From Gymnodinialimonas sp. 57CJ19 (GTDB lineage: Bacteria; Pseudomonadota; Alphaproteobacteria; Rhodobacterales; Rhodobacteraceae), in NCBI RefSeq assembly GCF_038396845.1, contig NZ_CP151587.1:1462001-1526000 (forward strand): a DNA stretch of 64,000 nucleotides. Direction: 5' to 3'. Below are positions 1 through 64,000 of this stretch, piece by piece; position 1 is the stretch's first letter; every line of letters begins with the position of its first letter. Made by a program: the position numbers and the translations under genes. The notes beneath the pieces were generated by a model that worked only from the letters and a program-made list of their open reading frames with translations, did not search any database and was not told where the DNA came from.

Positions 1-1
1 T

Positions 2-172
2 CTGGCCCGTGACTTCTTTGAAGGCTTCCGGGCGCCTGTCGCGGCGGGTGCGGCCGTGGCCGATTACATGCAGCGCGATGGTATTCATCCCAATCCCGCA
101 GGCGTCGCGTTGATTGTGGAGGAGCTTGGCCCGCAGGTTGAGGCACTGATCGCCCGCGCCGCCGCGCCATAG
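2..172 (+). CDS. SGNH-hydrolase arylesterase (TesA-like), C-terminal fragment
   Basis: Only the last 56 codons are present; the gene starts outside the window and ends with TAG at 170-172. The visible peptide contains DGIHPNPAGV, which matches the final conserved block (Asp-x-x-His) of SGNH/GDSL esterases such as TesA/arylesterase; this block supplies the catalytic Asp and His. Proteins of this family are usually about 200-230 residues and hydrolyse esters or thioesters, often in the periplasm, but the signal peptide and the Ser block are not visible here. The helical tail after the motif fits the normal C-terminus of the family. Family assignment is reasonable; substrate is unknown. Confidence 0.7.
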   Translation: MARDFFEGFRAPVAAGAAVADYMQRDGIHPNPAGVALIVEELGPQVEALIARAAAP

Positions 173-191
173 TCTTGCCAAACCCGCGCAT

Positions 192-223
192 AAACGAGCG
201 TTAAAATTGACAAAACGAACATG
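192..223 (+). promoter_or_regulatory. Candidate GlpR/DeoR-type operator half sites upstream of glpD
   Basis: Two similar elements, AAACGAGCGTT (192-202) and AAACGAACATG (213-223), stand 21 bp apart, about two helical turns, just upstream of glpD. The second matches the right half of the enterobacterial GlpR consensus (ACGAACAT). A TTGACA hexamer at 207-212 lies between them, so a bound repressor would cover a plausible -35 element. No glpR gene is inside the window. The arrangement is seen; the regulator is inferred. Confidence 0.4.
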
Positions 224-279
224 GGGTGAAATGAGGTTTTCAGCCTGACACCCAAGGCCAGTAGCCCAAGGACATGCCC

Positions 280-1842
280 ATGGATGAGCCATACGACCTT
301 TTTGTCATCGGAGGTGGCATCAATGGCTGCGGCATCGCTCGCGATGCTGTTGGGCGCGGGTTAAGCGTCTGTTTGGCCGAGATGGAAGACTTGGCCGGCG
401 CGACCTCCAGCGCCTCGACCAAGCTGTTCCACGGCGGATTGCGGTATCTTGAGTATTTTGAGTTCAAGCTGGTGCGCCACGCGCTGGAAGAACGCGAAAC
501 GCTGTTGCGGGCGATGCCCCATATCAGTTGGCCGATGCGTTTTGTGTTGCCGCTGTCCAAGGACATGCGCTTCGATAATTCGACGCCGACTTCCAAGCTT
601 TTGGGGACGGTCATGCCTTGGATGCGGGGACGACGTCCCAATTGGCTGATCCGTTTGGGGTTGTTCATGTATGACCATCTGGGCGGGCGCAAAATCCTGC
701 CCGCCACGGCCAACGTCAGCCTTGATGGGACCGCCGAAGGGGCGCCGCTGCAAGACCGCTTCACCAAGGCGTATGAGTATTCCGATTGCTGGGTCGAAGA
801 CGCCCGCCTTGTGGTTTTGAACGCCCGCGACGCCGCCGAGCGGGGGGCGCGGGTGATGGTGCGGACCGAAGTGACCTCGGCCACCCGCGAGGACGGGATT
901 TGGCGGATCGAGGTGACGGGCGAAAACGGCGCAGAGGTGCTTCACGCCCGCGCTTTGGTCAATGCCGGTGGGCCTTGGGTGGCTGATATCGTGCGCAACG
1001 TGGCGCGGCAGAACTCTACGGAAGGGGTGCGGCTGGTGCGCGGCTCTCACATCGTGACGCGCAGGCTTTATGACCACGACAAGAGCTATTTCTTTCAAGG
1101 CACCGATGGGCGAATCATCTTCTCGATCCCGTATGAAACGGACTACACTCTGATCGGCACCACGGACGCCGAACATAATGACGACCCGCGCCGCGCCGAA
1201 TGTAGCCCGCAGGAACGCGATTATTTGCTGGCTTTCGCCAATGAGTACTTCAAGGAAACGCTCGCCCCTGAGGATGTCGTCTGGACCTATTCCGGCGTGC
1301 GGCCCCTCTACGATGACGGGGCGAAATCGGCCACGGCGGCCACGCGCGATTACGTCTTGTCACTGGATGACGCAGGCGCGCCGATGCTCAACGTCTTTGG
1401 CGGAAAGATCACCACCTATCGGGTGTTGGCACAGGATGCTTGGGCGAAGCTGGCGCCGCATTTCCCCGAGGCAACAGGCGATTGGACCGCCGGCGTGCCC
1501 TTGCCCGGCGGGGACTTCCCGGTGGACGGTGTAGACAGGCTGATTGTTGAATTGAAGTCGGCCTATCCGTTTCTGACGGACCGATGGGCCAAGCGCCTGA
1601 TCCGCGCCTATGGGACCGAGGCCGCAGACATTATGGGGACGGCCAAATCGGCCGATGATTTGGGCCAAGATTTCGGCGCGACCCTGACAGAGGCCGAAGT
1701 GCGCTGGCTGATGACCCGGGAATACGCACGCAAGGCCGCAGATGTGGTCTGGCGCCGCTCGAAACTTGGCCTCAAACTGAGCGCCGAGCAGATCGCCACG
1801 TTGGAGAGCTTCATGGCGACCGTTAGGGAGACAATGACATGA
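280..1842 (+). CDS. glpD: Glycerol-3-phosphate dehydrogenase, FAD-dependent (aerobic)
   Basis: This 520-residue protein is the respiratory glycerol-3-phosphate dehydrogenase, which oxidises glycerol-3-phosphate to dihydroxyacetone phosphate and passes electrons to the quinone pool at the inner membrane. The N-terminus carries the FAD dinucleotide-binding motif GGGINGCG (residues 11-18), followed by the family block with [17 protein letters not shown], and the C-terminal part contains the FGGKITTYR block typical of GlpD. Length agrees with the family (about 500-530). ATG 280 is preferred because AAGGA at 268-272 lies 7 nt upstream; ATG 274 in the same frame is too close. The stop overlaps the glpK start in ATGA, so the two genes are translationally coupled. 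Regulation by a GlpR-type repressor is suggested by half sites at 192-223. Confidence 0.95.
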
Positions 1843-3308
1843 CCCAGATCCTCGCCATTGACCAAGGCACCACCTCCACTCGGGCGATTGTTTTTGACGC
1901 GGCGTTGCGGCCCAAGGCCAGCGCTCAGAAAGAATTCACGCAGCATTTCCCGTCGTCCGGCTGGGTCGAACATGATCCCGCGGAAATCTGGGACACGGTG
2001 CTGGAAACCTGCAAAGGCGCCTTGGATCAAGGGGGCGCGGTTGCTGCGATTGGCATCACTAACCAGCGCGAAACGGTTGTGGTCTGGGACCGCGAAACCG
2101 GAGAGCCGGTCTACAACGCCATAGTCTGGCAAGACCGCCGCACGGCCAAATTCTGCGCCGACCTGAAGGCCGCAGGTCACGAGGATATGGTGCGCGACAA
2201 GACGGGCCTGCTACTGGACCCCTATTTCAGCGGCACGAAACTGGCTTGGCTTCTGGATAACGTGGACGGCGTGCGGGAACGGGCCGAAGCCGGGAAGCTG
2301 GCTTTCGGCACCATGGACAGCTTCCTGATTTGGCGCATGACCGACGGCAAACGCCATGTCACAGACGCAACCAACGCCGCGCGGACCTTGCTATATAGCA
2401 TCGCCGAGGGGCGGTGGGACGATGAGATTTTGGACCTTCTCAACATTCCCGCCAATCTGTTGCCCGAGGTGTTGGATTGCGGCGCCGACTTCGGCGAGAC
2501 GTCGCTGTTTGGTGCGCCTCTGCCGATCCTGGGTGTGGCGGGCGACCAACAGGCCGCCACCGTGGGGCAGGCGTGTTTTGCGCCAGGGATGCTGAAATCC
2601 ACCTATGGGACAGGCTGTTTTGCGCTGTTGAATACGGGCGACACGCTGGTGAAATCGCAAAACCGGATGCTGGGGACTATTGCGTACCAGTTTGACGGCA
2701 AGCCGACCTATGCGTTGGAGGGCTCTATCTTCATTGCGGGTGCGGTGGTGCAATGGCTGCGAGATGGGCTGAAGATCATCGACGATGCCTCCGAAAGCGC
2801 GGGGCTGGCCGAGGCGGCGGACCCGAACCAAACGCTCTATATGGTGCCGGCCTTCACCGGGCTCGGTGCGCCCTATTGGGACCCGGACGCGCGGGGGGCC
2901 GTCTTTGGGCTGACCCGTAATTCCGGTCCGGCGGAATTTGCGCGGGCGGCGTTGGAAAGCGTCGGCTTCCAGACCCGCGATTTGCTGGAAGCCATGGCGG
3001 CGGACTATCCCGGCGACACCCGTAACGTGCGCGTCGATGGCGGCATGACCGCGTCGGATTGGACGATGCAGTTCCTGTCAGACATCCTTGGGGCGCCGGT
3101 GGATCGGCCTCGGGTCCTGGAAACCACCGCCGTGGGGGCGGCTTGGATCGCGGGCCAGCGGGCTGGGATTTATGCCGATCAAGAAGGCTTCGCCGAGGCT
3201 TGGGCCTTGGACAAGACGTTCACCCCAGCCATGGACGCTGCCACAAGGGACTCGCGATACGCGGGGTGGAAGGATGCCATTGCGCGGACGTTGACCGACC
3301 ATGGATAG
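1839..3308 (+). CDS. glpK: Glycerol kinase
   Basis: GlpK phosphorylates glycerol with ATP to glycerol-3-phosphate, the substrate of the GlpD encoded just upstream. The 489-residue length and sequence fit the FGGY carbohydrate kinase family: the N-terminal phosphate-binding loop [13 protein letters not shown] (residues 8-20), the ITNQRET block, and the C-terminal-domain region [10 protein letters not shown] and STYGTGCF. The start ATG 1839 overlaps the glpD stop by 4 bases and has GGGAG about 8 nt upstream, inside glpD. The gene ends within the first codons of the next gene (8-nt overlap), so glpD, glpK and the amidase form one transcript. No glycerol facilitator gene is visible in the window. 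Confidence 0.96.
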
Positions 3309-4131
3309 CCTGCGCCTTGCCATCGGGCAGATGTGTTCGGCCGATAACCACGCGGCCAATATCGCCACGGTCAGCGCCTTGGCCGCCGATGCTGCGGGGC
3401 AGGGGGCCAAGGTGCTGGCCCTGCCCGAAGTAGCCGGGCTGATGAACGCCAACCGCAAGGTTGCCCTGACGCAGGTGGTGAAGGCAGCGGATGATCCTTT
3501 CGTTGCGGCGTGCCAAGAGCTGGCCGCGAAACACGGGCTTTGGATTCACAATGGATCTACCCCCGTTCTCGCCCCCGATGGGCGGTTTCTGAACCATACC
3601 ACCTTGATCGACGACCAAGGTTTGATCCGGGCCGAATACGATAAAGTTCACCTGTTTGATGTGCAGATCGAGGGGCAGGCCCCGATCGGTGAATCCAAAC
3701 GCTACGCCCCCGGTGATGCGCTGGTACTGGCCGATACGCCTTGGGGCGGTTTCGGTCTGACGATCTGCTATGATCTGCGTTTCCCCTATCTTTACAGGGT
3801 GTTGGGGCAGGCGGGCGCTTCTGTCGTCTTCATACCTTCTGCCTTCACCGTCACCACGGGCCGGGCTCATTGGGAGACCTTGCTGCGCGCGCGCGCCATT
3901 GAAACGGGCGCTTTCGTGATTGCCGCGGCGCAATCGGGCACCCACGCGGACGGGCGCGAAACCTATGGCCATTCCTTGGCCGTGGACCCTTGGGGCCGCG
4001 TCTTGGCGGACATGGGGGAGGGGGCGCCGAAGATGGCGCTGGTGGATTTGGACCTGTCGCTGGTCGAGAAAGCGCGCGCGCAAATCCCAGCGCTGCAAAC
4101 GGGCCGGGACGTGCCCTTGCGCCGCGTTTAA
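3301..4131 (+). CDS. Carbon-nitrogen hydrolase (nitrilase superfamily amidase)
   Basis: This 276-residue protein belongs to the nitrilase/omega-amidase superfamily, which hydrolyses non-peptide C-N bonds using a Glu-Lys-Cys triad. All three residues are visible: Glu43 in LPEVAG, Lys115 in YDKVHLF and Cys156 in TICYDLRFP. The sequence is closest in style to the Nit1/Nit2 branch (deaminated glutathione amidase or omega-amidase), which has the same length. It overlaps glpK by 8 nt, so it is probably co-transcribed with the glycerol genes, although no metabolic link is obvious. The stop overlaps the stop of the convergent RTX gene by 2-3 bases, leaving no room for a terminator between them. The family call is firm; the exact amide substrate is not. 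Confidence 0.88.
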
Positions 4132-7100
4132 AGGGTCAGAAGCTGCGCCTCGTGGGCCTTCAGGCTCAACCGGGCCGAGACATAGTTTTCGCGGCCCTTT
4201 TCCGTCCCCAACTCTGGGAACACATGCAGAAGGTCGCCGAAAATCTCGCGGGCTTCCTGGTTCTGCACCATGTCGCCGGGTTGGAAGCTTTCGGTCCAGG
4301 CGTCATCCACGCAGATCACCTCATGGGCGTCGCACATGACGTGGATGTAGGTCACCCGTTCACAGGTTGTGACAACCTCAACGCCCGGAAGGTGCAGCAG
4401 ATGTTTGGCGCGGACCAAAACCTGATCGTGCCCGAACAGCAACTCGGCCTGAACACCTTCGATCAGCATCCGATGTTGGGGAGAGACCTCCATATCCCGG
4501 TTCGGCACGCCCGCACCCAAGGCGCCTTTGCGGATGCGGACAGGGCGCAGATGCGGGGCCTTGGCCAGATCCACTTGGGTCAGGGTTTTGGTGCCAATCC
4601 AGCGGATCGCTTGCAGGCCGTTGTCGCGCGTCTGGATCAGGTCGCCGACGCGAAGCTGTTCGACCTTGAAAGTGCCCCGCTCAGTCGCGACACGGCTGCC
4701 CGGGGTGAAACAGGGGATGATCGTTTCGATGTTGGAGAACGTCAGCGTTGTGCCATCGCTGAACAGGACCGAGCCGTTTTCCGGGTTCCCGCTATCGTAG
4801 GTGATGACCGCGCCTTCGTCGCCCAGATAGAGCGTATCGTTGTCGTCGCCGCCTTCGCCACCGTCGATCACATCGCCCGAGCCGCCGAAGATCCAGTCGG
4901 CGTCGTCTCCGCCCGATAGCGTGTCGGCGCCCTGTCCGCCTACCAGGCTGTCTTGTCCCGCGCCGCCGTCCAGCACGTCATCGCCTGCGCCACCATAAAG
5001 CGTGTCGTTTCCGGTGCCGCCCGACAGGCTGTCGTTGCCTTCTTCACCGTAGATGGAGTCGTTGCCAGCCCCACCTTCGATGGTGTCGTCGTTATTTGCG
5101 CCAATAAAGTCTGTGGGGTCGATTGACGTGTCGTTGGTGGATACTACCGCGAAGTTGTCCAGCGCATAGCTTTCGTCGGTGACCGCCTGATTCAGGGTCG
5201 AGCCAAAGCCAAGGTCCAGGGTCTCCGGCGCGTTTTCAACTTCAATCCGAACCCGGAAACTTTGATCCTGAGACCAGCTTTGGCCGGAGGTATAGCCGTT
5301 CTGCGCCGGCGCACCCAGCGAGGTCAGTGTTACCGTATACGTGACGCCATCAATGGTGACCGTGTTCGCGCCGCTGGTATAATCGGTGGCGTGCTGAAAG
5401 ATATCCGAGAAGATCTCTTGCCCATTGGCGTAGATCTGGAATTCCTCGTTGTCCCAGCTGTCGACCCGGTGGAAATCGAACTCGATAACTGCATCGTTGT
5501 AGGCGGGATCGAAGTTGAGGGTCCGTTCCGCCTCGATATCCGTGGCAGAGGCCGTGCCTTCAATGCGTCCCAGGACGGAACCGAAGTAGGGGTCGGTGTT
5601 GTCGGTCGGCGTTGTGCCCCAGCCGCCATCGTTGCCGTTGTCGAAATCATCGGCATAGATCAACGTACCGTTGGTGGGCGTGCTGGTGCCGCCGTCGCCA
5701 TAAAGCGCGTCATTGCCCGAGCCGCCAACAATGCTATCGGCGCCATCGTTACCGATCAGCGTCTGATCGGCGGTTGAAGCTCCGGCGTCGATTGTGTCGT
5801 CTTGAGCGGTGCCGTCGACCTGCTCGATATTGGTGAATTCAACACTGTCGGCCGAGCCGGTGTCGGAAACGGTGCCTTGCTCATCCCCATCAAAGAGCAC
5901 GTCAATGCCGGTGCTCAAGGCGCTGAAATCGAGGGTGTCGAGGTCGTCCCCGGCCTCTCCGCCGTCCACGGTGTCGGTGCCAAAACCGTCGGAGAATTGG
6001 AAAACGTCCTGCCCGGCACCGCCGCTAAGGCTATCGTTGCCTGCGCCGCCGTCGATGGTGTCGTTCCCGAAATCGCCCGAAATCGTGTCGTCACCCAGAC
6101 CGCCCATCAGGCTGTCGGCACCAGAGCTGTTGAAAATCTGGGTAGAGCCATCGGCGGGCGCTTCATAGACCTGAAGGATATCGCCGTTGGTCGGGTCCAG
6201 TAGCAACCAGTTTGTTTGCGTGGTCGAGGGGGCGGTAAAGCTATTGCCTGCGGGGATCGTGATGACAGAAACGACTGCGCCGGTATTATCGACCTGTGCC
6301 AATTCCACCGCATAGGGGCTGTCGTTCTGGAACGTGGCAGAGGTCGCCGTGCCCCCTGTACCGGAAGGGATATCGGCGGGGTTTATGGCCAGTTGATCGC
6401 CAAAGATAACGTCATCGCCCGCGCCGCCGTCAATGGTGTCGCCGCCTTGGTCCCCGTGCAGAACGTCATCGTCGTTCTCAGTCGCGGTGTAATGAACGTC
6501 GGTAAGATAGGCGACTTGGCCGCCGGTGCTGCCGTTCTCGTAGATAATCTCGAAGCTGGTAATTGGCCCGGCGATTTCCACCAGGACCGAGCCGGCTTGC
6601 TCGTTCGGGTTGTCGTTGCCGGCGCCGGTAACAGTCTGACCGGAAACTACATCGGCAGCGGATTCCGAGGTCAGCGTGACAGGCACAAGGTTGCCGTCCG
6701 CGTCATAGGCGTTGACCGTCAGGATATCTTCCCAAGAGCCCGCATCGACGTCGTTTATTCGGAAAGACACATCCGTCAGCGGCACGTCAGAGGCGAAGTC
6801 AACGGTCGCCACGTCAGGCCCACCGTTCCCAGCAAGAGCGAGGCCAGAGTTGGCGTCGAAGGGCTCTGCGCCTTCCACATATTGCGTGGTGCCGGTGGTG
6901 GTGGCTTGGGTCAGGGCGCCGTCATTGGTGACATTGACCGTGATATTGGCGATGCCGGTATCCTGCGTGACCCCCCCCGAGACATCGGTGCCGGTGCCTT
7001 CGGCAACCCAGCTGAAGTTCTCTGCGGCAGAGGGCAGCGGGCCGCTTGGGCCGCCTTGCACGCTATCGTCGCCCTCACCGGCATAGACGGTGTCATTCCC

Positions 7101-8519
7101 AAGACCCGCTTCAATGGCGTCCTGGTCGCCGGTGGTGCCAAGGGTGCCGTCGTTGTTGTCGACTTTCTCAAGGTTGGTGTCCGAGTAGGAACTGTCGATG
7201 ACGTCATCGCCTTGGGTGCCTTGAACGATGCCGTCAGGACCACCGTTGACCACAAGAGTTTCGATGCCCGTGAAGGTCGCGGTGGAGCCGTCGTCGAAGT
7301 AGACCGTGCCATTTTCGGGGTTGAGGGTGTCGAAGACGACTTCGGCCACGTCATTAACGATCAGTTGGTCGTTGGTGTCTGTACCGCCCTCGCCACCGAT
7401 AACGACGTCGCCGCCGCCGGCGGTAATTATATCGTTGCCGTTGCCGCCATCCAGCGTGTCAGCGCCTTCGCCGCCGATCAAAACGTCCGATCCGCCGCCG
7501 CCCACAAGGCTATCGTCGCCGTCACCGCCGATCAGGGTGTCGCGGCCGCCGCCACCATTCAGAGTGTCGTGACCCGTGCCGCCGTCCATGACATCGTGGC
7601 CACCGCCACCAACAAGGCTGTCTTGCCCCGCGCCGCCATCCAGCGTGTCATTGCCGCTTCCGCCCAAAAGCGTGTCGTTGCCGGTGTCACCCTCAAGCGA
7701 ATCGTTATCCGCACCGCCATCCAGAAGGTCGTCGCCAAAGCCGCCGGTGATTGTGTCGTTGCCCGCATTCCCCGAAAGCACGTCATCATCGGTGGGAACG
7801 GCGTCGAATTGAATGTCGCCCACAAGACCCAATTGGGCGCTTGTGCCGAGATTAGAGTAGATGATTTCAATGCTGGCAACGGGCCCTGCAATTTCCACAA
7901 GGACCGAACCTTCGGGGTCGCTATAACCCGTCGCGCCGGGGCCTGCCGTTACGGTATTGCCGTCCACCGTGTCGCCGCCCGAAGCGGTCAGGACGACCGG
8001 GATCAGGTTGCCATTGGCATCATAGGCATTGATGGTGAACACATCCTGCCAGCCGGCTTGGTCGATGTCGTGCAGACGGAAGGAGACGTTTTCCACTTCA
8101 TCTGCAAAGCCCGAACCGCCGACAGACGAGAAGTCCAGACCAACGGTCCAGACATCGGCACTGCCGTCGCCGCGGATGGCAAGGTTGGAGTTGGCGTTGA
8201 AGGATTCGCCGCTGCCCACGTAGGTTGGGTCCGTTTCGACCTGTGCCGTGGTGCCGCCGCCGTCGTTGGTGAAGCTTACGCCGACGTTGATACCACCGGT
8301 GTTCTGGGTGAAGCCGCCGGCAAGGTTTGTGCCGTCGCCGCCCTGGGCATTCCAATTCAGGTCAAGGGGTGTCGGGGCAAGGGAAGGAGCACCGCCGTCG
8401 ATAATATCATCGCCGCCGCCGCCAGAAATGGTGTCGTTGCCGGCAAAGCCTGTGATCTCATCATCACCGCTTGTGCCGTTCAGATTGTTGTCTGAGCCGT
8501 TGCCGTTAATCGTCGCCAT
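4128..8519 (-). CDS. RTX calcium-binding repeat protein with C-terminal Hint domain
   Basis: A 1463-residue acidic protein with many glycine/aspartate nonapeptides (GGxGxDxxx type, such as GGAGNDSLSGGAGQD) that bind calcium and mark type I secreted proteins. Order: RTX (1-46); beta-rich segment A (about 50-240); RTX (245-390); beta-rich segment B (about 495-680), similar to A and so an internal duplication; RTX; a short segment (about 725-795) resembling a VHL beta domain; RTX; another beta-sandwich-like region (about 955-1125); RTX; and from about residue 1271 a Hint (hedgehog/intein) domain starting CFTPGSRV and containing SPQHRMLI. Hint domains of this kind end many rhodobacterial RTX proteins and may act in self-processing. 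There is no N-terminal signal peptide, as expected for type I export. AGGA precedes the ATG. Role is probably extracellular adhesion or matrix; ligand unknown. Confidence 0.88.
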   Translation of the reverse strand: MATINGNGSDNNLNGTSGDDEITGFAGNDTISGGGGDDIIDGGAPSLAPTPLDLNWNAQGGDGTNLAGGFTQNTGGINVGVSFTNDGGGTTAQVETDPTYVGSGESFNANSNLAIRGDGSADVWTVGLDFSSVGGSGFADEVENVSFRLHDIDQAGWQDVFTINAYDANGNLIPVVLTASGGDTVDGNTVTAGPGATGYSDPEGSVLVEIAGPVASIEIIYSNLGTSAQLGLVGDIQFDAVPTDDDVLSGNAGNDTITGGFGDDLLDGGADNDSLEGDTGNDTLLGGSGNDTLDGGAGQDSLVGGGGHDVMDGGTGHDTLNGGGGRDTLIGGDGDDSLVGGGGSDVLIGGEGADTLDGGNGNDIITAGGGDVVIGGEGGTDTNDQLIVNDVAEVVFDTLNPENGTVYFDDGSTATFTGIETLVVNGGPDGIVQGTQGDDVIDSSYSDTNLEKVDNNDGTLGTTGDQDAIEAGLGNDTVYAGEGDDSVQGGPSGPLPSAAENFSWVAEGTGTDVSGGVTQDTGIANITVNVTNDGALTQATTTGTTQYVEGAEPFDANSGLALAGNGGPDVATVDFASDVPLTDVSFRINDVDAGSWEDILTVNAYDADGNLVPVTLTSESAADVVSGQTVTGAGNDNPNEQAGSVLVEIAGPITSFEIIYENGSTGGQVAYLTDVHYTATENDDDVLHGDQGGDTIDGGAGDDVIFGDQLAINPADIPSGTGGTATSATFQNDSPYAVELAQVDNTGAVVSVITIPAGNSFTAPSTTQTNWLLLDPTNGDILQVYEAPADGSTQIFNSSGADSLMGGLGDDTISGDFGNDTIDGGAGNDSLSGGAGQDVFQFSDGFGTDTVDGGEAGDDLDTLDFSALSTGIDVLFDGDEQGTVSDTGSADSVEFTNIEQVDGTAQDDTIDAGASTADQTLIGNDGADSIVGGSGNDALYGDGGTSTPTNGTLIYADDFDNGNDGGWGTTPTDNTDPYFGSVLGRIEGTASATDIEAERTLNFDPAYNDAVIEFDFHRVDSWDNEEFQIYANGQEIFSDIFQHATDYTSGANTVTIDGVTYTVTLTSLGAPAQNGYTSGQSWSQDQSFRVRIEVENAPETLDLGFGSTLNQAVTDESYALDNFAVVSTNDTSIDPTDFIGANNDDTIEGGAGNDSIYGEEGNDSLSGGTGNDTLYGGAGDDVLDGGAGQDSLVGGQGADTLSGGDDADWIFGGSGDVIDGGEGGDDNDTLYLGDEGAVITYDSGNPENGSVLFSDGTTLTFSNIETIIPCFTPGSRVATERGTFKVEQLRVGDLIQTRDNGLQAIRWIGTKTLTQVDLAKAPHLRPVRIRKGALGAGVPNRDMEVSPQHRMLIEGVQAELLFGHDQVLVRAKHLLHLPGVEVVTTCERVTYIHVMCDAHEVICVDDAWTESFQPGDMVQNQEAREIFGDLLHVFPELGTEKGRENYVSARLSLKAHEAQLLTL

Positions 8520-8669
8520 GTCGTCCTGCTCGCTGTGCCTCGCCTTTACGGCTGATTGCTTTGCTTGCGTGAGAGGTAGGCGTCGGAGGTGTCAAAAGTT
8601 GGGCGCGGCGCGCTGAAAATGTGGCGATGCCGGGGCAATACGTGCTGCCACGGCCTTACTTCGGGTCAT

Positions 8670-10286
8670 CTAAGAGGTGGTTTTGAGGTCCTCCAGGATC
8701 ATGTCAGACGCCTTTTCGCCAATCATGATTGCAGGCGCGTTGGTGTTGCCCGACACAATTTCCGGCATGATCGAGCAATCGGCGACCCGAAGCCCCGTGA
8801 TCCCGTGCACCCGCAGCCTTGCATCTACCACGGCGTCTTCTCCTTGACCCATCTTGCAGGTCCCCGTCGGGTGATAGATCGAGGCGGTGTGGTCGCGTGC
8901 CCAATCCAGCGTTGCTTCGTAGTCATTGATGTCGAGGCTGGGGTTGGGACGGAATTCTTCGCTGATTTTAGAGGTGAGCGGCGCATGTCGCGCGATGGTA
9001 CGCGCAATGTTGACGCCTGCCACCACGGTCTGACGGTCGGTCTGGGTCGAAAGATATCTGGGGATGATCTTCGGATAATCGCGTGGGTTCGCGCTCCTCA
9101 GGCGAATTTCGCCACGGCTTTCAGGGCGCAGTTGGCAAACGGACATGGTGAACGCGCTGAATTTGTCGGCCCCCTTGCCGGGGTTTTCGGCCGACAGGGG
9201 CTGTACGTGGAACTGGATATCTGGCGTTTCCAGATCGTCACGGGACCGCATGAAACCGGTGGCGAGGCTGGCTGCCATGGTCATCGGCCCGGACCGGAAC
9301 ATCAGGTATTTCAATCCGATCCGCGCCTGTCCCACAAGGCTCGACACCTCATCATTCAAGGTGGGTTCGTTGCATTTATAGACGAGCCGCGCTTGCAGGT
9401 GGTCTTGCAGGTTCTTGCCGACGCCATAAAGGTTTTGCGCGACATCAATCCCGTGCTCGGCCAGTTGCGCCGCCTCTCCGATGCCCGATGTCATCAACAG
9501 TTGCGGAGAGTTGATTGATCCGCCGCACAAGATCACCTCGCGACCGGCTTTGACCGTCACCGAATTGCCCGCCCGGTCTGTGTAGCTGACGCCCGTCGCA
9601 CGGCTGCCGTCCAACGTGACGCGGTCCACCTGTGCGTGGGTGATGATCGTCAGATTCGTTCGCCCGCGCACCGGGTTCAGGTAGGCCACGGCGGCGCTGC
9701 ATCGGCGGCCATTACGCGACGTCAATTGGAAGTAGCCCACCCCTTCCTGTGAAGCCCCGTTGTAGTCGGGGTTGAACGGATACCCGGCGGCCTGTGCCGC
9801 GGCGACCCATGCGTCTGTGATGGGCCGCTGAATACGCATGTTCGAGACAGAAAGCGGGCCTTGATCGCCGTGATATTCATCGGCGCCTCTTTCATTTCTT
9901 TCAGCGCGTTTGAACAGCGGCAACACATCGTCCCACGCCCAACCCGCGTTGCCCATTTGCCGCCAGCGATCATAATCCTGGGCCTGCCCGCGCACATAGA
10001 GCAACCCGTTCAGCGAAGATGACCCCCCTAAGACCTTGCCACGGGGCCATTCAATCGAGCGCCCGTTCAGGCCCGGATCAGGCTCGGTCTTGTAGCACCA
10101 ATCGACGTTCGGGTTATGGATCGTCTTGAAGTAGCCGACCGGGATGTGGATCCACGGGTTCCAGTCGCGCCCCCCGGCTTCCAGCAAGATGACCGAGTTC
10201 TTCGAATCAGCGGACAACCTGTTGGCCAATACGCAACCTGCCGACCCCGCGCCAACAATCACGTAATCCGCTGATACTTCGGCCAT
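8670..10286 (-). CDS. GMC-family oxidoreductase (choline/alcohol dehydrogenase-like)
   Basis: This 538-residue FAD enzyme belongs to the glucose-methanol-choline oxidoreductase family. The FAD motif [14 protein letters not shown] lies near residues 13-26, the GMC signature region [15 protein letters not shown] follows, and the C-terminal block has HPTGTCKMG with the catalytic His-Asn region ending in [15 protein letters not shown]. Such enzymes oxidise primary alcohols such as choline or polyethylene-glycol-type alcohols. ATG 10286 is chosen because GGGAGGAG sits about 6 nt upstream and the FAD motif then falls at its normal N-terminal place; the same frame is open further upstream to 10373. 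It is transcribed divergently from the TRAP transporter at 10410, so it probably acts on the imported substrate. Betaine aldehyde dehydrogenase and BetI are not nearby, so a true BetA role is doubtful. Confidence 0.85.
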
Positions 10287-10409
10287 TGTTGCTCCTCCCA
10301 GAGGTCGTGTCGTGGCACCGAAAAGTTTTTTCTTGCTCTTGAGACCATATGCGGACCAGTATTGAGACCGCAAGTATCAATATTTCGCATTATTGGGAGG
10401 TAAGCGACA
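10287..10409. promoter_or_regulatory. Divergent promoter region with repeated TTGAGACC elements
   Basis: The 123-bp gap between the divergent GMC oxidoreductase and TRAP genes has two direct copies of TTGAGACC (10339-10346 and 10362-10369), 23 bp apart, and an inverted repeat TGCGG (10349-10353) / CCGCA (10368-10372). On the minus strand TTGCGG and TATGGT are spaced 18 bp, a plausible promoter for the oxidoreductase. The IclR-family gene at the end of the TRAP operon is the obvious candidate to bind here; this is inference. Confidence 0.35.
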
Positions 10410-11648
10410 ATGAAGATGAACGCATCAAAGGCTCTGGCTCAGATATCACGCCGTGATCTGATGAAACTGACGGGCACCTACGGGGTGTCTTCGGTGGTGA
10501 TGGGCGCGGCCACATTGACTGGCGCGGTGACGTTGCCTTCGTTGGCACGCGCCGTGGAATCCACCTACGATCGCCGCTACGGCACCGAAGCCCAGCACAC
10601 GCTGACCTTGGGGGCGGCGGGCTTCAATCAACGCAACCTGCTGGTTGAGCGCGCGGGTGTTCTGGAGTTCGCCCGCGATCTGGAGGAGCGCACAGATGGT
10701 GCGATCCGCATCGAATTCATCGGTGACAACCAGATTTGTGGTCAGCTGAACTGTCTTGAGAAAGCGCAGTTGGGCGTGGTTGATTTCTATTCGGCCTCCA
10801 CCCAGAACTCGGCCGGTTCCGCGCCTTATCTCAACGTGCTGGACTATGCTTATATGTTCCGGTCCCGTGCGGATCAGTATCACTTCCTCTACTCGCCTGA
10901 ATCTCAGCGCCTTCTGCGTGACCCGCTGGAGCAGCGCCACGGCGTGAAGTTCCTGTTCAGCCATGCCGAATTGCGCGGATTGCAGATGGGCGCGTCCTTC
11001 GCCGAGCGCGATACGGTGACCACGCTGGAAGAGCTTTTTGGCACCCGTAACCGGGTGACGGGCACGCAGCTTGGTCGCATCGCGATGGATTTGATGAACC
11101 TCAACCCAACGCCGATTGCCTGGGAAGAAACCCTCGACGGTCTCCGTCAGGGTCTTGTCGACGGCGCCGAGACATGGGCCTCGGCCGTGGCCTACGCAAA
11201 CATGTCGCCCGTGGTCAGCCAGTCGGTCGACCTGAAGTTCTTCTGCGGCACCGAGCATACGGGCATGAACGCAGAACTCTTCGACAGCATGGGCGGAGAG
11301 TTGCAGGATGCGATCATGGAATCCGCCTATCTGACACAGGTTCACGTGCAGGCCGCCAACGAGGCCGCCTTGGTCAACACGGTGGGTCACACCGATCCGC
11401 CAATGCCCGGCACGATCTTCGCCGAAAACGACGTGCGCGTGGCGAAACTGGGTGAAGATCAGATCCAGATGGCCCGTGAGATGTGCGCGCCAGAGTATGT
11501 GCCGGAGCCATGGGAGCAGTGGCGCGAGCGTCTGAACGGATGGGCCGGCGGTGCCGACACCTATCAAGAGATCTACGATGTCGCCCGTCAGATCCCAGCC
11601 GATACGCTGGCCGAGAACGTGGAGCCTCGCCGCTGGTGGCGCGGCTGA
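10410..11648 (+). CDS. TRAP transporter substrate-binding protein (DctP family)
   Basis: This 412-residue periplasmic protein captures a substrate, usually an organic acid, for the TRAP permease encoded downstream. The N-terminus carries a twin-arginine signal (SRRDLMKLTG at residues 13-22, then a hydrophobic stretch ending in SLARA), so export is predicted through Tat. The mature part shows the DctP/family-7 pattern, with GAAGFNQRNLLVE early, IRIEFIGDNQICG, and a central ALPTPIAWEE-like block (NLNPTPIAWEET). GGGAGG about 9 nt upstream supports ATG 10410. It is followed by the small and large permease genes and then an IclR regulator. The divergent GMC oxidoreductase suggests that the ligand, or a product of it, is an alcohol, but the ligand cannot be read from the sequence. 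Confidence 0.9.
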   Translation: MKMNASKALAQISRRDLMKLTGTYGVSSVVMGAATLTGAVTLPSLARAVESTYDRRYGTEAQHTLTLGAAGFNQRNLLVERAGVLEFARDLEERTDGAIRIEFIGDNQICGQLNCLEKAQLGVVDFYSASTQNSAGSAPYLNVLDYAYMFRSRADQYHFLYSPESQRLLRDPLEQRHGVKFLFSHAELRGLQMGASFAERDTVTTLEELFGTRNRVTGTQLGRIAMDLMNLNPTPIAWEETLDGLRQGLVDGAETWASAVAYANMSPVVSQSVDLKFFCGTEHTGMNAELFDSMGGELQDAIMESAYLTQVHVQAANEAALVNTVGHTDPPMPGTIFAENDVRVAKLGEDQIQMAREMCAPEYVPEPWEQWRERLNGWAGGADTYQEIYDVARQIPADTLAENVEPRRWWRG

Positions 11649-11770
11649 TCTGCGACGCGGATCACCTTCATTGAGAAAAGCCTTGTCGGCGGCCCTTGGG
11701 TCGCCGCAAGTTTCTAAGACGCGGCGAAACGCCTGCAAAACGCAACTTTCACACGTCCGGGGAGGGACTG

Positions 11771-12478
11771 ATGGGAGAGATTTTCACAGGCATGGACCAG
11801 ATCATGGCGGCCTTCGCCGATGGCGACAGCTGGATGATCCGGGAAGCGCTGCGCGAGCCGGGCGCTTGGACGTTGGGGCTAATCCTGATGCTTCTGGGCG
11901 GTGTCATCGTCATGCTGATGTATCGCTATGTGCCGTTCATCGAGCGTCATCTCGAATCCTACACCATGGTCGTGTCGTACCTGACAATTGGGGGGATCAT
12001 CTTCTTTGGGGTGATCCAGCGTTTCGTGCCGGGCATGTTGGGCATGGATTTCACCAATACGCCGCAGTGGTTGCGGCCCTGGGCCTGGACCACGTCCTTG
12101 CCGCCGTTCCTGTTCCTTGTGATGACGTGGGTGGGGTGCACTTATAACGTGAAGCTCCGCACGCATTTGTCGTTCAACGAGTTCCGCGCGAACATGGGCC
12201 GGCACGCCCAGATGGCGCTTCTGACCATGGACGCCTTGCTGTGGATGGGGTTCTCGTGGGTGGTTGTCGTGACGGGCAGCCGGGTCGTGGCCAATGCGGC
12301 CTCTAACTTCCAGATCGTGCCCGCAACCGATGGGTTGATGCAGTGGTGGTTCATTCTGGCCGTTCCGCTGTCGTTCGTGTTCCTCGTCGCAAGGGTGATG
12401 GAGAACTGGTTGCAGGACCTTGGGAATTATCGCTCCGGCAATGCGCTGATCGAGCAAGCCGTGATCGGAGGGGAATGA
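11771..12478 (+). CDS. TRAP transporter small permease subunit (DctQ family)
   Basis: A 235-residue inner-membrane protein with several hydrophobic helices, consistent with the four-helix DctQ subunit that pairs with DctM. It follows the substrate-binding gene after 122 bp and precedes the large permease with a direct overlap, the standard P-Q-M order. ATG 11771 is chosen because GGAGGG stands a few bases upstream; the same frame extends to 11696 but without a good ribosome binding site. The protein is somewhat longer than the shortest DctQ proteins (about 160-180 residues), with an extra hydrophilic segment containing KLRTHLSFNEFRANMGRHA. The call rests on hydrophobicity and gene order more than on a sharp motif. 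Confidence 0.82.
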   Translation: MGEIFTGMDQIMAAFADGDSWMIREALREPGAWTLGLILMLLGGVIVMLMYRYVPFIERHLESYTMVVSYLTIGGIIFFGVIQRFVPGMLGMDFTNTPQWLRPWAWTTSLPPFLFLVMTWVGCTYNVKLRTHLSFNEFRANMGRHAQMALLTMDALLWMGFSWVVVVTGSRVVANAASNFQIVPATDGLMQWWFILAVPLSFVFLVARVMENWLQDLGNYRSGNALIEQAVIGGE

Positions 12479-13857
12479 TGTCTGACGGAACCCTTATCAC
12501 GTTGCTGTCCTTGGGCGTCACGGCCCTGTTCATGCTGGGCGTACCGGTCTTCTTGGTGATCGGCTACTGGGTTATCGGCATGTCGTTCGTTCTGGGACTG
12601 CCCATCGACAACATTGCCGCCGCGCTCAGCCGCGTGTTCACCGATGGCTTTGCGCTTCTGGCGATGCCTTTGTTCATCCTGACCGGCGATCTCATAAACC
12701 GATCAGGCATTGCCCGAAGATTGACTGATTACGCCTACGCCTGTCTGGGCTGGATAAGAGGCGGGTTGGCCATGGCGGCGCTGGGGGCTTGCGGGCTTTT
12801 CGCGGCGATTTCGGGATCGAACTCGGCCACCACGGCGACCATCGGTTCCATGCTGCACCCCGAAATGGTGAAGGGCGGCTATGACGAGCGGTTCAGCGCG
12901 GCCACCGCAGCGGCGGGCGGTACGGTGGGGATCATCATTCCGCCGTCGATCATTTTCATCGTCTATGGCTTCTTGATGAACCTGCCCATCGGCGACCTGT
13001 TCATTGCGGGCATCATCCCGGGCGCGCTGATGGTCTTGGCGATGATGATCGCCTGCTTCGTGGTTTGCTTCAAGAACAAGTGGGGCATCATCACCAACCT
13101 GTCGATCGTGCGCGTATTCAAAACCGGTGTGGGCGCGTGGCTTGGCTTCTTCGCCATCGGCCTTGTGCTGTGGGGCATCTACACGGGCAAGTTCTCTCCG
13201 ACCGAGGCGGCGGGCGTGACCGTAGGTTTCTGTGTGATCGTGGGTTTCGCTTGCCTTGCCATCACGAAGATCGTGGACCGCACCCATCCGGGTTTCGCGA
13301 AAAGGGAAGAGCGTCCCGTGGACGAACGTAGCCTTGGCGGCATGTTGGTCGTTCGCGGCTTCGGCCCACTGGAGTTGCCGTCGATTACGATGCGCTCGGC
13401 TCAGATCACCGGCATCCTTGCGCCACTGATCGCGGTTTCCGTGGTGATGCAGCAAATCCTGTCGGTGATGGGTGCTCAGGCATTCCTGACGGAATTCGTC
13501 ACCTCGATGGGCGGCTATTATGCGGTGCTGTTCACAGCGATGGTGATTGTCTTCATCTCGGGTATGGTGCTGGAAAGCCTGCCCGTCACAATCATCCTTG
13601 CGCCGATCCTGGCCCCGATTGCCCACGATATTGGGGTGGAGCCTGTGCAATTTGCGGTGATCTTCCTGGTGGGCGCGTCGATCGGTTTCATCACGCCGCC
13701 CTATGGGTTGAACCTCTACGTAGCGTCTGGCGTTACGGGGGTGCCGTACTTCAAACTGTTGCGCTATACGTGGCCTTACCTGATCGCATTGATCTCGATC
13801 TGGATCATCGTGGCCCTGGTGCCCGCGCTTTCAACCGCGCTTCTGCCAGACCTGTAA
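12478..13857 (+). CDS. TRAP transporter large permease subunit (DctM family)
   Basis: A 459-residue membrane protein with about 12 hydrophobic helices, the ion-coupled transport subunit of a TRAP system. Typical DctM blocks are visible: LLAMPLFILTGDLINRSG, the SGSNSATTATIGSMLHPEM block, GGTVGIIIPPSIIFIVYG and, near the end, FITPPYGLNLYVASG. The ATGATG at 12475-12480 offers two starts; 12478 is preferred because GGAGG (12467-12471) is 6 nt upstream of it and only 3 nt from 12475. Either way it overlaps the DctQ stop, so the two membrane subunits are translationally coupled. The stop is 10 nt from the IclR gene, with an AGGAG between them. Confidence 0.93.
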   Translation: MSDGTLITLLSLGVTALFMLGVPVFLVIGYWVIGMSFVLGLPIDNIAAALSRVFTDGFALLAMPLFILTGDLINRSGIARRLTDYAYACLGWIRGGLAMAALGACGLFAAISGSNSATTATIGSMLHPEMVKGGYDERFSAATAAAGGTVGIIIPPSIIFIVYGFLMNLPIGDLFIAGIIPGALMVLAMMIACFVVCFKNKWGIITNLSIVRVFKTGVGAWLGFFAIGLVLWGIYTGKFSPTEAAGVTVGFCVIVGFACLAITKIVDRTHPGFAKREERPVDERSLGGMLVVRGFGPLELPSITMRSAQITGILAPLIAVSVVMQQILSVMGAQAFLTEFVTSMGGYYAVLFTAMVIVFISGMVLESLPVTIILAPILAPIAHDIGVEPVQFAVIFLVGASIGFITPPYGLNLYVASGVTGVPYFKLLRYTWPYLIALISIWIIVALVPALSTALLPDL

Positions 13858-13867
13858 GGAGATTAGG

Positions 13868-14644
13868 ATGGACGGAGAGCGTCCCCGCGATACGATACCG
13901 ACGAACCTCCGGCTTTTGATGGTGCTGGAGGAAGTAGCGCGCGTGGGTGTTCCGGTGACCCCGACCGAGGTGAATGCAAACCTCGAATTGCCCAAGCCGA
14001 CGATCCACCGCCTTTTCGCCACACTGGAAGAAGAGGGTTTCTTGCAACGCGACATGGACGGGCGGACCTATTCGCCCGGCCCCCGGATGCGGGTTCTCGC
14101 GGCCTCGACCCTGTCGTCGCTGCGCATCCGTACCGCGCGACAGGCGATCCTGCGCCGCATGAGCCGTGAGATCGGAGAGACCTGCAACATCGCCCTGCCG
14201 GACCGCGACTGCATGGTGTATCTGGAACGTGTCGAGACCGAATGGCCCCTGCGCATCCAATTGCCTCAAGGCACGCGCGTACCGTTCCATGCGACAGCGT
14301 CGGGCAAGATGTACCTCAGTGCGCTCGCGCCCAATCACCTCAAGCGCTACATCAAGGCTGCAAGCCTGACCGAGCACACCGATAATACGATCACCGACCC
14401 GACCACCCTGATGGCAGAGTTGGACGAGGTACGCCGCAATGGCTACGCGTTGGACCGGGAAGAATTCATGCCCGATATGGTCGCGCTGGCGGTTCCGATC
14501 ATGGACACCAACGAGAGGTTGATGGCGACGCTGTCGTTCCACGCCCCGACACAGCGTTTTGATGTAGCCCGCGCGATCACCTATCTGGAGTCGTTGCGCG
14601 AAGCGGCAAGTGATTTATCGCTGCTGATTTCGTCGGACCCGTAG
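13868..14644 (+). CDS. IclR-family transcriptional regulator
   Basis: This 258-residue DNA-binding protein has the IclR layout: an N-terminal winged helix-turn-helix (about residues 12-75, with LELPKPTIHRLFATLEEEGFLQR) followed by an effector-binding domain (about 85-255) containing the ATASGKMYLSAL block and the AVPIMDTNERLMATLSF block. It starts 10 nt after the DctM stop with AAGGAG in front of it, so it belongs to the TRAP operon. By position it most likely controls the operon and the divergent GMC oxidoreductase through the repeats at 10339-10372, perhaps sensing the transported compound. Whether it represses or activates cannot be told from sequence. Confidence 0.92.
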   Translation: MDGERPRDTIPTNLRLLMVLEEVARVGVPVTPTEVNANLELPKPTIHRLFATLEEEGFLQRDMDGRTYSPGPRMRVLAASTLSSLRIRTARQAILRRMSREIGETCNIALPDRDCMVYLERVETEWPLRIQLPQGTRVPFHATASGKMYLSALAPNHLKRYIKAASLTEHTDNTITDPTTLMAELDEVRRNGYALDREEFMPDMVALAVPIMDTNERLMATLSFHAPTQRFDVARAITYLESLREAASDLSLLISSDP

Positions 14645-14701
14645 GCCCCTTCTTCCCGTAACAGTGCGCCGCAACTTTGCCCTCATGTCGCTTTTCTGCG
14701 G

Positions 14702-14740
14702 CTATGGGTCGGATGGGATAGGCGTTTTATGTACCCATAG
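14702..14740. promoter_or_regulatory. Inverted repeat upstream of the DMGDH-like gene
   Basis: CTATGGGT (14702-14709) is repeated in perfect inverse as ACCCATAG (14733-14740) with a 23-bp spacer; the right arm ends 42 bp before the ATG at 14783. The spacing (31 bp centre to centre, about three turns) suits an operator bound by a dimer pair, or a leader hairpin with a long loop. No terminator-type T-run follows. Confidence 0.35.
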
Positions 14741-14782
14741 GGCAGGTATGGGGCGGAACACTTTTCAGCCGGAGCGCCGCCC

Positions 14783-17311
14783 ATGACCACCCCTCAGCCT
14801 TTCAAGACGAATGTGAAAGCCCTTGTTGTGGGGGGCGGGGCCGTTGGCACCTCGATCGCGTATCACCTGGCGAAGGCGGGGTGGGATGATGTGGTGTTGT
14901 TGGAACGCGACGAGCTGACGTCGGGCTCGACCTGGCACGCGGCAGGTCTTTTGCCTTTGTTCAACATGTCTTTCGCCACGACCCACATCCACGATTATTC
15001 GGTGAAGTTCTACAAGGAACTGGAGGCCGAGACCGGGTTGAACGCGGGCTTTGCGGTGGTGGGCAATCTGCGCATGGCGCAGACGGACGAGCGGATGGAT
15101 GAATACATGCTCTATGCCTCCACCGCCGAAACCGTGGGGGTGCCGTTCGAGTTTCTGACCCCCGATGAGATCAAGGAACGCTGGCCCCTGATCCGCACCG
15201 ATGACCTGAAAGGCGCCCTTTATCACGCCACCGATGGCTACATTAACCCCGCCGACGTCACGATGGCGATGGCCAAGGGCGCACGGCAACGCGGGGTGGA
15301 GATCGTGCGTAAATGGCAAGCAGACGCGTTCCACTGGAACGGCTCGGCTTGGGAAGTGACCTGCACGAAGATGATCGAGAAGGGCGGTAACCTTGTGCCC
15401 TCGGACGAGCAGGTTGTCGTGACCGCAGAACACGTCGTCACGGCTTCTGGCAACCACGCGCAACGCACCGCCCAGATGTTGGGGATCAAGATGCCCGCGA
15501 TCCCGGTGGAGCATCAGTTTATCGTGATGGATCAAGATCCGGCGCTGGTCTCTTACCGCGCCGAGGGCCACGCAGAACACCCGGTTATCCGCGATGCCGA
15601 TGCGCAAAGCTACGTGCGCGAAGAACGCGGCGGCTGGATTTTGGGGGTCTACGAGAAGGACGCGCCCGCCCGGTTTGAATACGGCGTGCCCGACAGCTTC
15701 CGGGCGGACCTGTTCCCGCTGGCGCTCGACCGGATAGAAGACCAATACATGGCGATGATCCACCGCATCCCGACGTGTGAGGAAAGCGGTCTGAAGGACG
15801 ATTTCAACGGCCCGATTTGCTACACACCCGATGGCAACCCGCTGGTCGGCCCCGCGCCTCGGATGAAGAACATGTGGCTAGCTGAAGGGTTCAGCTTTGG
15901 CATCACGGCTGCGGGTGGCACGGGCTATTACCTGGCGCAGATGATGGTGGAGGGCGAAGCCGAGATCGACATGGCCTCTCTCGATCCGCGCCGCTACGGC
16001 GACTGGATGACGACGGAATATGCGGCCCGCAAGAACGAGGAATGCTATGACCACGTCTACATTCTGCATCACCCCGATGAGGAACGCCCCGCCTGCCGCC
16101 CCCTGAAAACCGCACCTTCCTATGACCGGATGAAAGCCCGTGGTGCACAGTTTGGCTGCGTGAACGGGTGGGAACGGCCCAACTACTTTGGCCCCTTGGA
16201 TGCGCCTGACAGCTTTGACCATGACAGCCGCAGTTTCCGGCGCGGGGGTTGGTGGGAGTATGCGAAGGCCGAGGCCGAGGCGGTGCGCAATGGTGTCGGG
16301 CTGATCGACGCCACCGCCTTCACCAAGCACAAGCTGCGTGGTCCGGGCGCGGCTGGGTTCCTCGACTGGTTCACCACCAACAAGCTGCCCAAGGTGGGTC
16401 GTATCAACCTGACCTACGCGCTGACAGCGGCGGGGACGACCCGCACGGAATACACCATCGTTCGGCTGGCCGAAGATACGTTCTATCTGGTCAGCGCAGG
16501 CGCGTGGCAGGCCTATGACAGTGATTTCCTGGCCCAAGCGATCAACGACAACGTGGATCGGTTCGGGCCGATGTGGCTGGACGATTGCACGGGCCAACAT
16601 GGCGTCTTTGCGATTGCCGGGCCGAAATCCCGTGACGTGCTGCAAGAGCTGGTCTGCGATGCGGACCCGGCCTCGGCCCTGTCCAACAAGCGCTTCCCCT
16701 GGCTGTCGGCCCGCAAGCTGGAGCTGAAGATGTGCCCCGTCAATGCAATCCGCGTCGCTTATACCGGCGAGTTGGGGTGGGAATTGCACCACCCGATGGA
16801 GATGCAGAACTACCTTTTCGATCAGTTGATGGCGGCGGGTGAAAAGCACGGACTGAAACTGGTGGGCGCAAGGGCGCAGAACTGGCTACGGCAGGAAAAA
16901 AGCTACCGAGCGTTCGGGACCGAACTGGGCCGCGATGCGACGCCGCTAGAGGCAGGGTTGGACCGGTTCGTAGACCTGAGCAAAGACTTCCACGGAAAAG
17001 AGGCGATGGAGGCCAAGGGCATCCGCTCGAAGTGCGTAACGGTTCTAATCGACGGCCCCGCTGATGCAGACCCATGGGGCCGAGAGGCGCTGGTGGTAGA
17101 CGGCGAAAAGGTCGGTCGCTTGACCTCGGGCGGGTATTCCGTGGCCTTCGGCAAACAGATCGGCATGGGCTATGTGCGCCCGGATCTGGCCGAGGTCGGC
17201 ACCAAGCTACAAGTGCGCATGTTCCGGCAGTTGTTTGATGCCGAGGTCGTGGAAGACAGCCCCTACGACCCCAGCAACACAACGATCCGGGTCAACGCGC
17301 CGGGGTTTTGA
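14783..17311 (+). CDS. Dimethylglycine/sarcosine dehydrogenase-like FAD-GcvT protein
   Basis: An 842-residue two-part enzyme of the dimethylglycine dehydrogenase/sarcosine dehydrogenase family, which oxidatively demethylates N-methylglycines and passes the methyl group to tetrahydrofolate. Part one (about 1-430) is a DAO-type flavoprotein with VVGGGAVGTSIAYHLAKAG at residues 15-33 and TSGSTWHAAGL, in which His52 corresponds to the residue covalently linked to FAD in mammalian DMGDH. Part two (about 430-842) is the GcvT/folate-binding half with a FAO_M-like linker, including YTGELGWELH and a GCV_T_C tail. Length fits (about 810-860). It is a single gene with its own upstream inverted repeat. 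The exact substrate (dimethylglycine, sarcosine or another methylated amine) cannot be fixed, but glycine-betaine breakdown is a plausible context. Confidence 0.88.
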   Translation: MTTPQPFKTNVKALVVGGGAVGTSIAYHLAKAGWDDVVLLERDELTSGSTWHAAGLLPLFNMSFATTHIHDYSVKFYKELEAETGLNAGFAVVGNLRMAQTDERMDEYMLYASTAETVGVPFEFLTPDEIKERWPLIRTDDLKGALYHATDGYINPADVTMAMAKGARQRGVEIVRKWQADAFHWNGSAWEVTCTKMIEKGGNLVPSDEQVVVTAEHVVTASGNHAQRTAQMLGIKMPAIPVEHQFIVMDQDPALVSYRAEGHAEHPVIRDADAQSYVREERGGWILGVYEKDAPARFEYGVPDSFRADLFPLALDRIEDQYMAMIHRIPTCEESGLKDDFNGPICYTPDGNPLVGPAPRMKNMWLAEGFSFGITAAGGTGYYLAQMMVEGEAEIDMASLDPRRYGDWMTTEYAARKNEECYDHVYILHHPDEERPACRPLKTAPSYDRMKARGAQFGCVNGWERPNYFGPLDAPDSFDHDSRSFRRGGWWEYAKAEAEAVRNGVGLIDATAFTKHKLRGPGAAGFLDWFTTNKLPKVGRINLTYALTAAGTTRTEYTIVRLAEDTFYLVSAGAWQAYDSDFLAQAINDNVDRFGPMWLDDCTGQHGVFAIAGPKSRDVLQELVCDADPASALSNKRFPWLSARKLELKMCPVNAIRVAYTGELGWELHHPMEMQNYLFDQLMAAGEKHGLKLVGARAQNWLRQEKSYRAFGTELGRDATPLEAGLDRFVDLSKDFHGKEAMEAKGIRSKCVTVLIDGPADADPWGREALVVDGEKVGRLTSGGYSVAFGKQIGMGYVRPDLAEVGTKLQVRMFRQLFDAEVVEDSPYDPSNTTIRVNAPGF

Positions 17312-17337
17312 CTGACCGGCGGGCGAGACGCTGGCCC

Positions 17338-17362
17338 GCGGTTCTTGCAAAGCAAGAACCGC
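17338..17362. terminator. Perfect hairpin between convergent genes
   Basis: GCGGTTCTTGC (17338-17348), loop AAA, then the exact complement GCAAGAACCGC (17352-17362): an 11-bp perfect stem shortly after the DMGDH-like stop and before the convergent gene ending at 17434. There is no clear T-run, so termination is uncertain. The centre resembles the CTTGCAAG palindromes at 41757-41822. Smaller GC-rich hairpins follow, for example GGCGG-GTAA-CCGCC near 17407-17420. Confidence 0.5.
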
Positions 17363-17433
17363 AAGCCTCGCCCCTCCCGCCGCCCCGTAGCGGCGCTGCG
17401 AAGAGGGCGGGTAACCGCCCGAAGAGAAGCGCG

Positions 17434-17898
17434 TTACTGGTTCATCAAGCGACCCATGATGTTAGGGTCCATCATCGCCTGCATCAGCCCGCTTTCCTGC
17501 ATGCGGCGCATGGCGATTTCCGCGGTGCCACAGGACTGCCCAGTCTGCATGGCGAAGTCTGGGTTGATCGGAACGGGCGTGGCTGATGCCATCTGCTCGA
17601 CCGAGGTAATCTGAACCGTGGCGAACACATCCATTTCGTCGAGGTAGCTGCTGACAGCCGCATCGCCACCTTCGGCGCGAATGGCGTCAAGCGTGCAGGC
17701 CGCTGCGCTGCGCATTTCGTCGTCCCACGCCCAATCCGGCATGGCGGCGGCCATTTCCGGCACGCGAGCGGTCAGAAAGGCTTCCATGTTTTCGCTCGCG
17801 GCAAGGGTAGCGGCCTCCAGGCGCTCAATCTCGGATTGCGCGAAAGCGGCGGGGGCGGCAAGCAGGGTCAAGCCCGCTGCAAAGGCTATATGTTTCAT
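17434..17898 (-). CDS. Small secreted protein, paralogue 1 of 3
   Basis: A 154-residue protein of unknown function with a clear Sec signal peptide (residues 1-20, hydrophobic LTLLAAPAAFA, cleavage before QSEIERLEA). The mature chain is helical and has two cysteines, Cys68 and Cys123, likely forming a disulfide in the periplasm. It resembles the two tandem genes at 21168-22072: the mature N-terminus (QSxxERxEA), the position of the first Cys, a following GDAAV segment, the second Cys 55-58 residues later, and an ending in SGxMQA. ATG 17898 is chosen because the signal peptide then starts at residue 1; upstream codons would add a charged, non-conserved stretch. I recognise no named domain. Confidence 0.75.
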   Translation of the reverse strand: MKHIAFAAGLTLLAAPAAFAQSEIERLEAATLAASENMEAFLTARVPEMAAAMPDWAWDDEMRSAAACTLDAIRAEGGDAAVSSYLDEMDVFATVQITSVEQMASATPVPINPDFAMQTGQSCGTAEIAMRRMQESGLMQAMMDPNIMGRLMNQ

Positions 17899-17964
17899 GA
17901 GTTTACGTCCGTTGATGAAGAGTTTCCCGCGCCACCATGGGGGCCGCGCGGGCATATGCCAAGG

Positions 17965-18486
17965 TCAGGAAAACCTTGAGCTTTGGAGCAGCGAACCTTC
18001 GCCGTAGTCCTTCTGCGTCACAAGGTGAAGGGTGTGGGCCTGCTCTAGCCCTGCAAACAACGGCGTGCCCGCGCCCAACACGACCGGGGCGCGTTTCAAC
18101 GTCAGTTGTGTCAAATGCCCGGCCCGCGCGATGGCGCTGGCCAGAACCCCGCCACCACACAGGTAGATCGGGCTGGGGGCTTCTTGCCTTAGGCGGTTCA
18201 GGCCCGCCAGATCCCGCCAGACCTCGACATTGTCGCCGGGTAGATTCAGGGTCGAGGACACAACGATACACCGCATCGCCGGATACGGGTTTGCGCCCAA
18301 GGCAAGCCCATGTTTGAGGCCGAATTCATAGGTGCGCCGTCCCATGAGGGCGGTTGAATAGCGCGCGAGTCGGGCGAGGTAATCGTCCACGATTGCGCCT
18401 TGATGGGGGAAGGCGGAAACATCCGAATAGGGGCCCGCAATGAAGCCGTCGGCAGAGACAGCCACGTCATAGATAATAGGTTGCAT
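17965..18486 (-). CDS. RibD C-terminal/dihydrofolate-reductase-like domain protein
   Basis: A 173-residue cytoplasmic protein of the RibD_C family, a dihydrofolate-reductase fold found in riboflavin-pathway reductases and in many stand-alone proteins of unknown substrate. Visible blocks are the N-terminal YDVAVSADGFIAG, the MGRRTYEFG strand-helix element, PIYLCGGGVLAS (a nucleotide-binding glycine-rich turn) and the terminal VVLGAGTPLF. ATG 18486 is supported by CGGAG 7 nt upstream and by the motif position; the frame stays open to 18519. The gene follows the patatin gene on the same strand after 126 bp, but nothing suggests a shared function. It is likely an NAD(P)H-dependent reductase; substrate unknown. 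Confidence 0.85.
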   Translation of the reverse strand: MQPIIYDVAVSADGFIAGPYSDVSAFPHQGAIVDDYLARLARYSTALMGRRTYEFGLKHGLALGANPYPAMRCIVVSSTLNLPGDNVEVWRDLAGLNRLRQEAPSPIYLCGGGVLASAIARAGHLTQLTLKRAPVVLGAGTPLFAGLEQAHTLHLVTQKDYGEGSLLQSSRFS

Positions 18487-18611
18487 GAAAATGCTCCGAG
18501 ATAAGATCGCCAAGGGCACGCATTTCCGCGTGCGGGTGTCTCAGGCTGTCTTGATCATCGGCAGGGTCCCTCCGGATTGACCGAAAGGTAGCAATATCAT
18601 GGGTCGTCTGT

Positions 18612-20420
18612 CTAGTCGCGGCCCGTCGCGGCGGTGCGCAAAGCGGCCATCAGCGGATCGCCTTGGGCGTCGCGTTCGGTAAACTCTTCCAGGGCGTGTT
18701 TGTAGGCCATCTCGTAGAACAGCTTGTGCTGGCCCCAGGCCAGGAAACCCGCACCTTTCAGGCCGGGAGGGCGGATCATCAGGTCAGACGCGGGATTCAA
18801 GGCAGTTCGCATGTCCGACTGGCCGACCAAAAGGGACCGCATAACTGTAGAGATAACGCCGGGCACCCGCGTGTGCGTCTTGGCGAAGGGGTTGACCGTT
18901 TGGCGCAGCAATTGGCCACGACCGGGCAGGCTGGCATAATCCACATGGATTGTTTTGTTGGTGGCCCGTTGGACGTTTACCACAACATTGGGGCCAGACT
19001 TCAGGCCATGCATGGTGCGGAATGGCATGTTGTCAATGCAACCGCCATCGACCAGCATCCGGCCTTCACGGGTAAAGAAGGGCGGCAGAACGCCGGGAAT
19101 GGCGGAGGAGGCGCGGATCGCCTCCCACAGGGGGCCACGGGTAATGACCGTCTTGCACATCTCTGAAAGGTCAGCAGCCACGGCGTAATAGGGCAGCCAG
19201 AGATCTTCGATGGGTTCCGACCCGAAGTGTTCCTGCAACGCGCCGTCCAGCACCTTGTGATCGAGGAAGGCGAACTTGGGCACGGTGATTTTGCGCATTG
19301 CGCCCGATCGCACAAAGATCTGCTCTACCCTTGGGCCGATTTCTTCGGCGGGCACACCAAGGGCAATCGCGCCCCCCATGGCAGAGCCGACCGAGGTTCC
19401 GCCAACGATATCCACGGGCAGGCCCATTTCGCCCATCGCGCGGTAAACGCCCACATGGGCCACCCCAAAGGCGCCGCCACCTGACAGCACGAGTCCCACG
19501 GCGTTGCCCGACAGGAACCGGCCAAGGCGTGCGATGTCGGCATCGCCCCCGGTCAGCGCCACGTGGTGGTGCAGGAACACCGGCCGTGAATCGAGCCAAC
19601 GTCCGGTACCCGCAGCCTTCTGCATCCGATGTGGGTGCAGCAGCACAAGGCGACGTTGGCTTTCCGGCAGGATCTGAAGGGCGAAAGACTCCAGCTCGGA
19701 CGGTTCTTGATAGTTGATCGCTTGCGCCACGATCACCGCTTGGTCCGCTTGCTTCAACGCGGCTCTCGACCAGTCACCATCCAGGGCATTGGCCACAAAC
19801 AGCACGATCTGCGCCCGTTGCTCCTGGGCGTTCAGCCAAGCGATGGATTCGGGCGCAGAGGGGTCGGCGCGTTCGCCCATGGCCTCTTTGAAGGCGGCCT
19901 CGGTTACGAGGGCTACGGTGTGATGGGCCTCAATCGCGCGGGTCAAATCTGGCACGAAGCGTTCGGGCAGGGGCGCATTGGCGGCGGGCAGGATACAGAA
20001 TGTACGGGCAGGTGGGCGGCCCGGGTCAGGGGTCACGCGGGCGGATGTCTTGTCCAGCCGATGGGCCAATTCGGCGGCCATGGCCTGGGGCAGACCTTCT
20101 ACCTCGGAACAAAGGGCATCATAAGCCGCGCGGTCGATCCGGTAGACGATGCTGTCACGGGCCGCGACAACATCTGCGGTGCGCGCCGATCCGGTCAAGA
20201 AAGCGATCTCTCCGATCACAGTCCCGGCGCCGATCTCGGCCAGGTCCACGCCGTCACGCTCCACCCGGAACCGGCCCGAGAATACCAGGTACATCGCCTC
20301 GGCGGGCGTTCCGGCGGTGATCAGTTTGTGGCCGCGTTCAACGGGCGTATGGGACAACCGCGCAAAGGCGGGGCCTTGCAGGAGGTTGAACAAGCCTTCG
20401 GGCGCAAAGTCGCTTTGCAT
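18612..20420 (-). CDS. Patatin-like phospholipase with N-terminal cyclic-nucleotide-binding domain
   Basis: This 602-residue protein resembles bacterial relatives of neuropathy target esterase. Residues about 10-125 form a cNMP-binding domain (GTVIGEIAFLTGSARTADV is the phosphate-binding-cassette region). A middle region (about 140-290) carries IL-LP-type segments seen in these fusions. The patatin domain (about 305-480) shows the oxyanion loop SGGGAFGVAHVG, the nucleophile elbow GGTSVGS (Gly-x-Ser-x-Gly) and the catalytic Asp in LVDGGCIDN. It probably hydrolyses phospholipids or lysophospholipids at the membrane under control of a nucleotide or other small ligand. In the cNMP cassette the sequence GEIAF...ARTADV keeps Glu and Arg at the expected places. 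ATG 20420 is chosen over 20480 because the extra residues are basic and not family-like; the ribosome binding site is weak. Confidence 0.88.
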   Translation of the reverse strand: MQSDFAPEGLFNLLQGPAFARLSHTPVERGHKLITAGTPAEAMYLVFSGRFRVERDGVDLAEIGAGTVIGEIAFLTGSARTADVVAARDSIVYRIDRAAYDALCSEVEGLPQAMAAELAHRLDKTSARVTPDPGRPPARTFCILPAANAPLPERFVPDLTRAIEAHHTVALVTEAAFKEAMGERADPSAPESIAWLNAQEQRAQIVLFVANALDGDWSRAALKQADQAVIVAQAINYQEPSELESFALQILPESQRRLVLLHPHRMQKAAGTGRWLDSRPVFLHHHVALTGGDADIARLGRFLSGNAVGLVLSGGGAFGVAHVGVYRAMGEMGLPVDIVGGTSVGSAMGGAIALGVPAEEIGPRVEQIFVRSGAMRKITVPKFAFLDHKVLDGALQEHFGSEPIEDLWLPYYAVAADLSEMCKTVITRGPLWEAIRASSAIPGVLPPFFTREGRMLVDGGCIDNMPFRTMHGLKSGPNVVVNVQRATNKTIHVDYASLPGRGQLLRQTVNPFAKTHTRVPGVISTVMRSLLVGQSDMRTALNPASDLMIRPPGLKGAGFLAWGQHKLFYEMAYKHALEEFTERDAQGDPLMAALRTAATGRD

Positions 20421-20520
20421 CAATTGTCTTTCTGATCGTCTTTTCGGTGCCGGCGATCCCGAGGAAGGCCATGAATTCAAAGATAATAAACACCGGATTA
20501 GGCGAAAGCGAAATGTTTCG

Positions 20521-21171
20521 TTACGTAAGGTCGCCTTGGTTAGGGTCTATGGCGCTCAAGAGCAAGTTGTTGGCTGGCATATCTTGCGGCGTATCGGGTG
20601 ACAGGCCGGCATTTGTCCAAGCGTCTAGCACCCAACGGACGTCTTTGTATCCGGCGCCGGGGTTCTCGGATCGGATACGGGCGTCAAACTCGGCGTCGCC
20701 GTCAGAGGTGGTCTTTCCGTCGCGAAGAAAGGGGCCATAGACCACGACACGGCCGCCGGGGCGCAGGGCGTTTGCCATCTCGGACAGACAAGTCGCGGCA
20801 GCGGCATCGGGGATCAGGTGCAGAAGATTGGCCAGAAAGATCAGATCAAATGGGCCGTGCTGCTGCGACCAGCCCGGTTCACTGGCATCAAGCGCCATGG
20901 GGGGCGCGATGTTGGTAGACTGCTCGGCTCTGGTCCAGGCCTCGATGGACGCTCGCCGCGTTTCATCGGGGTCTGAAGGCTGCCAATGAAGGCCGGGCAG
21001 GGCTTTGGCAAATCCGACCACATGCTGCCCGGTGCCCGAGGCGATTTCCAATGCCCGGCCCGTTGGTGGGGCCAACTGCCTAAGGGCATCGGTGATCGCA
21101 TCCCGGTTGCGCAGGGCGTAGGGGGCGCTCAGCCGTCCATCGGTGTAGGTGGGCGACTGTTCTTCGGTCAT
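20521..21171 (-). CDS. DUF938 family SAM-dependent methyltransferase-like protein
   Basis: A 216-residue Rossmann-type methyltransferase of the DUF938 family. Motif I is visible as ALEIASGTGQHV (about residues 39-50), a conserved Asp-rich segment follows, and FDLIFLANLLHLIP forms motif IV. The N-terminal RLSAPYALRNRDAI is characteristic of DUF938. The natural substrate of the family is not known to me. ATG 21171 overlaps the stop of the upstream secreted-protein gene (ATGA), so it ends a three-gene minus-strand operon beginning at 22072. A methyltransferase coupled to two small secreted proteins has no obvious explanation. Confidence 0.85.
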   Translation of the reverse strand: MTEEQSPTYTDGRLSAPYALRNRDAITDALRQLAPPTGRALEIASGTGQHVVGFAKALPGLHWQPSDPDETRRASIEAWTRAEQSTNIAPPMALDASEPGWSQQHGPFDLIFLANLLHLIPDAAAATCLSEMANALRPGGRVVVYGPFLRDGKTTSDGDAEFDARIRSENPGAGYKDVRWVLDAWTNAGLSPDTPQDMPANNLLLSAIDPNQGDLT

Positions 21172-21620
21172 TGGTCGGCCTGCATCAAGATTTGCAACGC
21201 GCCTGTCGATGACAGGTGGGCCATGAAGGCTTCCACCGTATTGCACCCCATGACGATGGCTGTGGTCTGGTCATCGCTGACCCCTTCAAGGCGCACCACA
21301 TTGGCACTGCCCGCCAGAACTTCTGCGGGGGTGAGCGTGGCCAGATGGGCCTCCATCTCGGTGACCATTTGCGTCACGGCTGCGTCGCCTGCGAGATCCA
21401 CGAAGCCATCAAACATGCAGCTATAGGCGGCTTGCAGATCGTCGGACAATTCTGCCGAGGGCATGTGCCCCTCCAGCGCCGGGGTCTGGGCGACCATGGC
21501 CTCGAACGTCATGGCATTCATGGTTACGGTCACGGCCTCGTACCGCTCAAACGTTGATTGTGCCTGAGCGGGGAGGGCGCTGACAGCGAGCGCCAGCGCA
21601 AGGGGGGCGGTGCGGATCAC
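21168..21620 (-). CDS. Small secreted protein, paralogue 2 of 3
   Basis: A 150-residue protein predicted to be exported, with a signal peptide in residues 1-20 (VIRTAPLALALAVSALPAQA, first residue read as Met) and mature start QSTFERYEA. I choose the GTG at 21620 because it overlaps the upstream gene's stop in GTGA and places the signal peptide at the very start; the frame is open to 21689 but inside the neighbour. Cys68 and Cys126 match the two cysteines of its relatives at 17434 and 21617, and the segment after the first cysteine (LAGDAAVTQMVTEME) aligns with GGDAAVSSYLDEMD of paralogue 1. It is rich in Met, Ala and Glu and probably all-helical. Function unknown. Confidence 0.75.
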   Translation of the reverse strand: MIRTAPLALALAVSALPAQAQSTFERYEAVTVTMNAMTFEAMVAQTPALEGHMPSAELSDDLQAAYSCMFDGFVDLAGDAAVTQMVTEMEAHLATLTPAEVLAGSANVVRLEGVSDDQTTAIVMGCNTVEAFMAHLSSTGALQILMQADQ

Positions 21621-22072
21621 TGGCTTTGCAGGGCCTGCATCGCGCCGGATTCGGCAAGGCGCTGCATTTGCAGTTCCAGCAGGCCGCATTCGGTATTGAT
21701 TTGCTGCACTTGGGCCGCCGTCAGCCCTTCGGGCACACCAGCGCTGAAAGTGCCATCCAGCAGGTCGGCAGGGCGGGCGGCGGCAATGGCGGTTTCAAAC
21801 TCGGTCAGCATGGCATCAACGCCTGCCTCGCCCACGGCATCTTCATAGTCACGCAAGGCGCAGCGCCCGGCGCGGCGTTCCGGGCGGCCCCATTCGGCAG
21901 ACGGAAGGATGCCTTGAAGGACAGGGTATTGGCTTGCCAGCCCCTGATAGGTGAGCGTTGTCATCTGTTCGCTCAGCGCCTCGAAACGCTCAAGATGGGT
22001 TTGGGCCGAGGCCGCAACGGGCAGGGTCAGAAGCGCAGCAGCTACGCCTGCACGCAGGAAGGGGAAATGCAT
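21617..22072 (-). CDS. Small secreted protein, paralogue 3 of 3
   Basis: A 151-residue predicted periplasmic protein: signal peptide about residues 1-23 (hydrophobic AAALLTLPVAASA), mature start QTHLERFEA, two cysteines (Cys71 and Cys129) at the same spacing (58) as paralogue 2. A GGAG lies about 6 nt upstream of ATG 22072, and the longer open frame to 22213 adds a poorly ordered basic stretch, so 22072 is preferred. This is the first gene of an overlapping trio (this gene, paralogue 2, DUF938 methyltransferase), each joined by a 4-nt overlap. The tandem pair probably arose by duplication and has diverged well beyond simple identity. Function unknown. Confidence 0.75.
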   Translation of the reverse strand: MHFPFLRAGVAAALLTLPVAASAQTHLERFEALSEQMTTLTYQGLASQYPVLQGILPSAEWGRPERRAGRCALRDYEDAVGEAGVDAMLTEFETAIAAARPADLLDGTFSAGVPEGLTAAQVQQINTECGLLELQMQRLAESGAMQALQSQ

Positions 22073-22239
22073 TAGGGTCTCCGGTCGTTTGGTTGGCCGA
22101 TAAAAGCTTTGACACAGAGAATAGGTCTGATTGCGGCGAGTTCCAAGTTCCGGGTTTCCCGACCTTGGCGGAAACTTGCGCGGGCTTGGAGCGCTTATCC
22201 TCTCAAAGCCCAAGTTTTGTTGTGCAAGAGGCGCCCTGA

Positions 22240-23322
22240 TTAAACCGATTGAAACCGCGATGGAGAGAGCGCTTTTACCACGGATGGGTCCAGCGAAGGG
22301 GCTGTGCCAGAGACAAGATCGGCAAGCAGTTGGCTGGCGGCGGGGGCTGTCTGAAACCCGTAGCCCCCCTGTCCAGCGGACCAGAGGAAGCTGGGATCAG
22401 CGGCATCGGGGCCGATCACAAGGCAGCGATCCGGGGCGAAGGTGCGCAAACCCGCCCAAGTGCTAGTGACGCGGGTGACGTCTTCGGTCACGAAAGGCTG
22501 GTAGCGGGCGATGCCTTCGGCCAGAACCATATCATCGGCGTAGGCGTCATGGGGTATGGAGGGGTCTTCTTCCGCCGGAGAGACCAGCCAGGCGCCTGCA
22601 TCAGGTTTGGCGTACCAGTCTTCGCCTGCGCCGAAAATCATCGGCCAGCGGCTGACGTCGTGGCCACCCGGCGCAGGCATCCGTGCCATGGAGCGCCTGT
22701 AGGGGGTCAGCCCGATCGGTTCGATACCCGCGAGGCTAGCAATCTGGTCTGCCCAGGCGCCGGCTGCATTCACGATGTGATGCGCATGGAGGGTTTGGCT
22801 ATTGGTTGTGACCTCCCACCCGGCGTCCGTGCGTGACAGGGCGGTGACGGTCTGGCCGGTCTCCACCGATCCATTGGCGCGGATCGCGCGGGCGAAGTAC
22901 TGCACCATGCGATCGGTATCGATATCCCAAGCCGCGTCGTGATGCGCGGCACGGGTGATATGGTCCGTGTTGAGGATCGGGACGAGGGCGCAGGCCTCTG
23001 CGACCGAGATCTCGGTCAGGTCCATGGCCTTGACGTCGTGATCGAAGGCGTCCGCCTCGGCCTCGCTCGCCAGCATCAGCAACCCGCGCGGCGACAGGAA
23101 GCCGCCATCGAGCGTGTGGTGATCATCCAGCGATGCGTGGTTCAGCGCGACCGTCACCGGGTGGCCGTAGTTCGCCTCGTAGAGCGCGGCCGACCGGCCG
23201 GAGGTGTGATAGGCCAGCGCGGGCTCAACCTCCAGGAGGCAGGTGGTGCCGAGGGCCGCGAGCCGTGCCCCGGCGGAGGTGCCGGCGATGCCGCCACCGA
23301 TGATGAGGAAATCATAGGTCAT
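22240..23322 (-). CDS. FAD-dependent oxidoreductase (DAO family)
   Basis: A 360-residue flavoprotein of the D-amino-acid oxidase/glycine oxidase superfamily. The FAD motif IIGGGIAGTSAGARLAALG begins at residue 6, the segment YHTSGRSAALYEANYG follows, and a C-terminal GQGGYGFQTAPAASQLLADL closes the FAD site. It probably oxidises an amino acid, amine or hydroxy acid in the cytoplasm. ATG 23322 is chosen because it puts the dinucleotide-binding strand at the normal N-terminal place; the open frame extends to 23421 through intergenic-looking sequence that includes a typical rhodobacterial spacer motif. It lies downstream of the purine operon but is separated from it by a strong terminator at 23446-23474, so it is likely independent. 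Confidence 0.85.
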   Translation of the reverse strand: MTYDFLIIGGGIAGTSAGARLAALGTTCLLEVEPALAYHTSGRSAALYEANYGHPVTVALNHASLDDHHTLDGGFLSPRGLLMLASEAEADAFDHDVKAMDLTEISVAEACALVPILNTDHITRAAHHDAAWDIDTDRMVQYFARAIRANGSVETGQTVTALSRTDAGWEVTTNSQTLHAHHIVNAAGAWADQIASLAGIEPIGLTPYRRSMARMPAPGGHDVSRWPMIFGAGEDWYAKPDAGAWLVSPAEEDPSIPHDAYADDMVLAEGIARYQPFVTEDVTRVTSTWAGLRTFAPDRCLVIGPDAADPSFLWSAGQGGYGFQTAPAASQLLADLVSGTAPSLDPSVVKALSPSRFQSV

Positions 23323-23445
23323 GGGCGTAGGCGTGACATGGGGAAGGCGTGTGGGCAAGGGGGTGTGATGTCTTGGAGGGCTGCGTATTTCGAGGGGGCG
23401 GGACTGAGTTGTATTTGCCAAGATGAAGGAGCAGCGGTGCGGGAC

Positions 23446-23474
23446 AAAAGGCCCGCCGGATGGGGCGGGCCTTT
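23446..23474 (-). terminator. Intrinsic terminator of the xdh/BMP operon
   Basis: Read on the minus strand: AAAGGCCCGCC, loop CCATCC, GGCGGGCCTTTT. The stem is perfect for 11 bp and ends in a T-run, placed 22 bp after the stop of the BMP binding-protein gene. It is a strong, clean rho-independent terminator for the nine-gene minus-strand operon. Confidence 0.88.
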
Positions 23475-23496
23475 CGCTATTAGTATCGGAGGCGGA

Positions 23497-24579
23497 TCAG
23501 TTGGGAATGTCGCCGGTGATGCCTTCAACGAAGAAGTCCATGCCTGCCAGCGTGCCGTCATCGGCCACTTCGCCTTCAGCCAACCAAGCGGTGCCATCCT
23601 GGCGGTTGATCGGGCCGGTGAAGGGGTGGTATTCGCCCGCCGCGATGGCGTCGATCATCTCTTGCGCCGAGGCGCGGACCTCTTCCGGGATCGCTTCGGT
23701 CATTTCGCCGATTCCGACCATGCCCGGGCCGATGCCGTCCCAACGGTCCGACTGTTCCCAAGTGCCATCCATCGCAGCGCCGACACGCTCGATGTAGTAA
23801 GGTGCCCAGTTGTCGATGATCGAGGAGATCCGCGGCGCAGGCGCGAATTGCGCCATGTCCGAGGCTTGGCCGAAGGAGTAGATGCCGGCCTCCTGCGCTG
23901 CCGCCTGGGGAGCAGTGGAATCGGTGTGTTGCAAGATCACGTCAGCGCCCGCGTCGATCAGCGCCTGGGCGGCCGCGCCTTCGGCTGCCGGGTCGAACCA
24001 AGTGTAAGCCCAGACCACGCGGAATTGGACATCGGGGTTCACGGCGCGGGCGTGCAGGAAGGCGGAGTTCATGCCACGGATGACCTCGGGGATCGGGAAG
24101 GAGCCGATGTAGCCGATGATGTTGCTTTCGGTCATCTGGCCCGCGATGTGGCCCTGGATCGCGCGGCCCTCGTAGAAGCGCGCTGAGTAGGTGGAGACGT
24201 TGGGATGCTCGCGCAGGTAGCCAGTGGCGTGTTCAAACAGCACATCGGGGAACTGGGCAGCAACGGCGTTGGTTGCCTCCATGTAGCCAAAGGACGTGGT
24301 GAAGATCATGTCCGCGCCACCCAGGACCATCGTAGTAATCGCACGCTCGGCGTCGGCACCCTCGGGCACGGATTCAAGGTAGACTGTTTCAACCTGGTCG
24401 CCGTAGGCTTCCTCAACGGCCAAGCGGCCTTGGTCATGTTCATAGGTCCAGCCCAGATCGCCCGTAGGGCCGACGTAGATAAAGCCGACTTGGAACGGGT
24501 CGTGGCCGTCTGCAAAGGCCGCACCGGCGAGGCCAGTGGCAAGCGCTGCGCTGGCCAGAAGTTTGGTCGTGAGTTTCAT
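23497..24579 (-). CDS. BMP-family ABC transporter substrate-binding protein
   Basis: A 360-residue exported binding protein of the BMP (basic membrane protein/PnrA) family, which in characterised members binds purine nucleosides. It has a Sec signal peptide (residues 1-23, ending AGAAFA) without a lipobox Cys, so it should be a soluble periplasmic protein. Family features include the first strand VGFIYVGPTGDLGWTYEHDQG, in which Trp and the aromatic residues stack on the base, and DMIFTTSFGYMEA. It is the last gene of the operon; its start overlaps the ion-channel stop (TAATG). Together with two permeases and an ATPase upstream it completes one ABC importer. The adjacent xanthine dehydrogenase genes point to purines or their nucleosides as ligand. 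Confidence 0.9.
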   Translation of the reverse strand: MKLTTKLLASAALATGLAGAAFADGHDPFQVGFIYVGPTGDLGWTYEHDQGRLAVEEAYGDQVETVYLESVPEGADAERAITTMVLGGADMIFTTSFGYMEATNAVAAQFPDVLFEHATGYLREHPNVSTYSARFYEGRAIQGHIAGQMTESNIIGYIGSFPIPEVIRGMNSAFLHARAVNPDVQFRVVWAYTWFDPAAEGAAAQALIDAGADVILQHTDSTAPQAAAQEAGIYSFGQASDMAQFAPAPRISSIIDNWAPYYIERVGAAMDGTWEQSDRWDGIGPGMVGIGEMTEAIPEEVRASAQEMIDAIAAGEYHPFTGPINRQDGTAWLAEGEVADDGTLAGMDFFVEGITGDIPN

Positions 24580-25337
24580 TATTCATCCCCTCTGTTGGAT
24601 TCTGGTTGTTGTGTGTTTTTGTGGTCTGCGGGTGCGGCCTCGGTCAAGGCGGCAGTGACGAGGCCGGCGGGAACGGCAATAATGCCGATGCCGATCAACA
24701 TGATGATGCCGGTGAAGATGCGCCCGCCCACGGTGATTGGATAGACGTCGCCGTAGCCCACTGTGGTGAAGGTGGCGATTGCCCACCACAGGCTTTCGGG
24801 GATCGACGAGAACCCGTCAGGTTGGGCCTCATGCTCAAAATGGTAGATGCCCACGGACGCCAGATAAAGCGCCACGCAGGCAATGAAGAAGAAAATCGCG
24901 AACTCGGTTTTGGCCTGGTCCAGGGCCCGTGCGATACGGTCAAGCGCGCGGTTCGCTTTGAACAGTTTCAGCAGCCGCAAAATGCGCAGAAGGCGGATCG
25001 CCCGGATGGTGGCGAAATCCGGCAGCAGGAAGACCAACGCGGGCACGATGGCGAGGAAATCAACGATGCCCCAGAAGCTGAACGCGTATTTCAGGGGCTT
25101 TTCCGAACAGGACAACCGCAAGGCGTATTCGATGACGAATACTGTCAGGATCAAGATCTCTGCAGCGACCAGAACGGCGTTCACGCGTGGTGACAGGTCT
25201 GGCATCGTTTCAAGGGCAATCACAACCGCCGAGAGGCAGATCAACCCATAGATGGCCAGCGCCACAACCCGGCCCAGACGGGGGTGCGTACCGTCGAGGA
25301 TTTCGATGATGTCAGATCGGGACAAGGAAAGTGGCAT
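24579..25337 (-). CDS. Voltage-gated-type potassium channel (ion transporter)
   Basis: A 252-residue inner-membrane protein of the six-helix cation-channel family. An S4-like segment repeats Arg every third position (IRAIRLLRILRLLKLF, about residues 110-125), and the pore loop carries the potassium selectivity filter TTVGYGD (about residues 195-201), followed by the S6 helix. The short C-terminus lacks an RCK/TrkA domain. It sits between the second permease gene (6-nt gap) and the binding-protein gene (1-nt overlap) of a purine ABC importer, which is an unusual place for a channel. Potassium conduction is well supported by the filter; the reason for co-transcription with purine uptake is not. 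Confidence 0.9.
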   Translation of the reverse strand: MPLSLSRSDIIEILDGTHPRLGRVVALAIYGLICLSAVVIALETMPDLSPRVNAVLVAAEILILTVFVIEYALRLSCSEKPLKYAFSFWGIVDFLAIVPALVFLLPDFATIRAIRLLRILRLLKLFKANRALDRIARALDQAKTEFAIFFFIACVALYLASVGIYHFEHEAQPDGFSSIPESLWWAIATFTTVGYGDVYPITVGGRIFTGIIMLIGIGIIAVPAGLVTAALTEAAPADHKNTQQPESNRGDE

Positions 25338-25343
25338 TTGAGA

Positions 25344-26264
25344 TCACCCACTTGCGTGGAAGGTTTTGCCAAGGGCGGCGGGGGCGTTGATGGCGGCTTT
25401 GGCGCGGTCGGACGACATGACCACAAGCACGATGATCGTGACAAGGTAAGGGGAGGCATCCAGCAGCGAAACGGGCACGGGCACCTCGGCCGCTTGCAGG
25501 CGCAGTTGCAATGCGGCGATCCCACCAAAGAGCCAAGCGCCAAACAACACGCGGCCCGATTTCCACGCGGCAAAAACCACCAGCGCCAAGGCGATCCAGC
25601 CCGCGCCCGCAGTCATGCCTTGCACCCAGTTTTCAACGTAGACCAGCGATAGAAACGCGCCGCCGAGGCCAGCCATGGCCCCGCCAAACAAGATCGCGGC
25701 GCAGCGGATGCGCACCACCTTGTAGCCAAGGGCGTGGGCGGCATCGTGGCTTTCGCCGACAGCTCGGATGACCAGACCCATGCGCGTGTGTTTCAGGACG
25801 TAGCCAATGGCGAATACGGCACCGATGGCCAGATAGGTTACAAGATCATGGCTGAACAGAATGGGACCGATCACCGGGATATTGCGCAGCATTTCGGGCA
25901 GAGGCTTGGCAACTTCGGGGATCGGTTGCCCCTCATACCCCACGCCCAGAAGGGCGGCGAGGCCAAGGCCGAACAGCGTCAGCGCAAGGCCCGTGGCCAC
26001 TTGGTTCGACATCAGGAATTGCGTGAGGATGGCGAAGATCACTGACAGGCCCGCGCCGCCTGCCATGCCTGCAATGAAGGCCAAAGTGATCGATCCGCTT
26101 TGGTTGGCGACGATAAAGCCGCAGACCGCGCCCATGATCATCATTCCCTCCACCCCAAGATTCAGGACGCCGGATTTTTCGACGATCAGCTCTCCCAATG
26201 CGGCAAGCAGGACTGGGGTGGATATGGTGACAAGGGCCACAATCAGGGTGACGGGATCAATCAT
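25344..26264 (-). CDS. BMP-type ABC transporter permease (second subunit)
   Basis: A 306-residue integral membrane permease of the BPD_transp_2 class used by nucleoside importers (NupQ/YufQ-like). It has about nine hydrophobic helices, with the conserved ALGELIVEKSGVLNLGVEGMM region near residues 20-40 and the cytoplasmic loop GESHDAAHALGYKVVRIR that contacts the ATPase. GGAGG precedes ATG 26264, which overlaps the stop of the small membrane protein by 4 nt (ATGA). It pairs with the permease at 26665-27750. Co-transcription with xanthine dehydrogenase suggests a purine or nucleoside as cargo. Confidence 0.9.
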   Translation of the reverse strand: MIDPVTLIVALVTISTPVLLAALGELIVEKSGVLNLGVEGMMIMGAVCGFIVANQSGSITLAFIAGMAGGAGLSVIFAILTQFLMSNQVATGLALTLFGLGLAALLGVGYEGQPIPEVAKPLPEMLRNIPVIGPILFSHDLVTYLAIGAVFAIGYVLKHTRMGLVIRAVGESHDAAHALGYKVVRIRCAAILFGGAMAGLGGAFLSLVYVENWVQGMTAGAGWIALALVVFAAWKSGRVLFGAWLFGGIAALQLRLQAAEVPVPVSLLDASPYLVTIIVLVVMSSDRAKAAINAPAALGKTFHASG

Positions 26265-26668
26265 AGAAACCCCTCCGTAAAGATACCCGTTCGCCAAGCG
26301 TTCGCGATGATAAGAATGGTTGCGGTGGCCCACGACAGAAACAGAGCGTTGTCGCGGAGCCATGGCTTAGGCCCATCTTCGGCGTTTTCTGTTTTGGCGC
26401 GGGGCAGCGATGGCGGCCGTGTGGGCAGGGGACGCCCGCGCAGCAGGGACCAGAGGCAAGCGAGTGCCCAGACGATCAAATGCATGATGCCATGTCCCAA
26501 CAATTGTAGCGCGAACAGAGGGATCAGGATCAAGAAAAGCATCCAAAGACCGTCGGCGACCAACAAAATCGCGATAGCAGTCCCGAAGCCCAGGAACAGG
26601 CCGACGGCGGTGTGAACCGCGGTGGCGGGAATGTCCGAGATCGTGAAAGCGGGGCGTTGCGTATTCAT
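26261..26668 (-). CDS. Small membrane protein of unknown function within the BMP operon
   Basis: A 135-residue protein with about three hydrophobic stretches: residues near 20-40 (VGLFLGFGTAIAILLVADG), 42-75, and 105-125 (FLSWATATILIIANA), separated by a basic, proline-rich loop (SLLRGRPLPTRPPSLPR). I recognise no domain. ATG 26668 is chosen because it overlaps the upstream permease stop in ATGA and has GGGAGG 8 nt upstream; ATG 26683 lacks this. It is inserted between the two permeases of the transporter, with 4-nt overlaps on both sides, so it is certainly co-translated and may be an accessory subunit. Confidence 0.75.
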   Translation of the reverse strand: MNTQRPAFTISDIPATAVHTAVGLFLGFGTAIAILLVADGLWMLFLILIPLFALQLLGHGIMHLIVWALACLWSLLRGRPLPTRPPSLPRAKTENAEDGPKPWLRDNALFLSWATATILIIANAWRTGIFTEGFL

Positions 26669-27750
26669 GCTTTTGCCTCCCATCCCAGTCGGACGCGGTA
26701 GTTTGACAAGACGTCCAGAGCCAGAAGGAAGAACAGAAGCATTCCTTGGAACGCTTGGATCGCGGGGGCGGGGACTTGCAGCAGCAATTGCGCCAACTCG
26801 CCGCCGATGTAGGTCAGCGCCATCAAGAGGCCCGCCAGCAGGATGCCGATGGGGTTCAGCCGACCCAGAAACGCCACGATGATGGCGGTGAAACCGTAGC
26901 CGACATTAAAATCAATGGTGATCTGCCCGGCGGGGCCAGCAACCTCGAACACACCAGCGGCGCCCGCGAGGGCACCGGACACGCCAAGGCAGAGGATCAC
27001 CATACGCGTGGGGCTGACGCCCGCGAAACGCGCGGCACGGGGGGCTTGGCCTGCCAGCTTGATCTGATAGCCAAGCATGTGCTTTTGGAACAAGACATAG
27101 GCGGCTATCACGGCGATCAGGGCCGCGATAACGCCCAAGTGGATGCCCGTGCCATCGATCAGTTCGGGGTTGGCGGTGCCTGCGTGGCGGGCAAGGTTGC
27201 GAGAGCCGGGAAAACCTTGGCCATCGGGGTTGCGCAGCCAGCCCGTCGCGGCAGAGGCGAGAAGCGCCTCGGCCACGTAAACCAACAGCAAAGAGACGAG
27301 GATTTCGTTGGTGTTGGCCTTGGTCTTCAGGATCGCGGGGATCATCGCCCAAAGAGTGCCGCCCAAAAGGCCCGCAACGATCATGCCGGGCAGGATCAGG
27401 AAATGCTCGGACGGGTAAAGCGCAAGGCCAACACTGGCGCCGCAAAGGGCACCGACGATGTATTGGCCCTCGGCCCCGATGTTCCAGATGCCCGCGCGAA
27501 ATCCGAGGGACAGGCCAATTGCGATCAAGATCAGCGGGCCAGCCTTCACCAGCAATTGCGGGCGTGAAAACGACGCGAAGCGTTCGTGAAACAACGGGTC
27601 CCAAAAGATGACGCGGATCACCTCCAGCGGGTCTTGTCCAAGGGCCGCGAACATCAACCCGCCCGCGATCATCGTCAGGATGACCGCCGCAATGGGGGTG
27701 GAGAAGGACCAAAAGCGCGACGGGGTGGGGCGTTTTTCAAGGCGGATCAT
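26665..27750 (-). CDS. BMP-type ABC transporter permease (first subunit)
   Basis: A 361-residue membrane permease, the NupP/YufP-like partner of the permease at 25344. The sequence has about nine to ten hydrophobic helices and the family blocks GLSLGFRAGIWNIGAEGQYIVGA (about residues 78-100) and KTKANTNEILVSLLLVYVA. It overlaps the ATPase gene upstream and the small membrane-protein gene downstream by 4 nt each. Two different permeases plus a double ATPase and a BMP binding protein is the standard make-up of a nucleoside-type importer. Confidence 0.9.
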   Translation of the reverse strand: MIRLEKRPTPSRFWSFSTPIAAVILTMIAGGLMFAALGQDPLEVIRVIFWDPLFHERFASFSRPQLLVKAGPLILIAIGLSLGFRAGIWNIGAEGQYIVGALCGASVGLALYPSEHFLILPGMIVAGLLGGTLWAMIPAILKTKANTNEILVSLLLVYVAEALLASAATGWLRNPDGQGFPGSRNLARHAGTANPELIDGTGIHLGVIAALIAVIAAYVLFQKHMLGYQIKLAGQAPRAARFAGVSPTRMVILCLGVSGALAGAAGVFEVAGPAGQITIDFNVGYGFTAIIVAFLGRLNPIGILLAGLLMALTYIGGELAQLLLQVPAPAIQAFQGMLLFFLLALDVLSNYRVRLGWEAKA

Positions 27751-29264
27751 ATCGCGGCCTCTGCCATGCCGTGGGCGCCGCCCAGCATCAGGCCAATGTC
27801 TTCCATCGACAAGCCGCGCGCCGGTTGCGGGGCGGACAAGCGCCCCTCATTCAAGGCGCAGAAACGGTCTGATACTTCAAGCAATTCATCAAGGTCCTGG
27901 CTAATCACAATGACGCCCGCCCCCCCTTCGGCAAGGTTCAGCAAAGCTTGCCGGATGTCGGCAGCGGCCGAGGCATCAACGCCCCAGGTTGGTTGGTTAA
28001 CGACCAGGATCGTCGGGTCTTGCAAAATCTCTCGTCCGATTACGAATTTCTGCAGGTTGCCCCCTGAAAGAGCCCGCGCGGCGGTGGCGTTGCCGGGGGT
28101 GCGTACGTCAAACTTTGCAATGATATCGTCGGCGAAAGCACGGGCCTTGGGCCAATTGACAAAGCCCCTTGTAGCCAGCCCCTTGCGCGCATTCCCGGTA
28201 AGGACTGCGTTTTCCGTCAGGCTCATGTCTGGCGCGGCGGCGTGGCCCAACCGCTCCTCCGGTGCCGACAACAGGCCGCTGGCGCGGCGTGCCGTCGGCC
28301 CGTCCTCGCCGATGTCGCGCCCCATGAACGTCACAGCGCCTGGCCCGGTGCGATGCTCGCCGGAAAGGACGGCCAGCAACTCATCCTGCCCGTTGCCCGC
28401 AACCCCGCCGATACCCAGCACTTCGCCTGCCCGAACCTCGAGCGAGATGTCTTTCAGCGCGGTGCCAAAGGGCGTGGCAGAGGGTTGGTTCAGCCCCTGA
28501 ATAGACAGCAAAACGTCGCCCGGTGCCGCCGCCGCGCGGGCGGGCACGGCAAGGGATTTGCCCACCATCATCTCGGCCATGCGCGCAGCCGAGGTTGCTT
28601 TGGGGTCACAAGCGCCCACAACCTTGCCTTGCCGCAATATGGTAGCGGCATCGCACAGTGCGCGAATTTCTTCCAGCTTATGAGAGATATAGAGGATTGC
28701 GGTGCCTTCTGCGCTGAGCTTGCGCAGGGTGTGGAACAGGATCTCAACCTCTTGCGGGGTCAGAACCGATGTCGGCTCATCCATGATCAGCAACTTGGGA
28801 TCTTGCAGTAAGCAGCGGATAATCTCGACCCGTTGACGCTCTCCTGCTGAAAGGTCTCCGACAAGGCTTTCGGGGTCCAGTGGCAGGCCGTAAGCGGCGC
28901 TGACATCGGAAATGCGCTTGGACAAATCGCGGGGCTTTGGCGGGTTTTCCATCCCGAGCGCGATGTTTTCGGCCACGGTGAGGGCTTCGAACAGGCTGAA
29001 ATGCTGGAAAACCATCGCGACGCCCATGTGGCGGGCGGCACGGGGCTCTGCCGGGGTGTGATGCACACCATCAAGGGCCATGACACCGGCGTCGGGCTTT
29101 ACCAACCCGTAAATCATCTTCACCAGCGTTGATTTGCCCGCACCGTTTTCGCCCAACAGGGCGTGAACCTCTCCGGGTTGAATGGCAAAGGAAACACCAT
29201 CATTTGCGACGACGCCGGGGTAGGCTTTGGTCAGGCCGTTAATTTCGAGCAGCGGTATCGTCAT
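27747..29264 (-). CDS. ABC transporter ATP-binding protein, tandem nucleotide-binding domains
   Basis: A 505-residue ATPase with two ABC domains on one chain, as in the sugar/nucleoside (RbsA/YufO) class. Domain 1 has Walker A GENGAGKST (about residues 37-45), signature LSAGERQRVEI and Walker B LLIMDEPT. Domain 2 has signature LSGGNLQKFVIGRE but a degenerate Walker B, LVVNQPTWGVD, with Asn-Gln in place of Asp-Glu, and a degenerate Walker A. This asymmetry is usual in the family and implies one hydrolytic site. The gene is joined by 4-nt overlaps to xdhC upstream and the first permease downstream. It energises import of the BMP protein's ligand. Confidence 0.93.
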   Translation of the reverse strand: MTIPLLEINGLTKAYPGVVANDGVSFAIQPGEVHALLGENGAGKSTLVKMIYGLVKPDAGVMALDGVHHTPAEPRAARHMGVAMVFQHFSLFEALTVAENIALGMENPPKPRDLSKRISDVSAAYGLPLDPESLVGDLSAGERQRVEIIRCLLQDPKLLIMDEPTSVLTPQEVEILFHTLRKLSAEGTAILYISHKLEEIRALCDAATILRQGKVVGACDPKATSAARMAEMMVGKSLAVPARAAAAPGDVLLSIQGLNQPSATPFGTALKDISLEVRAGEVLGIGGVAGNGQDELLAVLSGEHRTGPGAVTFMGRDIGEDGPTARRASGLLSAPEERLGHAAAPDMSLTENAVLTGNARKGLATRGFVNWPKARAFADDIIAKFDVRTPGNATAARALSGGNLQKFVIGREILQDPTILVVNQPTWGVDASAAADIRQALLNLAEGGAGVIVISQDLDELLEVSDRFCALNEGRLSAPQPARGLSMEDIGLMLGGAHGMAEAAI

Positions 29265-30010
29265 GTTCCCCCAATTGCTGATTCTTGCAGCGTTTGCCCG
29301 ACAAGTAGCCGCGCCGCGACGCCAATCGCAATGGCTTGTGGATGTTTGCCGAGGTTTGGGTCACCCATTGGGCACATGATGCGCGAAATTTGGGCGCTGC
29401 TGTGGCCGAGGTGTGTTAACCGTTTACGAAAGCGAGCCCACTTGGTGGCAGAGCCGATAAGCCCGACGCTGCCAAAGCTATGGAACAGGGCGGCGTGGCA
29501 CAGAGCCAAGTCAATATCGTGGGAATAGGTGGCGATCAGATGATGCGCGTCATGGGGGGCGTGAGTCATCATCCGTGACATATCGGTGGCCACGATTTTC
29601 TGCACGTTATCAGGGACTTCCCGCGGAAAACGCCCGTCGTTGGTGTCGATCCAGGACACCGAAATCTGCGGCAGCGGCGACAGGGTGTGAACCAGCGCCC
29701 GCCCCACATGGCCCGCGCCCCAGATCCAGAGCTGCGTCGCGGGCGGCTCGGGCAGATCGTTGGCGGCACGTAGCTCCAGGGTGACAACACCGCCGCAACA
29801 TTGTCCGAGAGACGGGCCAAGAGGCAATGTTCGCGTCTGCGCGTCCGACCCTTCCTTCAGCATCTGACGCGCCATGGCCATGGCCTCCCACTCCAACGCG
29901 CCGCCGCCAATCGTGCCGGTGATCCTGTCGGGGTAAACCAGCATCGCAGTGCCTGTGTCCCGTGGGGCAGAGCCCTTCACCGCGGCAATCGTCACGCGAA
30001 TTGCGGTCAT
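29261..30010 (-). CDS. xdhC: Xanthine dehydrogenase accessory protein XdhC
   Basis: A 249-residue protein of the XdhC/CoxI family. In Rhodobacter capsulatus XdhC binds the molybdenum cofactor, promotes its sulfuration and inserts it into XdhB. Visible family features are the N-terminal GSAPRDTGTAMLV and TGTIGGGALEWEA blocks and a central Rossmann-like WIWGAGHVGRALVHTLSP (about residues 92-110). It follows xdhB and precedes the ABC ATPase with 4-nt overlaps, the usual xdhABC order. No glycine-cysteine motif beyond the family pattern is missing as far as I can see. Confidence 0.92.
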   Translation of the reverse strand: MTAIRVTIAAVKGSAPRDTGTAMLVYPDRITGTIGGGALEWEAMAMARQMLKEGSDAQTRTLPLGPSLGQCCGGVVTLELRAANDLPEPPATQLWIWGAGHVGRALVHTLSPLPQISVSWIDTNDGRFPREVPDNVQKIVATDMSRMMTHAPHDAHHLIATYSHDIDLALCHAALFHSFGSVGLIGSATKWARFRKRLTHLGHSSAQISRIMCPMGDPNLGKHPQAIAIGVAARLLVGQTLQESAIGGT

Positions 30011-32445
30011 TGGCGCGCTCTCGTAACCGCGGCCAGCACTGCCTCGGCCGTGGCGGGCGCCTGAAGGTCGGGGAAGGCGGGCCCGGCGGCGGCGCAGGCA
30101 TTGGACAAGGCAGAAAATACACTGATCCCAAGCATCAACGGCGGCTCTCCCACCGCCTTCGAACGGTAAATCGTGTCCTCGCGGTTGGGCGCATCATAAA
30201 GTGCAACATTGAAGATATCCGGCGCGTCCGAGGCGCAGGGGATCTTGTAGGTGGACGGCGCATGGGTCCTGAGCGCGCCCTTGCTATCCCACACCAATTC
30301 CTCAGTGGTGAGCCAGCCTGCGCCTTGAACGAAACCGCCCTCGACTTGGCCAATATCAAGCGCAGGGTTCAGGGACGCTCCCGCATCGTGAAGGATATCG
30401 GTGCGCAAAATGCGGTTCTCGCCGGTCAATGTGTCGATCACAACCTCGGAACAGGCCGCGCCATAAGCGAAATAAAGAAACGGACGGCCCTGACCTGCGA
30501 TGCGGTCCCACGCGATCTTGGGCGTTTTGTAGAAGCCCGTCGCCGACAGCGAAACACGCCTTAGATAGGCAAACTGCACAGCCTCGGCAAAGGAAAGGGC
30601 GGCGCGGGGCGAAGACACATTCCCATCTGCGAAAACAACCTCCTCAGGCTGCGCCTGAAGTTCCCCCGCCACCGCCTCTGCGATCCGCGCCCGGATCTTA
30701 TCGCAGGCGGCTTTTACTGCCATCCCATTCAGGTCTGTGCCCGAAGACGCCGCTGTGGCCGAGGTGTTGGGCACTTTGCCCGTATCTGTTGCCGTGATCT
30801 TTACCTGCCCCACGGGAACCCCGAACCGGCTGGCCGCAACTTGTGCTACCTTCTGGAACAGACCTTGGCCCATCTCCGTGCCGCCATGGTTCATGTGGAT
30901 GGAGCCATCTTGATAGACATGCACCAACGCGCCGGCCTGATTAAGATGGGTCAGCGTGAAGGAAATCCCGAATTTTACCGGCGTCAACGCAATGCCGCGC
31001 TTCAGCACCGGTTCCTTCTCGTTCCACTGGGCTACGTCCTTCACACGTTTTGCATAATCGCATGTCTCTTCCAGGCGCTCGGTCATCGCGTGGAGCACGA
31101 AATCCTCCACCGCCATCCCGTAGGGCGTGGTATTCTCAATCTCTCCCCCCTGATTCGGCGAATGGGCGCCGCCAAATCTCTTGGCGCCCCCGCCCCCCGA
31201 GACCTGCACAGCGCCACGGCCCTTCAGATCCGCTGTGGCCAGCCGCTCCCCCTTCATCTTGGCTGAAAAACTCCCCCCGGAGGGTCCTTCATCGACAAAG
31301 TGCGCCTCCCGGTAGAAATTCTTTCTCCGCAACTCTAGCGGGTCTATTTCCAATTGCTGCGCGGCGTGATCCATCACGCGCTCCATTCCCACCATACCCT
31401 GAGGCCCGCCAAACCCCCGGAATGCCGTGGCCGATTGCGTGTTGGTCTTCCACCGGTGCGACGTGATCCGCGTGGCGGGCAACAAATAGGCATTGTCAGC
31501 ATGAAGCATGGCCCGGTCTGCCACTGGTAAAGATAGGTCCATCGCCCACCCACACCGTACGTGTTGGGTAAAGTCGACCCCAAGCAGGTGGCCATCCCCG
31601 TCGAACCCGGCGCGGTATTCTACCCGCGCGTCGTGGCGCTTGCCGGTGATGATGAAATCGTCATCTCGGTCGTAACGCATCTTGCAAGGTCGTCCAGTGC
31701 GGGCCGCCATGATAGCGCAAGCAATGGCCAAATGGTTGCCTTGGCTTTCCTTTCCGCCAAATCCGCCACCCATCCGGCGCACCTCGACACGAACGGCGTG
31801 CATCGGCAGGCCAAGTGCGTCAGCCACCTTATGCTGAATTTCGGTCGGGTGCTGTGATGACGAATGGATGACCATGTCGCCGCCTTCTTGCGGCAGGGCG
31901 AGGGCAGATTGACCTTCCAGATAAAAGTGCTCCTGCCCGCCTATATCAAGCGCGCCTTCCACAAGATGGGTTGCACCATTCAGGGCTGCATCCACATCGC
32001 CCTTGGCATAAACCCTCGGCCCTTCTTCGAACCGACTGTCGGCAGCTTGCGCCTCTTCGATGGACAATAGCGGGTCGTCCTCTTGTACGGTCACTTCTGC
32101 CAAAACCGCCGCTCGGCGAGCTGCAAGATGCGAGCTCGCGGCCACCATAAACAGCGGTTGGCCCGCGTAATGAATGGCGCCGTCGGACAATAGCGGCTCG
32201 TCATGGTTGGACGGAGAGCAATCGGGTATTTCAGCCAGATCGGCCCCCGCAACAACCGCGAAGACGCCTGCGGATGAGCAGACTGCGGATAGGTCCATTG
32301 CCGTGATGTGGCCCTTGGCGATGGTGGAAAGGCCGAAGGCAAGATGCAGACAATCTGCCGGAACCGGGATGTCATCCACATAGCGGGCTGCGCCCGTAAC
32401 ATGGAGGCGTGCGGCGTCGTGGGGAAGGGACTTATGGACGCTCAT
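30007..32445 (-). CDS. xdhB: Xanthine dehydrogenase, molybdopterin-binding subunit
   Basis: An 812-residue catalytic subunit that binds the molybdenum cofactor and hydroxylates hypoxanthine to xanthine and xanthine to urate. The chain shows the N-terminal aldehyde-oxidase hammerhead domain (about 15-125, starting [12 protein letters not shown]), the Moco domain with [19 protein letters not shown] and GGTEMGQG, and the C-terminal [11 protein letters not shown] whose Glu767 corresponds to the catalytic base. Length is close to or slightly above other bacterial XdhB proteins (about 770-800). It overlaps xdhA by 4 nt at its start and xdhC by 4 nt at its end. Partner XdhA supplies iron-sulfur and FAD centres. 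Confidence 0.95.
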
Positions 32446-33890
32446 GGCCGTACCTCCAACACACTGACGTTTCGGCCTGACATTTCCGCCATATAACGCA
32501 CCAGCATATTTTGCGCCGAGTTCATGCGGTAATCGGACGAGGCCCTCATATCGGTCAACGGCGCGAAATCCTGTGCGAAGGCTTCAAGCGCTGCAAATGC
32601 GGTCTCTTCGGTTGCAGTCTGGCCAAGCAACGCCTGTTCCACCGCTGTCGCCCGCTTTGGCGTGCCCGCCATCCCCCCAAAGGCGATCCGGGCCGCGGTG
32701 ACCGCGCCGTCCATAACAGTCAGGTTGAACGCACCGCAGACGGCGGAGATGTCTTGGTCAAAGCGCTTGGACAATTTGTAGACACGCAGGGTGTCGGGCT
32801 GCACGGGAATGGAAACTGCCTCCACAAACTCGCCTGCAGCCCGGTCCTGTTTGCCGTAGTCGATGAAGAAATCCTCCAAGGGAAGGTCGCGCCGCATATC
32901 GCCCCGGCGCAGATGCAGGGTCGCGCCAAGGGCGATCAACGCGGGGGGGCTGTCACCGATGGGTGAGCCGTTGGCGATGTTGCCGCCGATTGTGGCGGCA
33001 TTGCGCACTTGAACCGAGCCATAGCGCCTGAGCATTTCGGCAAAGCTCTTGTGGTGCGTTTTCATGGTGGCTAGCACATCGGTCACGGAGGTCATGGCAC
33101 CGAAGCGGATGGTATCTGGGCCGGTGGTGATGCCCTTGAGGTCGGCGCATTGGTTGAGGAACGCCATCTGGCCGAGGTCGCGGTGTTGTTTGGTCACCCA
33201 AAGGCCTACATCAGTGGCCCCAGCGACAAGTGTGGCGTTCGGGTGGTCGACGTACCATCCGGCGAGTTCATCGGATGATGTGGGCTGAAAGGGGGTCTTT
33301 GTTGGCCCCGCCGGAGCGGGGCGGGGGGACGCTGTCCCCCGTCCTGCGGACTCCCCCTGGGATATTTCAGGAACGAGGAATGGGGGAGAGGCGAGGGCCG
33401 AGGCGTCGGCGTTCAGGTGGTCAGGGACGGGGGCAGAGGCTGCGGCCTGGCAGGCACGGAGGATTGGGGCGTATCCCGTGCAGCGGCAGAGGTTGCCGGC
33501 CAATTGATCCTCGTGATCCGTGGCGCCGTTCTTATGAGCCGTGGCCATCGAGGTGATGAAGCCCGGTGTACAGAAGCCGCATTGGCTGCCGTGGAGATCC
33601 ACCATCGCCTGTTGCACAGGATGCAACGTGCCATCGGGGCCGGCGATGCCTTCGACGGTACGCACGGCGCGTCCTTCGAGCTGGGGTAGAAACAAGATGC
33701 AGGCGTTGAGCGCACGGGAGGTGCCGTCAGCCTCTGTCACCATAACGGTACAGGCGCCGCAGTCGCCTTCGTTGCAGCCTTCCTTGGTGCCAGTCAGCCG
33801 CGCGTCTTCGCGCAGCCAATCCAGCAATGTGCGTGTGGGGGATGATTCCACCGCGCAGGGTTCTCCGTTTAAAAGGAACCGGGTCGTCAT
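32442..33890 (-). CDS. xdhA: Xanthine dehydrogenase, iron-sulfur/FAD subunit
   Basis: A 482-residue electron-transfer subunit. The N-terminal plant-type 2Fe-2S domain has Cys39, Cys44, Cys47 and Cys64; the second 2Fe-2S domain has Cys104, Cys107, Cys135 and Cys137 (CGFCTPGF and CRCTGY). An FAD domain follows from about residue 205 ([30 protein letters not shown]). It passes electrons from the Mo site of XdhB to NAD. The linker between the second cluster and the FAD domain (about residues 168-203) is unusually Pro/Ala/Ser rich and is encoded by a triple-hairpin repeat (33305-33351), which looks like an intergenic element inserted in frame. It is the first gene of the nine-gene operon; the ribosome binding site is weak. 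Confidence 0.94.
33305..33351 (-). repeat. Triple-hairpin palindromic element inside xdhA
   Basis: Three consecutive perfect small palindromes: GCCCCGC-CGGA-GCGGGGC (33305-33322), GGGGGAC-GCT-GTCCCCC (33324-33340) and GTCC-TGC-GGAC (33341-33351), followed by CCCCCTGGGATATTTC. This matches, from memory, a family of intergenic repeats common in Rhodobacteraceae that end in a GGATATTT motif. Here it is read in frame in xdhA and encodes the linker between the second iron-sulfur domain and the FAD domain. Confidence 0.65.
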
Positions 33891-33914
33891 GTGGCAATGC
33901 CCGCCGCGTTACTT

Positions 33915-33930
33915 GGCCTGAATTCAAGCC
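33915..33930. promoter_or_regulatory. Near-palindrome upstream of xdhA
   Basis: GGCCTGAATTCAAGCC, a 16-bp palindrome with one mismatched pair centred on GAATTC, lies 25-40 bp upstream of the xdhA start. It could be an operator for the purine operon. No regulator gene is adjacent, so the assignment rests on symmetry and position only. Confidence 0.25.
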
Positions 33931-34021
33931 TTGGGAGGTCGTCCCGACCCTCGATGCGGCGTAGAGGGCGGGCCCGGTTTGGTCGTGACCGCCCTCAGCA
34001 AACCCTGTGCGGGCGCAGATT

Positions 34022-34468
34022 TCAAGCGTCGAGATGGGTTGAGAGGGCATTCACTGCGTGGGTCCAGCCTTGGGCGACCTCGGATATGGCATCTTCCCCG
34101 GCATAGCTGAAGACGGTGACAGTGAGCGACAGCGCGGTATTGCCGCCGTCTTGCGTGAGGTGAAAATCCGCAAGGCTGGTGGCGAAGGCGGCGCCGTCGG
34201 CCTCTAGCGTTTCAGCATAGGTCACGCGGTCCTGGTCGAGGATGATCCAGTCGGTAAAGACCGTTACGTAGGGCGTGCCGACGGGCCCCACATGAGAAGT
34301 TTCGCGCACGCCCGGGGCGGCGGCGGGTTGGTCTTCGATCAGCAGGGCCATGTCGGGGCTGGGCGTGCCCCAGATCGTGCGATCTTCAACGCTGGTGAGT
34401 GCGGCGATCACTCGGTCCGGCGTCGCGGGCAGAGTGCGGGTGAAGGTGAGGGTCTTGGCTTCGGTCAT
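34022..34468 (-). CDS. SRPBCC (AHSA1-type) domain protein
   Basis: A 148-residue protein of the START/Bet v1-like SRPBCC superfamily, AHSA1 branch. The N-terminal strand FTRTLPATPDRVIAALTSVEDRTIWGTP and the C-terminal helix GWTHAVNALSTHLD are typical of these hydrophobic-ligand-binding folds. ATG 34468 overlaps the stop of the ArsR gene (ATGA). Pairs of ArsR regulator plus AHSA1 protein are widespread in Rhizobiales and Rhodobacterales; the ligand and the stress they answer to are usually unknown. No enzymatic residues are evident. Confidence 0.85.
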   Translation of the reverse strand: MTEAKTLTFTRTLPATPDRVIAALTSVEDRTIWGTPSPDMALLIEDQPAAAPGVRETSHVGPVGTPYVTVFTDWIILDQDRVTYAETLEADGAAFATSLADFHLTQDGGNTALSLTVTVFSYAGEDAISEVAQGWTHAVNALSTHLDA

Positions 34469-34785
34469 GGGGTGTCCTTGCTGAGTAATGCATCGAGGCG
34501 GTCCAACTTGCCCTCCCAAACCGCGCGTTGCTGGTCGAGCCAGCTTTGCGCCGTGCTCAGGGCTTCGGGGTGCAGCGTGCAGATGCGGGTGCGCCCAACT
34601 TTACGAGAGGTCACAAGCCCCGCCCGTTCCAACTGCGCCAGGTGCTTGAGAAAGCTGGGCAGCGCCATGTCGTGTGGTTGGGCCAATGCCGAGACAGGGG
34701 CCTCGCCACCGCCCAATTGCGCGATAACAGCGCGGCGGGTGGGGTCGGAGAGGGCGGTGAAGAGGTGATCCAGATTGTTAGCCAT
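34465..34785 (-). CDS. ArsR-family winged-helix transcriptional regulator
   Basis: A 106-residue repressor-type protein with the ArsR winged helix: LFTALSDPTRRAVIAQL (helices 1-2, residues 8-24), MALPSFLKHLAQLERAGLV (recognition helix region, about 40-58) and the wing RKVGRTRICTL. The metal-binding ELCVCDL motif of true ArsR/SmtB sensors is absent and there are no cysteines near the recognition helix, so metal sensing is unlikely; this is the SdpR-like branch found with SRPBCC partners. It is divergent from dnaE, 116 bp apart. A near-palindrome overlaps its start codon, suggesting autoregulation. Confidence 0.9.
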   Translation of the reverse strand: MANNLDHLFTALSDPTRRAVIAQLGGGEAPVSALAQPHDMALPSFLKHLAQLERAGLVTSRKVGRTRICTLHPEALSTAQSWLDQQRAVWEGKLDRLDALLSKDTP

Positions 34786-34836
34786 ATGGGTAAGTAACAG
34801 TGCTGCGAGGGAAAAGATAGCCCTTTGGCTAAGTAA
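34778..34836. promoter_or_regulatory. Candidate ArsR operators between arsR-like gene and dnaE
   Basis: TTAGCCATATGGGTAA (34778-34793) is a 16-bp palindrome with one mismatched pair, and its centre contains the start codon of the regulator. Its right half continues as GGGTAAGTAA, and a second copy, TTGGCTAAGTAA, is at 34825-34836. Placement over the start codon and promoter region is typical for an autoregulating ArsR-type repressor. Confidence 0.5.
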
Positions 34837-34900
34837 ATTATCCCCAAGATCCTGCTGCGTTGTGCTGGTGTGCTGTCAGGGGCTGCGATACCCTTGCGGG

Positions 34901-37900
34901 ATGTCAAAGCATCCAAAGTTCATTCACCTGCGCCTTCACACTGAATACTCGCTGCTGGAAGGCGCGATGAAGGTAAAGAAGATGCCCGGCATGGTTGCAG
35001 ATGCGGGGATGCCTGCGGTGGCTGTGACCGACACGAACAACATGTTCTGTGCGCTTGAATTTTCCGAAATGGCGAAGAAGGCGGGCGTGCAGCCCATCGT
35101 CGGTATCCAGATCGACGTGGAATATGAGGTTGCCGTACCCGGAGAGAAGGCAAAGGCCCCGGCAGGGATGGTGTTGCTGGCGCAAAATCGCCTTGGGTAT
35201 GAAAACCTGATGAAGCTGAACTCTGCCCTGTACCTGCGGGGCGATGGCACGGCCCCCCATGTGACGCTGTCGGAATTGGCGGAACACGCGGATGGGTTGA
35301 TTTGCCTGACGGGCGGGCCTGAAGGCCCTATTGGCCAGCACCTGCGCGCCGCACAGAGGCCGAAGGCCGAGGCACTTTTGACAGCGCTTTGCGCGATTTA
35401 CCCCGATCGCCTTTATGTGGAACTGCAACGCCACCCCACCGAAGGCGGCTTGCCCGAGGCCGAAAAGCTGACAGAGCGTGGCCATGTGGAGCTGGCCTAT
35501 GCCCATGACTTGCCGTTGGTCGCCACCAACGACGTTTACTTCCCCAAGCCGGAAATTTTCGAGGCCCATGACGCGATGATGTGCGTGGCGCAAGGGGCCT
35601 ATGTGGACCAATCCGAGCCACGCCGCCGCCTGACGCCTCAGCATTATTTCAAGTCAGCCGAAGAAATGGCGGCGCTTTTTGCGGACTTGCCCGAGGCCTT
35701 GGAAAGCACCGTCGAAATTGCGCAGCGCTGTGCTTTTCGTGCCGAGACTCACGACCCGATTCTGCCCAAGTTCGCGGATGATGAGGTGGCTGAACTGCGC
35801 CGCATGGCGAATGAGGGGTTGCAGGAACGCTTGCGGGTGATCCCCCACGCAACGAGCGTTGAGGAATACCAGAAGCGGCTCGATTTTGAGCTGGAGATCA
35901 TCGAAGGCATGGGTTTCCCCGGGTACTTCCTGATCGTGGCCGACTTTATCCAATGGTCCAAGGATAACGCCATTCCGGTGGGGCCGGGGCGGGGTTCGGG
36001 TGCGGGCAGTTTGGTGGCTTACGCCCTGACGATTACCGACCTCGATCCCCTTCGCTACAGCCTTCTGTTTGAACGCTTCCTCAACCCCGAGCGTATCTCG
36101 ATGCCGGACTTCGACATCGACTTTTGCATGGATCGCCGGGAAGAGGTGATCCGTTATGTGCAGGAAAAATATGGCCGTGACCGGGTGGGGCAGATTATCA
36201 CCTTTGGCGCGCTGCTGTCCAAGGCTGCCGTGCGCGATGTGGGCCGCGTGTTGCAGATGCCATTCGGGCAGGTGGACCGCCTGTCGAAGATGATCCCGGT
36301 GGAGGGTGTGAAGCCTGTGGGCATTGCGCAGGCGATCAAGGATGAGCCGCGTTTCCTCGAAGAAATGCGCGAGAGTGAGCAGGACAAGCGCGATGGCCGC
36401 GTGAACCCGACGCGCCGCCTGATGGATTATGCCGAGAAGATCGAAGGACTGCTGCGCAACGCCTCTACCCACGCCGCTGGCGTGGTGATCGGCGACCGAC
36501 CGCTGGACGAGCTGGTGCCGCTCTACCGCGATCCGCGCTCGGACATGCCAGCGACGCAGTTCAACATGAAGTGGGTGGAACCGGCCGGTCTGGTGAAGTT
36601 CGACTTTCTGGGCCTGAAGACGCTGACCGTAATCCAAAACGCGATTGATCTGATCCACGCCTCGGGTCGGCAGTTGCATGAAGGGCCCGATGGCACTCGT
36701 CTCTATGAGCCGCCAGAGGGGGCCGAGAACCAGATCAACGCGATTCCGTTGGACGACAAGGCCTCCTATGAGCTTTATGCCTCGGCCAAGACGGTAGCGG
36801 TGTTCCAGGTTGAATCCAGCGGCATGATGGATGCGCTGCGGCGCATGAAACCGGATTGCATCGAGGATATCATCGCCCTTGTGGCGCTCTACCGTCCCGG
36901 CCCGATGGAGAACATTCCGAAGTTTTGCGAGGTCAAGAACGGCACCAGCGAACGCGACCGTTTGCACCCCACCGTGGACCATCTGCTGGACGAGACCCAG
37001 GGCATTATCGTCTACCAGGAACAGGTGATGCAGATCGCGCAGGAGATGGCGGGTTACTCGCTTGGCGGCGCCGACATGCTGCGCCGCGCGATGGGTAAGA
37101 AAATTCAGGAAGCGATGGACGCCGAGCGGCCCAAATTCCTCAAGGGCGCGGCTGAAAACGGTGTGGATGAGGCCAAGGCGCTCGAAACCTGGGCGCTGCT
37201 CGACAAGTTCGCCAACTACGGTTTCAACAAGTCCCACGCCGCCGCTTACGCCGTGGTGTCCTACCAAACGGCCTGGCTGAAGGCGAACCACCCCGTCGAA
37301 TTCATGGCCGCCGTGATGAATTGCGATATCCATCTGACCGACAAACTTGCCGTTTATAAGCAAGAGGTTGACCGGATGGAGATTGAAACCCTCCCCCCCT
37401 GCGTCAATAGATCTGCGGCGACGTTCACAGTGAACGACGGAAAGATTCACTACGCCCTCGGGGCGTTGAAGAACGTGGGCGTTGAGGCGATGAAAATGAT
37501 CGTGGAGGGGCGCACGACCGAGCAAGGCGTGAAGCCTTACGCCACGCTGTTTGACCTCGCGCGGCGGGTGGATTTGAAACGTGTTGGCAAGCGCTCCCTT
37601 GAAATGCTGGCACGGGCGGGCGCGTTTGATGAGTTGGACCGCAATCGGCGCCGCATTCTTGATAGTCTTGATGGGCTGACCGCGTACTCTGCCGCGATCC
37701 ACGACCAGGCAGCGTCCAATCAGGTGTCTTTGTTTGGCGATGCGGGCGAAGACTTGCCCGAGCCGCGTCTGTCTTCCGCCCCCGATTGGCTCCCGAATGA
37801 GCGGCTGGCCGCGGAACATCAGGCGGTGGGTTTCTATTTTTCGGGGCATCCTTTGGATGATTACCAGCCCGCCCTCAAACGACGTGGCGTGATGACCTTG

Positions 37901-38434
37901 CGAGAGGTCGAAGCGCGGGTGCAGCAGGGGCCTTTCGTGGCCAAGATGGCGGGCGCGGTCAGCGTGAAGCAGGAGCGCAAGAGCCAGAAGGGCAACCGCT
38001 TTGCCTTCGTGTCCCTTTCCGACCCGACGGGCCTTTTCGAGATCACGATTTTCTCAGACACGCTGGAGGCCTCGCGAGAGCATCTGGAAACGGGGAACAA
38101 CGTCATCATCCAGGCCGAAGCGACGTTGGAGGCGGATCAGTTGAAGCTTCTGGGGCGCTCGGTTCAGCCTGTGGACAACGCGATTGCCGGAGAGGCCAAT
38201 GGCCTGCGGGTCTTTATCGAAGATGAAATGGGCATCGTTTCTGTTGAATCGCTTCTGGAGCGTACGGCAGCGGAGGGGGCAAAGGCGTCGAAGGGGCCAA
38301 TCCACCTGTGCCTGATGGCCCCCGATTTGCCCGGCGAGGTAGAGGTGATCCTGGGCGATAACTTCCCGGTCTCGCCCCAGATCAAAGGCGCATTGCGGTC
38401 ATTGGAAGGCGTGGTGATGGTGGAGGAAGTCTGA
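34901..38434 (+). CDS. dnaE: DNA polymerase III subunit alpha
   Basis: The 1177-residue replicative polymerase subunit. It begins with the PHP domain (HLRLHTEYSLLEGAM, residues 9-23), continues into the C-family polymerase core with PDFDIDF (Asp403 and Asp405 are the catalytic metal ligands, Asp568 in KFDFLGLKT the third) and GPGRGSGAGSLVAYAL, and carries an internal clamp-binding motif QVSLF at residues 941-945, followed by an OB fold (about 1000-1085). Length and motifs fit replicative DnaE1 rather than the shorter error-prone DnaE2. ATG 34901 is used because the PHP motif then lies at the normal position; the frame is open upstream to 34775 but those residues are not DnaE-like. Confidence 0.97.
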   Translation: MSKHPKFIHLRLHTEYSLLEGAMKVKKMPGMVADAGMPAVAVTDTNNMFCALEFSEMAKKAGVQPIVGIQIDVEYEVAVPGEKAKAPAGMVLLAQNRLGYENLMKLNSALYLRGDGTAPHVTLSELAEHADGLICLTGGPEGPIGQHLRAAQRPKAEALLTALCAIYPDRLYVELQRHPTEGGLPEAEKLTERGHVELAYAHDLPLVATNDVYFPKPEIFEAHDAMMCVAQGAYVDQSEPRRRLTPQHYFKSAEEMAALFADLPEALESTVEIAQRCAFRAETHDPILPKFADDEVAELRRMANEGLQERLRVIPHATSVEEYQKRLDFELEIIEGMGFPGYFLIVADFIQWSKDNAIPVGPGRGSGAGSLVAYALTITDLDPLRYSLLFERFLNPERISMPDFDIDFCMDRREEVIRYVQEKYGRDRVGQIITFGALLSKAAVRDVGRVLQMPFGQVDRLSKMIPVEGVKPVGIAQAIKDEPRFLEEMRESEQDKRDGRVNPTRRLMDYAEKIEGLLRNASTHAAGVVIGDRPLDELVPLYRDPRSDMPATQFNMKWVEPAGLVKFDFLGLKTLTVIQNAIDLIHASGRQLHEGPDGTRLYEPPEGAENQINAIPLDDKASYELYASAKTVAVFQVESSGMMDALRRMKPDCIEDIIALVALYRPGPMENIPKFCEVKNGTSERDRLHPTVDHLLDETQGIIVYQEQVMQIAQEMAGYSLGGADMLRRAMGKKIQEAMDAERPKFLKGAAENGVDEAKALETWALLDKFANYGFNKSHAAAYAVVSYQTAWLKANHPVEFMAAVMNCDIHLTDKLAVYKQEVDRMEIETLPPCVNRSAATFTVNDGKIHYALGALKNVGVEAMKMIVEGRTTEQGVKPYATLFDLARRVDLKRVGKRSLEMLARAGAFDELDRNRRRILDSLDGLTAYSAAIHDQAASNQVSLFGDAGEDLPEPRLSSAPDWLPNERLAAEHQAVGFYFSGHPLDDYQPALKRRGVMTLREVEARVQQGPFVAKMAGAVSVKQERKSQKGNRFAFVSLSDPTGLFEITIFSDTLEASREHLETGNNVIIQAEATLEADQLKLLGRSVQPVDNAIAGEANGLRVFIEDEMGIVSVESLLERTAAEGAKASKGPIHLCLMAPDLPGEVEVILGDNFPVSPQIKGALRSLEGVVMVEEV

Positions 38435-38476
38435 ATGTGCCTCGTCAAGGCCCGTTCTGAAAAGGCGCGGCCGGTT

Positions 38477-39646
38477 TTACACCGCACCCACTGCTTTTTT
38501 GTCACCAATATCCAAACTGCTGCGCGCCAACGCGCTGATCAAATCCGTTCGTGTCACGATTCCTATGACCTGCTCGTCGGCTAGCACCGGAACCGCGTCG
38601 ACACTGCTTTCGGCCATCAACGGGAGCAGCGCGGCGAGCGGTGTTTCGGCATCCGCGCGCGGGCCATCGGAGGCCATGATATCAGCGGCACGAAGCGGCG
38701 CTTGCGCTGTTCTCCGCGTCAACCGACGCATGGCATTCACAAACGTGCCATCACCGCGTTTGGCATCCTTGCTGGCCTGGTCGATCAGGTGCATCTGGAA
38801 GATGACCCCAACGAAGAGGCCATCGGCCCCGAGAACAGGCAAGCACGTGAACCGATGCTGTCGGAAGAGGTCGGCTACTTCTGCCAACCGGGCCGTGCCC
38901 TGAACCGTGACCACATCAGTCGACATGACGTCTGCGGTCGCCATAAGGTCTGTCCGGTGGGTTGCGGCCTGGATCTCGGCGGCTCCGATAAGCCGCGCCA
39001 AATCCTCGACCCCAAGGTTGAAGGATTGGCGGTACCGGTCGAGGATGTTCGTCAACTCCTGTTCGGAAAGGCCAAGGCGCTCCATCGGCTCCCGGTCCTT
39101 CGTGCCGTGAACATTGGGATCCTCAAACTGCCGGAACGGGTAGTGCCGCCCGGTCAGCCGGCCATAGACCACCGCGACAAGGACAAGCAGAACGGTCCCG
39201 ACGGCGATCGGGGTCAACGCAAACATGAAGCCCAGTTCGCGCACCGCGTCCGGGCTCATCGCGGCGGTCATCGCCACGGCCCCGGCAGGGGGGTGCAACG
39301 CGCGGCACAGGATCATTGCGGCAATGGCCAATCCGACGGAAAGTGCGATCCCCAGCACCGGATCCGAGATCACCATCCCAACCGCAACTGCAATGCTCGC
39401 CGCCACGGTATTTCCGACAATCGCAGACCAGGGTTGGGCCAAGGGGCTGTTTGGAACCGCGAACAGCAGAACGGAACTCGCGCCGAAGGGGGCCACAAGG
39501 TACAGACCAAGCTCCAGATCGACGGAGGGGGACAGGACAAACAGTCCCGCAATCGCGAGGCCGATGAATGCACCAAGACCCGCCCGTGCGGCTTCTACCG
39601 AAGGCACACGCGAAATCGTGGGACCAAATAGACCAAGTATCGACAC
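38477..39646 (-). CDS. HPP-family membrane protein with paired CBS domains
   Basis: A 389-residue protein. The N-terminal half (about 20-170) is an HPP domain with four hydrophobic helices and the motif ALHPPAGAVAMTA that names the family. The C-terminal half (about 235-375) holds two CBS domains (MSTDVVTVQGTARLAEVADLF; ADIMASDGPRADAETPLAALL), which sense adenosyl nucleotides. HPP proteins have been linked to nitrite transport in plants and cyanobacteria, but the bacterial substrate is mostly unknown. The start is a GTG at 39646, with AAGGAG 7 nt upstream. The gene converges on dnaE with a 42-bp gap and no obvious terminator. Confidence 0.88.
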   Translation of the reverse strand: MSILGLFGPTISRVPSVEAARAGLGAFIGLAIAGLFVLSPSVDLELGLYLVAPFGASSVLLFAVPNSPLAQPWSAIVGNTVAASIAVAVGMVISDPVLGIALSVGLAIAAMILCRALHPPAGAVAMTAAMSPDAVRELGFMFALTPIAVGTVLLVLVAVVYGRLTGRHYPFRQFEDPNVHGTKDREPMERLGLSEQELTNILDRYRQSFNLGVEDLARLIGAAEIQAATHRTDLMATADVMSTDVVTVQGTARLAEVADLFRQHRFTCLPVLGADGLFVGVIFQMHLIDQASKDAKRGDGTFVNAMRRLTRRTAQAPLRAADIMASDGPRADAETPLAALLPLMAESSVDAVPVLADEQVIGIVTRTDLISALARSSLDIGDKKAVGAV

Positions 39647-39873
39647 AATGGCACTCCTTCTCGCGTTCCATGTGCGGCCCGCGCCCCCGGTATTTCTGGC
39701 ACGACGGAGATAGTAAAGATCGAAGCCGTGGCCCGGGAGAAAACCGATGGGAAAATCTCGAAAACGGTGGGCATCGTGTCAGTCAGTCGCGTCTTATGGC
39801 GGGGTAAGCCTGCCTGAGAAGCACGAAGCGCCCTCTGCCGCATTTTCGCGGGCGTGTTCACAGCCGGGCGCAC

Positions 39874-39906
39874 AAAAAAAGCCCCGACAAGAGTCGAGGC
39901 TTTTTG
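39874..39906 (-). terminator. Intrinsic terminator after the gene at 39923-40351
   Basis: On the minus strand: AAAAAGCCTCGAC, loop TCTT, GTCGGGGCTTTTTTT. The stem has one non-Watson-Crick pair and is followed by a seven-T run, 17 bp downstream of the stop at 39923. It is a typical rho-independent terminator and separates this gene from the HPP gene. Confidence 0.88.
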
Positions 39907-39922
39907 AAAGGTTCCAGCGACG

Positions 39923-40351
39923 TTATTGCAGCGTGGGTGCCTCGGCGCTCCAGGTGTCAAAGCGGATGATCCCCTCTTCCGTCTGAGGCGCGGCGGCAAA
40001 GGCGGCGGCAACAACATCGGGCTCGGCGCAAGAGAACCATTCCTCTCCGGTTGTGTTGGTCAGGGACACGCAGATGCCGGGGTAGGCTGTGTCGATCTCG
40101 CCCGAGAACAGCGACCAAGTGGCAAAGAAGTCGCCGCCTTCGGTCAGCAGGTTGCATACTTCGAACAAGCGGCTGCCACCGTCCCAGGCGTATTGGGTCG
40201 AGACGCTGATCTCGCCGATTGCAGCGTCAGGAACGACCAGCGCGTCCGCAGCGTAACCGCCGCCCGAACAATCAGGCTCGGCCATTGCGGGAGCCGCAAG
40301 AAAGAGGGCGAAGGGAAGGGCTAGGGCGGGGGTAATGCGTTTTGTATCCAT
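39923..40351 (-). CDS. Secreted protein of unknown function with four cysteines
   Basis: A 142-residue protein with a Sec signal peptide (about residues 1-24, hydrophobic ALPFALFLAAPAMA, cleavage before EPDC). The mature chain has four cysteines, in PDCSGGG, FEVCNLL, PGICVSL and WFSCAEP, which could make two disulfides; it is acidic and rich in aromatic residues. I recognise no family. It stands alone: a clear terminator follows it, and the MFS gene lies upstream on the other strand after 181 bp. Likely periplasmic. Confidence 0.75.
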   Translation of the reverse strand: MDTKRITPALALPFALFLAAPAMAEPDCSGGGYAADALVVPDAAIGEISVSTQYAWDGGSRLFEVCNLLTEGGDFFATWSLFSGEIDTAYPGICVSLTNTTGEEWFSCAEPDVVAAAFAAAPQTEEGIIRFDTWSAEAPTLQ

Positions 40352-40532
40352 AGGCGCTTTTTGGAGCCGAGATCACGCTCATGTCAACGCGGCATTTGCT
40401 TAAGCGCCTGCGCGGTTTGATCTTGCTGAGTAAATCGCCCAAGCTTTGAGCGAACCGTACGGGCGGTGGCGCATTTCACGGGGAATAAAATTGCAGGTTT
40501 CCCCCAGTAGGCGGGCGCACTAGGGTCCGGGA

Positions 40533-41750
40533 ATGACCGAAACTTCCATATTCGACACGCGGGTGTCCTGGGTGCGCTTGGCGCTGGCCTTATTGGTGTC
40601 TGTCATCGGCAGCGCCGGGATGTGGACGATCATTTTGATCCTGCCCGACGTCCAGGCAGAGTTTGGCGTGTCACGGGCTGGGGCTTCTCTGCCCTATACC
40701 GCCACAATGATTGGCTTTGCCCTTGGCAACTATCTGATCGGTCGTGCGGTGGATCGCTTTGGGCTGGCGGGATCATTGGCCGCGACGGCGGTCCTGATGG
40801 GGAGCGCCTACGGCGCGGCGTTGATGGCGCCAACGATCGGTGTCTTGGCGGCGGCGCAGTTCTTCATCGGTTTTGGATCTGCGGCCAGTTTCGGACCGCT
40901 GATTGCCGATGTCTCGCAATGGTTTTTGAAACGCCGCGGGCTGGCCGTGGCGATCGCGGCGTCCGGGAACTACATTTCGGGTGCGGTCTGGCCGTTGGTA
41001 TTGGCGGGCGTCTTGGCGGAAGATGGCTGGCGGTCGGCCTATGTGGTGGTGGCGCTTGCCTGCGTGGTGGTGATGCTGCCGCTGACATGGACCCTGCGCC
41101 AAGGGCTGCCCAAGAACGCAATGGCGACCTCGGATGCGGCGGCGGCGCTGCGGGCAAGCAGGACGGGGCTCAGCGCCCGGGCCCTGACGCTGCTCTTGGC
41201 GGTGGCGGGTATCGGATGTTGCGTGGCGATGGCGATGCCACAGGTTCACATCGTCGCCTATTGCGTAGATCTGGGCTATGGTCCGGCCGTTGGGGGCGAA
41301 ATGCTGTCGCTTATGTTGCTGTTCGGCGTGGCGTCCCGGCTGGTCTCGGGGGTGATGGCCGATAAGCTTGGGGGCGTTCTGACACTGCTGATCGGATCGA
41401 CGCTGCAAATGCTGGCGCTCTTTTTGTATCTGCCCACCACCGGCCTCATGTCACTTTACCTCGTTTCGATGGTGTTTGGCCTGAGCCAAGGGGGCATCGT
41501 ACCTTCCTATGCGGTAATCGTGAGAGAGTATCTTCCCGCCAGAGAGGCCGGCGCGAGGGTGGGCTTTGTCATGATGTCCACGATCGTCGGCATGGCCTTG
41601 GGCGGGTGGCTTTCCGGGGTCATCTACGACGTGACGGGGTCGTACCAATGGGCGTTTCTGAACGGGATCGGCTTCAACGCATTGAACGTGGCGGTAATAA
41701 GTTACATCCTGCTCCGGTCCCGCCCCAAGGCGATGCCCGTTCCAGCCTGA
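40533..41750 (+). CDS. Major facilitator superfamily transporter
   Basis: A 405-residue inner-membrane protein with about 12 hydrophobic helices. The loop between helices 2 and 3 has the MFS signature form (GRAVDRFG, residues about 69-76) and the central loop is short. The second-half loop has ADKLGG at the matching position. The helix 4-5 region (QWFLKRRGLAVAIAASGNYI) resembles monocarboxylate/oxalate-type MFS carriers, but this is not enough to name a substrate. Start ATG 40533 has only a weak GGG upstream. It converges on slyX, with a triple palindrome between them. Confidence 0.88.
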   Translation: MTETSIFDTRVSWVRLALALLVSVIGSAGMWTIILILPDVQAEFGVSRAGASLPYTATMIGFALGNYLIGRAVDRFGLAGSLAATAVLMGSAYGAALMAPTIGVLAAAQFFIGFGSAASFGPLIADVSQWFLKRRGLAVAIAASGNYISGAVWPLVLAGVLAEDGWRSAYVVVALACVVVMLPLTWTLRQGLPKNAMATSDAAAALRASRTGLSARALTLLLAVAGIGCCVAMAMPQVHIVAYCVDLGYGPAVGGEMLSLMLLFGVASRLVSGVMADKLGGVLTLLIGSTLQMLALFLYLPTTGLMSLYLVSMVFGLSQGGIVPSYAVIVREYLPAREAGARVGFVMMSTIVGMALGGWLSGVIYDVTGSYQWAFLNGIGFNALNVAVISYILLRSRPKAMPVPA

Positions 41751-41756
41751 CGCGCC

Positions 41757-41822
41757 GAAAACTCTTGCAAGAGTTTTCCGCAATCCCTTGCAAGGGATTG
41801 AACAGATCCTTGCAAGGATCTG
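41757..41822. repeat. Three tandem perfect palindromes with CTTGCAAG core
   Basis: Three different perfect palindromes stand in a row between the convergent MFS and slyX genes: 22 bp at 41757-41778 (left half GAAAACTCTTG), 20 bp at 41781-41800 (left half CAATCCCTTG) and 20 bp at 41803-41822 (left half CAGATCCTTG). All share the 8-bp centre CTTGCAAG; the flanks differ but each stays self-complementary. They could act as a bidirectional terminator (the first arm ends in TTTT) or as binding sites. The hairpin at 17338-17362 has a related core. Confidence 0.85.
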
Positions 41823-41828
41823 GGCGGC

Positions 41829-42035
41829 TCACCAGTGGGGTGGTTTTTGGTCGGCGAGGGGGATGGAGCCGCTGCTGCCGTCGGCTTCGCGCTCTGCCTC
41901 GCGGGACATCAGCATTTCGACGCGCCGTGTCAGGATGGCGATTTCGGCGTCTTGGCGCGCCACAACGTCCGACATGTCGTCCATTGCTTTCGTCAAATGC
42001 GCCAGTTGTTCTTCCAATTTGGTGATCTGTGACAT
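41829..42035 (-). CDS. slyX: SlyX family protein
   Basis: A 68-residue protein predicted to be mostly coiled coil, with heptad-like hydrophobic spacing ([18 protein letters not shown], then [12 protein letters not shown]) and the short tail [10 protein letters not shown]. The N-terminal coil and Pro-Pro-His-aromatic ending are the hallmarks of SlyX. Function is unknown; E. coli slyX lies next to slyD. Here it converges on an MFS gene and is divergent from hisS by 75 bp, with AGGAGG-like AAGGAGGG upstream of the ATG. Confidence 0.88.
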
Positions 42036-42110
42036 TTGTGTAGCCCTCCTTGCCCCGGCTCACCCCACCCGTTAGACGGTGCGCGACATGAATTGAAGGC
42101 ACCTCAGCCC

Positions 42111-43589
42111 ATGGCCAAGCAGAAAAAACAGCCCCGCCCCAAGGCCGAAACGCCAAAAGGCTTCCGCGACTACTTTGGCGCGGAGGTGGTGGAGCGGCAA
42201 GCGATGCTCCGTAAGATCGCCGAGGTCTACCATCGCTACGGGTTCGATCCGCTGGAAACGAGCGCTGTGGAAACGGTCGAGGCCCTTGGCAAATTCCTTC
42301 CCGACGTGGACCGCCCCAATGAGGGCGTCTTCGCCTTTGAAGAGGACGATAAATGGCTGGCGCTCCGCTATGACATGACCGCGCCCTTGGCCCGTGTCGC
42401 GGCGCAATTCCGGAACGATTTGCCCTCTCCCTATCGGCGCTACACCCAAGGCCCCGTCTGGCGGAACGAGAAGCCCGGCCCTGGCCGCTTCCGGCAGTTC
42501 TACCAATGTGATGCCGATACGGTCGGCGCGGGCTCTGTTGCGGCGGACGCCGAGATTTGCGCGATGCTGTCGGACTGCCTGGAGGCCGTGGGGATCGAGC
42601 GCGGCGACTACGTGGTTCGGGTGAACAACCGCAAGGTGCTGAATGGGGTCATGGAAGTCGCCGGACTGTCGGGTGACGACAAAGAGGCCGAGCGTGGGAT
42701 TGTTCTGCGCGCGATTGATAAGCTGGATCGTTTGGGCGAGCAGGGCGTGCGCGATTTGCTTGGCGAAGGCCGTAAAGATGACAGCGGTGATTTCACCAAG
42801 GGCGCGGGGCTAGATGGCGAGCAGGCTGAAGTAATCATGGGCTTCATGGCTGCCACGGCCGCCGACAATGCCGCAACCGTGGAGAACCTCAGCAAGCTTG
42901 TTGAGGGCTCCGCCATTGGCGAGGCTGGCGTTGCCGAGTTGACGCAGATTGAAACGCTCCTCGCCGCCCAAGGCTACGGCCCCGACCGCATCATCATCGA
43001 CCCTTCCGTCGTGCGTGGCCTCGGCTACTATACGGGCCCGGTCTATGAAGCAGAGCTGACCTTCGATGTGCAGAACGAAAAGGGCCAGACGGTCCAGTTC
43101 GGCTCTGTTGCCGGGGGCGGGCGCTATGACGATCTGGTCAAGCGCTTCACCGGGCAAGAGGTTCCCGCCACGGGTGTCTCCATCGGGGTCGATCGCTTGC
43201 TGGCTGCGCTGCGGGCCACTGGCAAGATCAAGGGCGAAGATGCGGGCCCCGTGATCGTGACTGTGATGGACCGCGACCGGATGGCGGAATATCAGGCCAT
43301 GGCCTCGACCCTGCGCAATGCGGGTATTCGGGCAGAGGTCTACCTCGGCAATCCGAAGAACTTCGGCAACCAATTGAAATACGCGGACAAGCGCCGCTCT
43401 CCGGTGGCGATTATTCAGGGCTCGGATGAGGCGGCGCGGGGCGTGGTGCAACTCAAGGACCTCGTGCTTGGCGCGAATCTGGCTCAAGACGCGACGCTTG
43501 AAGAATGGAAGTCGCAACCCGCGCAAACAGAAGTCTCAGTCACTGACCTTATCGCTGAGGTCCAAGCAATCATTGCGCGGCACCAGTGA
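42111..43589 (+). CDS. hisS: Histidyl-tRNA synthetase
   Basis: A 492-residue class II aminoacyl-tRNA synthetase that charges tRNA-His. The catalytic core shows motif 2 ([22 protein letters not shown]), the histidine-specific [10 protein letters not shown] and GGGRYDDLV blocks and motif 3 ([13 protein letters not shown]), followed by an anticodon-binding domain (about residues 385-490). ATG 42111 is preferred to upstream open codons because the basic start MAKQKKQ then leads directly into [10 protein letters not shown]. It is the first gene of hisS-hisZ-hisG; the stop overlaps the GTG start of hisZ. Coupling of the synthetase to the first histidine-biosynthesis enzymes is common in Rhodobacterales. 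Confidence 0.96.
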
Positions 43590-44683
43590 CCTCAAAAGCA
43601 GCCATCAGAGCCGAGGCGGAAGCGCTTCAGGCAACCTTCAGTGCGGCCGTCCCCGTGGACGCGCCAATGCTCGTCAGTGCCGATACGCTGTTGGACCTTT
43701 ACGGCGAAGATATCCGCGCTCGCGCCTTCACCACCCATGACCCGGACCGGGGCGAGCTGATGCTGCGCCCCGACTTCACCGTGCCCGTGGTGGAAATGCA
43801 TATGTCTGGCGGCGCAGAACCCGCCCGCTACACGTATTTGGGAGAGGTCTTCCGAATGCAAAGTGTCGGGGCGGGAATGCCTTCCGAGTACTTGCAAGTG
43901 GGATATGAGGTCTTCGACCGCGATGCGCCGCTTGCGGCGGACGCCGAGGTTTTCGCGCTGTTTTGCAACGCTCTGGAAGATATCCCGACCCGTGCCGTCA
44001 CGGGTGACATCGGGGTGCTGTTGGCCGCGATTGAAGCGCTAAGCACGACAGAGGCCCGCAAGGATGCGTTGCGCCGCCACGTTTGGCGTCCGCGCCGTTT
44101 CCGCGCTTTGCTGGATCGGTTCACCGGGGCGGCACCGGCACCGAAGGGGCGCGATGCCTATCTTGCGGCCGCCCGCGACGAAGGTCTTGCGTCGATGATC
44201 GCCAAGGCCGGCCCGCCGATTGGTTTGCGCACCACCGATGAGATGACCGCCCGTCTCAAACTGCTGGAGGCCGAGGCCGAAGCCCCCCTGATTGACGCCA
44301 CCCAAGCCGAGGTTCTGTCCGAGCTGCTGGCCCTGAGGGCCCCCTTGGCGGAAGCCGCCGGCATCTTGTCCAACTTCGCGGTGGATCTGCCCGGCCTGCA
44401 AGGCGCGGTGGATCGGTTCGAAGCCCGTGTCGCAGCGTTATCGGATGCCGGAATAGCCGTGGAAACGCTGCCATTTGAGGCTTCCTACGGACGCACGCAG
44501 ATGGAGTATTACGACGGCTTTGTCTTTGGCATTCTTTCAGCCACCCCCGGTCACCCGCCGTTGGCGACGGGCGGGCGGTATGACGCGCTGACCCGTGTAC
44601 TGGGGGGCGGTCGTGAAATTCCAGCGGTGGGGGGCGTTATCCGGCCCGAGTTGGTTCTCGCCGCGAAGGAGGCCGCGCAATGA
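43586..44683 (+). CDS. hisZ: ATP phosphoribosyltransferase regulatory subunit
   Basis: A 365-residue paralogue of the histidyl-tRNA synthetase catalytic domain that does not charge tRNA; it associates with short HisG to make the active, histidine-inhibited ATP phosphoribosyltransferase. The sequence retains class II features, such as [13 protein letters not shown] and [15 protein letters not shown], but lacks an anticodon-binding domain. The start is a GTG overlapping the hisS stop (GTGA), and its own stop overlaps hisG (ATGA), so the three proteins are produced together. Length is in the usual range (about 360-390). Confidence 0.93.
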
Positions 44684-45378
44684 TTACGCTCGGTGTGCCC
44701 TCGAAGGGGCGGTTGATGGAGAAGACATTCCACTGGTTTTCTACCCGTGGGATCGAGATGCGACGCACAGGTTCGGACCGCGATTACGGGGCAGAAATTG
44801 CAGGTCTGCCGGTTGAGCTGCGGCTATTGGCGGCGGGCGAGATCCCCCGTGAACTGGCTGCGGGGCGTATTCATTTGGGCGTCACGGGCAGTGACCTGGT
44901 GCAGGAACGCATCCCCGCTTGGGATCAAGCGGTCGAGGTAATCGAGGCGATGGGATTCGGCCACGCGGACCTGATTATTGCGGTTCCTGCGTGGTGGGTG
45001 GACGTCACCAGCCTGGATGACCTCGATTCGGTCGCGGCGGATTTTCGCGCAGTGCACGGCCACCGTTTACGGATCGCCACGAAATATCACCGTCTCGTGC
45101 GGGACTTTCTGCGCGAAAAGGGCGTCGCGGATTACCGGTTGATCGACAGCCAAGGCGCGACCGAGGGCACCGTGGCCCATGGTACAGCCGAGGCGATTGC
45201 CGACATTACGTCTACCGGAGAAACTTTGCGGGCCAACCACTTGGCGATTTTGCAAGACGGGATGATTCACCGCTCGGAAGCCACCTTGTTCCGGTCTCGT
45301 ACCGCGACTTGGGGCGCGACAGAGCGCGAAAGCCTATCGGTTGTGATGGATTTGCTAAGCGTCGCCTCAAGCAAATAA
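44680..45378 (+). CDS. hisG: ATP phosphoribosyltransferase, short (HisZ-dependent) form
   Basis: A 232-residue catalytic subunit of the first step of histidine synthesis, joining ATP and PRPP to phosphoribosyl-ATP. Sequence landmarks are GVPSKGRLMEKT at the N-terminus, HLGVTGSDLVQE, the PRPP-binding loop region (SQGATEGTVAHGTAEAIADI) and the end of the catalytic lobes. The C-terminal regulatory domain of long HisG is missing, which is the reason the adjacent HisZ is needed. ATG 44680 overlaps the hisZ stop. Confidence 0.95.
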   Translation: MITLGVPSKGRLMEKTFHWFSTRGIEMRRTGSDRDYGAEIAGLPVELRLLAAGEIPRELAAGRIHLGVTGSDLVQERIPAWDQAVEVIEAMGFGHADLIIAVPAWWVDVTSLDDLDSVAADFRAVHGHRLRIATKYHRLVRDFLREKGVADYRLIDSQGATEGTVAHGTAEAIADITSTGETLRANHLAILQDGMIHRSEATLFRSRTATWGATERESLSVVMDLLSVASSK

Positions 45379-45463
45379 GCCATTTCTTGCCGTTGTGGCA
45401 TTGAGGTTACAGGCATTAGAAAATCGACATTTTGGAAGGTGCTGGTTTCCCTCCAGTTGCCGG

Positions 45464-45479
45464 TTAACCTTTCGTTAAC
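45464..45479 (+). promoter_or_regulatory. CtrA-type binding site
   Basis: TTAACCTTTCGTTAAC matches the full CtrA consensus TTAA-N7-TTAAC exactly. It lies 93 bp upstream of the ATG at 45572 and 85 bp after hisG. CtrA is the alphaproteobacterial response regulator that in Rhodobacterales controls motility, gene-transfer agents and surface functions. The match is in the sequence; actual binding is inferred. Confidence 0.55.
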
Positions 45480-45571
45480 GTATCTTAAGAGCATTCGAGC
45501 AGACCTTCGGCATTTTTAGCCGGAAACGACAATTTTTTCGCAGACCAAATTTTGATTTAAGGAACGACACA

Positions 45572-45855
45572 ATGATCAGACCTGCCATTTTCATGGGGGT
45601 GCTGGCCGCACTCCCGTCCATGTGCCACGCTCACGGCATCCAATTCGATGGTGCCGCCACGTTGGTCAAACCAACATCGGCCTGACAGACATCGGCGCGC
45701 TGTTCGGCGGGATCGAGCCAACGGTCGATCGTTTCGCCCTTGGCCTGACGATTCCAATCGGCAACAACGGCTCGACCATGCCGCTGAACTCCAACACACG
45801 CACGGCGCGCGGCGACTACCGCTCTGCCTTGTCGGCGGTCATCAACTCGTTCTGA
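45572..45855 (+). pseudogene. Small secreted-protein gene with apparent frameshift
   Basis: Reading from ATG 45572 (AAGGAA 9 nt upstream) gives a good signal peptide (MIRPAIFMGVLAALPSMCHA) and HGIQFDGA, then a TGA at 45680-45682 after only 36 residues. In the next frame, reading on from about 45650, an open stretch gives HVGQTNIGLTDIGALFGG and continues about 65 residues to the TGA at 45853-45855, ending ALSAVINSF. The two halves read as one secreted protein of about 90 residues broken by a single-base change near 45650-45670. I recognise no family. It may be a true pseudogene, a phase-variable gene or a sequencing error. A CtrA-like site stands upstream and a terminator follows directly. Confidence 0.55.
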
Positions 45856-45874
45856 TTTGATGGACTTGAAATCG

Positions 45875-45908
45875 AAGGGGCCGGGCGTCGCAAGATGCTC
45901 GGCCCTTT
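45875..45908. terminator. Bidirectional terminator between convergent genes
   Basis: AAGGGGCCGGGC (45875-45886) pairs with GCTCGGCCCTTT (45897-45908) over 12 positions with two G-T pairs, around a 10-nt loop. It lies 19 bp after the frameshifted gene and 6 bp before the stop of the convergent DUF1489 gene, so it can serve both strands. Confidence 0.75.
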
Positions 45909-45914
45909 GTCGTG

Positions 45915-46346
45915 CTACAGCACGCCAATCTCGGCCAAGGCGCTTTCCAGTTGCGGTGGAAGCGCCTCTTGCTGTTTTGCCCCAGCACGCAGGTCGCGGG
46001 GGGCGTCCTCGGGCTTCAGGTAGCGCCAGCCCTGAAACGCCCGCTTAGGCGTTGCGGCCACGCGTGTCACCTTTGGGTCCAACACGATGCCGCAGCGGTT
46101 GATGCCGTCGCCGCGGTCCACCGGATCAAATCGCACAATGGGCTGACGGCACAAGATCGCCCCTTTAAATACCCAATAAAGCGAGCCGCCGTTCAGCACC
46201 TCGTCCGCGCGTTTAGGCCACATGCGGGTCACATGGCGTGGCAAGCCATCGGGGCCTTTCGCCCGTGCGCTTTGCTGCCATTCCAGCAGGTCTTCTACGC
46301 AGGTCGCCCCCACGCAGAGCTTCAGCATGTGTGTCGTTGCCGTCAC
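45915..46346 (-). CDS. DUF1489 family protein
   Basis: A 143-residue cytoplasmic protein of the DUF1489 family, conserved across Alphaproteobacteria and of unknown function. The family pattern is clear: MLKLCVGATCVEDL at the start, HVTRMWPKRADEVL, GGSLYWVFKG, DGINRCGIVLDP and AFQGWRYLKPEDAPRDL. The GTG at 46346 is chosen because it gives VTATTHMLKLCVG, the usual N-terminal distance, and has GGGGGAT upstream; ATG 46328 is an alternative. The conserved Arg and Trp residues suggest a nucleic-acid or nucleotide-binding role, but this is a guess. It is divergent from nrdJ. Confidence 0.85.
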   Translation of the reverse strand: MTATTHMLKLCVGATCVEDLLEWQQSARAKGPDGLPRHVTRMWPKRADEVLNGGSLYWVFKGAILCRQPIVRFDPVDRGDGINRCGIVLDPKVTRVAATPKRAFQGWRYLKPEDAPRDLRAGAKQQEALPPQLESALAEIGVL

Positions 46347-46579
46347 GGCCCATCCCCCAAGATGATGTGTCACGCAACCTAGCACGACACACCATAGGGG
46401 CAAGCCCTTGACCCCCGCCCCGAATTTCCTAATGCCCGCGCAGTCTTAGCCTGCATACCCCACGCCCTTGCCCTGACGTGACGCCGCAACGGGGCTGCGA
46501 CGGCTAGTCTGTGCCGGACTTCTATGGCATAACGCTCGTCCTGAGCCTCCACACATACTTCGATCAAGGACTGACCCCC

Positions 46580-49159
46580 GTGAGCCGTTTTTCCGCCCCC
46601 ATCGCCGAACAAATCTGGGACATGAAATATCGTCTCAAAGAGGCGGATGGCACGCCCCTGGACACCAGCGTCGAAGATACTTGGCGCCGTATTGCTCGTG
46701 CGTTGGCCGAGGTCGAAGACGACAAACAGCAGTGGGAGGACAAGTTCTACACGGCGCTGGAGGACTTCAAATACCTGCCCGCAGGCCGCATCGTAGCAGG
46801 CGCGGGCACGGGCCGTAGCGTGACCTTGTTCAACTGTTTTGTCATGGGCACCGTGCCCGACAGCATGGGCGGTATCTTCGACATGCTGAAAGAGGCCGCG
46901 CTGACGATGCAGCAGGGCGGGGGGATTGGCTACGATTTCTCGACCATCCGGCCCAAGGGAGCTGCCGTGTCAGGTGTGGCGGCGGATGCCAGTGGGCCGC
47001 TCAGCTTCATGGATGTCTGGGACGCCATGTGCCGCACCATCATGTCTGCCGGGTCGCGCCGGGGCGCGATGATGGCCACGATGCGCTGCGATCACCCCGA
47101 TATCGCGGATTTCATCGCTGCCAAGCAAGACCCCGCCCGCCTGCGCATGTTCAACATGTCGGTGCTGGCAACCGATCCGTTCATGGAGGCTGTCAAAGCC
47201 GATGGCCCTTGGGATCTGGTCTTTGACGGCCGCGTCTACACCACCATTCAGGCCCGTGATCTGTGGAACAAGATCATGCGCGCCACCTATGATTACGCCG
47301 AACCCGGTGTGATTTTCATCGACCGGATCAACGCTGAAAACAACCTCAACTACGCCGAGACGATCTGCGCCACCAACCCCTGTGGCGAACAGCCGCTGCC
47401 GCCCTATGGCGCTTGTCTTCTGGGGTCTGTGAACCTTGCTCAGCTGGTGGAAAACCCCTTCACCGACGGCACGTTGAACGCCGAAAAATTGGCCGATCTG
47501 ACCGCCACCGCGATCCGCATGATGGATAACGTTGTCGATGCCTCTCGTTTCCCGTTGCAGGCTCAGGCCGCCGAGGCCGCCGCCAAGCGGCGCATCGGTT
47601 TGGGCGTCACCGGGCTGGCCGACGCCTTGGCCATGTGTGGCCTGCGCTACGGGTCCGAGGAGGCCGCCGCCAAGACAGGCGAATGGATGGCCCTGATCGC
47701 CAACGCGTCCTACCGGGCCTCGGCTGAACTGGCCGCTGAAAAAGGCGCATTTCCCCTATTTGATGCAGAGGAATACGCCAAGGCCCCGATGATCCGTCGC
47801 CTCGACGCCGATGTCCAAGCGCTGATCGCGCAGAACGGCCTTCGCAACGCCCTGCTGACCTCCATCGCGCCCACCGGGACGATCAGCCTGTTCGCGGGCA
47901 ATGTCTCATCAGGGATCGAGCCGATCTTCGCCAACGCCTACACCCGCAAAGTGCTGCAAGTGGATGGTTCCAGAACCGAAGAAGAAGTCGTTGATTTCGC
48001 CGTCGCCAAGTGGCGGGAGCTTCACGGCGACAGCCCGCTGCCCGACTACTTCGTGAACGCGCAAACCCTCGCGCCTCTGGACCATGTCCGCATGCAATCC
48101 GCCGCGCAGCCTTGGATCGACAGCTCCATCTCCAAGACCATCAACGTCCCCGCAGATATCAGCTTCGAGGCCTTCAAGGACGTCTACGCCGAGGCCTATG
48201 CCACCGGCTGCAAAGGCTGCACGACCTACCGTCCGAACGATGTGACGGGAAGTGTTTTGAGTGTGAATGAGGAGGCGCCGGTTGTAGCAACTGGAGAGGG
48301 GTACCGGGAGCGCATTCAGACGATTGTGGATGCAAACCAGACAAGCCTGCGTCAGGTCTCCTTAGACGCGGGGCTTAGCCATGGGTACCTCCATGGTGTC
48401 GTCAAGGACGGTAAAGAAGCGACTGTTGATCGATTGGTCAAAGTTGCGGATGTTCTGGGGGTCACCATCGCGGAGCTTACCACTGCCACGCCCGGCGGTA
48501 CGCCGGGCAGCGCCGTTCCGTCCCCCCGGGGCGGCGCGGCGCACCACCCCGACGGCCCGGCGCAGCCCTCTGTCGTGAGCGAGGATTCCGCCACTACACC
48601 GCTGGAAATGTCCTCGGGCACCAGCAGCGAAGTGGTCTATATGTCCGAACCGCTTCAGCGCCCGGGAGAGCTGGAGGGCAATACCTACAAGGTCAAATGG
48701 CCCGACAGCGAACACGCCATCTACATCACGATCAACGACATTGTTCTAAACGGCCACCGCCGCCCGTTCGAGGTCTTCATCAACTCCAAGAATATGGAGC
48801 ATTTTGCCTGGACCGTGGCGCTGACAAGGATGATCTCTGCCGTGTTCCGGCGCGGCGGCGATGTGTCTTTCGTGGTGGAAGAGCTTAAAGCCGTCTTCGA
48901 TCCGCGCGGCGGTGCTTGGATGCAGGGAAAATACGTCCCCTCCATCCTCGCGGCCATCGGCGGTGTGATCGAGAAACACATGATCGCCACGGGCTTTTTG
49001 GCAGGTGAAGGGATGGGCCTGAAGTCCGACCCGCAAGCCGATGTGGTCAACCTCAACCACCGCCCCGGTCCTGCGTGCCCCTCTTGCGGGCAGTTTGACC
49101 TGCGGATGATGGAAGGGTGCCTTACCTGTGGGTCTTGTGGCCACTCGAAATGCGGTTGA
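46580..49159 (+). CDS. nrdJ: Adenosylcobalamin-dependent (class II) ribonucleotide reductase
   Basis: An 859-residue enzyme that reduces ribonucleotides to deoxyribonucleotides with a B12-derived thiyl radical. The barrel has the first redox Cys in LFNCFVMG (about residues 90-97), the radical Cys and Glu in NPCGEQPLPPYG, the SIAPTGTISLFAGN loop and the second redox region CKGCTTYRPND (about 541-552). The C-terminus ends in a Cys cluster (CPSC, CLTCGSCGHSKCG) that re-reduces the active site. Between these, residues 575-637 resemble an XRE-type helix-turn-helix domain, followed by a Pro/Gly/Ser-rich linker; this makes the protein about 100 residues longer than I expect. GTG 46580 (AAGGA 10 nt upstream) gives the family start SRFSAPIAEQIW; the frame is open to 46511. 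No nrdR-type regulator is nearby. Confidence 0.93.
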   Translation: MSRFSAPIAEQIWDMKYRLKEADGTPLDTSVEDTWRRIARALAEVEDDKQQWEDKFYTALEDFKYLPAGRIVAGAGTGRSVTLFNCFVMGTVPDSMGGIFDMLKEAALTMQQGGGIGYDFSTIRPKGAAVSGVAADASGPLSFMDVWDAMCRTIMSAGSRRGAMMATMRCDHPDIADFIAAKQDPARLRMFNMSVLATDPFMEAVKADGPWDLVFDGRVYTTIQARDLWNKIMRATYDYAEPGVIFIDRINAENNLNYAETICATNPCGEQPLPPYGACLLGSVNLAQLVENPFTDGTLNAEKLADLTATAIRMMDNVVDASRFPLQAQAAEAAAKRRIGLGVTGLADALAMCGLRYGSEEAAAKTGEWMALIANASYRASAELAAEKGAFPLFDAEEYAKAPMIRRLDADVQALIAQNGLRNALLTSIAPTGTISLFAGNVSSGIEPIFANAYTRKVLQVDGSRTEEEVVDFAVAKWRELHGDSPLPDYFVNAQTLAPLDHVRMQSAAQPWIDSSISKTINVPADISFEAFKDVYAEAYATGCKGCTTYRPNDVTGSVLSVNEEAPVVATGEGYRERIQTIVDANQTSLRQVSLDAGLSHGYLHGVVKDGKEATVDRLVKVADVLGVTIAELTTATPGGTPGSAVPSPRGGAAHHPDGPAQPSVVSEDSATTPLEMSSGTSSEVVYMSEPLQRPGELEGNTYKVKWPDSEHAIYITINDIVLNGHRRPFEVFINSKNMEHFAWTVALTRMISAVFRRGGDVSFVVEELKAVFDPRGGAWMQGKYVPSILAAIGGVIEKHMIATGFLAGEGMGLKSDPQADVVNLNHRPGPACPSCGQFDLRMMEGCLTCGSCGHSKCG
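48302..48490 (+). other. In-frame XRE/Cro-type HTH-like insertion in nrdJ
   Basis: The 63 codons from YRERIQTIVDANQ to GVTIAELTTAT follow the pattern of an XRE/HTH_3 domain: helix 1 (ERIQTIVDANQ), helix 2 (LRQVSLDAG), recognition helix (LSHGYLHGVVKDG), then VDRLVKVADVLGVTIAEL as helices 4-5. By hand count 24 of its 63 codons end in A or T, against 2 of 20 in the stretch directly before (48122-48181); it uses TTA, CGA and ACT. This suggests a different origin from the rest of nrdJ. Confidence 0.65.
48490..48508. repeat. Perfect palindrome at the end of the nrdJ insertion
   Basis: GCCCGGCG (48490-48497), GTA, CGCCGGGC (48501-48508): an 8-bp perfect stem directly after the HTH-like segment, followed by a second short palindrome CCCCCCGGGG around 48522-48531. 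It is translated in frame (about PGGTPGS) and resembles an intergenic repeat more than coding sequence. Confidence 0.6.
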
Positions 49160-49538
49160 CCTTTTATATTTTGAAAGCCGGATGCGGGCATGGGCCGGCA
49201 TTCGGCGCTAGGCTACTGTTAAAAAAGAAACCTACGCGTGATGGCGCCATGCGCGACACGTCGCGATCCTTGATCTGACAGCTGTGGAATGGGTGCACGG
49301 GCTTGCGCAGTTTGTCCGCTTGTTTTTTCGGGGGACGTCTAATTTTCACAATTTCAATTTCACGACACCGCCAGACGCCATGATCGCTGCCTCCCCCGTC
49401 TCGATCTGCAAGCGTCGTTAACCTTTTCCACACAGTTCGTATGAATATCAACAGACAAGCCCACCAACCTCTTTAATTCACTTGACCCGAGGGCAGCCCG
49501 TATGTGAATCATCTGGGAAACGCTCTGGGAATGTCTTA
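49160..49538. other. Intergenic region upstream of the TolC-like gene
   Basis: This 379-bp stretch between nrdJ and the TolC-like gene has no convincing gene. It holds a hairpin just after nrdJ (GCCGGATGC at 49177-49185 with GCATTCGGC at 49198-49206, one G-T pair), possibly a terminator without a T-run. Its second half is AT-richer, with a GTTAACC element near 49418 that equals half of a CtrA site and a TTGACC at 49482. It probably contains the promoter of the surface-protein module. Confidence 0.4.
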
Positions 49539-50909
49539 ATGTTGTATTTAGTCAAGGGAATGGCGAGAAGTTTTGCTCGCAATGCTGGTGCAGCGGCGAT
49601 TGTTGCAAGTCTTGCAACTTTCGGGGCCGGGCAGGGTCAGGCGCAAACGCTTTCTTTGACGGAAGCCTACCAGCGGATGTTGGACCGGGAGGTTCAATAT
49701 CAAATTCTCGATCTAGAGCTTGATGTCGCGCAGGAGCTTGTCCAGCAAGCCCGCGGTGAACGCCGCCCTCGAGTCGGTCTGCGCATCCAGTATATCAATA
49801 CCAGCCAAGAGATTATCAGCCAGGACAACGGCACTTTCCAGGAAGGCACGTCCGAATATCCAACCACGCGGGTGACCTTCTCGGTGCGTCAGCCGCTTTA
49901 TGATGCAGTGCGTTTCCGTGCCCTTCCCGTGGCGCAGGCCGAGGCTGAGTTGGTTTCTGCCCAAGCGGCCGTGGCGCGCAACGACCTTTCCGGCATGTTG
50001 ATCAATTCCTACCTTGATGTGGCCCGCGCCCAGATCGGGGTAGAGCAAGCTCGCATCCTGATCCGCGCCCGGACGCAGCTAGAGCGTGACATCGGCCTGC
50101 AAGTCGATGCGGGTCGGATCGAAGTAGATCAATTGTTCCGCGCCCAGGGCGATGTGCTGGAAGCACGCGTTGTGCAGTCCGAGCGGGACCTGGACCTGAC
50201 AAACGCCCTCTTTGACCTTTACCGCTTCACCGGCCCTGACGTGACAGGCGTTGCCTATGCGGGCGCGGCTGTGGGGATTCCTACTTACAACAACCTTGTG
50301 GGCACTTTCAGCGCCGAGCGGTTGCTGGAATTGTCTCCGGCAATTCAGGTGGCCCGCGCCGAAGTCGCCGTGTCTGAACGCCAGCTAGAGGTTGTGCGGG
50401 CCTCTTTCCGCCCCACGGCGAACGTGACCCTGGAATTTGAGAGCGAAGAAACCGAAGGGTCGTTGTTTGGCGGCGGCTCCAACGTGCAATCCACCGAATT
50501 GGGCGTTGATCTCAACTGGTCGATCTACGAAGGCGGCACCCGCCGCAGCCGCGTTCGCGAAGCGGAAGCCCGGGTTGAGATTGCGAACCTGCGGGTCGAA
50601 CAGATTATCGACCTGAGCCAGCGCCGCTACGAGGGGCTGACCAGCGCATTGGAATCCAGCCTGCGTGCCGTAAACGCGATCAGCGCCGAACAAGGAGCCG
50701 CAGGCCGCCGCTTGAGCGCCGCGATCGAGCAAGAGAACGCAGGCCGCATTGGGCCGGAAGCCGCCCTTGAGGCCCGTCTTCGTCGTGACACACTTTCCCT
50801 GCAAGGTCAGATCGCGCGGCTTCGGGTGGTGCAATTGCAGGCGCAGTTGCTTGCCCTCTTCGGCGCCCTCGATGTGGATACATTGTCACAAGACTTCAGC
50901 GGCAGCTAA
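49539..50909 (+). CDS. TolC-family outer-membrane channel protein
   Basis: A 456-residue outer-membrane efflux/export channel subunit. A signal peptide spans about residues 1-36 (hydrophobic AAAIVASLATFGAGQGQA). The mature part repeats the TolC plan of helical hairpins and short strands: LTEAYQRMLDREVQYQI and ARGERRPRVGL at the start of repeat one, and the second-repeat block with LNWSIYEGGTRRSRVREAEA near residues 325-345. Such channels trimerise and connect with an ABC exporter or RND pump through a membrane-fusion protein. ATG 49539 has GGGA 9 nt upstream; ATG 49560 is possible. The SapC-like and giant LEPR-XLL genes that follow suggest that this channel exports the giant protein. The ABC and fusion partners are not in the window. 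Confidence 0.87.
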   Translation: MLYLVKGMARSFARNAGAAAIVASLATFGAGQGQAQTLSLTEAYQRMLDREVQYQILDLELDVAQELVQQARGERRPRVGLRIQYINTSQEIISQDNGTFQEGTSEYPTTRVTFSVRQPLYDAVRFRALPVAQAEAELVSAQAAVARNDLSGMLINSYLDVARAQIGVEQARILIRARTQLERDIGLQVDAGRIEVDQLFRAQGDVLEARVVQSERDLDLTNALFDLYRFTGPDVTGVAYAGAAVGIPTYNNLVGTFSAERLLELSPAIQVARAEVAVSERQLEVVRASFRPTANVTLEFESEETEGSLFGGGSNVQSTELGVDLNWSIYEGGTRRSRVREAEARVEIANLRVEQIIDLSQRRYEGLTSALESSLRAVNAISAEQGAAGRRLSAAIEQENAGRIGPEAALEARLRRDTLSLQGQIARLRVVQLQAQLLALFGALDVDTLSQDFSGS

Positions 50910-50954
50910 ACCGGCCGGTCGCAGCCATGAACGTAAGAGTATTTTAGGAACCAA

Positions 50955-51731
50955 ATGACCAAGCAATTGATGATCTACGACAACGTCGTCCCAGTGAACC
51001 GTGAAACACACCGCGACATGTCGATCCGGCAAATCACCTCCTTCGCATTCGCGAAAGAGGTGAACTCCGTTCCCATCGTGGACGTTGAATTCTCGCGGAT
51101 CTGCTCAGAAGCACCGATCGTTTTCGCCAAGACTGAAACGGGTTTGGTCAGCCTTGCGCTGTTGGGGACGCAGCAGGACCGCAATGGCTTTGTGGACGAG
51201 GACAACGGTTGGACCGGTGCCTATGTGCCTGCGTTCTTCCGCCGGTATCCGTTTGTGTTCGCTGTGCAAGACGGCAGTGACCAGATGACCCTGTGCATTG
51301 ATGAGGGCTTTGAGGGTCTCAACAACGAAGGCAAGGGCGAGCGGATGTTCGATTCCGAGGGTCAGGAAACATCCTACCTGCGCACCGTCCTGCGGTTCGC
51401 CGAAGAATACCAATCCACCTTCAATCGCACCCAAGCGTTCTGCGATCGTCTAGAGGCCGCCGATCTGCTGGAAGAGGCGCGGGTGGACTTCACGCTTTCC
51501 GACGGCACCCGGGGCGGTGTCACGGGCTTCCTGCGTGTCTCGGCCGAGAAATTCCGGGCCATCAGCGACGAGCAAATCGTTTCGATGTTCCGCACCGGCG
51601 ATCTGGAGATGATCCAGATGCACCTTCTGTCGATGCAGCAGGTTGAGGCGATTGTCACCAAATCCGCGTCGCTGGTGGAAGGCATGGGCCTTCCGGATGA
51701 TGCGGCAGCAGAACCTGCGGGCGTCCACTAG
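50955..51731 (+). CDS. SapC family protein
   Basis: A 258-residue cytoplasmic-looking protein (no signal peptide, no membrane helix) of the SapC family. Conserved features are the start VVPVNRETHRDMSI, SFAFAKEVNSVPIVDVEF, the central VPAFFRRYPFVFA, and a C-terminal helical region ending SMQQVEAIVTKSASL. SapC-like genes are named from the Campylobacter fetus S-layer export locus; in marine bacteria they occur beside large repeat proteins. The molecular role is not established; a chaperone or export helper for the giant protein downstream is a reasonable guess. It lies 45 bp after the TolC-like gene and 165 bp before the giant gene, on the same strand. Confidence 0.85.
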   Translation: MTKQLMIYDNVVPVNRETHRDMSIRQITSFAFAKEVNSVPIVDVEFSRICSEAPIVFAKTETGLVSLALLGTQQDRNGFVDEDNGWTGAYVPAFFRRYPFVFAVQDGSDQMTLCIDEGFEGLNNEGKGERMFDSEGQETSYLRTVLRFAEEYQSTFNRTQAFCDRLEAADLLEEARVDFTLSDGTRGGVTGFLRVSAEKFRAISDEQIVSMFRTGDLEMIQMHLLSMQQVEAIVTKSASLVEGMGLPDDAAAEPAGVH

Positions 51732-51896
51732 GGCGCTCATACCACCGGCGCAACGGGCAATTAGGGCCTGTTGCGCTGCAAAGATGATTAGAATGGCCGG
51801 TCCACGGCTGCATTTGAATACGATTAATTGGCTCGATTTGAGCTGGAGTATGTTTTCACCGTCGCGGTTTTACGCGGCCCTGTTTTGGGCGATACA

Positions 51897-54800
51897 ATGA
51901 GTTTTCCTTTCGCGAAGAAAGAATTCGAAGGAGCATGGCGTTGGAGCGGGTCCACCCCCGACGCGCCACAGGCCCCGGTATTGCCAATCCAGAAAGCTTC
52001 AAGCCAGCCGGTATTCTCGGACTGGCTTAACGGCTTTGTAAGCGGTGTTTTCGGGCGTGACCGGACCCATCTGCCCAAGCGCCGCGCCGGTATTGATACG
52101 TTGGAGCCGCGTTTGCTTCTGTCGGCGGACCCGCTTACCTCGGTCGCGATGACGATGAGCGCGGGCGAAGCCACCCTGCGTGTGGCCGAAGTTGAATATA
52201 ATCGCGGCACGGAAGAAAACCCTGACAACGTCACCGAACGGCGCGTGCAGCTGATCCAAGGTGTGACAGGCGCGGGGGCCGACAACGTGGTGGCGGAACG
52301 CCGGATCGTCGAGATTGACGGCAAGAACCGCATCGTTACGGGCGGTTGGGATGAAAGCAATTCGATCCTGACCGACCTGACCGTAGGCGGCAGTTCCGGC
52401 GTTGACAAGCTGACAATTGACCAATCCATTCTAAGTCTGGCTGACTTCAACCAGTTCAGCATCAATCTGGGCGCCGGTGACGATGAGATCATCGGTCCAG
52501 AGGCATCGGCCGGGCTTGTCTGGTCGCTCAGCGATACGGCCGGCTCTGGCGAATTGGCGATCCTTCAGCCCACGGGCGATGCCACCAATCCCACCGCAGC
52601 GGACCGTACCTTGGATAACCGCGTCACCTATGAAGGTGGCCGCGATGAGTTCTTGCAGTTCACCGGCGTCAAGAAGATCACCGCTGAGGCGACCCGCGAT
52701 ATCATCGCCGATCGCACAGGCGGCGCGGCGGAATATGGGCTGACGTGGTCGTCCTCGGGCGAAGTGACCTTGCAGCAGCGGACCTCGGTTTCGGGCGTGG
52801 GCGGCACCGGTAGCGGCGTCGGCGTCACGATTTTTGGGGCCGAAGGTCTGGCGGGCAGTGGCGGAAATGATCTGCATGTGAACCTGTCGGGGCAATCCGT
52901 TTCCACCGGCTTTGCAGGCGCTGATCTGAATGCTGAAAGCGGTGAGATCCGCCTTTATGCATCGGTTGATGTCGCGCGTCTGTCACCCACGATGTTTGAG
53001 ACCCAAGGCGCCACCGGCATGACCGGCACAGGCGGTATTGATATCGGTCGTGCGGGACGCGGCGTGGATATCGACCTTGGGGGCGGCGTCGATAAGCTGG
53101 TTGGCACCGATGATTTGATCGAATGGAGGATTACGGGCCGAGGCACGGGCGCGACTTTCGCCGGCAGCGGGACGTTGAATTTCTATGACTTCCCCGAAAG
53201 CCCGGCCACCCCGGAAGAGGCAAGCGACTGGATTGAATACGCCAATACCCAAGCCAATTTCTTTGGCGTGGATGAGATCGTTGGCGGCGACCGGGATGAC
53301 CGCCTGATCCTCGATTATGCTGCGGGTCTGAATGTTCTTATTCAAGGCACCGAAGGGGAGCCTACGGTTGAGGTTTCCGGTGGCGGTGGGGTGGACCTTC
53401 GGGCCTTTGCCGTAGAGGTTCTGGATGCCCGCCAAGGTGGCGCAACCGTTGATTATCGCAACCAGTCCTATGACGTGACGATTGATTTCGGCCTCGGAGA
53501 GGCCACGGGCTTCCTGTCGATCAGCGGCTTTACCGGCGCGATTACCGGCGCGGGCGACGACCAGGTTATCGCCGCCACTGACACCGTTTTGATCCAGACG
53601 GGGGCGGGCGAAGATATCATCACGCTGACTCGCTTCACCTCGGCGGCCACTATTGATGCGGGCGCAGATGAAGACATTTTGCGCGGTGACACAGACGCGC
53701 GGTCCAATGAAATCGCTTACGTGGATGACGGCGACCCGAACACCCCGGCACCAGAGCTGAACGCAGCCGGGACACATTACACCGACCCCTTGGGCAGCGA
53801 ATTCCGCGTTGAAGTGTTGGACGGCAACGGCGCCGATGGCCGCTACCGTACCGTGCTTGGTAACGGCACCGCGCAGGGCGCTGTTGCGACCTTCGCGAAC
53901 GTTGAAAGCATCGAGGGGCAAGGCACGTCCGGCGATGACGATACGCTGATCATGGCGCTGACGGGCACGACGCCAGACCTCGTTTGGCACGTCACCGACG
54001 TCTACAAAGGCGTGATTACAGCGGGCGCTGTGACGCTGGCCTATTCCACCATTGCGCGCGGCGTGAATGCGGGATCGCGTGACCTGACGCTAAGCTATTC
54101 GGGCGATGGCAGCGACATCGGGGAATACACCGGCGATGTGATTGTCGATCTGATGGACGGCGTCGCCGCAGGCCTCAATGAGTTCTCGGGCGACGTGCAA
54201 ACGCTGATCGGCTCGGCCAAGAACGATGCCTTGTTGGGGAACGCGGCTACGACTTTGATCCGTGGCCTTGATGGCGACGACCAACTGGGTCTTGTCACGC
54301 TGGACGGCGCGACGGCAGAGGGCGGCACCGGGGCGAACACCCTAGCGTACCGCAACGCCACCGGGATCGTAACCTTGACCGGGACCGAGCTTGCGCAACT
54401 TGTGGGCGGTACGACAACGACGGCCACCCATTCTGGTATCGTCGACGCCGTTATTCTTGCCGATGAGACCGACACCTTGGGCGTCACCATTGATGCAGCC
54501 GCGTTTACGGGCAGCACGATTCTGAAAGGGGCGGCGGGCGTTGACCTGCTGATCAGTGGGCAAGGGGCTGAGAATGTCTTCATCGCCTCGGGCGGCGCGG
54601 ATGTGATGAACAACTCCAGCACCACTGGCGCGACCTATGTGGGCCAAGACCTTGTGGGCGATTACACCGCTGCCAACACTGCGGCGGCAATTATCACGGT
54701 TTCCACGGTGGGTGCTGTCGATACTCTTAACGGGGTCTTCTCGCTGATCCGCTTGATCGGGGATGAGAACGACAACGTTTTTGATGCCTCGGGTCTAACC

Positions 54801-57800
54801 CACGCCAGTGCCGCGCTGTTCGGCCAGGGCGGCGACGATGATCTGATTGGCGGCGCGTTGGACGACACCCTGTCAGGCGGCGAAGGCCACGATAGCTTTG
54901 TCGGCGGTGGCGGGACCGGTGACACGGTTCAGGAAATCGGCTTCCGCTCCTACTTCCTTGGCGCTTCCGGCCTGTTCCACGACAACGAGGCCGATACGGG
55001 CTCTGTCCTTGGGGTGGATCTGCCCGCCTCGACGGCGGATGGTGATGGCTTCCAGCTAGAGATTGTGGGCCTTGATGGCGTCGCCCTGTCCACGGCGACC
55101 CTGTCGTTCGATGCCGAGACTTTCCAAGTGGAAACCGCCATCAGCGCGCTGCGTCAATTTGATCAAACCGCCTATGATGTGGTGGTGACCCGTGATGGGG
55201 ACGGGCGGATCACGCGGGTCGAGTTGCAGTTCAAAGCGGCTTATACGGGCCGCGATCTGGGTCTGGCCATGACGGCACGAGGCACCAACACCGCCACCTC
55301 AGGCGGCGCGGCGGTGGCATTTACGGCCGTTGGCGCCGAAGTGGCAGGCACCCGTGCGAGTGCTGTGGAAACCCTTTCGGGGGTAGAGATTGCTGACCTT
55401 ACGTTTGAGACGGAAATTGCCGGTGTGGCGGACGTCGCAGGATGGTCGGGGGCAGTGAAAATCACCGGGTCTGACCGCACAGACCACGTGACCCTTGGGG
55501 CGGACGACAGTGCCGCCTTGGGCGATGGCAATGATTACCTGACCCTGACCGGCGCGGGCGCGATCGCCGCAGATGTCGTGCTGGACGGCGGAGAGGGCTT
55601 TGACCGTTTGACCGCGCAGACACCTACGCAGGTATTGACGCTGACCGATGCGACAGTCTCCTTCGGCGCGGGCGCTTCTGTTAATCACGCGGGCTTTGAG
55701 GATTACACCCTGCTCGGCTCGGGCCTTGCCGATGTGATCGACGCCAGTGGCCTTGGCGCGGGCGCTTTGACGGCAGCCACCGAACTTTTGACGCTCAATA
55801 ACGGGGCCGGTCTGCCGATCCGAATGTCCGACAACGACGCGATGGAGGTCGTTAACCGCGACGAGTATGGTGTTCCCCTTGCGGCCGAAGCCTTCGACAA
55901 CGGTGAACGGGCCTATGACCTGAAAGTCATCCACGGGGATGGCACCATCGGCTATGTGGACCTGCAACAAGGTGCCGAGACGATGGCGGACGTGCTTGCC
56001 GCCTTTAACCTCGTCGACAATTTGTCCGCGACGATCACGGCGGGGCAGTTGGTGATTACATCCAGCATCACCACGGGCGATCTGCGGTTTGAAGGCATCG
56101 AGGTGGATAATTCCGGCTCTGCCGGGGCACCGACAACGGCGCAGCCCAACCCGGTCGTGACCGATATTTACGTCGATTCCTCGATGCTGGAGGCCTTGGG
56201 CCTGTCGGACGTGGTGTTCAGCGGCAATTCTGTCACCTCGACCTTGGGCAGCGGCGTCTCGGCGATGATCGACGGCGGCGCGGGCGATGACACGATCACG
56301 GGCTCGGCCGGGGATGATCTGATCATCACGGGCCAAGGCGTGGATAGCGTGACCGGCGGGGCCGGAACGGATCATCTGTTGCTGAGCCAGGCAGGTTTGG
56401 CGGGCGACTTTACCGTTACCTCGGCCACGGGCGGGCGCTTTGACGTCGGCGTTGGCGGGACGACAGCCACCAATTTCGGCGGTATTGAGACGCTGGAAAT
56501 CTGCGGCGATACCTCGGCGCAGTCGGTGACGGCCACTGATTGGACCGGAAACTTCATCTACCGTACCGGCGGCGGTGCTGACACCATCGCGAAGTCCAGC
56601 GGCAAGAACACGATCATCGTCGATAGCCCCACAGGCACCCCTGCAACCCCCACCATCACTGGCGCGGCCAATCCGCTGGACGAAGTGTTCTTCTCCATGA
56701 GCGGTGAAGTCACCGCAGATCTTTCGGTTCTTCTGGCCGGGATCACCGATGCGATCACCTTGGGGGCCACCCCCGTCAAGATTGACGAATTGCGGACCAC
56801 GCGGGTCGAGGCGAACCTTAACGGCAACCTGACGTTCACTCAAAACGCCAACTTCACCAGCGGCGGTCATGTGACGATCGAAAGTGAATCGATCTCGGTG
56901 ACCAATGACATCATCCAGACCGGCGGCACGCCCGACACCAACCGGCTGATCTTCAAGACCACCCAATTCTCTCAATCCCGTGGCACAATGATTTCGTCCA
57001 CCGGGGATGTGATGTTCGTGGGCCGCGACGAAGACCGGCGTTGGACTTCGGGTTTCTACAAGATCAACGCGACATCCATTGATTATTCGTTCGGCGTCGA
57101 TGGCACGTCGGGCATTGCGGACATTGAAGGCCGCAATATTCGGATTGACCTGCGTGCAGGCAAATTGCCCGCCGAGGAAATTTCGACCGGCGATACGGAC
57201 GACGGCGGCTTCAACTTCCTGGAATCTGTGAAAAGCGCAGGCCTCAGCATTTTGGATTTCTTGGAATCGCTGGCGCTGATTTCGGCCAACTCGCGCCTTG
57301 TGGCGAATATTGATCTTGTCGCGACCGAGCATTCGCGCTTCACCACCACGGGCACCGGAGAGCACGGCGACCTTGATATTCGCGTGGTGACCGAGGGTGT
57401 GAACTCGGCCAAGCCAATCTCCATTCTGGCCGGCTTGGGTTTTGGCCTGGGGCAGGTCTATCAGCACGTCACTATCGACGCTGACCTTCAGATTTCCGGC
57501 GACATGGACCTGCGTTCCATCGTGGATATGTCCAACTCGGTCACCGCCGGGTCTGGCGGCCTTGCGGGCTTCGGTGTCGGTATCGCTGTTACGGTGACAC
57601 TGATCGAGAACACGGTTTCCGTAACCCCCAAAGCGGGGAGCAACATTGTCGGAGACTTGCGCGTCGCAGCCGACACGATCGAGCGCATCTATACCGAAGG
57701 CACGGCCAGCGCCGGGGAAGACGGCGTCTTTGCGGTGGGTATCGCGGTAGAAGTCGGCATAAACACCACCACCGCCAGAGTTGCGGGCGCGGACCTGAGC

Positions 57801-60800
57801 GTTGGTGGCAATCTAGTTGTGCAGGCCAGCAACCACAAAATGGCGCTGCTCAAGAAGATTGGCTACATCATTCCGTTCCAAACCGTTGGCACGACGGCGG
57901 GCGCGGCGGTGGGCACCGTGTCTGGCGGCAACTTCATTGACGATGTGATCAAGGGCCTTGTGCCGACTGATGCCGTGAAAACGGTCGCGGTTAGCCAAGC
58001 GGCGAAGAAATCCGACAACAAGCTCATCCAATGGGTGAACAAGAAGATGGAGCCGTCGAAAAACCCACAGCCGCCGAAATTCCAGATTTCGGGCGCGATC
58101 GGCATCCAGATTGATCACGACACCGTCGAGGCCGCGATTGGAAATGCCGATGGGTCTGCCAGCCTGATCAAGGTCGGTGGCGACACCAGCGTTAATGCGA
58201 TTGCATCGGTGCGCCCCAAGATGATTGCCACGGCGTTCAGCTCGAACGAGGGCGCGAAGTCGGGCTCCACTGACAAAGCAGGTGCCGTCGCGCTGAACGT
58301 GGCAGATATGCACATCCACGCCGATGCGCTGATCGAGTCCGGCATGACCTTGCGGGCGCAAGGCGCAGTCAGTGTGAACGCGAGTTCCGAGAACAAGATT
58401 GACCCCTTCGGCATCTGGGGCGGCAACCTTGTGAAGCCGGTGCTTGATGCGGCGGGCAACCCGACGTACCGGCTCGACAACGGTGTGCTGACCGATGGCG
58501 ACGACGCGCCTGTGACCGGGTCCGTGAATATCTCTGCCGGGGATCTGGTGCAGGATGGGGACACTCGCTGGCGGGCGAAGCGACCTCAGACGGGAATTGA
58601 TCTGACCACGGAAGATTTCGCCAGCGAAGTTTTGAGTTGGGAAGAGGTGACCCCCACGGGCACCGCCGTCACCGTCTTCGGGACGGCTGCGAACTACGTG
58701 GACGACAACTTTGGTCTGGCGGGCAACCTGTTTGACGTTTGGGCCCAAAGCTATGCGCGGGGCGAGACCTTTGGCCTTGCGATCTCCACGTCTGTCATTG
58801 TGCTAGACTACACGGCGAACGCAGAAATCAAGGATGGCGCCAAAGTTGTTCTGACCGCGACAGGCGAAGACAACGGCGCCGTTGGCACCGGTAATGACGT
58901 CAGCGTCACGGCGGCAGCGCAAAACGATATGATCGCGCTGCATGGCAACTTCGCGCCGTTCGGTCCGTCCACGGGTGACGGCGCTAGCCCAGAGCGTAAC
59001 AAGGGCTTCAAGGAAGGCCTGGGCAGTTTCTATAAGAATTACAAAAATGAGGTTAAGGGCTCCAAGGCCGTTAAAAACCCATTGGGCGACCAAGAAACTG
59101 ACAACGCCGTGGGCGCTGCGGTTTCGATCCTGTTTGAATCCACCCGAGCGACTGCAACCATCGGCGACGCGACGATCATCGCCAATGATGTCACCATGGC
59201 CAGCTCTGCACGGCATCTGAACTTTGGCCTTGCTGCGGCGGGCGGGAAGGGCGGCGCGCTGTCGCTGAACGGATCGTGGAACCACACGACGGTCAACAGC
59301 TCGGCCATTAGCCGCATCGGTTCGGGCGCGGATATCACGCTGTCGGGCGACCTTGATGTGGACGCGACCGAGCTGACGACGATTGTTCAATTCGCAGGCG
59401 CGGTGTCGCAGTCGAATTCCGTCGCCGTGGGTATTTCCGGCCTGACGTTCCTGAGCGACCGACGAGCCGATGCGATTGTTGGCGGAGGTGTCGGCGGCGG
59501 CAGCATCGACGTGGACGGCGACGTAACTTTTGATGCGGGCGTTGAAGGCGTCATCATTGGCGGCGCGATTGCCGCGGCCATCGCCAAACCCGCGCCCCCG
59601 GCCAGTCCTTCTGCCGGATCGGGCACGACGTCGGGCGGAGCCGCCGGGGCCGCTGGTGGCAATTCCGCGCTGCCCACGGGCGTTAGCCAACAGGCATCTA
59701 ACAGCAAGACAGGCGTTTCGGTTGCGGGTTCTGCCATTGGGTATGAGGAAGACATCTTCGTTCACGCCGACATCACCGGTCTGGCGACACTGAACGCCGG
59801 AACCCTTAGCCTCCGGGCCGAGGATCGTGCGAACCGCATTCTGGTCACAGGCGGCGCTGCCGTGACGACCACCGACAAGGGTGTCGGCGTTGCCGGGGCG
59901 TTCGTCGTTGTCGTCAGTGATAAAGACATCTCGGCCACCGTTGCGACGAACCCGGGCCAAGCGATGGACCTGACCGCCGGGTCGGTTCTGATGAAAGCGG
60001 CGGATAAGGCCGTCTACTTCAGCCTTGCCGTTGGGGTCGCGGTCTCTACGGGATCAAAGGGTGTTGGGGTCTCTGGCTCGGTCACGGTGACGGTCGCCAG
60101 ATCCGAGATTGATGCCGGCTTCCTGGGCCAATCCGACGGGAAGATTAACCTTTCCACCCCCGGCGCGGTCGACCTTGCCACCCGCAACGATTCCGTCTGG
60201 GTCCATATCTCGGGCGCGGGCGCTTACGGCGGTACGGCGGGCGTCGGCGTCTCGGTCGGTGTTGTCGTGATGGACAGCCTACTGGATACGCATCTGGATC
60301 ACGTCGTTTCTGCGCCCACAATGCCAACGGGATCGGTCAAAGCGATTGCTGTGAATTCGATCACGCTGGTGAACCTGAGCTTCGGGGCGGCCGTATCTGG
60401 TGGCTCCAAGGGCGGTGCCGGTGTGGGCATGGTTGCCTTCAACATCTACCGCGCGTCCACAGTGGTCAAAAGCGAAGGCGCTGATCTGGACGTTTCGGGC
60501 ACGGGGGCCGTTACGCTTGTGGCCTTCGACGAAACAGCACTGGCCGCCACGGCGGGTGGTGTGGCGATTTCCTCGGGCCAAGCAGCCGTGGGTGTCGCGA
60601 TTGCGGTGAACATCGCGAAAGAGGGCGAAAAGAACGGCGTTACACGCGGCACGGAAGTGGTGTTGACCAACACAAGCCTGAGCGCGGGTTCCGGATTGCT
60701 CAGCACGATTGCCACCAGCGACCTGACCATGGTGTCAATTGCCGTGGCGGGGGCGGGCTCTCAGCGGTTCGCATTGGCGGGCAGTGCGGCAGTGAACCGC

Positions 60801-63800
60801 AACAACATTGGCACCAAGGTGACCGCGGATGAAGCAACGACCTTGACCGGGTCGGGCGCAATCCGGGCCGAGGCGGTGAACGTCTCGGACCACACGGCAC
60901 TTGCGGGGGCCGTCGCGATCGCGGTTGATCCGGCGGCTGGCGCGTCCGGCGGGGCTGGCATAGCGATCAACTTGATCGACACGGATGTGACAACGCAGGT
61001 CAACGGCACAGTCACGACGCCGGGAAATGTCTCGGTCACGGCAAGGGCCGATCAGACCAACGTGACCATCGCCATGGGCGGTGCTGGGTCTGGCGGTTTC
61101 TCGTTGGGCGGATCGCTGGCGATCACCCATGTGGAAGGGGATGTCTCCGCAACGGTTGCACCCACAACGGCCAAGACGTGGTCGGTCAATGATTTGACGG
61201 TATCGGCGCAGGACAGCTCCTCTGTCACGTCTATCGCGGGCGCACTGGGCGTTGGCTTGTCGTTCGGCGGCGTCGGCTTGGCCTTCGGCTTCGTGAACAT
61301 CACGCGGTCGGTCACCTCCTCGGTCGGGGGGCCGGTGACGATCAACGCAGCGGGCCATGTTGAGGTTTTGGCAGGCTCTCGCCGGTCCGCGACAGCGGCG
61401 GCGGATGATCCCTATCTGGACAATGCAATTGAAGGTCTTGGCGACGATGCCTTCAACAGCGACACGGGCGTTGGAGAGCAAGACCTACGCTCGCAAGTGG
61501 TGAACATTACGGCGGCAATCGGCGGGTCGAAGATGGTCGGGGTGGGCTTCAACCTGGCCCATACCAAGGTTGACCGGACGATCAGCGCCACGGTTGCCGA
61601 TGGCGCGACATTGAACCTGAACACCTCCAACACCGCTGTTCTGCCGAATGAAGCGGGCCAAACGCGCGGCTTGACCGTGCGCGCCGACGACGCTTCGGGC
61701 ATTGTGGTCGTTGCCGTGGGCGCGGCGGCGGCCGTGGGGCCAGAGTCACCGATCGCCGTGGCAATTGCGGGTAGCGTTGCCTATTCGGATATCGAAAGCC
61801 ACGTGGTGGCCGAGATCGGCGCCGCGACCATTAACCTGAACAACAGCGCCGACCTTGCGGTCCTTTCGCGCAACTCTTCGCTGATCGTGTCCATCGCGTT
61901 TGGCGCGGCAGTGGCCGTTGGTGGCACAACCGGGTCCGGGGCCGTGGGCTTCTCGGCTGGGGTAAACCGAGTGTCGGGCGAGGTTGGCTCGCGCCTTTCG
62001 GGCACAATCAACGCCACTGGGTCAGCGGTCGGCGCGAATAACATCTTCGTGGATGCCGAGAACACGGCGCATATCGTTTCCGTATCCTTGGCAGCGGCGA
62101 TTTCCGTTTCGACTGGTGGCAAAGCCTCCTTCTCGGGCGGTGGCGCGGGGAGTGGCAGCATCATTCGCGGCGCGACCTATGCCGTTGTAAACGATGCAAA
62201 AATTGCGAACGCCGATACGCTTTCCGTTGACGCAGAGGCCAAATCCATCATCACAACTGTCGTTCTGGGCGTCGCGGTTTCTGTAACCGCGAGCGACTCT
62301 GGCGGGGCGTTCTCTCTCGGGATCGCGGCCTCGACCAATTCGACCGAAGGGTTGGGGCGCAACATCGCGGGCCTTCCCGCAGATGCAGGCTACATCGTCG
62401 CCTCTCGGATTGTGGACAGTGATGTCACCTTGCGCGGCGCGTTGAACGTCAATGCGCTGTCGGACCAGAAGATTACCGCCGTTGTCATCGCCGCCTCTGT
62501 CGCGGTTGCGGCAACCGGGGGCTTCAGCCTGTCGGCGGCAGGTGCCGGGGCGGGTGCTGGCAACTATGGCCAATCGCGCGTGCTGGCCGAGATTGTGGGT
62601 AGCTCTGCCTCTGATCGGGTGATCGCAGAGGGCATCACGGTCCACGCCATCAACGTATCGAAAATTACAGCCGTCATCGGGGCCGCTGCGGTTGGCGTCT
62701 CGGTCGCGGGCGGCGGCGGTGCGGCGGTTGCCCTGGCGGCGGCGGTTGCAGTGAACGAGATCGAGGCCTCCACGGTGGCGCGCGTTTCGGGGCTGTCCCA
62801 TGCGCTTGGGCTCAGCGCTGGCAGCGGCGCCTTGAACATCCTCGCGGATACCACGCGCGGTTCGGGTGGCTCCAAGCAGATGCTTGAAATCAATACAGTT
62901 TCCGTTTCCGCAGCGGTGGCTGTCACGGCCTCCGGCGCGACAGCGATTTCGGTCTCGGCCTCTGGGGCCTTCGCCTTCAACCGGATCACCGGCGAAACGA
63001 TTGCCGAACTGTCCGACATCAACAACGGACAGGCGGGATCGGTTACGGTTCGTGCACTGAACGAGGCTGATATCGACGCCAATGTTGTAAGTGTTGCGGC
63101 CTCTGTGGCGGCGGGCGCGGCGGGCGGGTCTTTGGGCGTGTCCATCGGGGCCGTGGTGGTCTCTAACAAGATCGGCACCAAGGACGACAACTTCGAGATC
63201 ACGGCACGGGTAAAAGATGCCCGGATGTACGTCACCGGCGAGATGGATGTAACGGCGACCAACACCTCCACCATTAACGCCAGCGGATCTGCTGTTTCGG
63301 CGGCGGTTGCCGTATCCACCGATCTGGCGGGCGCGTTGTCCGGCGCCGGCGCAGGCGTCTACAACACGGTGCGCATGAACACCTTGGCCGAGGTGTCGCG
63401 CGACAACGGACCGGCGGGCGCGAACAACATGTTGACGGTCGGAAGCCTTGCCGTTTCCGCCACGGATACGTCCGACATCGACGCGGTTGCCGTCGGTGCA
63501 TCGGTTGCAGCAGCGGTTTCCGGACTGGGTGTCGGTGTGGCCGTGTCCATTGGTGTGTCGATTGCCAGCAACGATATTTCTAACAGCGCGGTTGCCAAGA
63601 TTGAAGACAGCGCTTTGGCCTCTGACCTTATGGTTTTGGCGGGTAGCGCCGGAACAGGTGGGTCGATCTCGGTTCTGGCAGAAAACAACGCGACGGCCTT
63701 TGCCAAGGCGGTTGCGGCGTCGGTTGCCGCTTCCTTCGGCTTGCTCGGTAGTGTGGCTCTTTCGGGCGCCGGTGGCCGGGCCGAGAATCTTGTCAGCAAC

Positions 63801-64000
63801 GTCAGCGAAGCGCTTGTCACCAACGCCCGGCTCAGCGTTCAGGGCCCTGTGGGGACGGGCGCTCGCGATCACGGCGGCATCAACGTTAAAGCGACGAGCG
63901 ACACGGATCTGACCGCCCATATCGTTTCCGTATCGGCGGCGGCCTCTGCTGGTCTGGTGGCGGGTGCAGGCTCGATCGGTGTGTCGATCCTCTTTAGCCG
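51897..64000 (+). CDS. Giant LEPR-XLL repeat surface protein (5' part, continues beyond window)
   Basis: An uninterrupted frame of 4034 codons reaching the window edge. Residues 69-79 read LEPRLLLSADP, the LEPR-XLL motif that marks the N-terminus of very large, probably type I secreted proteins of marine proteobacteria; there is no Sec signal peptide. RTX-like glycine-aspartate repeats occur near residues 982-1000 (GGALDDTLSGGEGHD) and 1457-1475 (GGAGDDTITGSAGDD). From about residue 2000 to the edge the sequence becomes a long series of Ala/Val/Gly/Ser/Thr-rich segments, spaced roughly 70-100 residues, alternating small hydrophobic strands with DxTxI-type turns, as in beta-helical adhesins. 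ATG 51897 has only a weak ribosome binding site (GGGCGA); TTG 51885 is possible. Probably a surface adhesin or layer protein exported with the TolC-like channel upstream. Confidence 0.88.
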   Translation, partial: MSFPFAKKEFEGAWRWSGSTPDAPQAPVLPIQKASSQPVFSDWLNGFVSGVFGRDRTHLPKRRAGIDTLEPRLLLSADPLTSVAMTMSAGEATLRVAEVEYNRGTEENPDNVTERRVQLIQGVTGAGADNVVAERRIVEIDGKNRIVTGGWDESNSILTDLTVGGSSGVDKLTIDQSILSLADFNQFSINLGAGDDEIIGPEASAGLVWSLSDTAGSGELAILQPTGDATNPTAADRTLDNRVTYEGGRDEFLQFTGVKKITAEATRDIIADRTGGAAEYGLTWSSSGEVTLQQRTSVSGVGGTGSGVGVTIFGAEGLAGSGGNDLHVNLSGQSVSTGFAGADLNAESGEIRLYASVDVARLSPTMFETQGATGMTGTGGIDIGRAGRGVDIDLGGGVDKLVGTDDLIEWRITGRGTGATFAGSGTLNFYDFPESPATPEEASDWIEYANTQANFFGVDEIVGGDRDDRLILDYAAGLNVLIQGTEGEPTVEVSGGGGVDLRAFAVEVLDARQGGATVDYRNQSYDVTIDFGLGEATGFLSISGFTGAITGAGDDQVIAATDTVLIQTGAGEDIITLTRFTSAATIDAGADEDILRGDTDARSNEIAYVDDGDPNTPAPELNAAGTHYTDPLGSEFRVEVLDGNGADGRYRTVLGNGTAQGAVATFANVESIEGQGTSGDDDTLIMALTGTTPDLVWHVTDVYKGVITAGAVTLAYSTIARGVNAGSRDLTLSYSGDGSDIGEYTGDVIVDLMDGVAAGLNEFSGDVQTLIGSAKNDALLGNAATTLIRGLDGDDQLGLVTLDGATAEGGTGANTLAYRNATGIVTLTGTELAQLVGGTTTTATHSGIVDAVILADETDTLGVTIDAAAFTGSTILKGAAGVDLLISGQGAENVFIASGGADVMNNSSTTGATYVGQDLVGDYTAANTAAAIITVSTVGAVDTLNGVFSLIRLIGDENDNVFDASGLTHASAALFGQGGDDDLIGGALDDTLSGGEGHDSFVGGGGTGDTVQEIGFRSYFLGASGLFHDNEADTGSVLGVDLPASTADGDGFQLEIVGLDGVALSTATLSFDAETFQVETAISALRQFDQTAYDVVVTRDGDGRITRVELQFKAAYTGRDLGLAMTARGTNTATSGGAAVAFTAVGAEVAGTRASAVETLSGVEIADLTFETEIAGVADVAGWSGAVKITGSDRTDHVTLGADDSAALGDGNDYLTLTGAGAIAADVVLDGGEGFDRLTAQTPTQVLTLTDATVSFGAGASVNHAGFEDYTLLGSGLADVIDASGLGAGALTAATELLTLNNGAGLPIRMSDNDAMEVVNRDEYGVPLAAEAFDNGERAYDLKVIHGDGTIGYVDLQQGAETMADVLAAFNLVDNLSATITAGQLVITSSITTGDLRFEGIEVDNSGSAGAPTTAQPNPVVTDIYVDSSMLEALGLSDVVFSGNSVTSTLGSGVSAMIDGGAGDDTITGSAGDDLIITGQGVDSVTGGAGTDHLLLSQAGLAGDFTVTSATGGRFDVGVGGTTATNFGGIETLEICGDTSAQSVTATDWTGNFIYRTGGGADTIAKSSGKNTIIVDSPTGTPATPTITGAANPLDEVFFSMSGEVTADLSVLLAGITDAITLGATPVKIDELRTTRVEANLNGNLTFTQNANFTSGGHVTIESESISVTNDIIQTGGTPDTNRLIFKTTQFSQSRGTMISSTGDVMFVGRDEDRRWTSGFYKINATSIDYSFGVDGTSGIADIEGRNIRIDLRAGKLPAEEISTGDTDDGGFNFLESVKSAGLSILDFLESLALISANSRLVANIDLVATEHSRFTTTGTGEHGDLDIRVVTEGVNSAKPISILAGLGFGLGQVYQHVTIDADLQISGDMDLRSIVDMSNSVTAGSGGLAGFGVGIAVTVTLIENTVSVTPKAGSNIVGDLRVAADTIERIYTEGTASAGEDGVFAVGIAVEVGINTTTARVAGADLSVGGNLVVQASNHKMALLKKIGYIIPFQTVGTTAGAAVGTVSGGNFIDDVIKGLVPTDAVKTVAVSQAAKKSDNKLIQWVNKKMEPSKNPQPPKFQISGAIGIQIDHDTVEAAIGNADGSASLIKVGGDTSVNAIASVRPKMIATAFSSNEGAKSGSTDKAGAVALNVADMHIHADALIESGMTLRAQGAVSVNASSENKIDPFGIWGGNLVKPVLDAAGNPTYRLDNGVLTDGDDAPVTGSVNISAGDLVQDGDTRWRAKRPQTGIDLTTEDFASEVLSWEEVTPTGTAVTVFGTAANYVDDNFGLAGNLFDVWAQSYARGETFGLAISTSVIVLDYTANAEIKDGAKVVLTATGEDNGAVGTGNDVSVTAAAQNDMIALHGNFAPFGPSTGDGASPERNKGFKEGLGSFYKNYKNEVKGSKAVKNPLGDQETDNAVGAAVSILFESTRATATIGDATIIANDVTMASSARHLNFGLAAAGGKGGALSLNGSWNHTTVNSSAISRIGSGADITLSGDLDVDATELTTIVQFAGAVSQSNSVAVGISGLTFLSDRRADAIVGGGVGGGSIDVDGDVTFDAGVEGVIIGGAIAAAIAKPAPPASPSAGSGTTSGGAAGAAGGNSALPTGVSQQASNSKTGVSVAGSAIGYEEDIFVHADITGLATLNAGTLSLRAEDRANRILVTGGAAVTTTDKGVGVAGAFVVVVSDKDISATVATNPGQAMDLTAGSVLMKAADKAVYFSLAVGVAVSTGSKGVGVSGSVTVTVARSEIDAGFLGQSDGKINLSTPGAVDLATRNDSVWVHISGAGAYGGTAGVGVSVGVVVMDSLLDTHLDHVVSAPTMPTGSVKAIAVNSITLVNLSFGAAVSGGSKGGAGVGMVAFNIYRASTVVKSEGADLDVSGTGAVTLVAFDETALAATAGGVAISSGQAAVGVAIAVNIAKEGEKNGVTRGTEVVLTNTSLSAGSGLLSTIATSDLTMVSIAVAGAGSQRFALAGSAAVNRNNIGTKVTADEATTLTGSGAIRAEAVNVSDHTALAGAVAIAVDPAAGASGGAGIAINLIDTDVTTQVNGTVTTPGNVSVTARADQTNVTIAMGGAGSGGFSLGGSLAITHVEGDVSATVAPTTAKTWSVNDLTVSAQDSSSVTSIAGALGVGLSFGGVGLAFGFVNITRSVTSSVGGPVTINAAGHVEVLAGSRRSATAAADDPYLDNAIEGLGDDAFNSDTGVGEQDLRSQVVNITAAIGGSKMVGVGFNLAHTKVDRTISATVADGATLNLNTSNTAVLPNEAGQTRGLTVRADDASGIVVVAVGAAAAVGPESPIAVAIAGSVAYSDIESHVVAEIGAATINLNNSADLAVLSRNSSLIVSIAFGAAVAVGGTTGSGAVGFSAGVNRVSGEVGSRLSGTINATGSAVGANNIFVDAENTAHIVSVSLAAAISVSTGGKASFSGGGAGSGSIIRGATYAVVNDAKIANADTLSVDAEAKSIITTVVLGVAVSVTASDSGGAFSLGIAASTNSTEGLGRNIAGLPADAGYIVASRIVDSDVTLRGALNVNALSDQKITAVVIAASVAVAATGGFSLSAAGAGAGAGNYGQSRVLAEIVGSSASDRVIAEGITVHAINVSKITAVIGAAAVGVSVAGGGGAAVALAAAVAVNEIEASTVARVSGLSHALGLSAGSGALNILADTTRGSGGSKQMLEINTVSVSAAVAVTASGATAISVSASGAFAFNRITGETIAELSDINNGQAGSVTVRALNEADIDANVVSVAASVAAGAAGGSLGVSIGAVVVSNKIGTKDDNFEITARVKDARMYVTGEMDVTATNTSTINASGSAVSAAVAVSTDLAGALSGAGAGVYNTVRMNTLAEVSRDNGPAGANNMLTVGSLAVSATDTSDIDAVAVGASVAAAVSGLGVGVAVSIGVSIASNDISNSAVAKIEDSALASDLMVLAGSAGTGGSISVLAENNATAFAKAVAASVAASFGLLGSVALSGAGGRAENLVSNVSEALVTNARLSVQGPVGTGARDHGGINVKATSDTDLTAHIVSVSAAASAGLVAGAGSIGVSILFS

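Follow-up and report, generated by a model that had tools for sequence, protein, structure and literature searches.

Why should a ribonucleotide reductase carry a repressor-type helix-turn-helix (HTH) domain in the middle of its chain? The question is raised by nrdJ of Gymnodinialimonas sp. 57CJ19 (Rhodobacteraceae), which we analysed within a window of 64,000 nucleotides (positions 1,462,001 to 1,526,000 of contig NZ_CP151587.1) and compared with homologous genes of the family, of plasmids and of phages. In what follows, the HTH domain of an NrdJ protein is called its head. Coordinates are those of the window; Pfam residue numbers follow an 882-aa open reading frame that begins at 46511, and the 859-aa NrdJ is read from the GTG at 46580.

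46580..49159, + strand: nrdJ, class II (B12-dependent) ribonucleotide reductase, 859 aa, GTG start (TIGR02504 NrdJ_Z; frame from the sequence)
46832..48229, + strand: catalytic barrel, Ribonuc_red_lgC (PF02867), residues 108–573 of the 882-aa frame
48296..48484, + strand: XRE/Cro-C1-type helix-turn-helix domain, type F, residues 573–635 (EGYRERIQ...VTIAELTT) (HTH_3, AlphaFold2, Foldseek)
48686..48982, + strand: TSCPD domain (PF12637), residues 726–824 of the 882-aa frame
49076..49156, + strand: Cys-rich (zinc-finger/redox) C-terminal tail CPSCGQ...CGHSKCG (sequence; domain type after the relevant sections of PMC5704485 and PMC9669993)

A repressor-type domain in the linker of NrdJ

The NrdJ_Z profile (TIGR02504) scores 589 bits against the 57CJ19 protein, above its cut-off of 400, which identifies a class II reductase, and the barrel, the NPCGE motif and the Cys-rich tail are all present in this HTH-bearing sequence. 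The domains follow one another in the order barrel, HTH, TSCPD and Cys-rich tail. An initial annotation had placed an insertion in the linker before the tail; it does lie in the linker, but the TSCPD domain stands between it and the Cys-rich segment.

The same annotation had read the insert as an in-frame XRE/Cro-like domain, and profile and structure searches both returned an HTH fold. When excised, an 88-aa segment matches Pfam HTH_3 with an E value of 8.8e-6 (26.1 bits, over the curated cut-off of 23); inside the whole 882-aa frame the same match reaches 21.5 bits, slightly under that cut-off. AlphaFold2 models the 64-aa domain as five helices with a mean pLDDT of 95.0, and the 50 Foldseek matches listed (probability 1.00) include C.AhdI, DdrO, SinR, ClgR, P22 c2, 434 Cro and the lambda repressor, with TMq of about 0.8 to Cro/C1-type repressors and a best E value of 1.4e-3, none of the 50 falling below 1e-3. 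The full-length protein folds poorly in silico (mean pLDDT 56.7), the HTH appearing in it as a confident block between low-confidence linkers. The XRE/Cro-C1-type HTH in the linker of 57CJ19 NrdJ is real.

An intein was also considered and rejected: the insert consists of some 63 codons of HTH in a variable linker, and no splicing or endonuclease domain appears in the Pfam scan. The 426-bp HTH segment occurs once in its own genome, where it is no dispersed repeat. A protein search with the HTH region as query recovered only the 57CJ19 NrdJ itself, and a search sized for free repressors gave no match at an E value of 0.001.

An accessory reductase at a constant locus

Another, 1225-aa class II reductase (PRK07562) was found in all 30 genomes tested, 16 of which (three of them less than 80% complete) gave no match to the present NrdJ in the family survey; the HTH-bearing nrdJ is therefore an accessory, second class II reductase. 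Both genomes in which an HTH-type NrdJ is broken also have the 1225-aa enzyme.

The surroundings of the gene are stable. Among loci of more than 12 kb, 15 of the 16 with an HTH and all 44 of the others include a homologue of the open reading frame that adjoins nrdJ in 57CJ19, labelled DUF1489 from the annotation of plasmid homologues. While the enzyme itself keeps to one locus, its heads appear, disappear and are swapped from species to species.

One of many alleles at the linker site

A search of 41 genomes with NrdJ matched through the insert in few of them and in most only at its two flanks, and reading the linkers revealed several relatives with a different HTH at exactly the same place. 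We then collected nrdJ genes from named genomes, from a family survey and from survey genomes whose score hinted at an insert; removal of copies left 176 distinct genes, at least three of them from other families. An in-frame HTH stands at the same linker position in 62 of the 176, a broken version in 2 and none in 112. The length of the linker between the CKGC and TY motifs is strictly bimodal, being either at most 76 aa (112 genes) or at least 117 aa (62 genes), and every one of the 62 long in-frame linkers aligns as an HTH. Among the linkers read, no other DNA-binding domain takes the place of the HTH.

Because this gene set is enriched for insertions by the way it was collected, we took the frequency from the family survey instead, which comprised 394 genomes, about one per genus, 351 of them with the C-terminal part of nrdJ. 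At least 47 of the 351 carry an HTH in NrdJ (including 57CJ19, G019 and the frame-broken G021). Insert-like scores marked 58 survey loci, of which 43 have an intact HTH, 12 have none, one is broken and two were not readable by motif; the weak scorers G342 and G347 gave no match on fetching. Thirty loci of strong scorers were read, none with an insert, and the remaining ones were counted as insert-free by score, except those read elsewhere.

Presence is scattered even among close relatives. Within the genus of 57CJ19, 3 of 13 genomes have an HTH in NrdJ, and a sister of 57CJ19 whose barrel is 98% identical has none; in another genus one of five species carries a head, the other four being judged from match coordinates. 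Across 385 genomes of the class, few of which belong to the family, 137 matched NrdJ and only 57CJ19 did so through the HTH part, the other matches covering the TSCPD side only, a pattern compatible with unrelated inserts there. On plasmids, 42 records match nrdJ, over the barrel only in the matches listed, and the nrdJ genes of the eight records examined encode about 754–761 aa, too short for a head. We rejected plasmid carriage of the heads on the strength of these records.

The HTH of 57CJ19 NrdJ is one of many alleles at the linker site, not a one-off. The segment is absent from most of the relatives' genes, and the inserts that do occur are neither identical nor native in codon use, which agrees with the earlier suggestion of a mobile HTH in a flexible linker. 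Four things go beyond what that annotation had described: the site is hypervariable, DNA arms are shared between the genes, the heads are kin to phage repressors, and the gene is a second, accessory class II reductase.

Separate histories of head and enzyme

An alignment of 64 head sequences (61 single ones, two from the gene L169 and one from the broken gene L017) spans about 62 columns. Of the 62 intact carriers, 59 match HTH_3 at E ≤ 0.1 (48 of 50 and 11 of 12 in two sets), many of these matches falling under the curated cut-off; L191, the one exception in the smaller set, weakly matches HTH_31 (E 0.007). At an average distance of 0.62 the heads form 21 clusters, and we named clusters 3, 12, 6, 19 and 4 as types A, B, C, D and F. 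The type F head of 57CJ19 is akin to those of the Roseovarius amoyensis and R. nubinhibens enzymes; of the two further carriers in the genus of 57CJ19, one has a type B head and the other a type A head. In the enzyme L169 a type A and a type D head stand in tandem.

Head type does not follow the descent of the enzyme, and the two histories differ. On a tree of the barrel alone (FastTree, with many open forks), head presence needs at least 40 changes, compared with 52 for shuffled labels, and at least 18 of the changes are forced by starred branches. Identity of the HTH is scarcely correlated with that of the barrel (Spearman 0.08, p 6e-4, over 1891 non-independent pairs). In six pairs of genes with barrels more than 91% identical the heads are 11–29% identical, and in eleven pairs with barrels more than 90% identical they are 11–40% identical. 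Within types A and C the NrdJ heads cluster beyond chance and do not form one clade; a single clade of NrdJ heads per type is not rejected (p-AU 0.26 for A and 0.16 for C) and is equally not supported. These relationships fit a pool of heads that may be traded among nrdJ genes and repeatedly replenished by capture.

So great a diversity within a single fold, together with an enzyme that bears two different heads in tandem, suits the idea that any XRE head would serve as a generic DNA tether, holding the reductase on the nucleoid, or where replication or repair takes place, for a local supply of dNTPs, so that heads are interchangeable and hence diverse. We consider this unlikely, in part because no other DNA-binding domain has replaced the HTH in the linkers read.

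Marks of a cassette

Several features mark the DNA beside the head in the linker of 57CJ19.

48242..48277, + strand: 5′ arm, codons VTGSVLSVNEEA, DNA gtgacgggaagtgttttgagtgtgaatgaggaggcg, a variant of the arm enriched at the DNA level in HTH-bearing nrdJ
48485..48580 (end approximate), + strand: Gly/Pro linker encoded by a palindromic DNA element common to eight nrdJ genes with different HTHs
48490..48508, no strand: perfect palindrome GCCCGGCGGTACGCCGGGC with 8-bp arms (sequence)

The inserts have a codon use foreign to the host gene. In 57CJ19 the third position is A or T in 24 of the 63 HTH codons, exactly as the initial annotation had counted, versus 124 of 554 in the upstream gene body; for the 20 codons just before 48242 the count is 4, not the 2 given there. 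In 60 of 64 cases the head has a lower GC3 than its own barrel (means of 0.61 and 0.84).

Upstream of the head, part of the carriers share an arm signature at codons 11–22 after CKGC (GTG ACG GGG AGT GTG TTG AGT GTG GCG GAG GAG AAG). AGT at codon 17 occurs in 32 of 64 carriers and 17 of 112 non-carriers (p 1.4e-6, in a test that ignores kinship), and AGT makes up 3% of barrel serines. A Shine–Dalgarno-like word is likewise enriched in the arm (31 of 64 versus 16 of 112). An internal translation start was rejected as a general explanation, an in-frame ATG preceding the head in only 5 of 62 genes.

Downstream, the palindromes that the initial annotation had noted as a Gly/Pro linker were borne out: GCCCGGCGGTACGCCGGGC lies within a Gly/Pro-coding element, and by chance its pattern would occur 0.03 times in 64 kb. 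Such an element directly follows the head in eight genes with seven head types, and among 358 loci its core pattern is confined to this position, in six distinct genes. The element is read in different frames among the genes, and in L017 and G212, the two broken genes, the C-terminal part is out of frame with the head; it therefore has the look of a DNA element and not of a protein motif. By eye, in an unsystematic look, no attC-type RYYYAAC/GTTRRRY core sites were seen in the palindromic elements.

We are highly confident that a hypervariable XRE/CI-type HTH cassette occupies the barrel–TSCPD linker of this accessory class II reductase. An enriched 5′ arm, a 3′ element read in different frames, two broken genes and the scattered presence within genera are what would be expected of a tolerated hot spot, that is, a linker of an accessory enzyme that accepts cassettes recombined at shared arms, the heads being idle for the enzyme and the bias towards HTHs arising from the transfer mechanism. 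We judge this somewhat improbable: all 62 long in-frame linkers align as HTHs, nearly all with an HTH_3 match, and the heads appear to be under constraint, as described below.

Relatives of the heads in phages

Where might the heads come from? Scans of viral contigs with heads of types B, A, C and F gave 8, 5, 2 and 1 loci, respectively, so that all four types are represented among the 16. The relatives are open reading frames of 110–254 aa, small Xre-like or S24-bearing; of ten that were Pfam-scanned, three (L298, L306 and L309) have Peptidase_S24 above the cut-off and one below it, and L299 has no Pfam match. For all three types that were searched in genomes of the family, free-standing relatives also turned up there, encoded by frames of about 100–280 aa. 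The free relatives are 34–62% identical to the NrdJ heads, and are therefore kin and not proven donors. Among annotated phages, five records match the 57CJ19 head (best 42%, in an Agrobacterium phage) and 22 match a type C head, the ten listed all being named CI-like repressor; a type A head matched none of 50,697 annotated phage records.

Phages also encode the enzyme itself. At E ≤ 1e-100 we found 136 records of phage NrdJ homologues, 31 at 60–80% identity and 105 below 60%, the hosts including Pseudomonas (62 records), Rhodobacter, Roseobacter, Dinoroseobacter, Ruegeria, Sulfitobacter and Roseovarius. No HTH was seen by eye in the 75 linkers read from 80 viral NrdJ loci, the six longest of these linkers contain no Pfam domain, and the products of two annotated phage nrdJ genes (761 and 618 aa) are too short to include a head. 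Nor do the viral contigs contain the 5′ arm pattern in its exact form. On these grounds, transfer of the heads by way of phage nrdJ copies was rejected.

Phages of this bacterial family have a homologous enzyme of their own, which also bears on a protein–protein role, in which the head might dock phage antirepressors or other XRE proteins, or sense phage NrdJ through mixed dimers. Contacts of this sort occur elsewhere, as is shown by a complex of a dUTPase with the repressor Stl (PDB 7dlv) that is among the fold-search matches. The role seems to us very unlikely.

Selection and DNA binding

In all 20 same-type head pairs compared, which were chosen for at least 62% identity and of which 13 lie within type D, pN (0.14–0.27) is lower than pS (0.47–0.90). 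The barrel pN values of two pairs (L048–L180 and L152–L178; 0.41 and 0.43) look misaligned and were left out, their HTH values being counted. Such constraint would not be expected of idle passengers in a tolerated hot spot; the purifying selection may, however, date in part from the time the heads spent in repressor genes. The heads do not look decayed.

On whether they still bind DNA, the recognition helix and the charge give indirect indications, which are mixed by type. Similarity over the turn and recognition helix is 0.51 in NrdJ heads versus 0.39 in free relatives for type A and 0.57 versus 0.55 for type C; a generic tether could do without a similarity on a par with that of free proteins. 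Set against helix 1, the recognition helix of type A scores 0.51 to 0.48 in NrdJ heads and 0.39 to 0.28 in the free ones, and is less distinct from the remainder of the domain in the former. For type B it scores 0.42 in NrdJ heads, below helices 1 and 2 (0.55 and 0.58), and 0.08, no match, against two free relatives. Mean net charge is 0.83 in NrdJ heads versus 2.62 in the free set, a difference that is not significant within types A, C and F (p 0.26, 0.21 and 0.08). Type D heads are acidic (mean net charge –2.8), which would be odd for proteins that bind DNA non-specifically, as a tether would. Because these results are mixed, DNA binding appears likely for some head types and doubtful for others; taking the heads together, they probably retain it.

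The initial annotation had raised autoregulation as a possibility. There are enzymes that control their own genes by means of a DNA-binding domain. In a simple scan, a weak test that covered the 139 of 176 genes with enough upstream sequence, no palindrome with arms of at least 7 bp was common to the regions upstream of nrdJ within type A, B, C, D or F, and autoregulation is therefore without support; moreover, each swap of heads would break the circuit. A head that turns NrdJ into a repressor of its own gene seems very unlikely. The absence of an operator-like palindrome shared within a type is, on the other hand, in keeping with a generic tether.

A possible surrogate repressor

We favour a phage-related role because phages of the family encode an NrdJ homologue, with no head seen in the viral linkers read, and because of the evidence from the heads themselves. 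It is possible, and no more than tentatively preferred, that heads are kept and swapped because of temperate phages, with the enzyme acting as a surrogate repressor; we rank this above a tolerated hot spot, and that in turn above a generic DNA tether. The mechanism would run as follows. The enzyme would bear a repressor-type DNA-binding head on a flexible tether, and, if NrdJ is dimeric, would present two heads, like a phage repressor. Dimers are reported for class II enzymes that have long C-termini, with two minor exceptions (PMC9669993, section 2.4). Were the head to keep the operator preference of the phage or provirus repressor from which it came, the enzyme would for that reason occupy matching operators in incoming or resident temperate phages and dampen their lytic promoters. 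Since each head would cover few phages, and phages change their operators, heads would turn over and spread by horizontal transfer.

In its full form, the proposal is that the accessory reductase serves as a chassis for exchangeable phage-repressor heads and as a population-variable surrogate repressor of temperate phages, its heads having been taken from phage repressors and passed among species in the form of cassettes flanked by the shared 5′ arm and, in some, the palindromic 3′ element. We regard this complete scheme as doubtful, though worth stating.

Relation to known systems

The class II reductases described in PMC9669993 and PMC5704485 share with 57CJ19 NrdJ the type of barrel, the alpha+beta domain at the C-terminus and the Cys-rich tail; the TSCPD domain of 57CJ19 NrdJ is taken to be the IscU-like domain of PMC9669993, from its section 2.4. 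Unlike in 57CJ19 NrdJ, no HTH is named in that section on class II enzymes, and the term ‘helix-turn-helix’ is absent from the main texts of PMC9669993, PMC5704485 and PMC9531940. Among the titles and abstracts that full-text searches of the open-access literature brought up, none concerned an HTH in NrdJ.

Partial likenesses come from several directions. The provirus and viral-contig repressors of the CI/LexA type (S24) and the small Xre type (L298–L313) share the fold and 34–62% HTH identity, but they are free proteins, 3 of 10 scanned with a Peptidase_S24 domain, whereas the NrdJ heads are part of an enzyme; to the repressors of superinfection immunity the likeness is one of kinship of the head only. 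Phage-encoded NrdJ is the homologous enzyme, but, unlike that of 57CJ19, without an HTH in the linkers read. The ATP-cone is a regulatory, evolutionarily mobile domain of ribonucleotide reductases and, like the NrdJ HTH, an accessory domain gained and lost within one enzyme family; it binds nucleotides, whereas the NrdJ insert is an HTH, is internal and changes type between close relatives. HsdS target domains and polymorphic toxin tips are systems of specificity-domain swapping, in which, as in NrdJ, a conserved frame holds an exchangeable recognition domain, but in NrdJ the frame is a metabolic enzyme. Reductases with an accessory domain and enzymes with a fused HTH each have precedents; as far as we found in the literature searched, head exchange at one site of a reductase has none.

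Bench tests are practical, since named isolates are among the carriers, several of them in all. Even if the heads are idle, they mark a defined spot of a reductase at which DNA-binding domains are swapped at a high rate, with shared DNA arms that hint at a testable mechanism. Should the heads bind DNA, they would physically tie an enzyme that makes DNA precursors to chosen DNA sites, a reductase–regulator fusion of a kind we have not found described. And if phages drive the turnover of the heads, the interior of a metabolic enzyme would be a new site in which to search for immunity.

Disrupted and atypical nrdJ genes

In the HTH-bearing nrdJ (accessory class II ribonucleotide reductase gene) of locus L017 from genome G021, the C-terminal domain is encoded in a different frame from that of the head, the XRE/Cro-C1-type domain in the linker between the NrdJ barrel and the TSCPD domain, and the frame change sits within a C/G-rich palindromic stretch. 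Because this genome consists of 3 contigs, an assembly error is perhaps not the cause. The nrdJ of genome G212 (L168, L323) is broken within its HTH; the halves lie ~35 kb from each other, and the detached C-terminal half adjoins an ORF that, judged by eye, is transposase-like.

Linkers of unusual composition include that of the L169 NrdJ, which has two tandem heads of different types (A and D). At L163, the head is followed directly by a GEG repeat (gaaggc units) that is perhaps variable in length. A ‘GEN’/‘KNT’ coding motif (ggcgaaaatac-like DNA) recurs in seven linkers (L144, L148, L163, L167, L188, L191 and L006), either 3' of the head or in its place.

The NrdJ ORFs of genomes G020 and G040 (L030 and L031) reach ~1170 aa; their match to the NrdJ query is interrupted at query residue 265-269 by ~1.1 kb of in-frame sequence, which looks like an intein. 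The window's genome encodes a second class II reductase (L359, G000:C1:2851000-2856500; 1225 aa, PRK07562).

A headless nrdJ (L376) occurs on pS26_106, a 106-kb linear plasmid of Phaeobacter piscinae, next to protelomerase, single-stranded-DNA-binding protein and replicative helicase genes; this replicon looks like a phage-plasmid.
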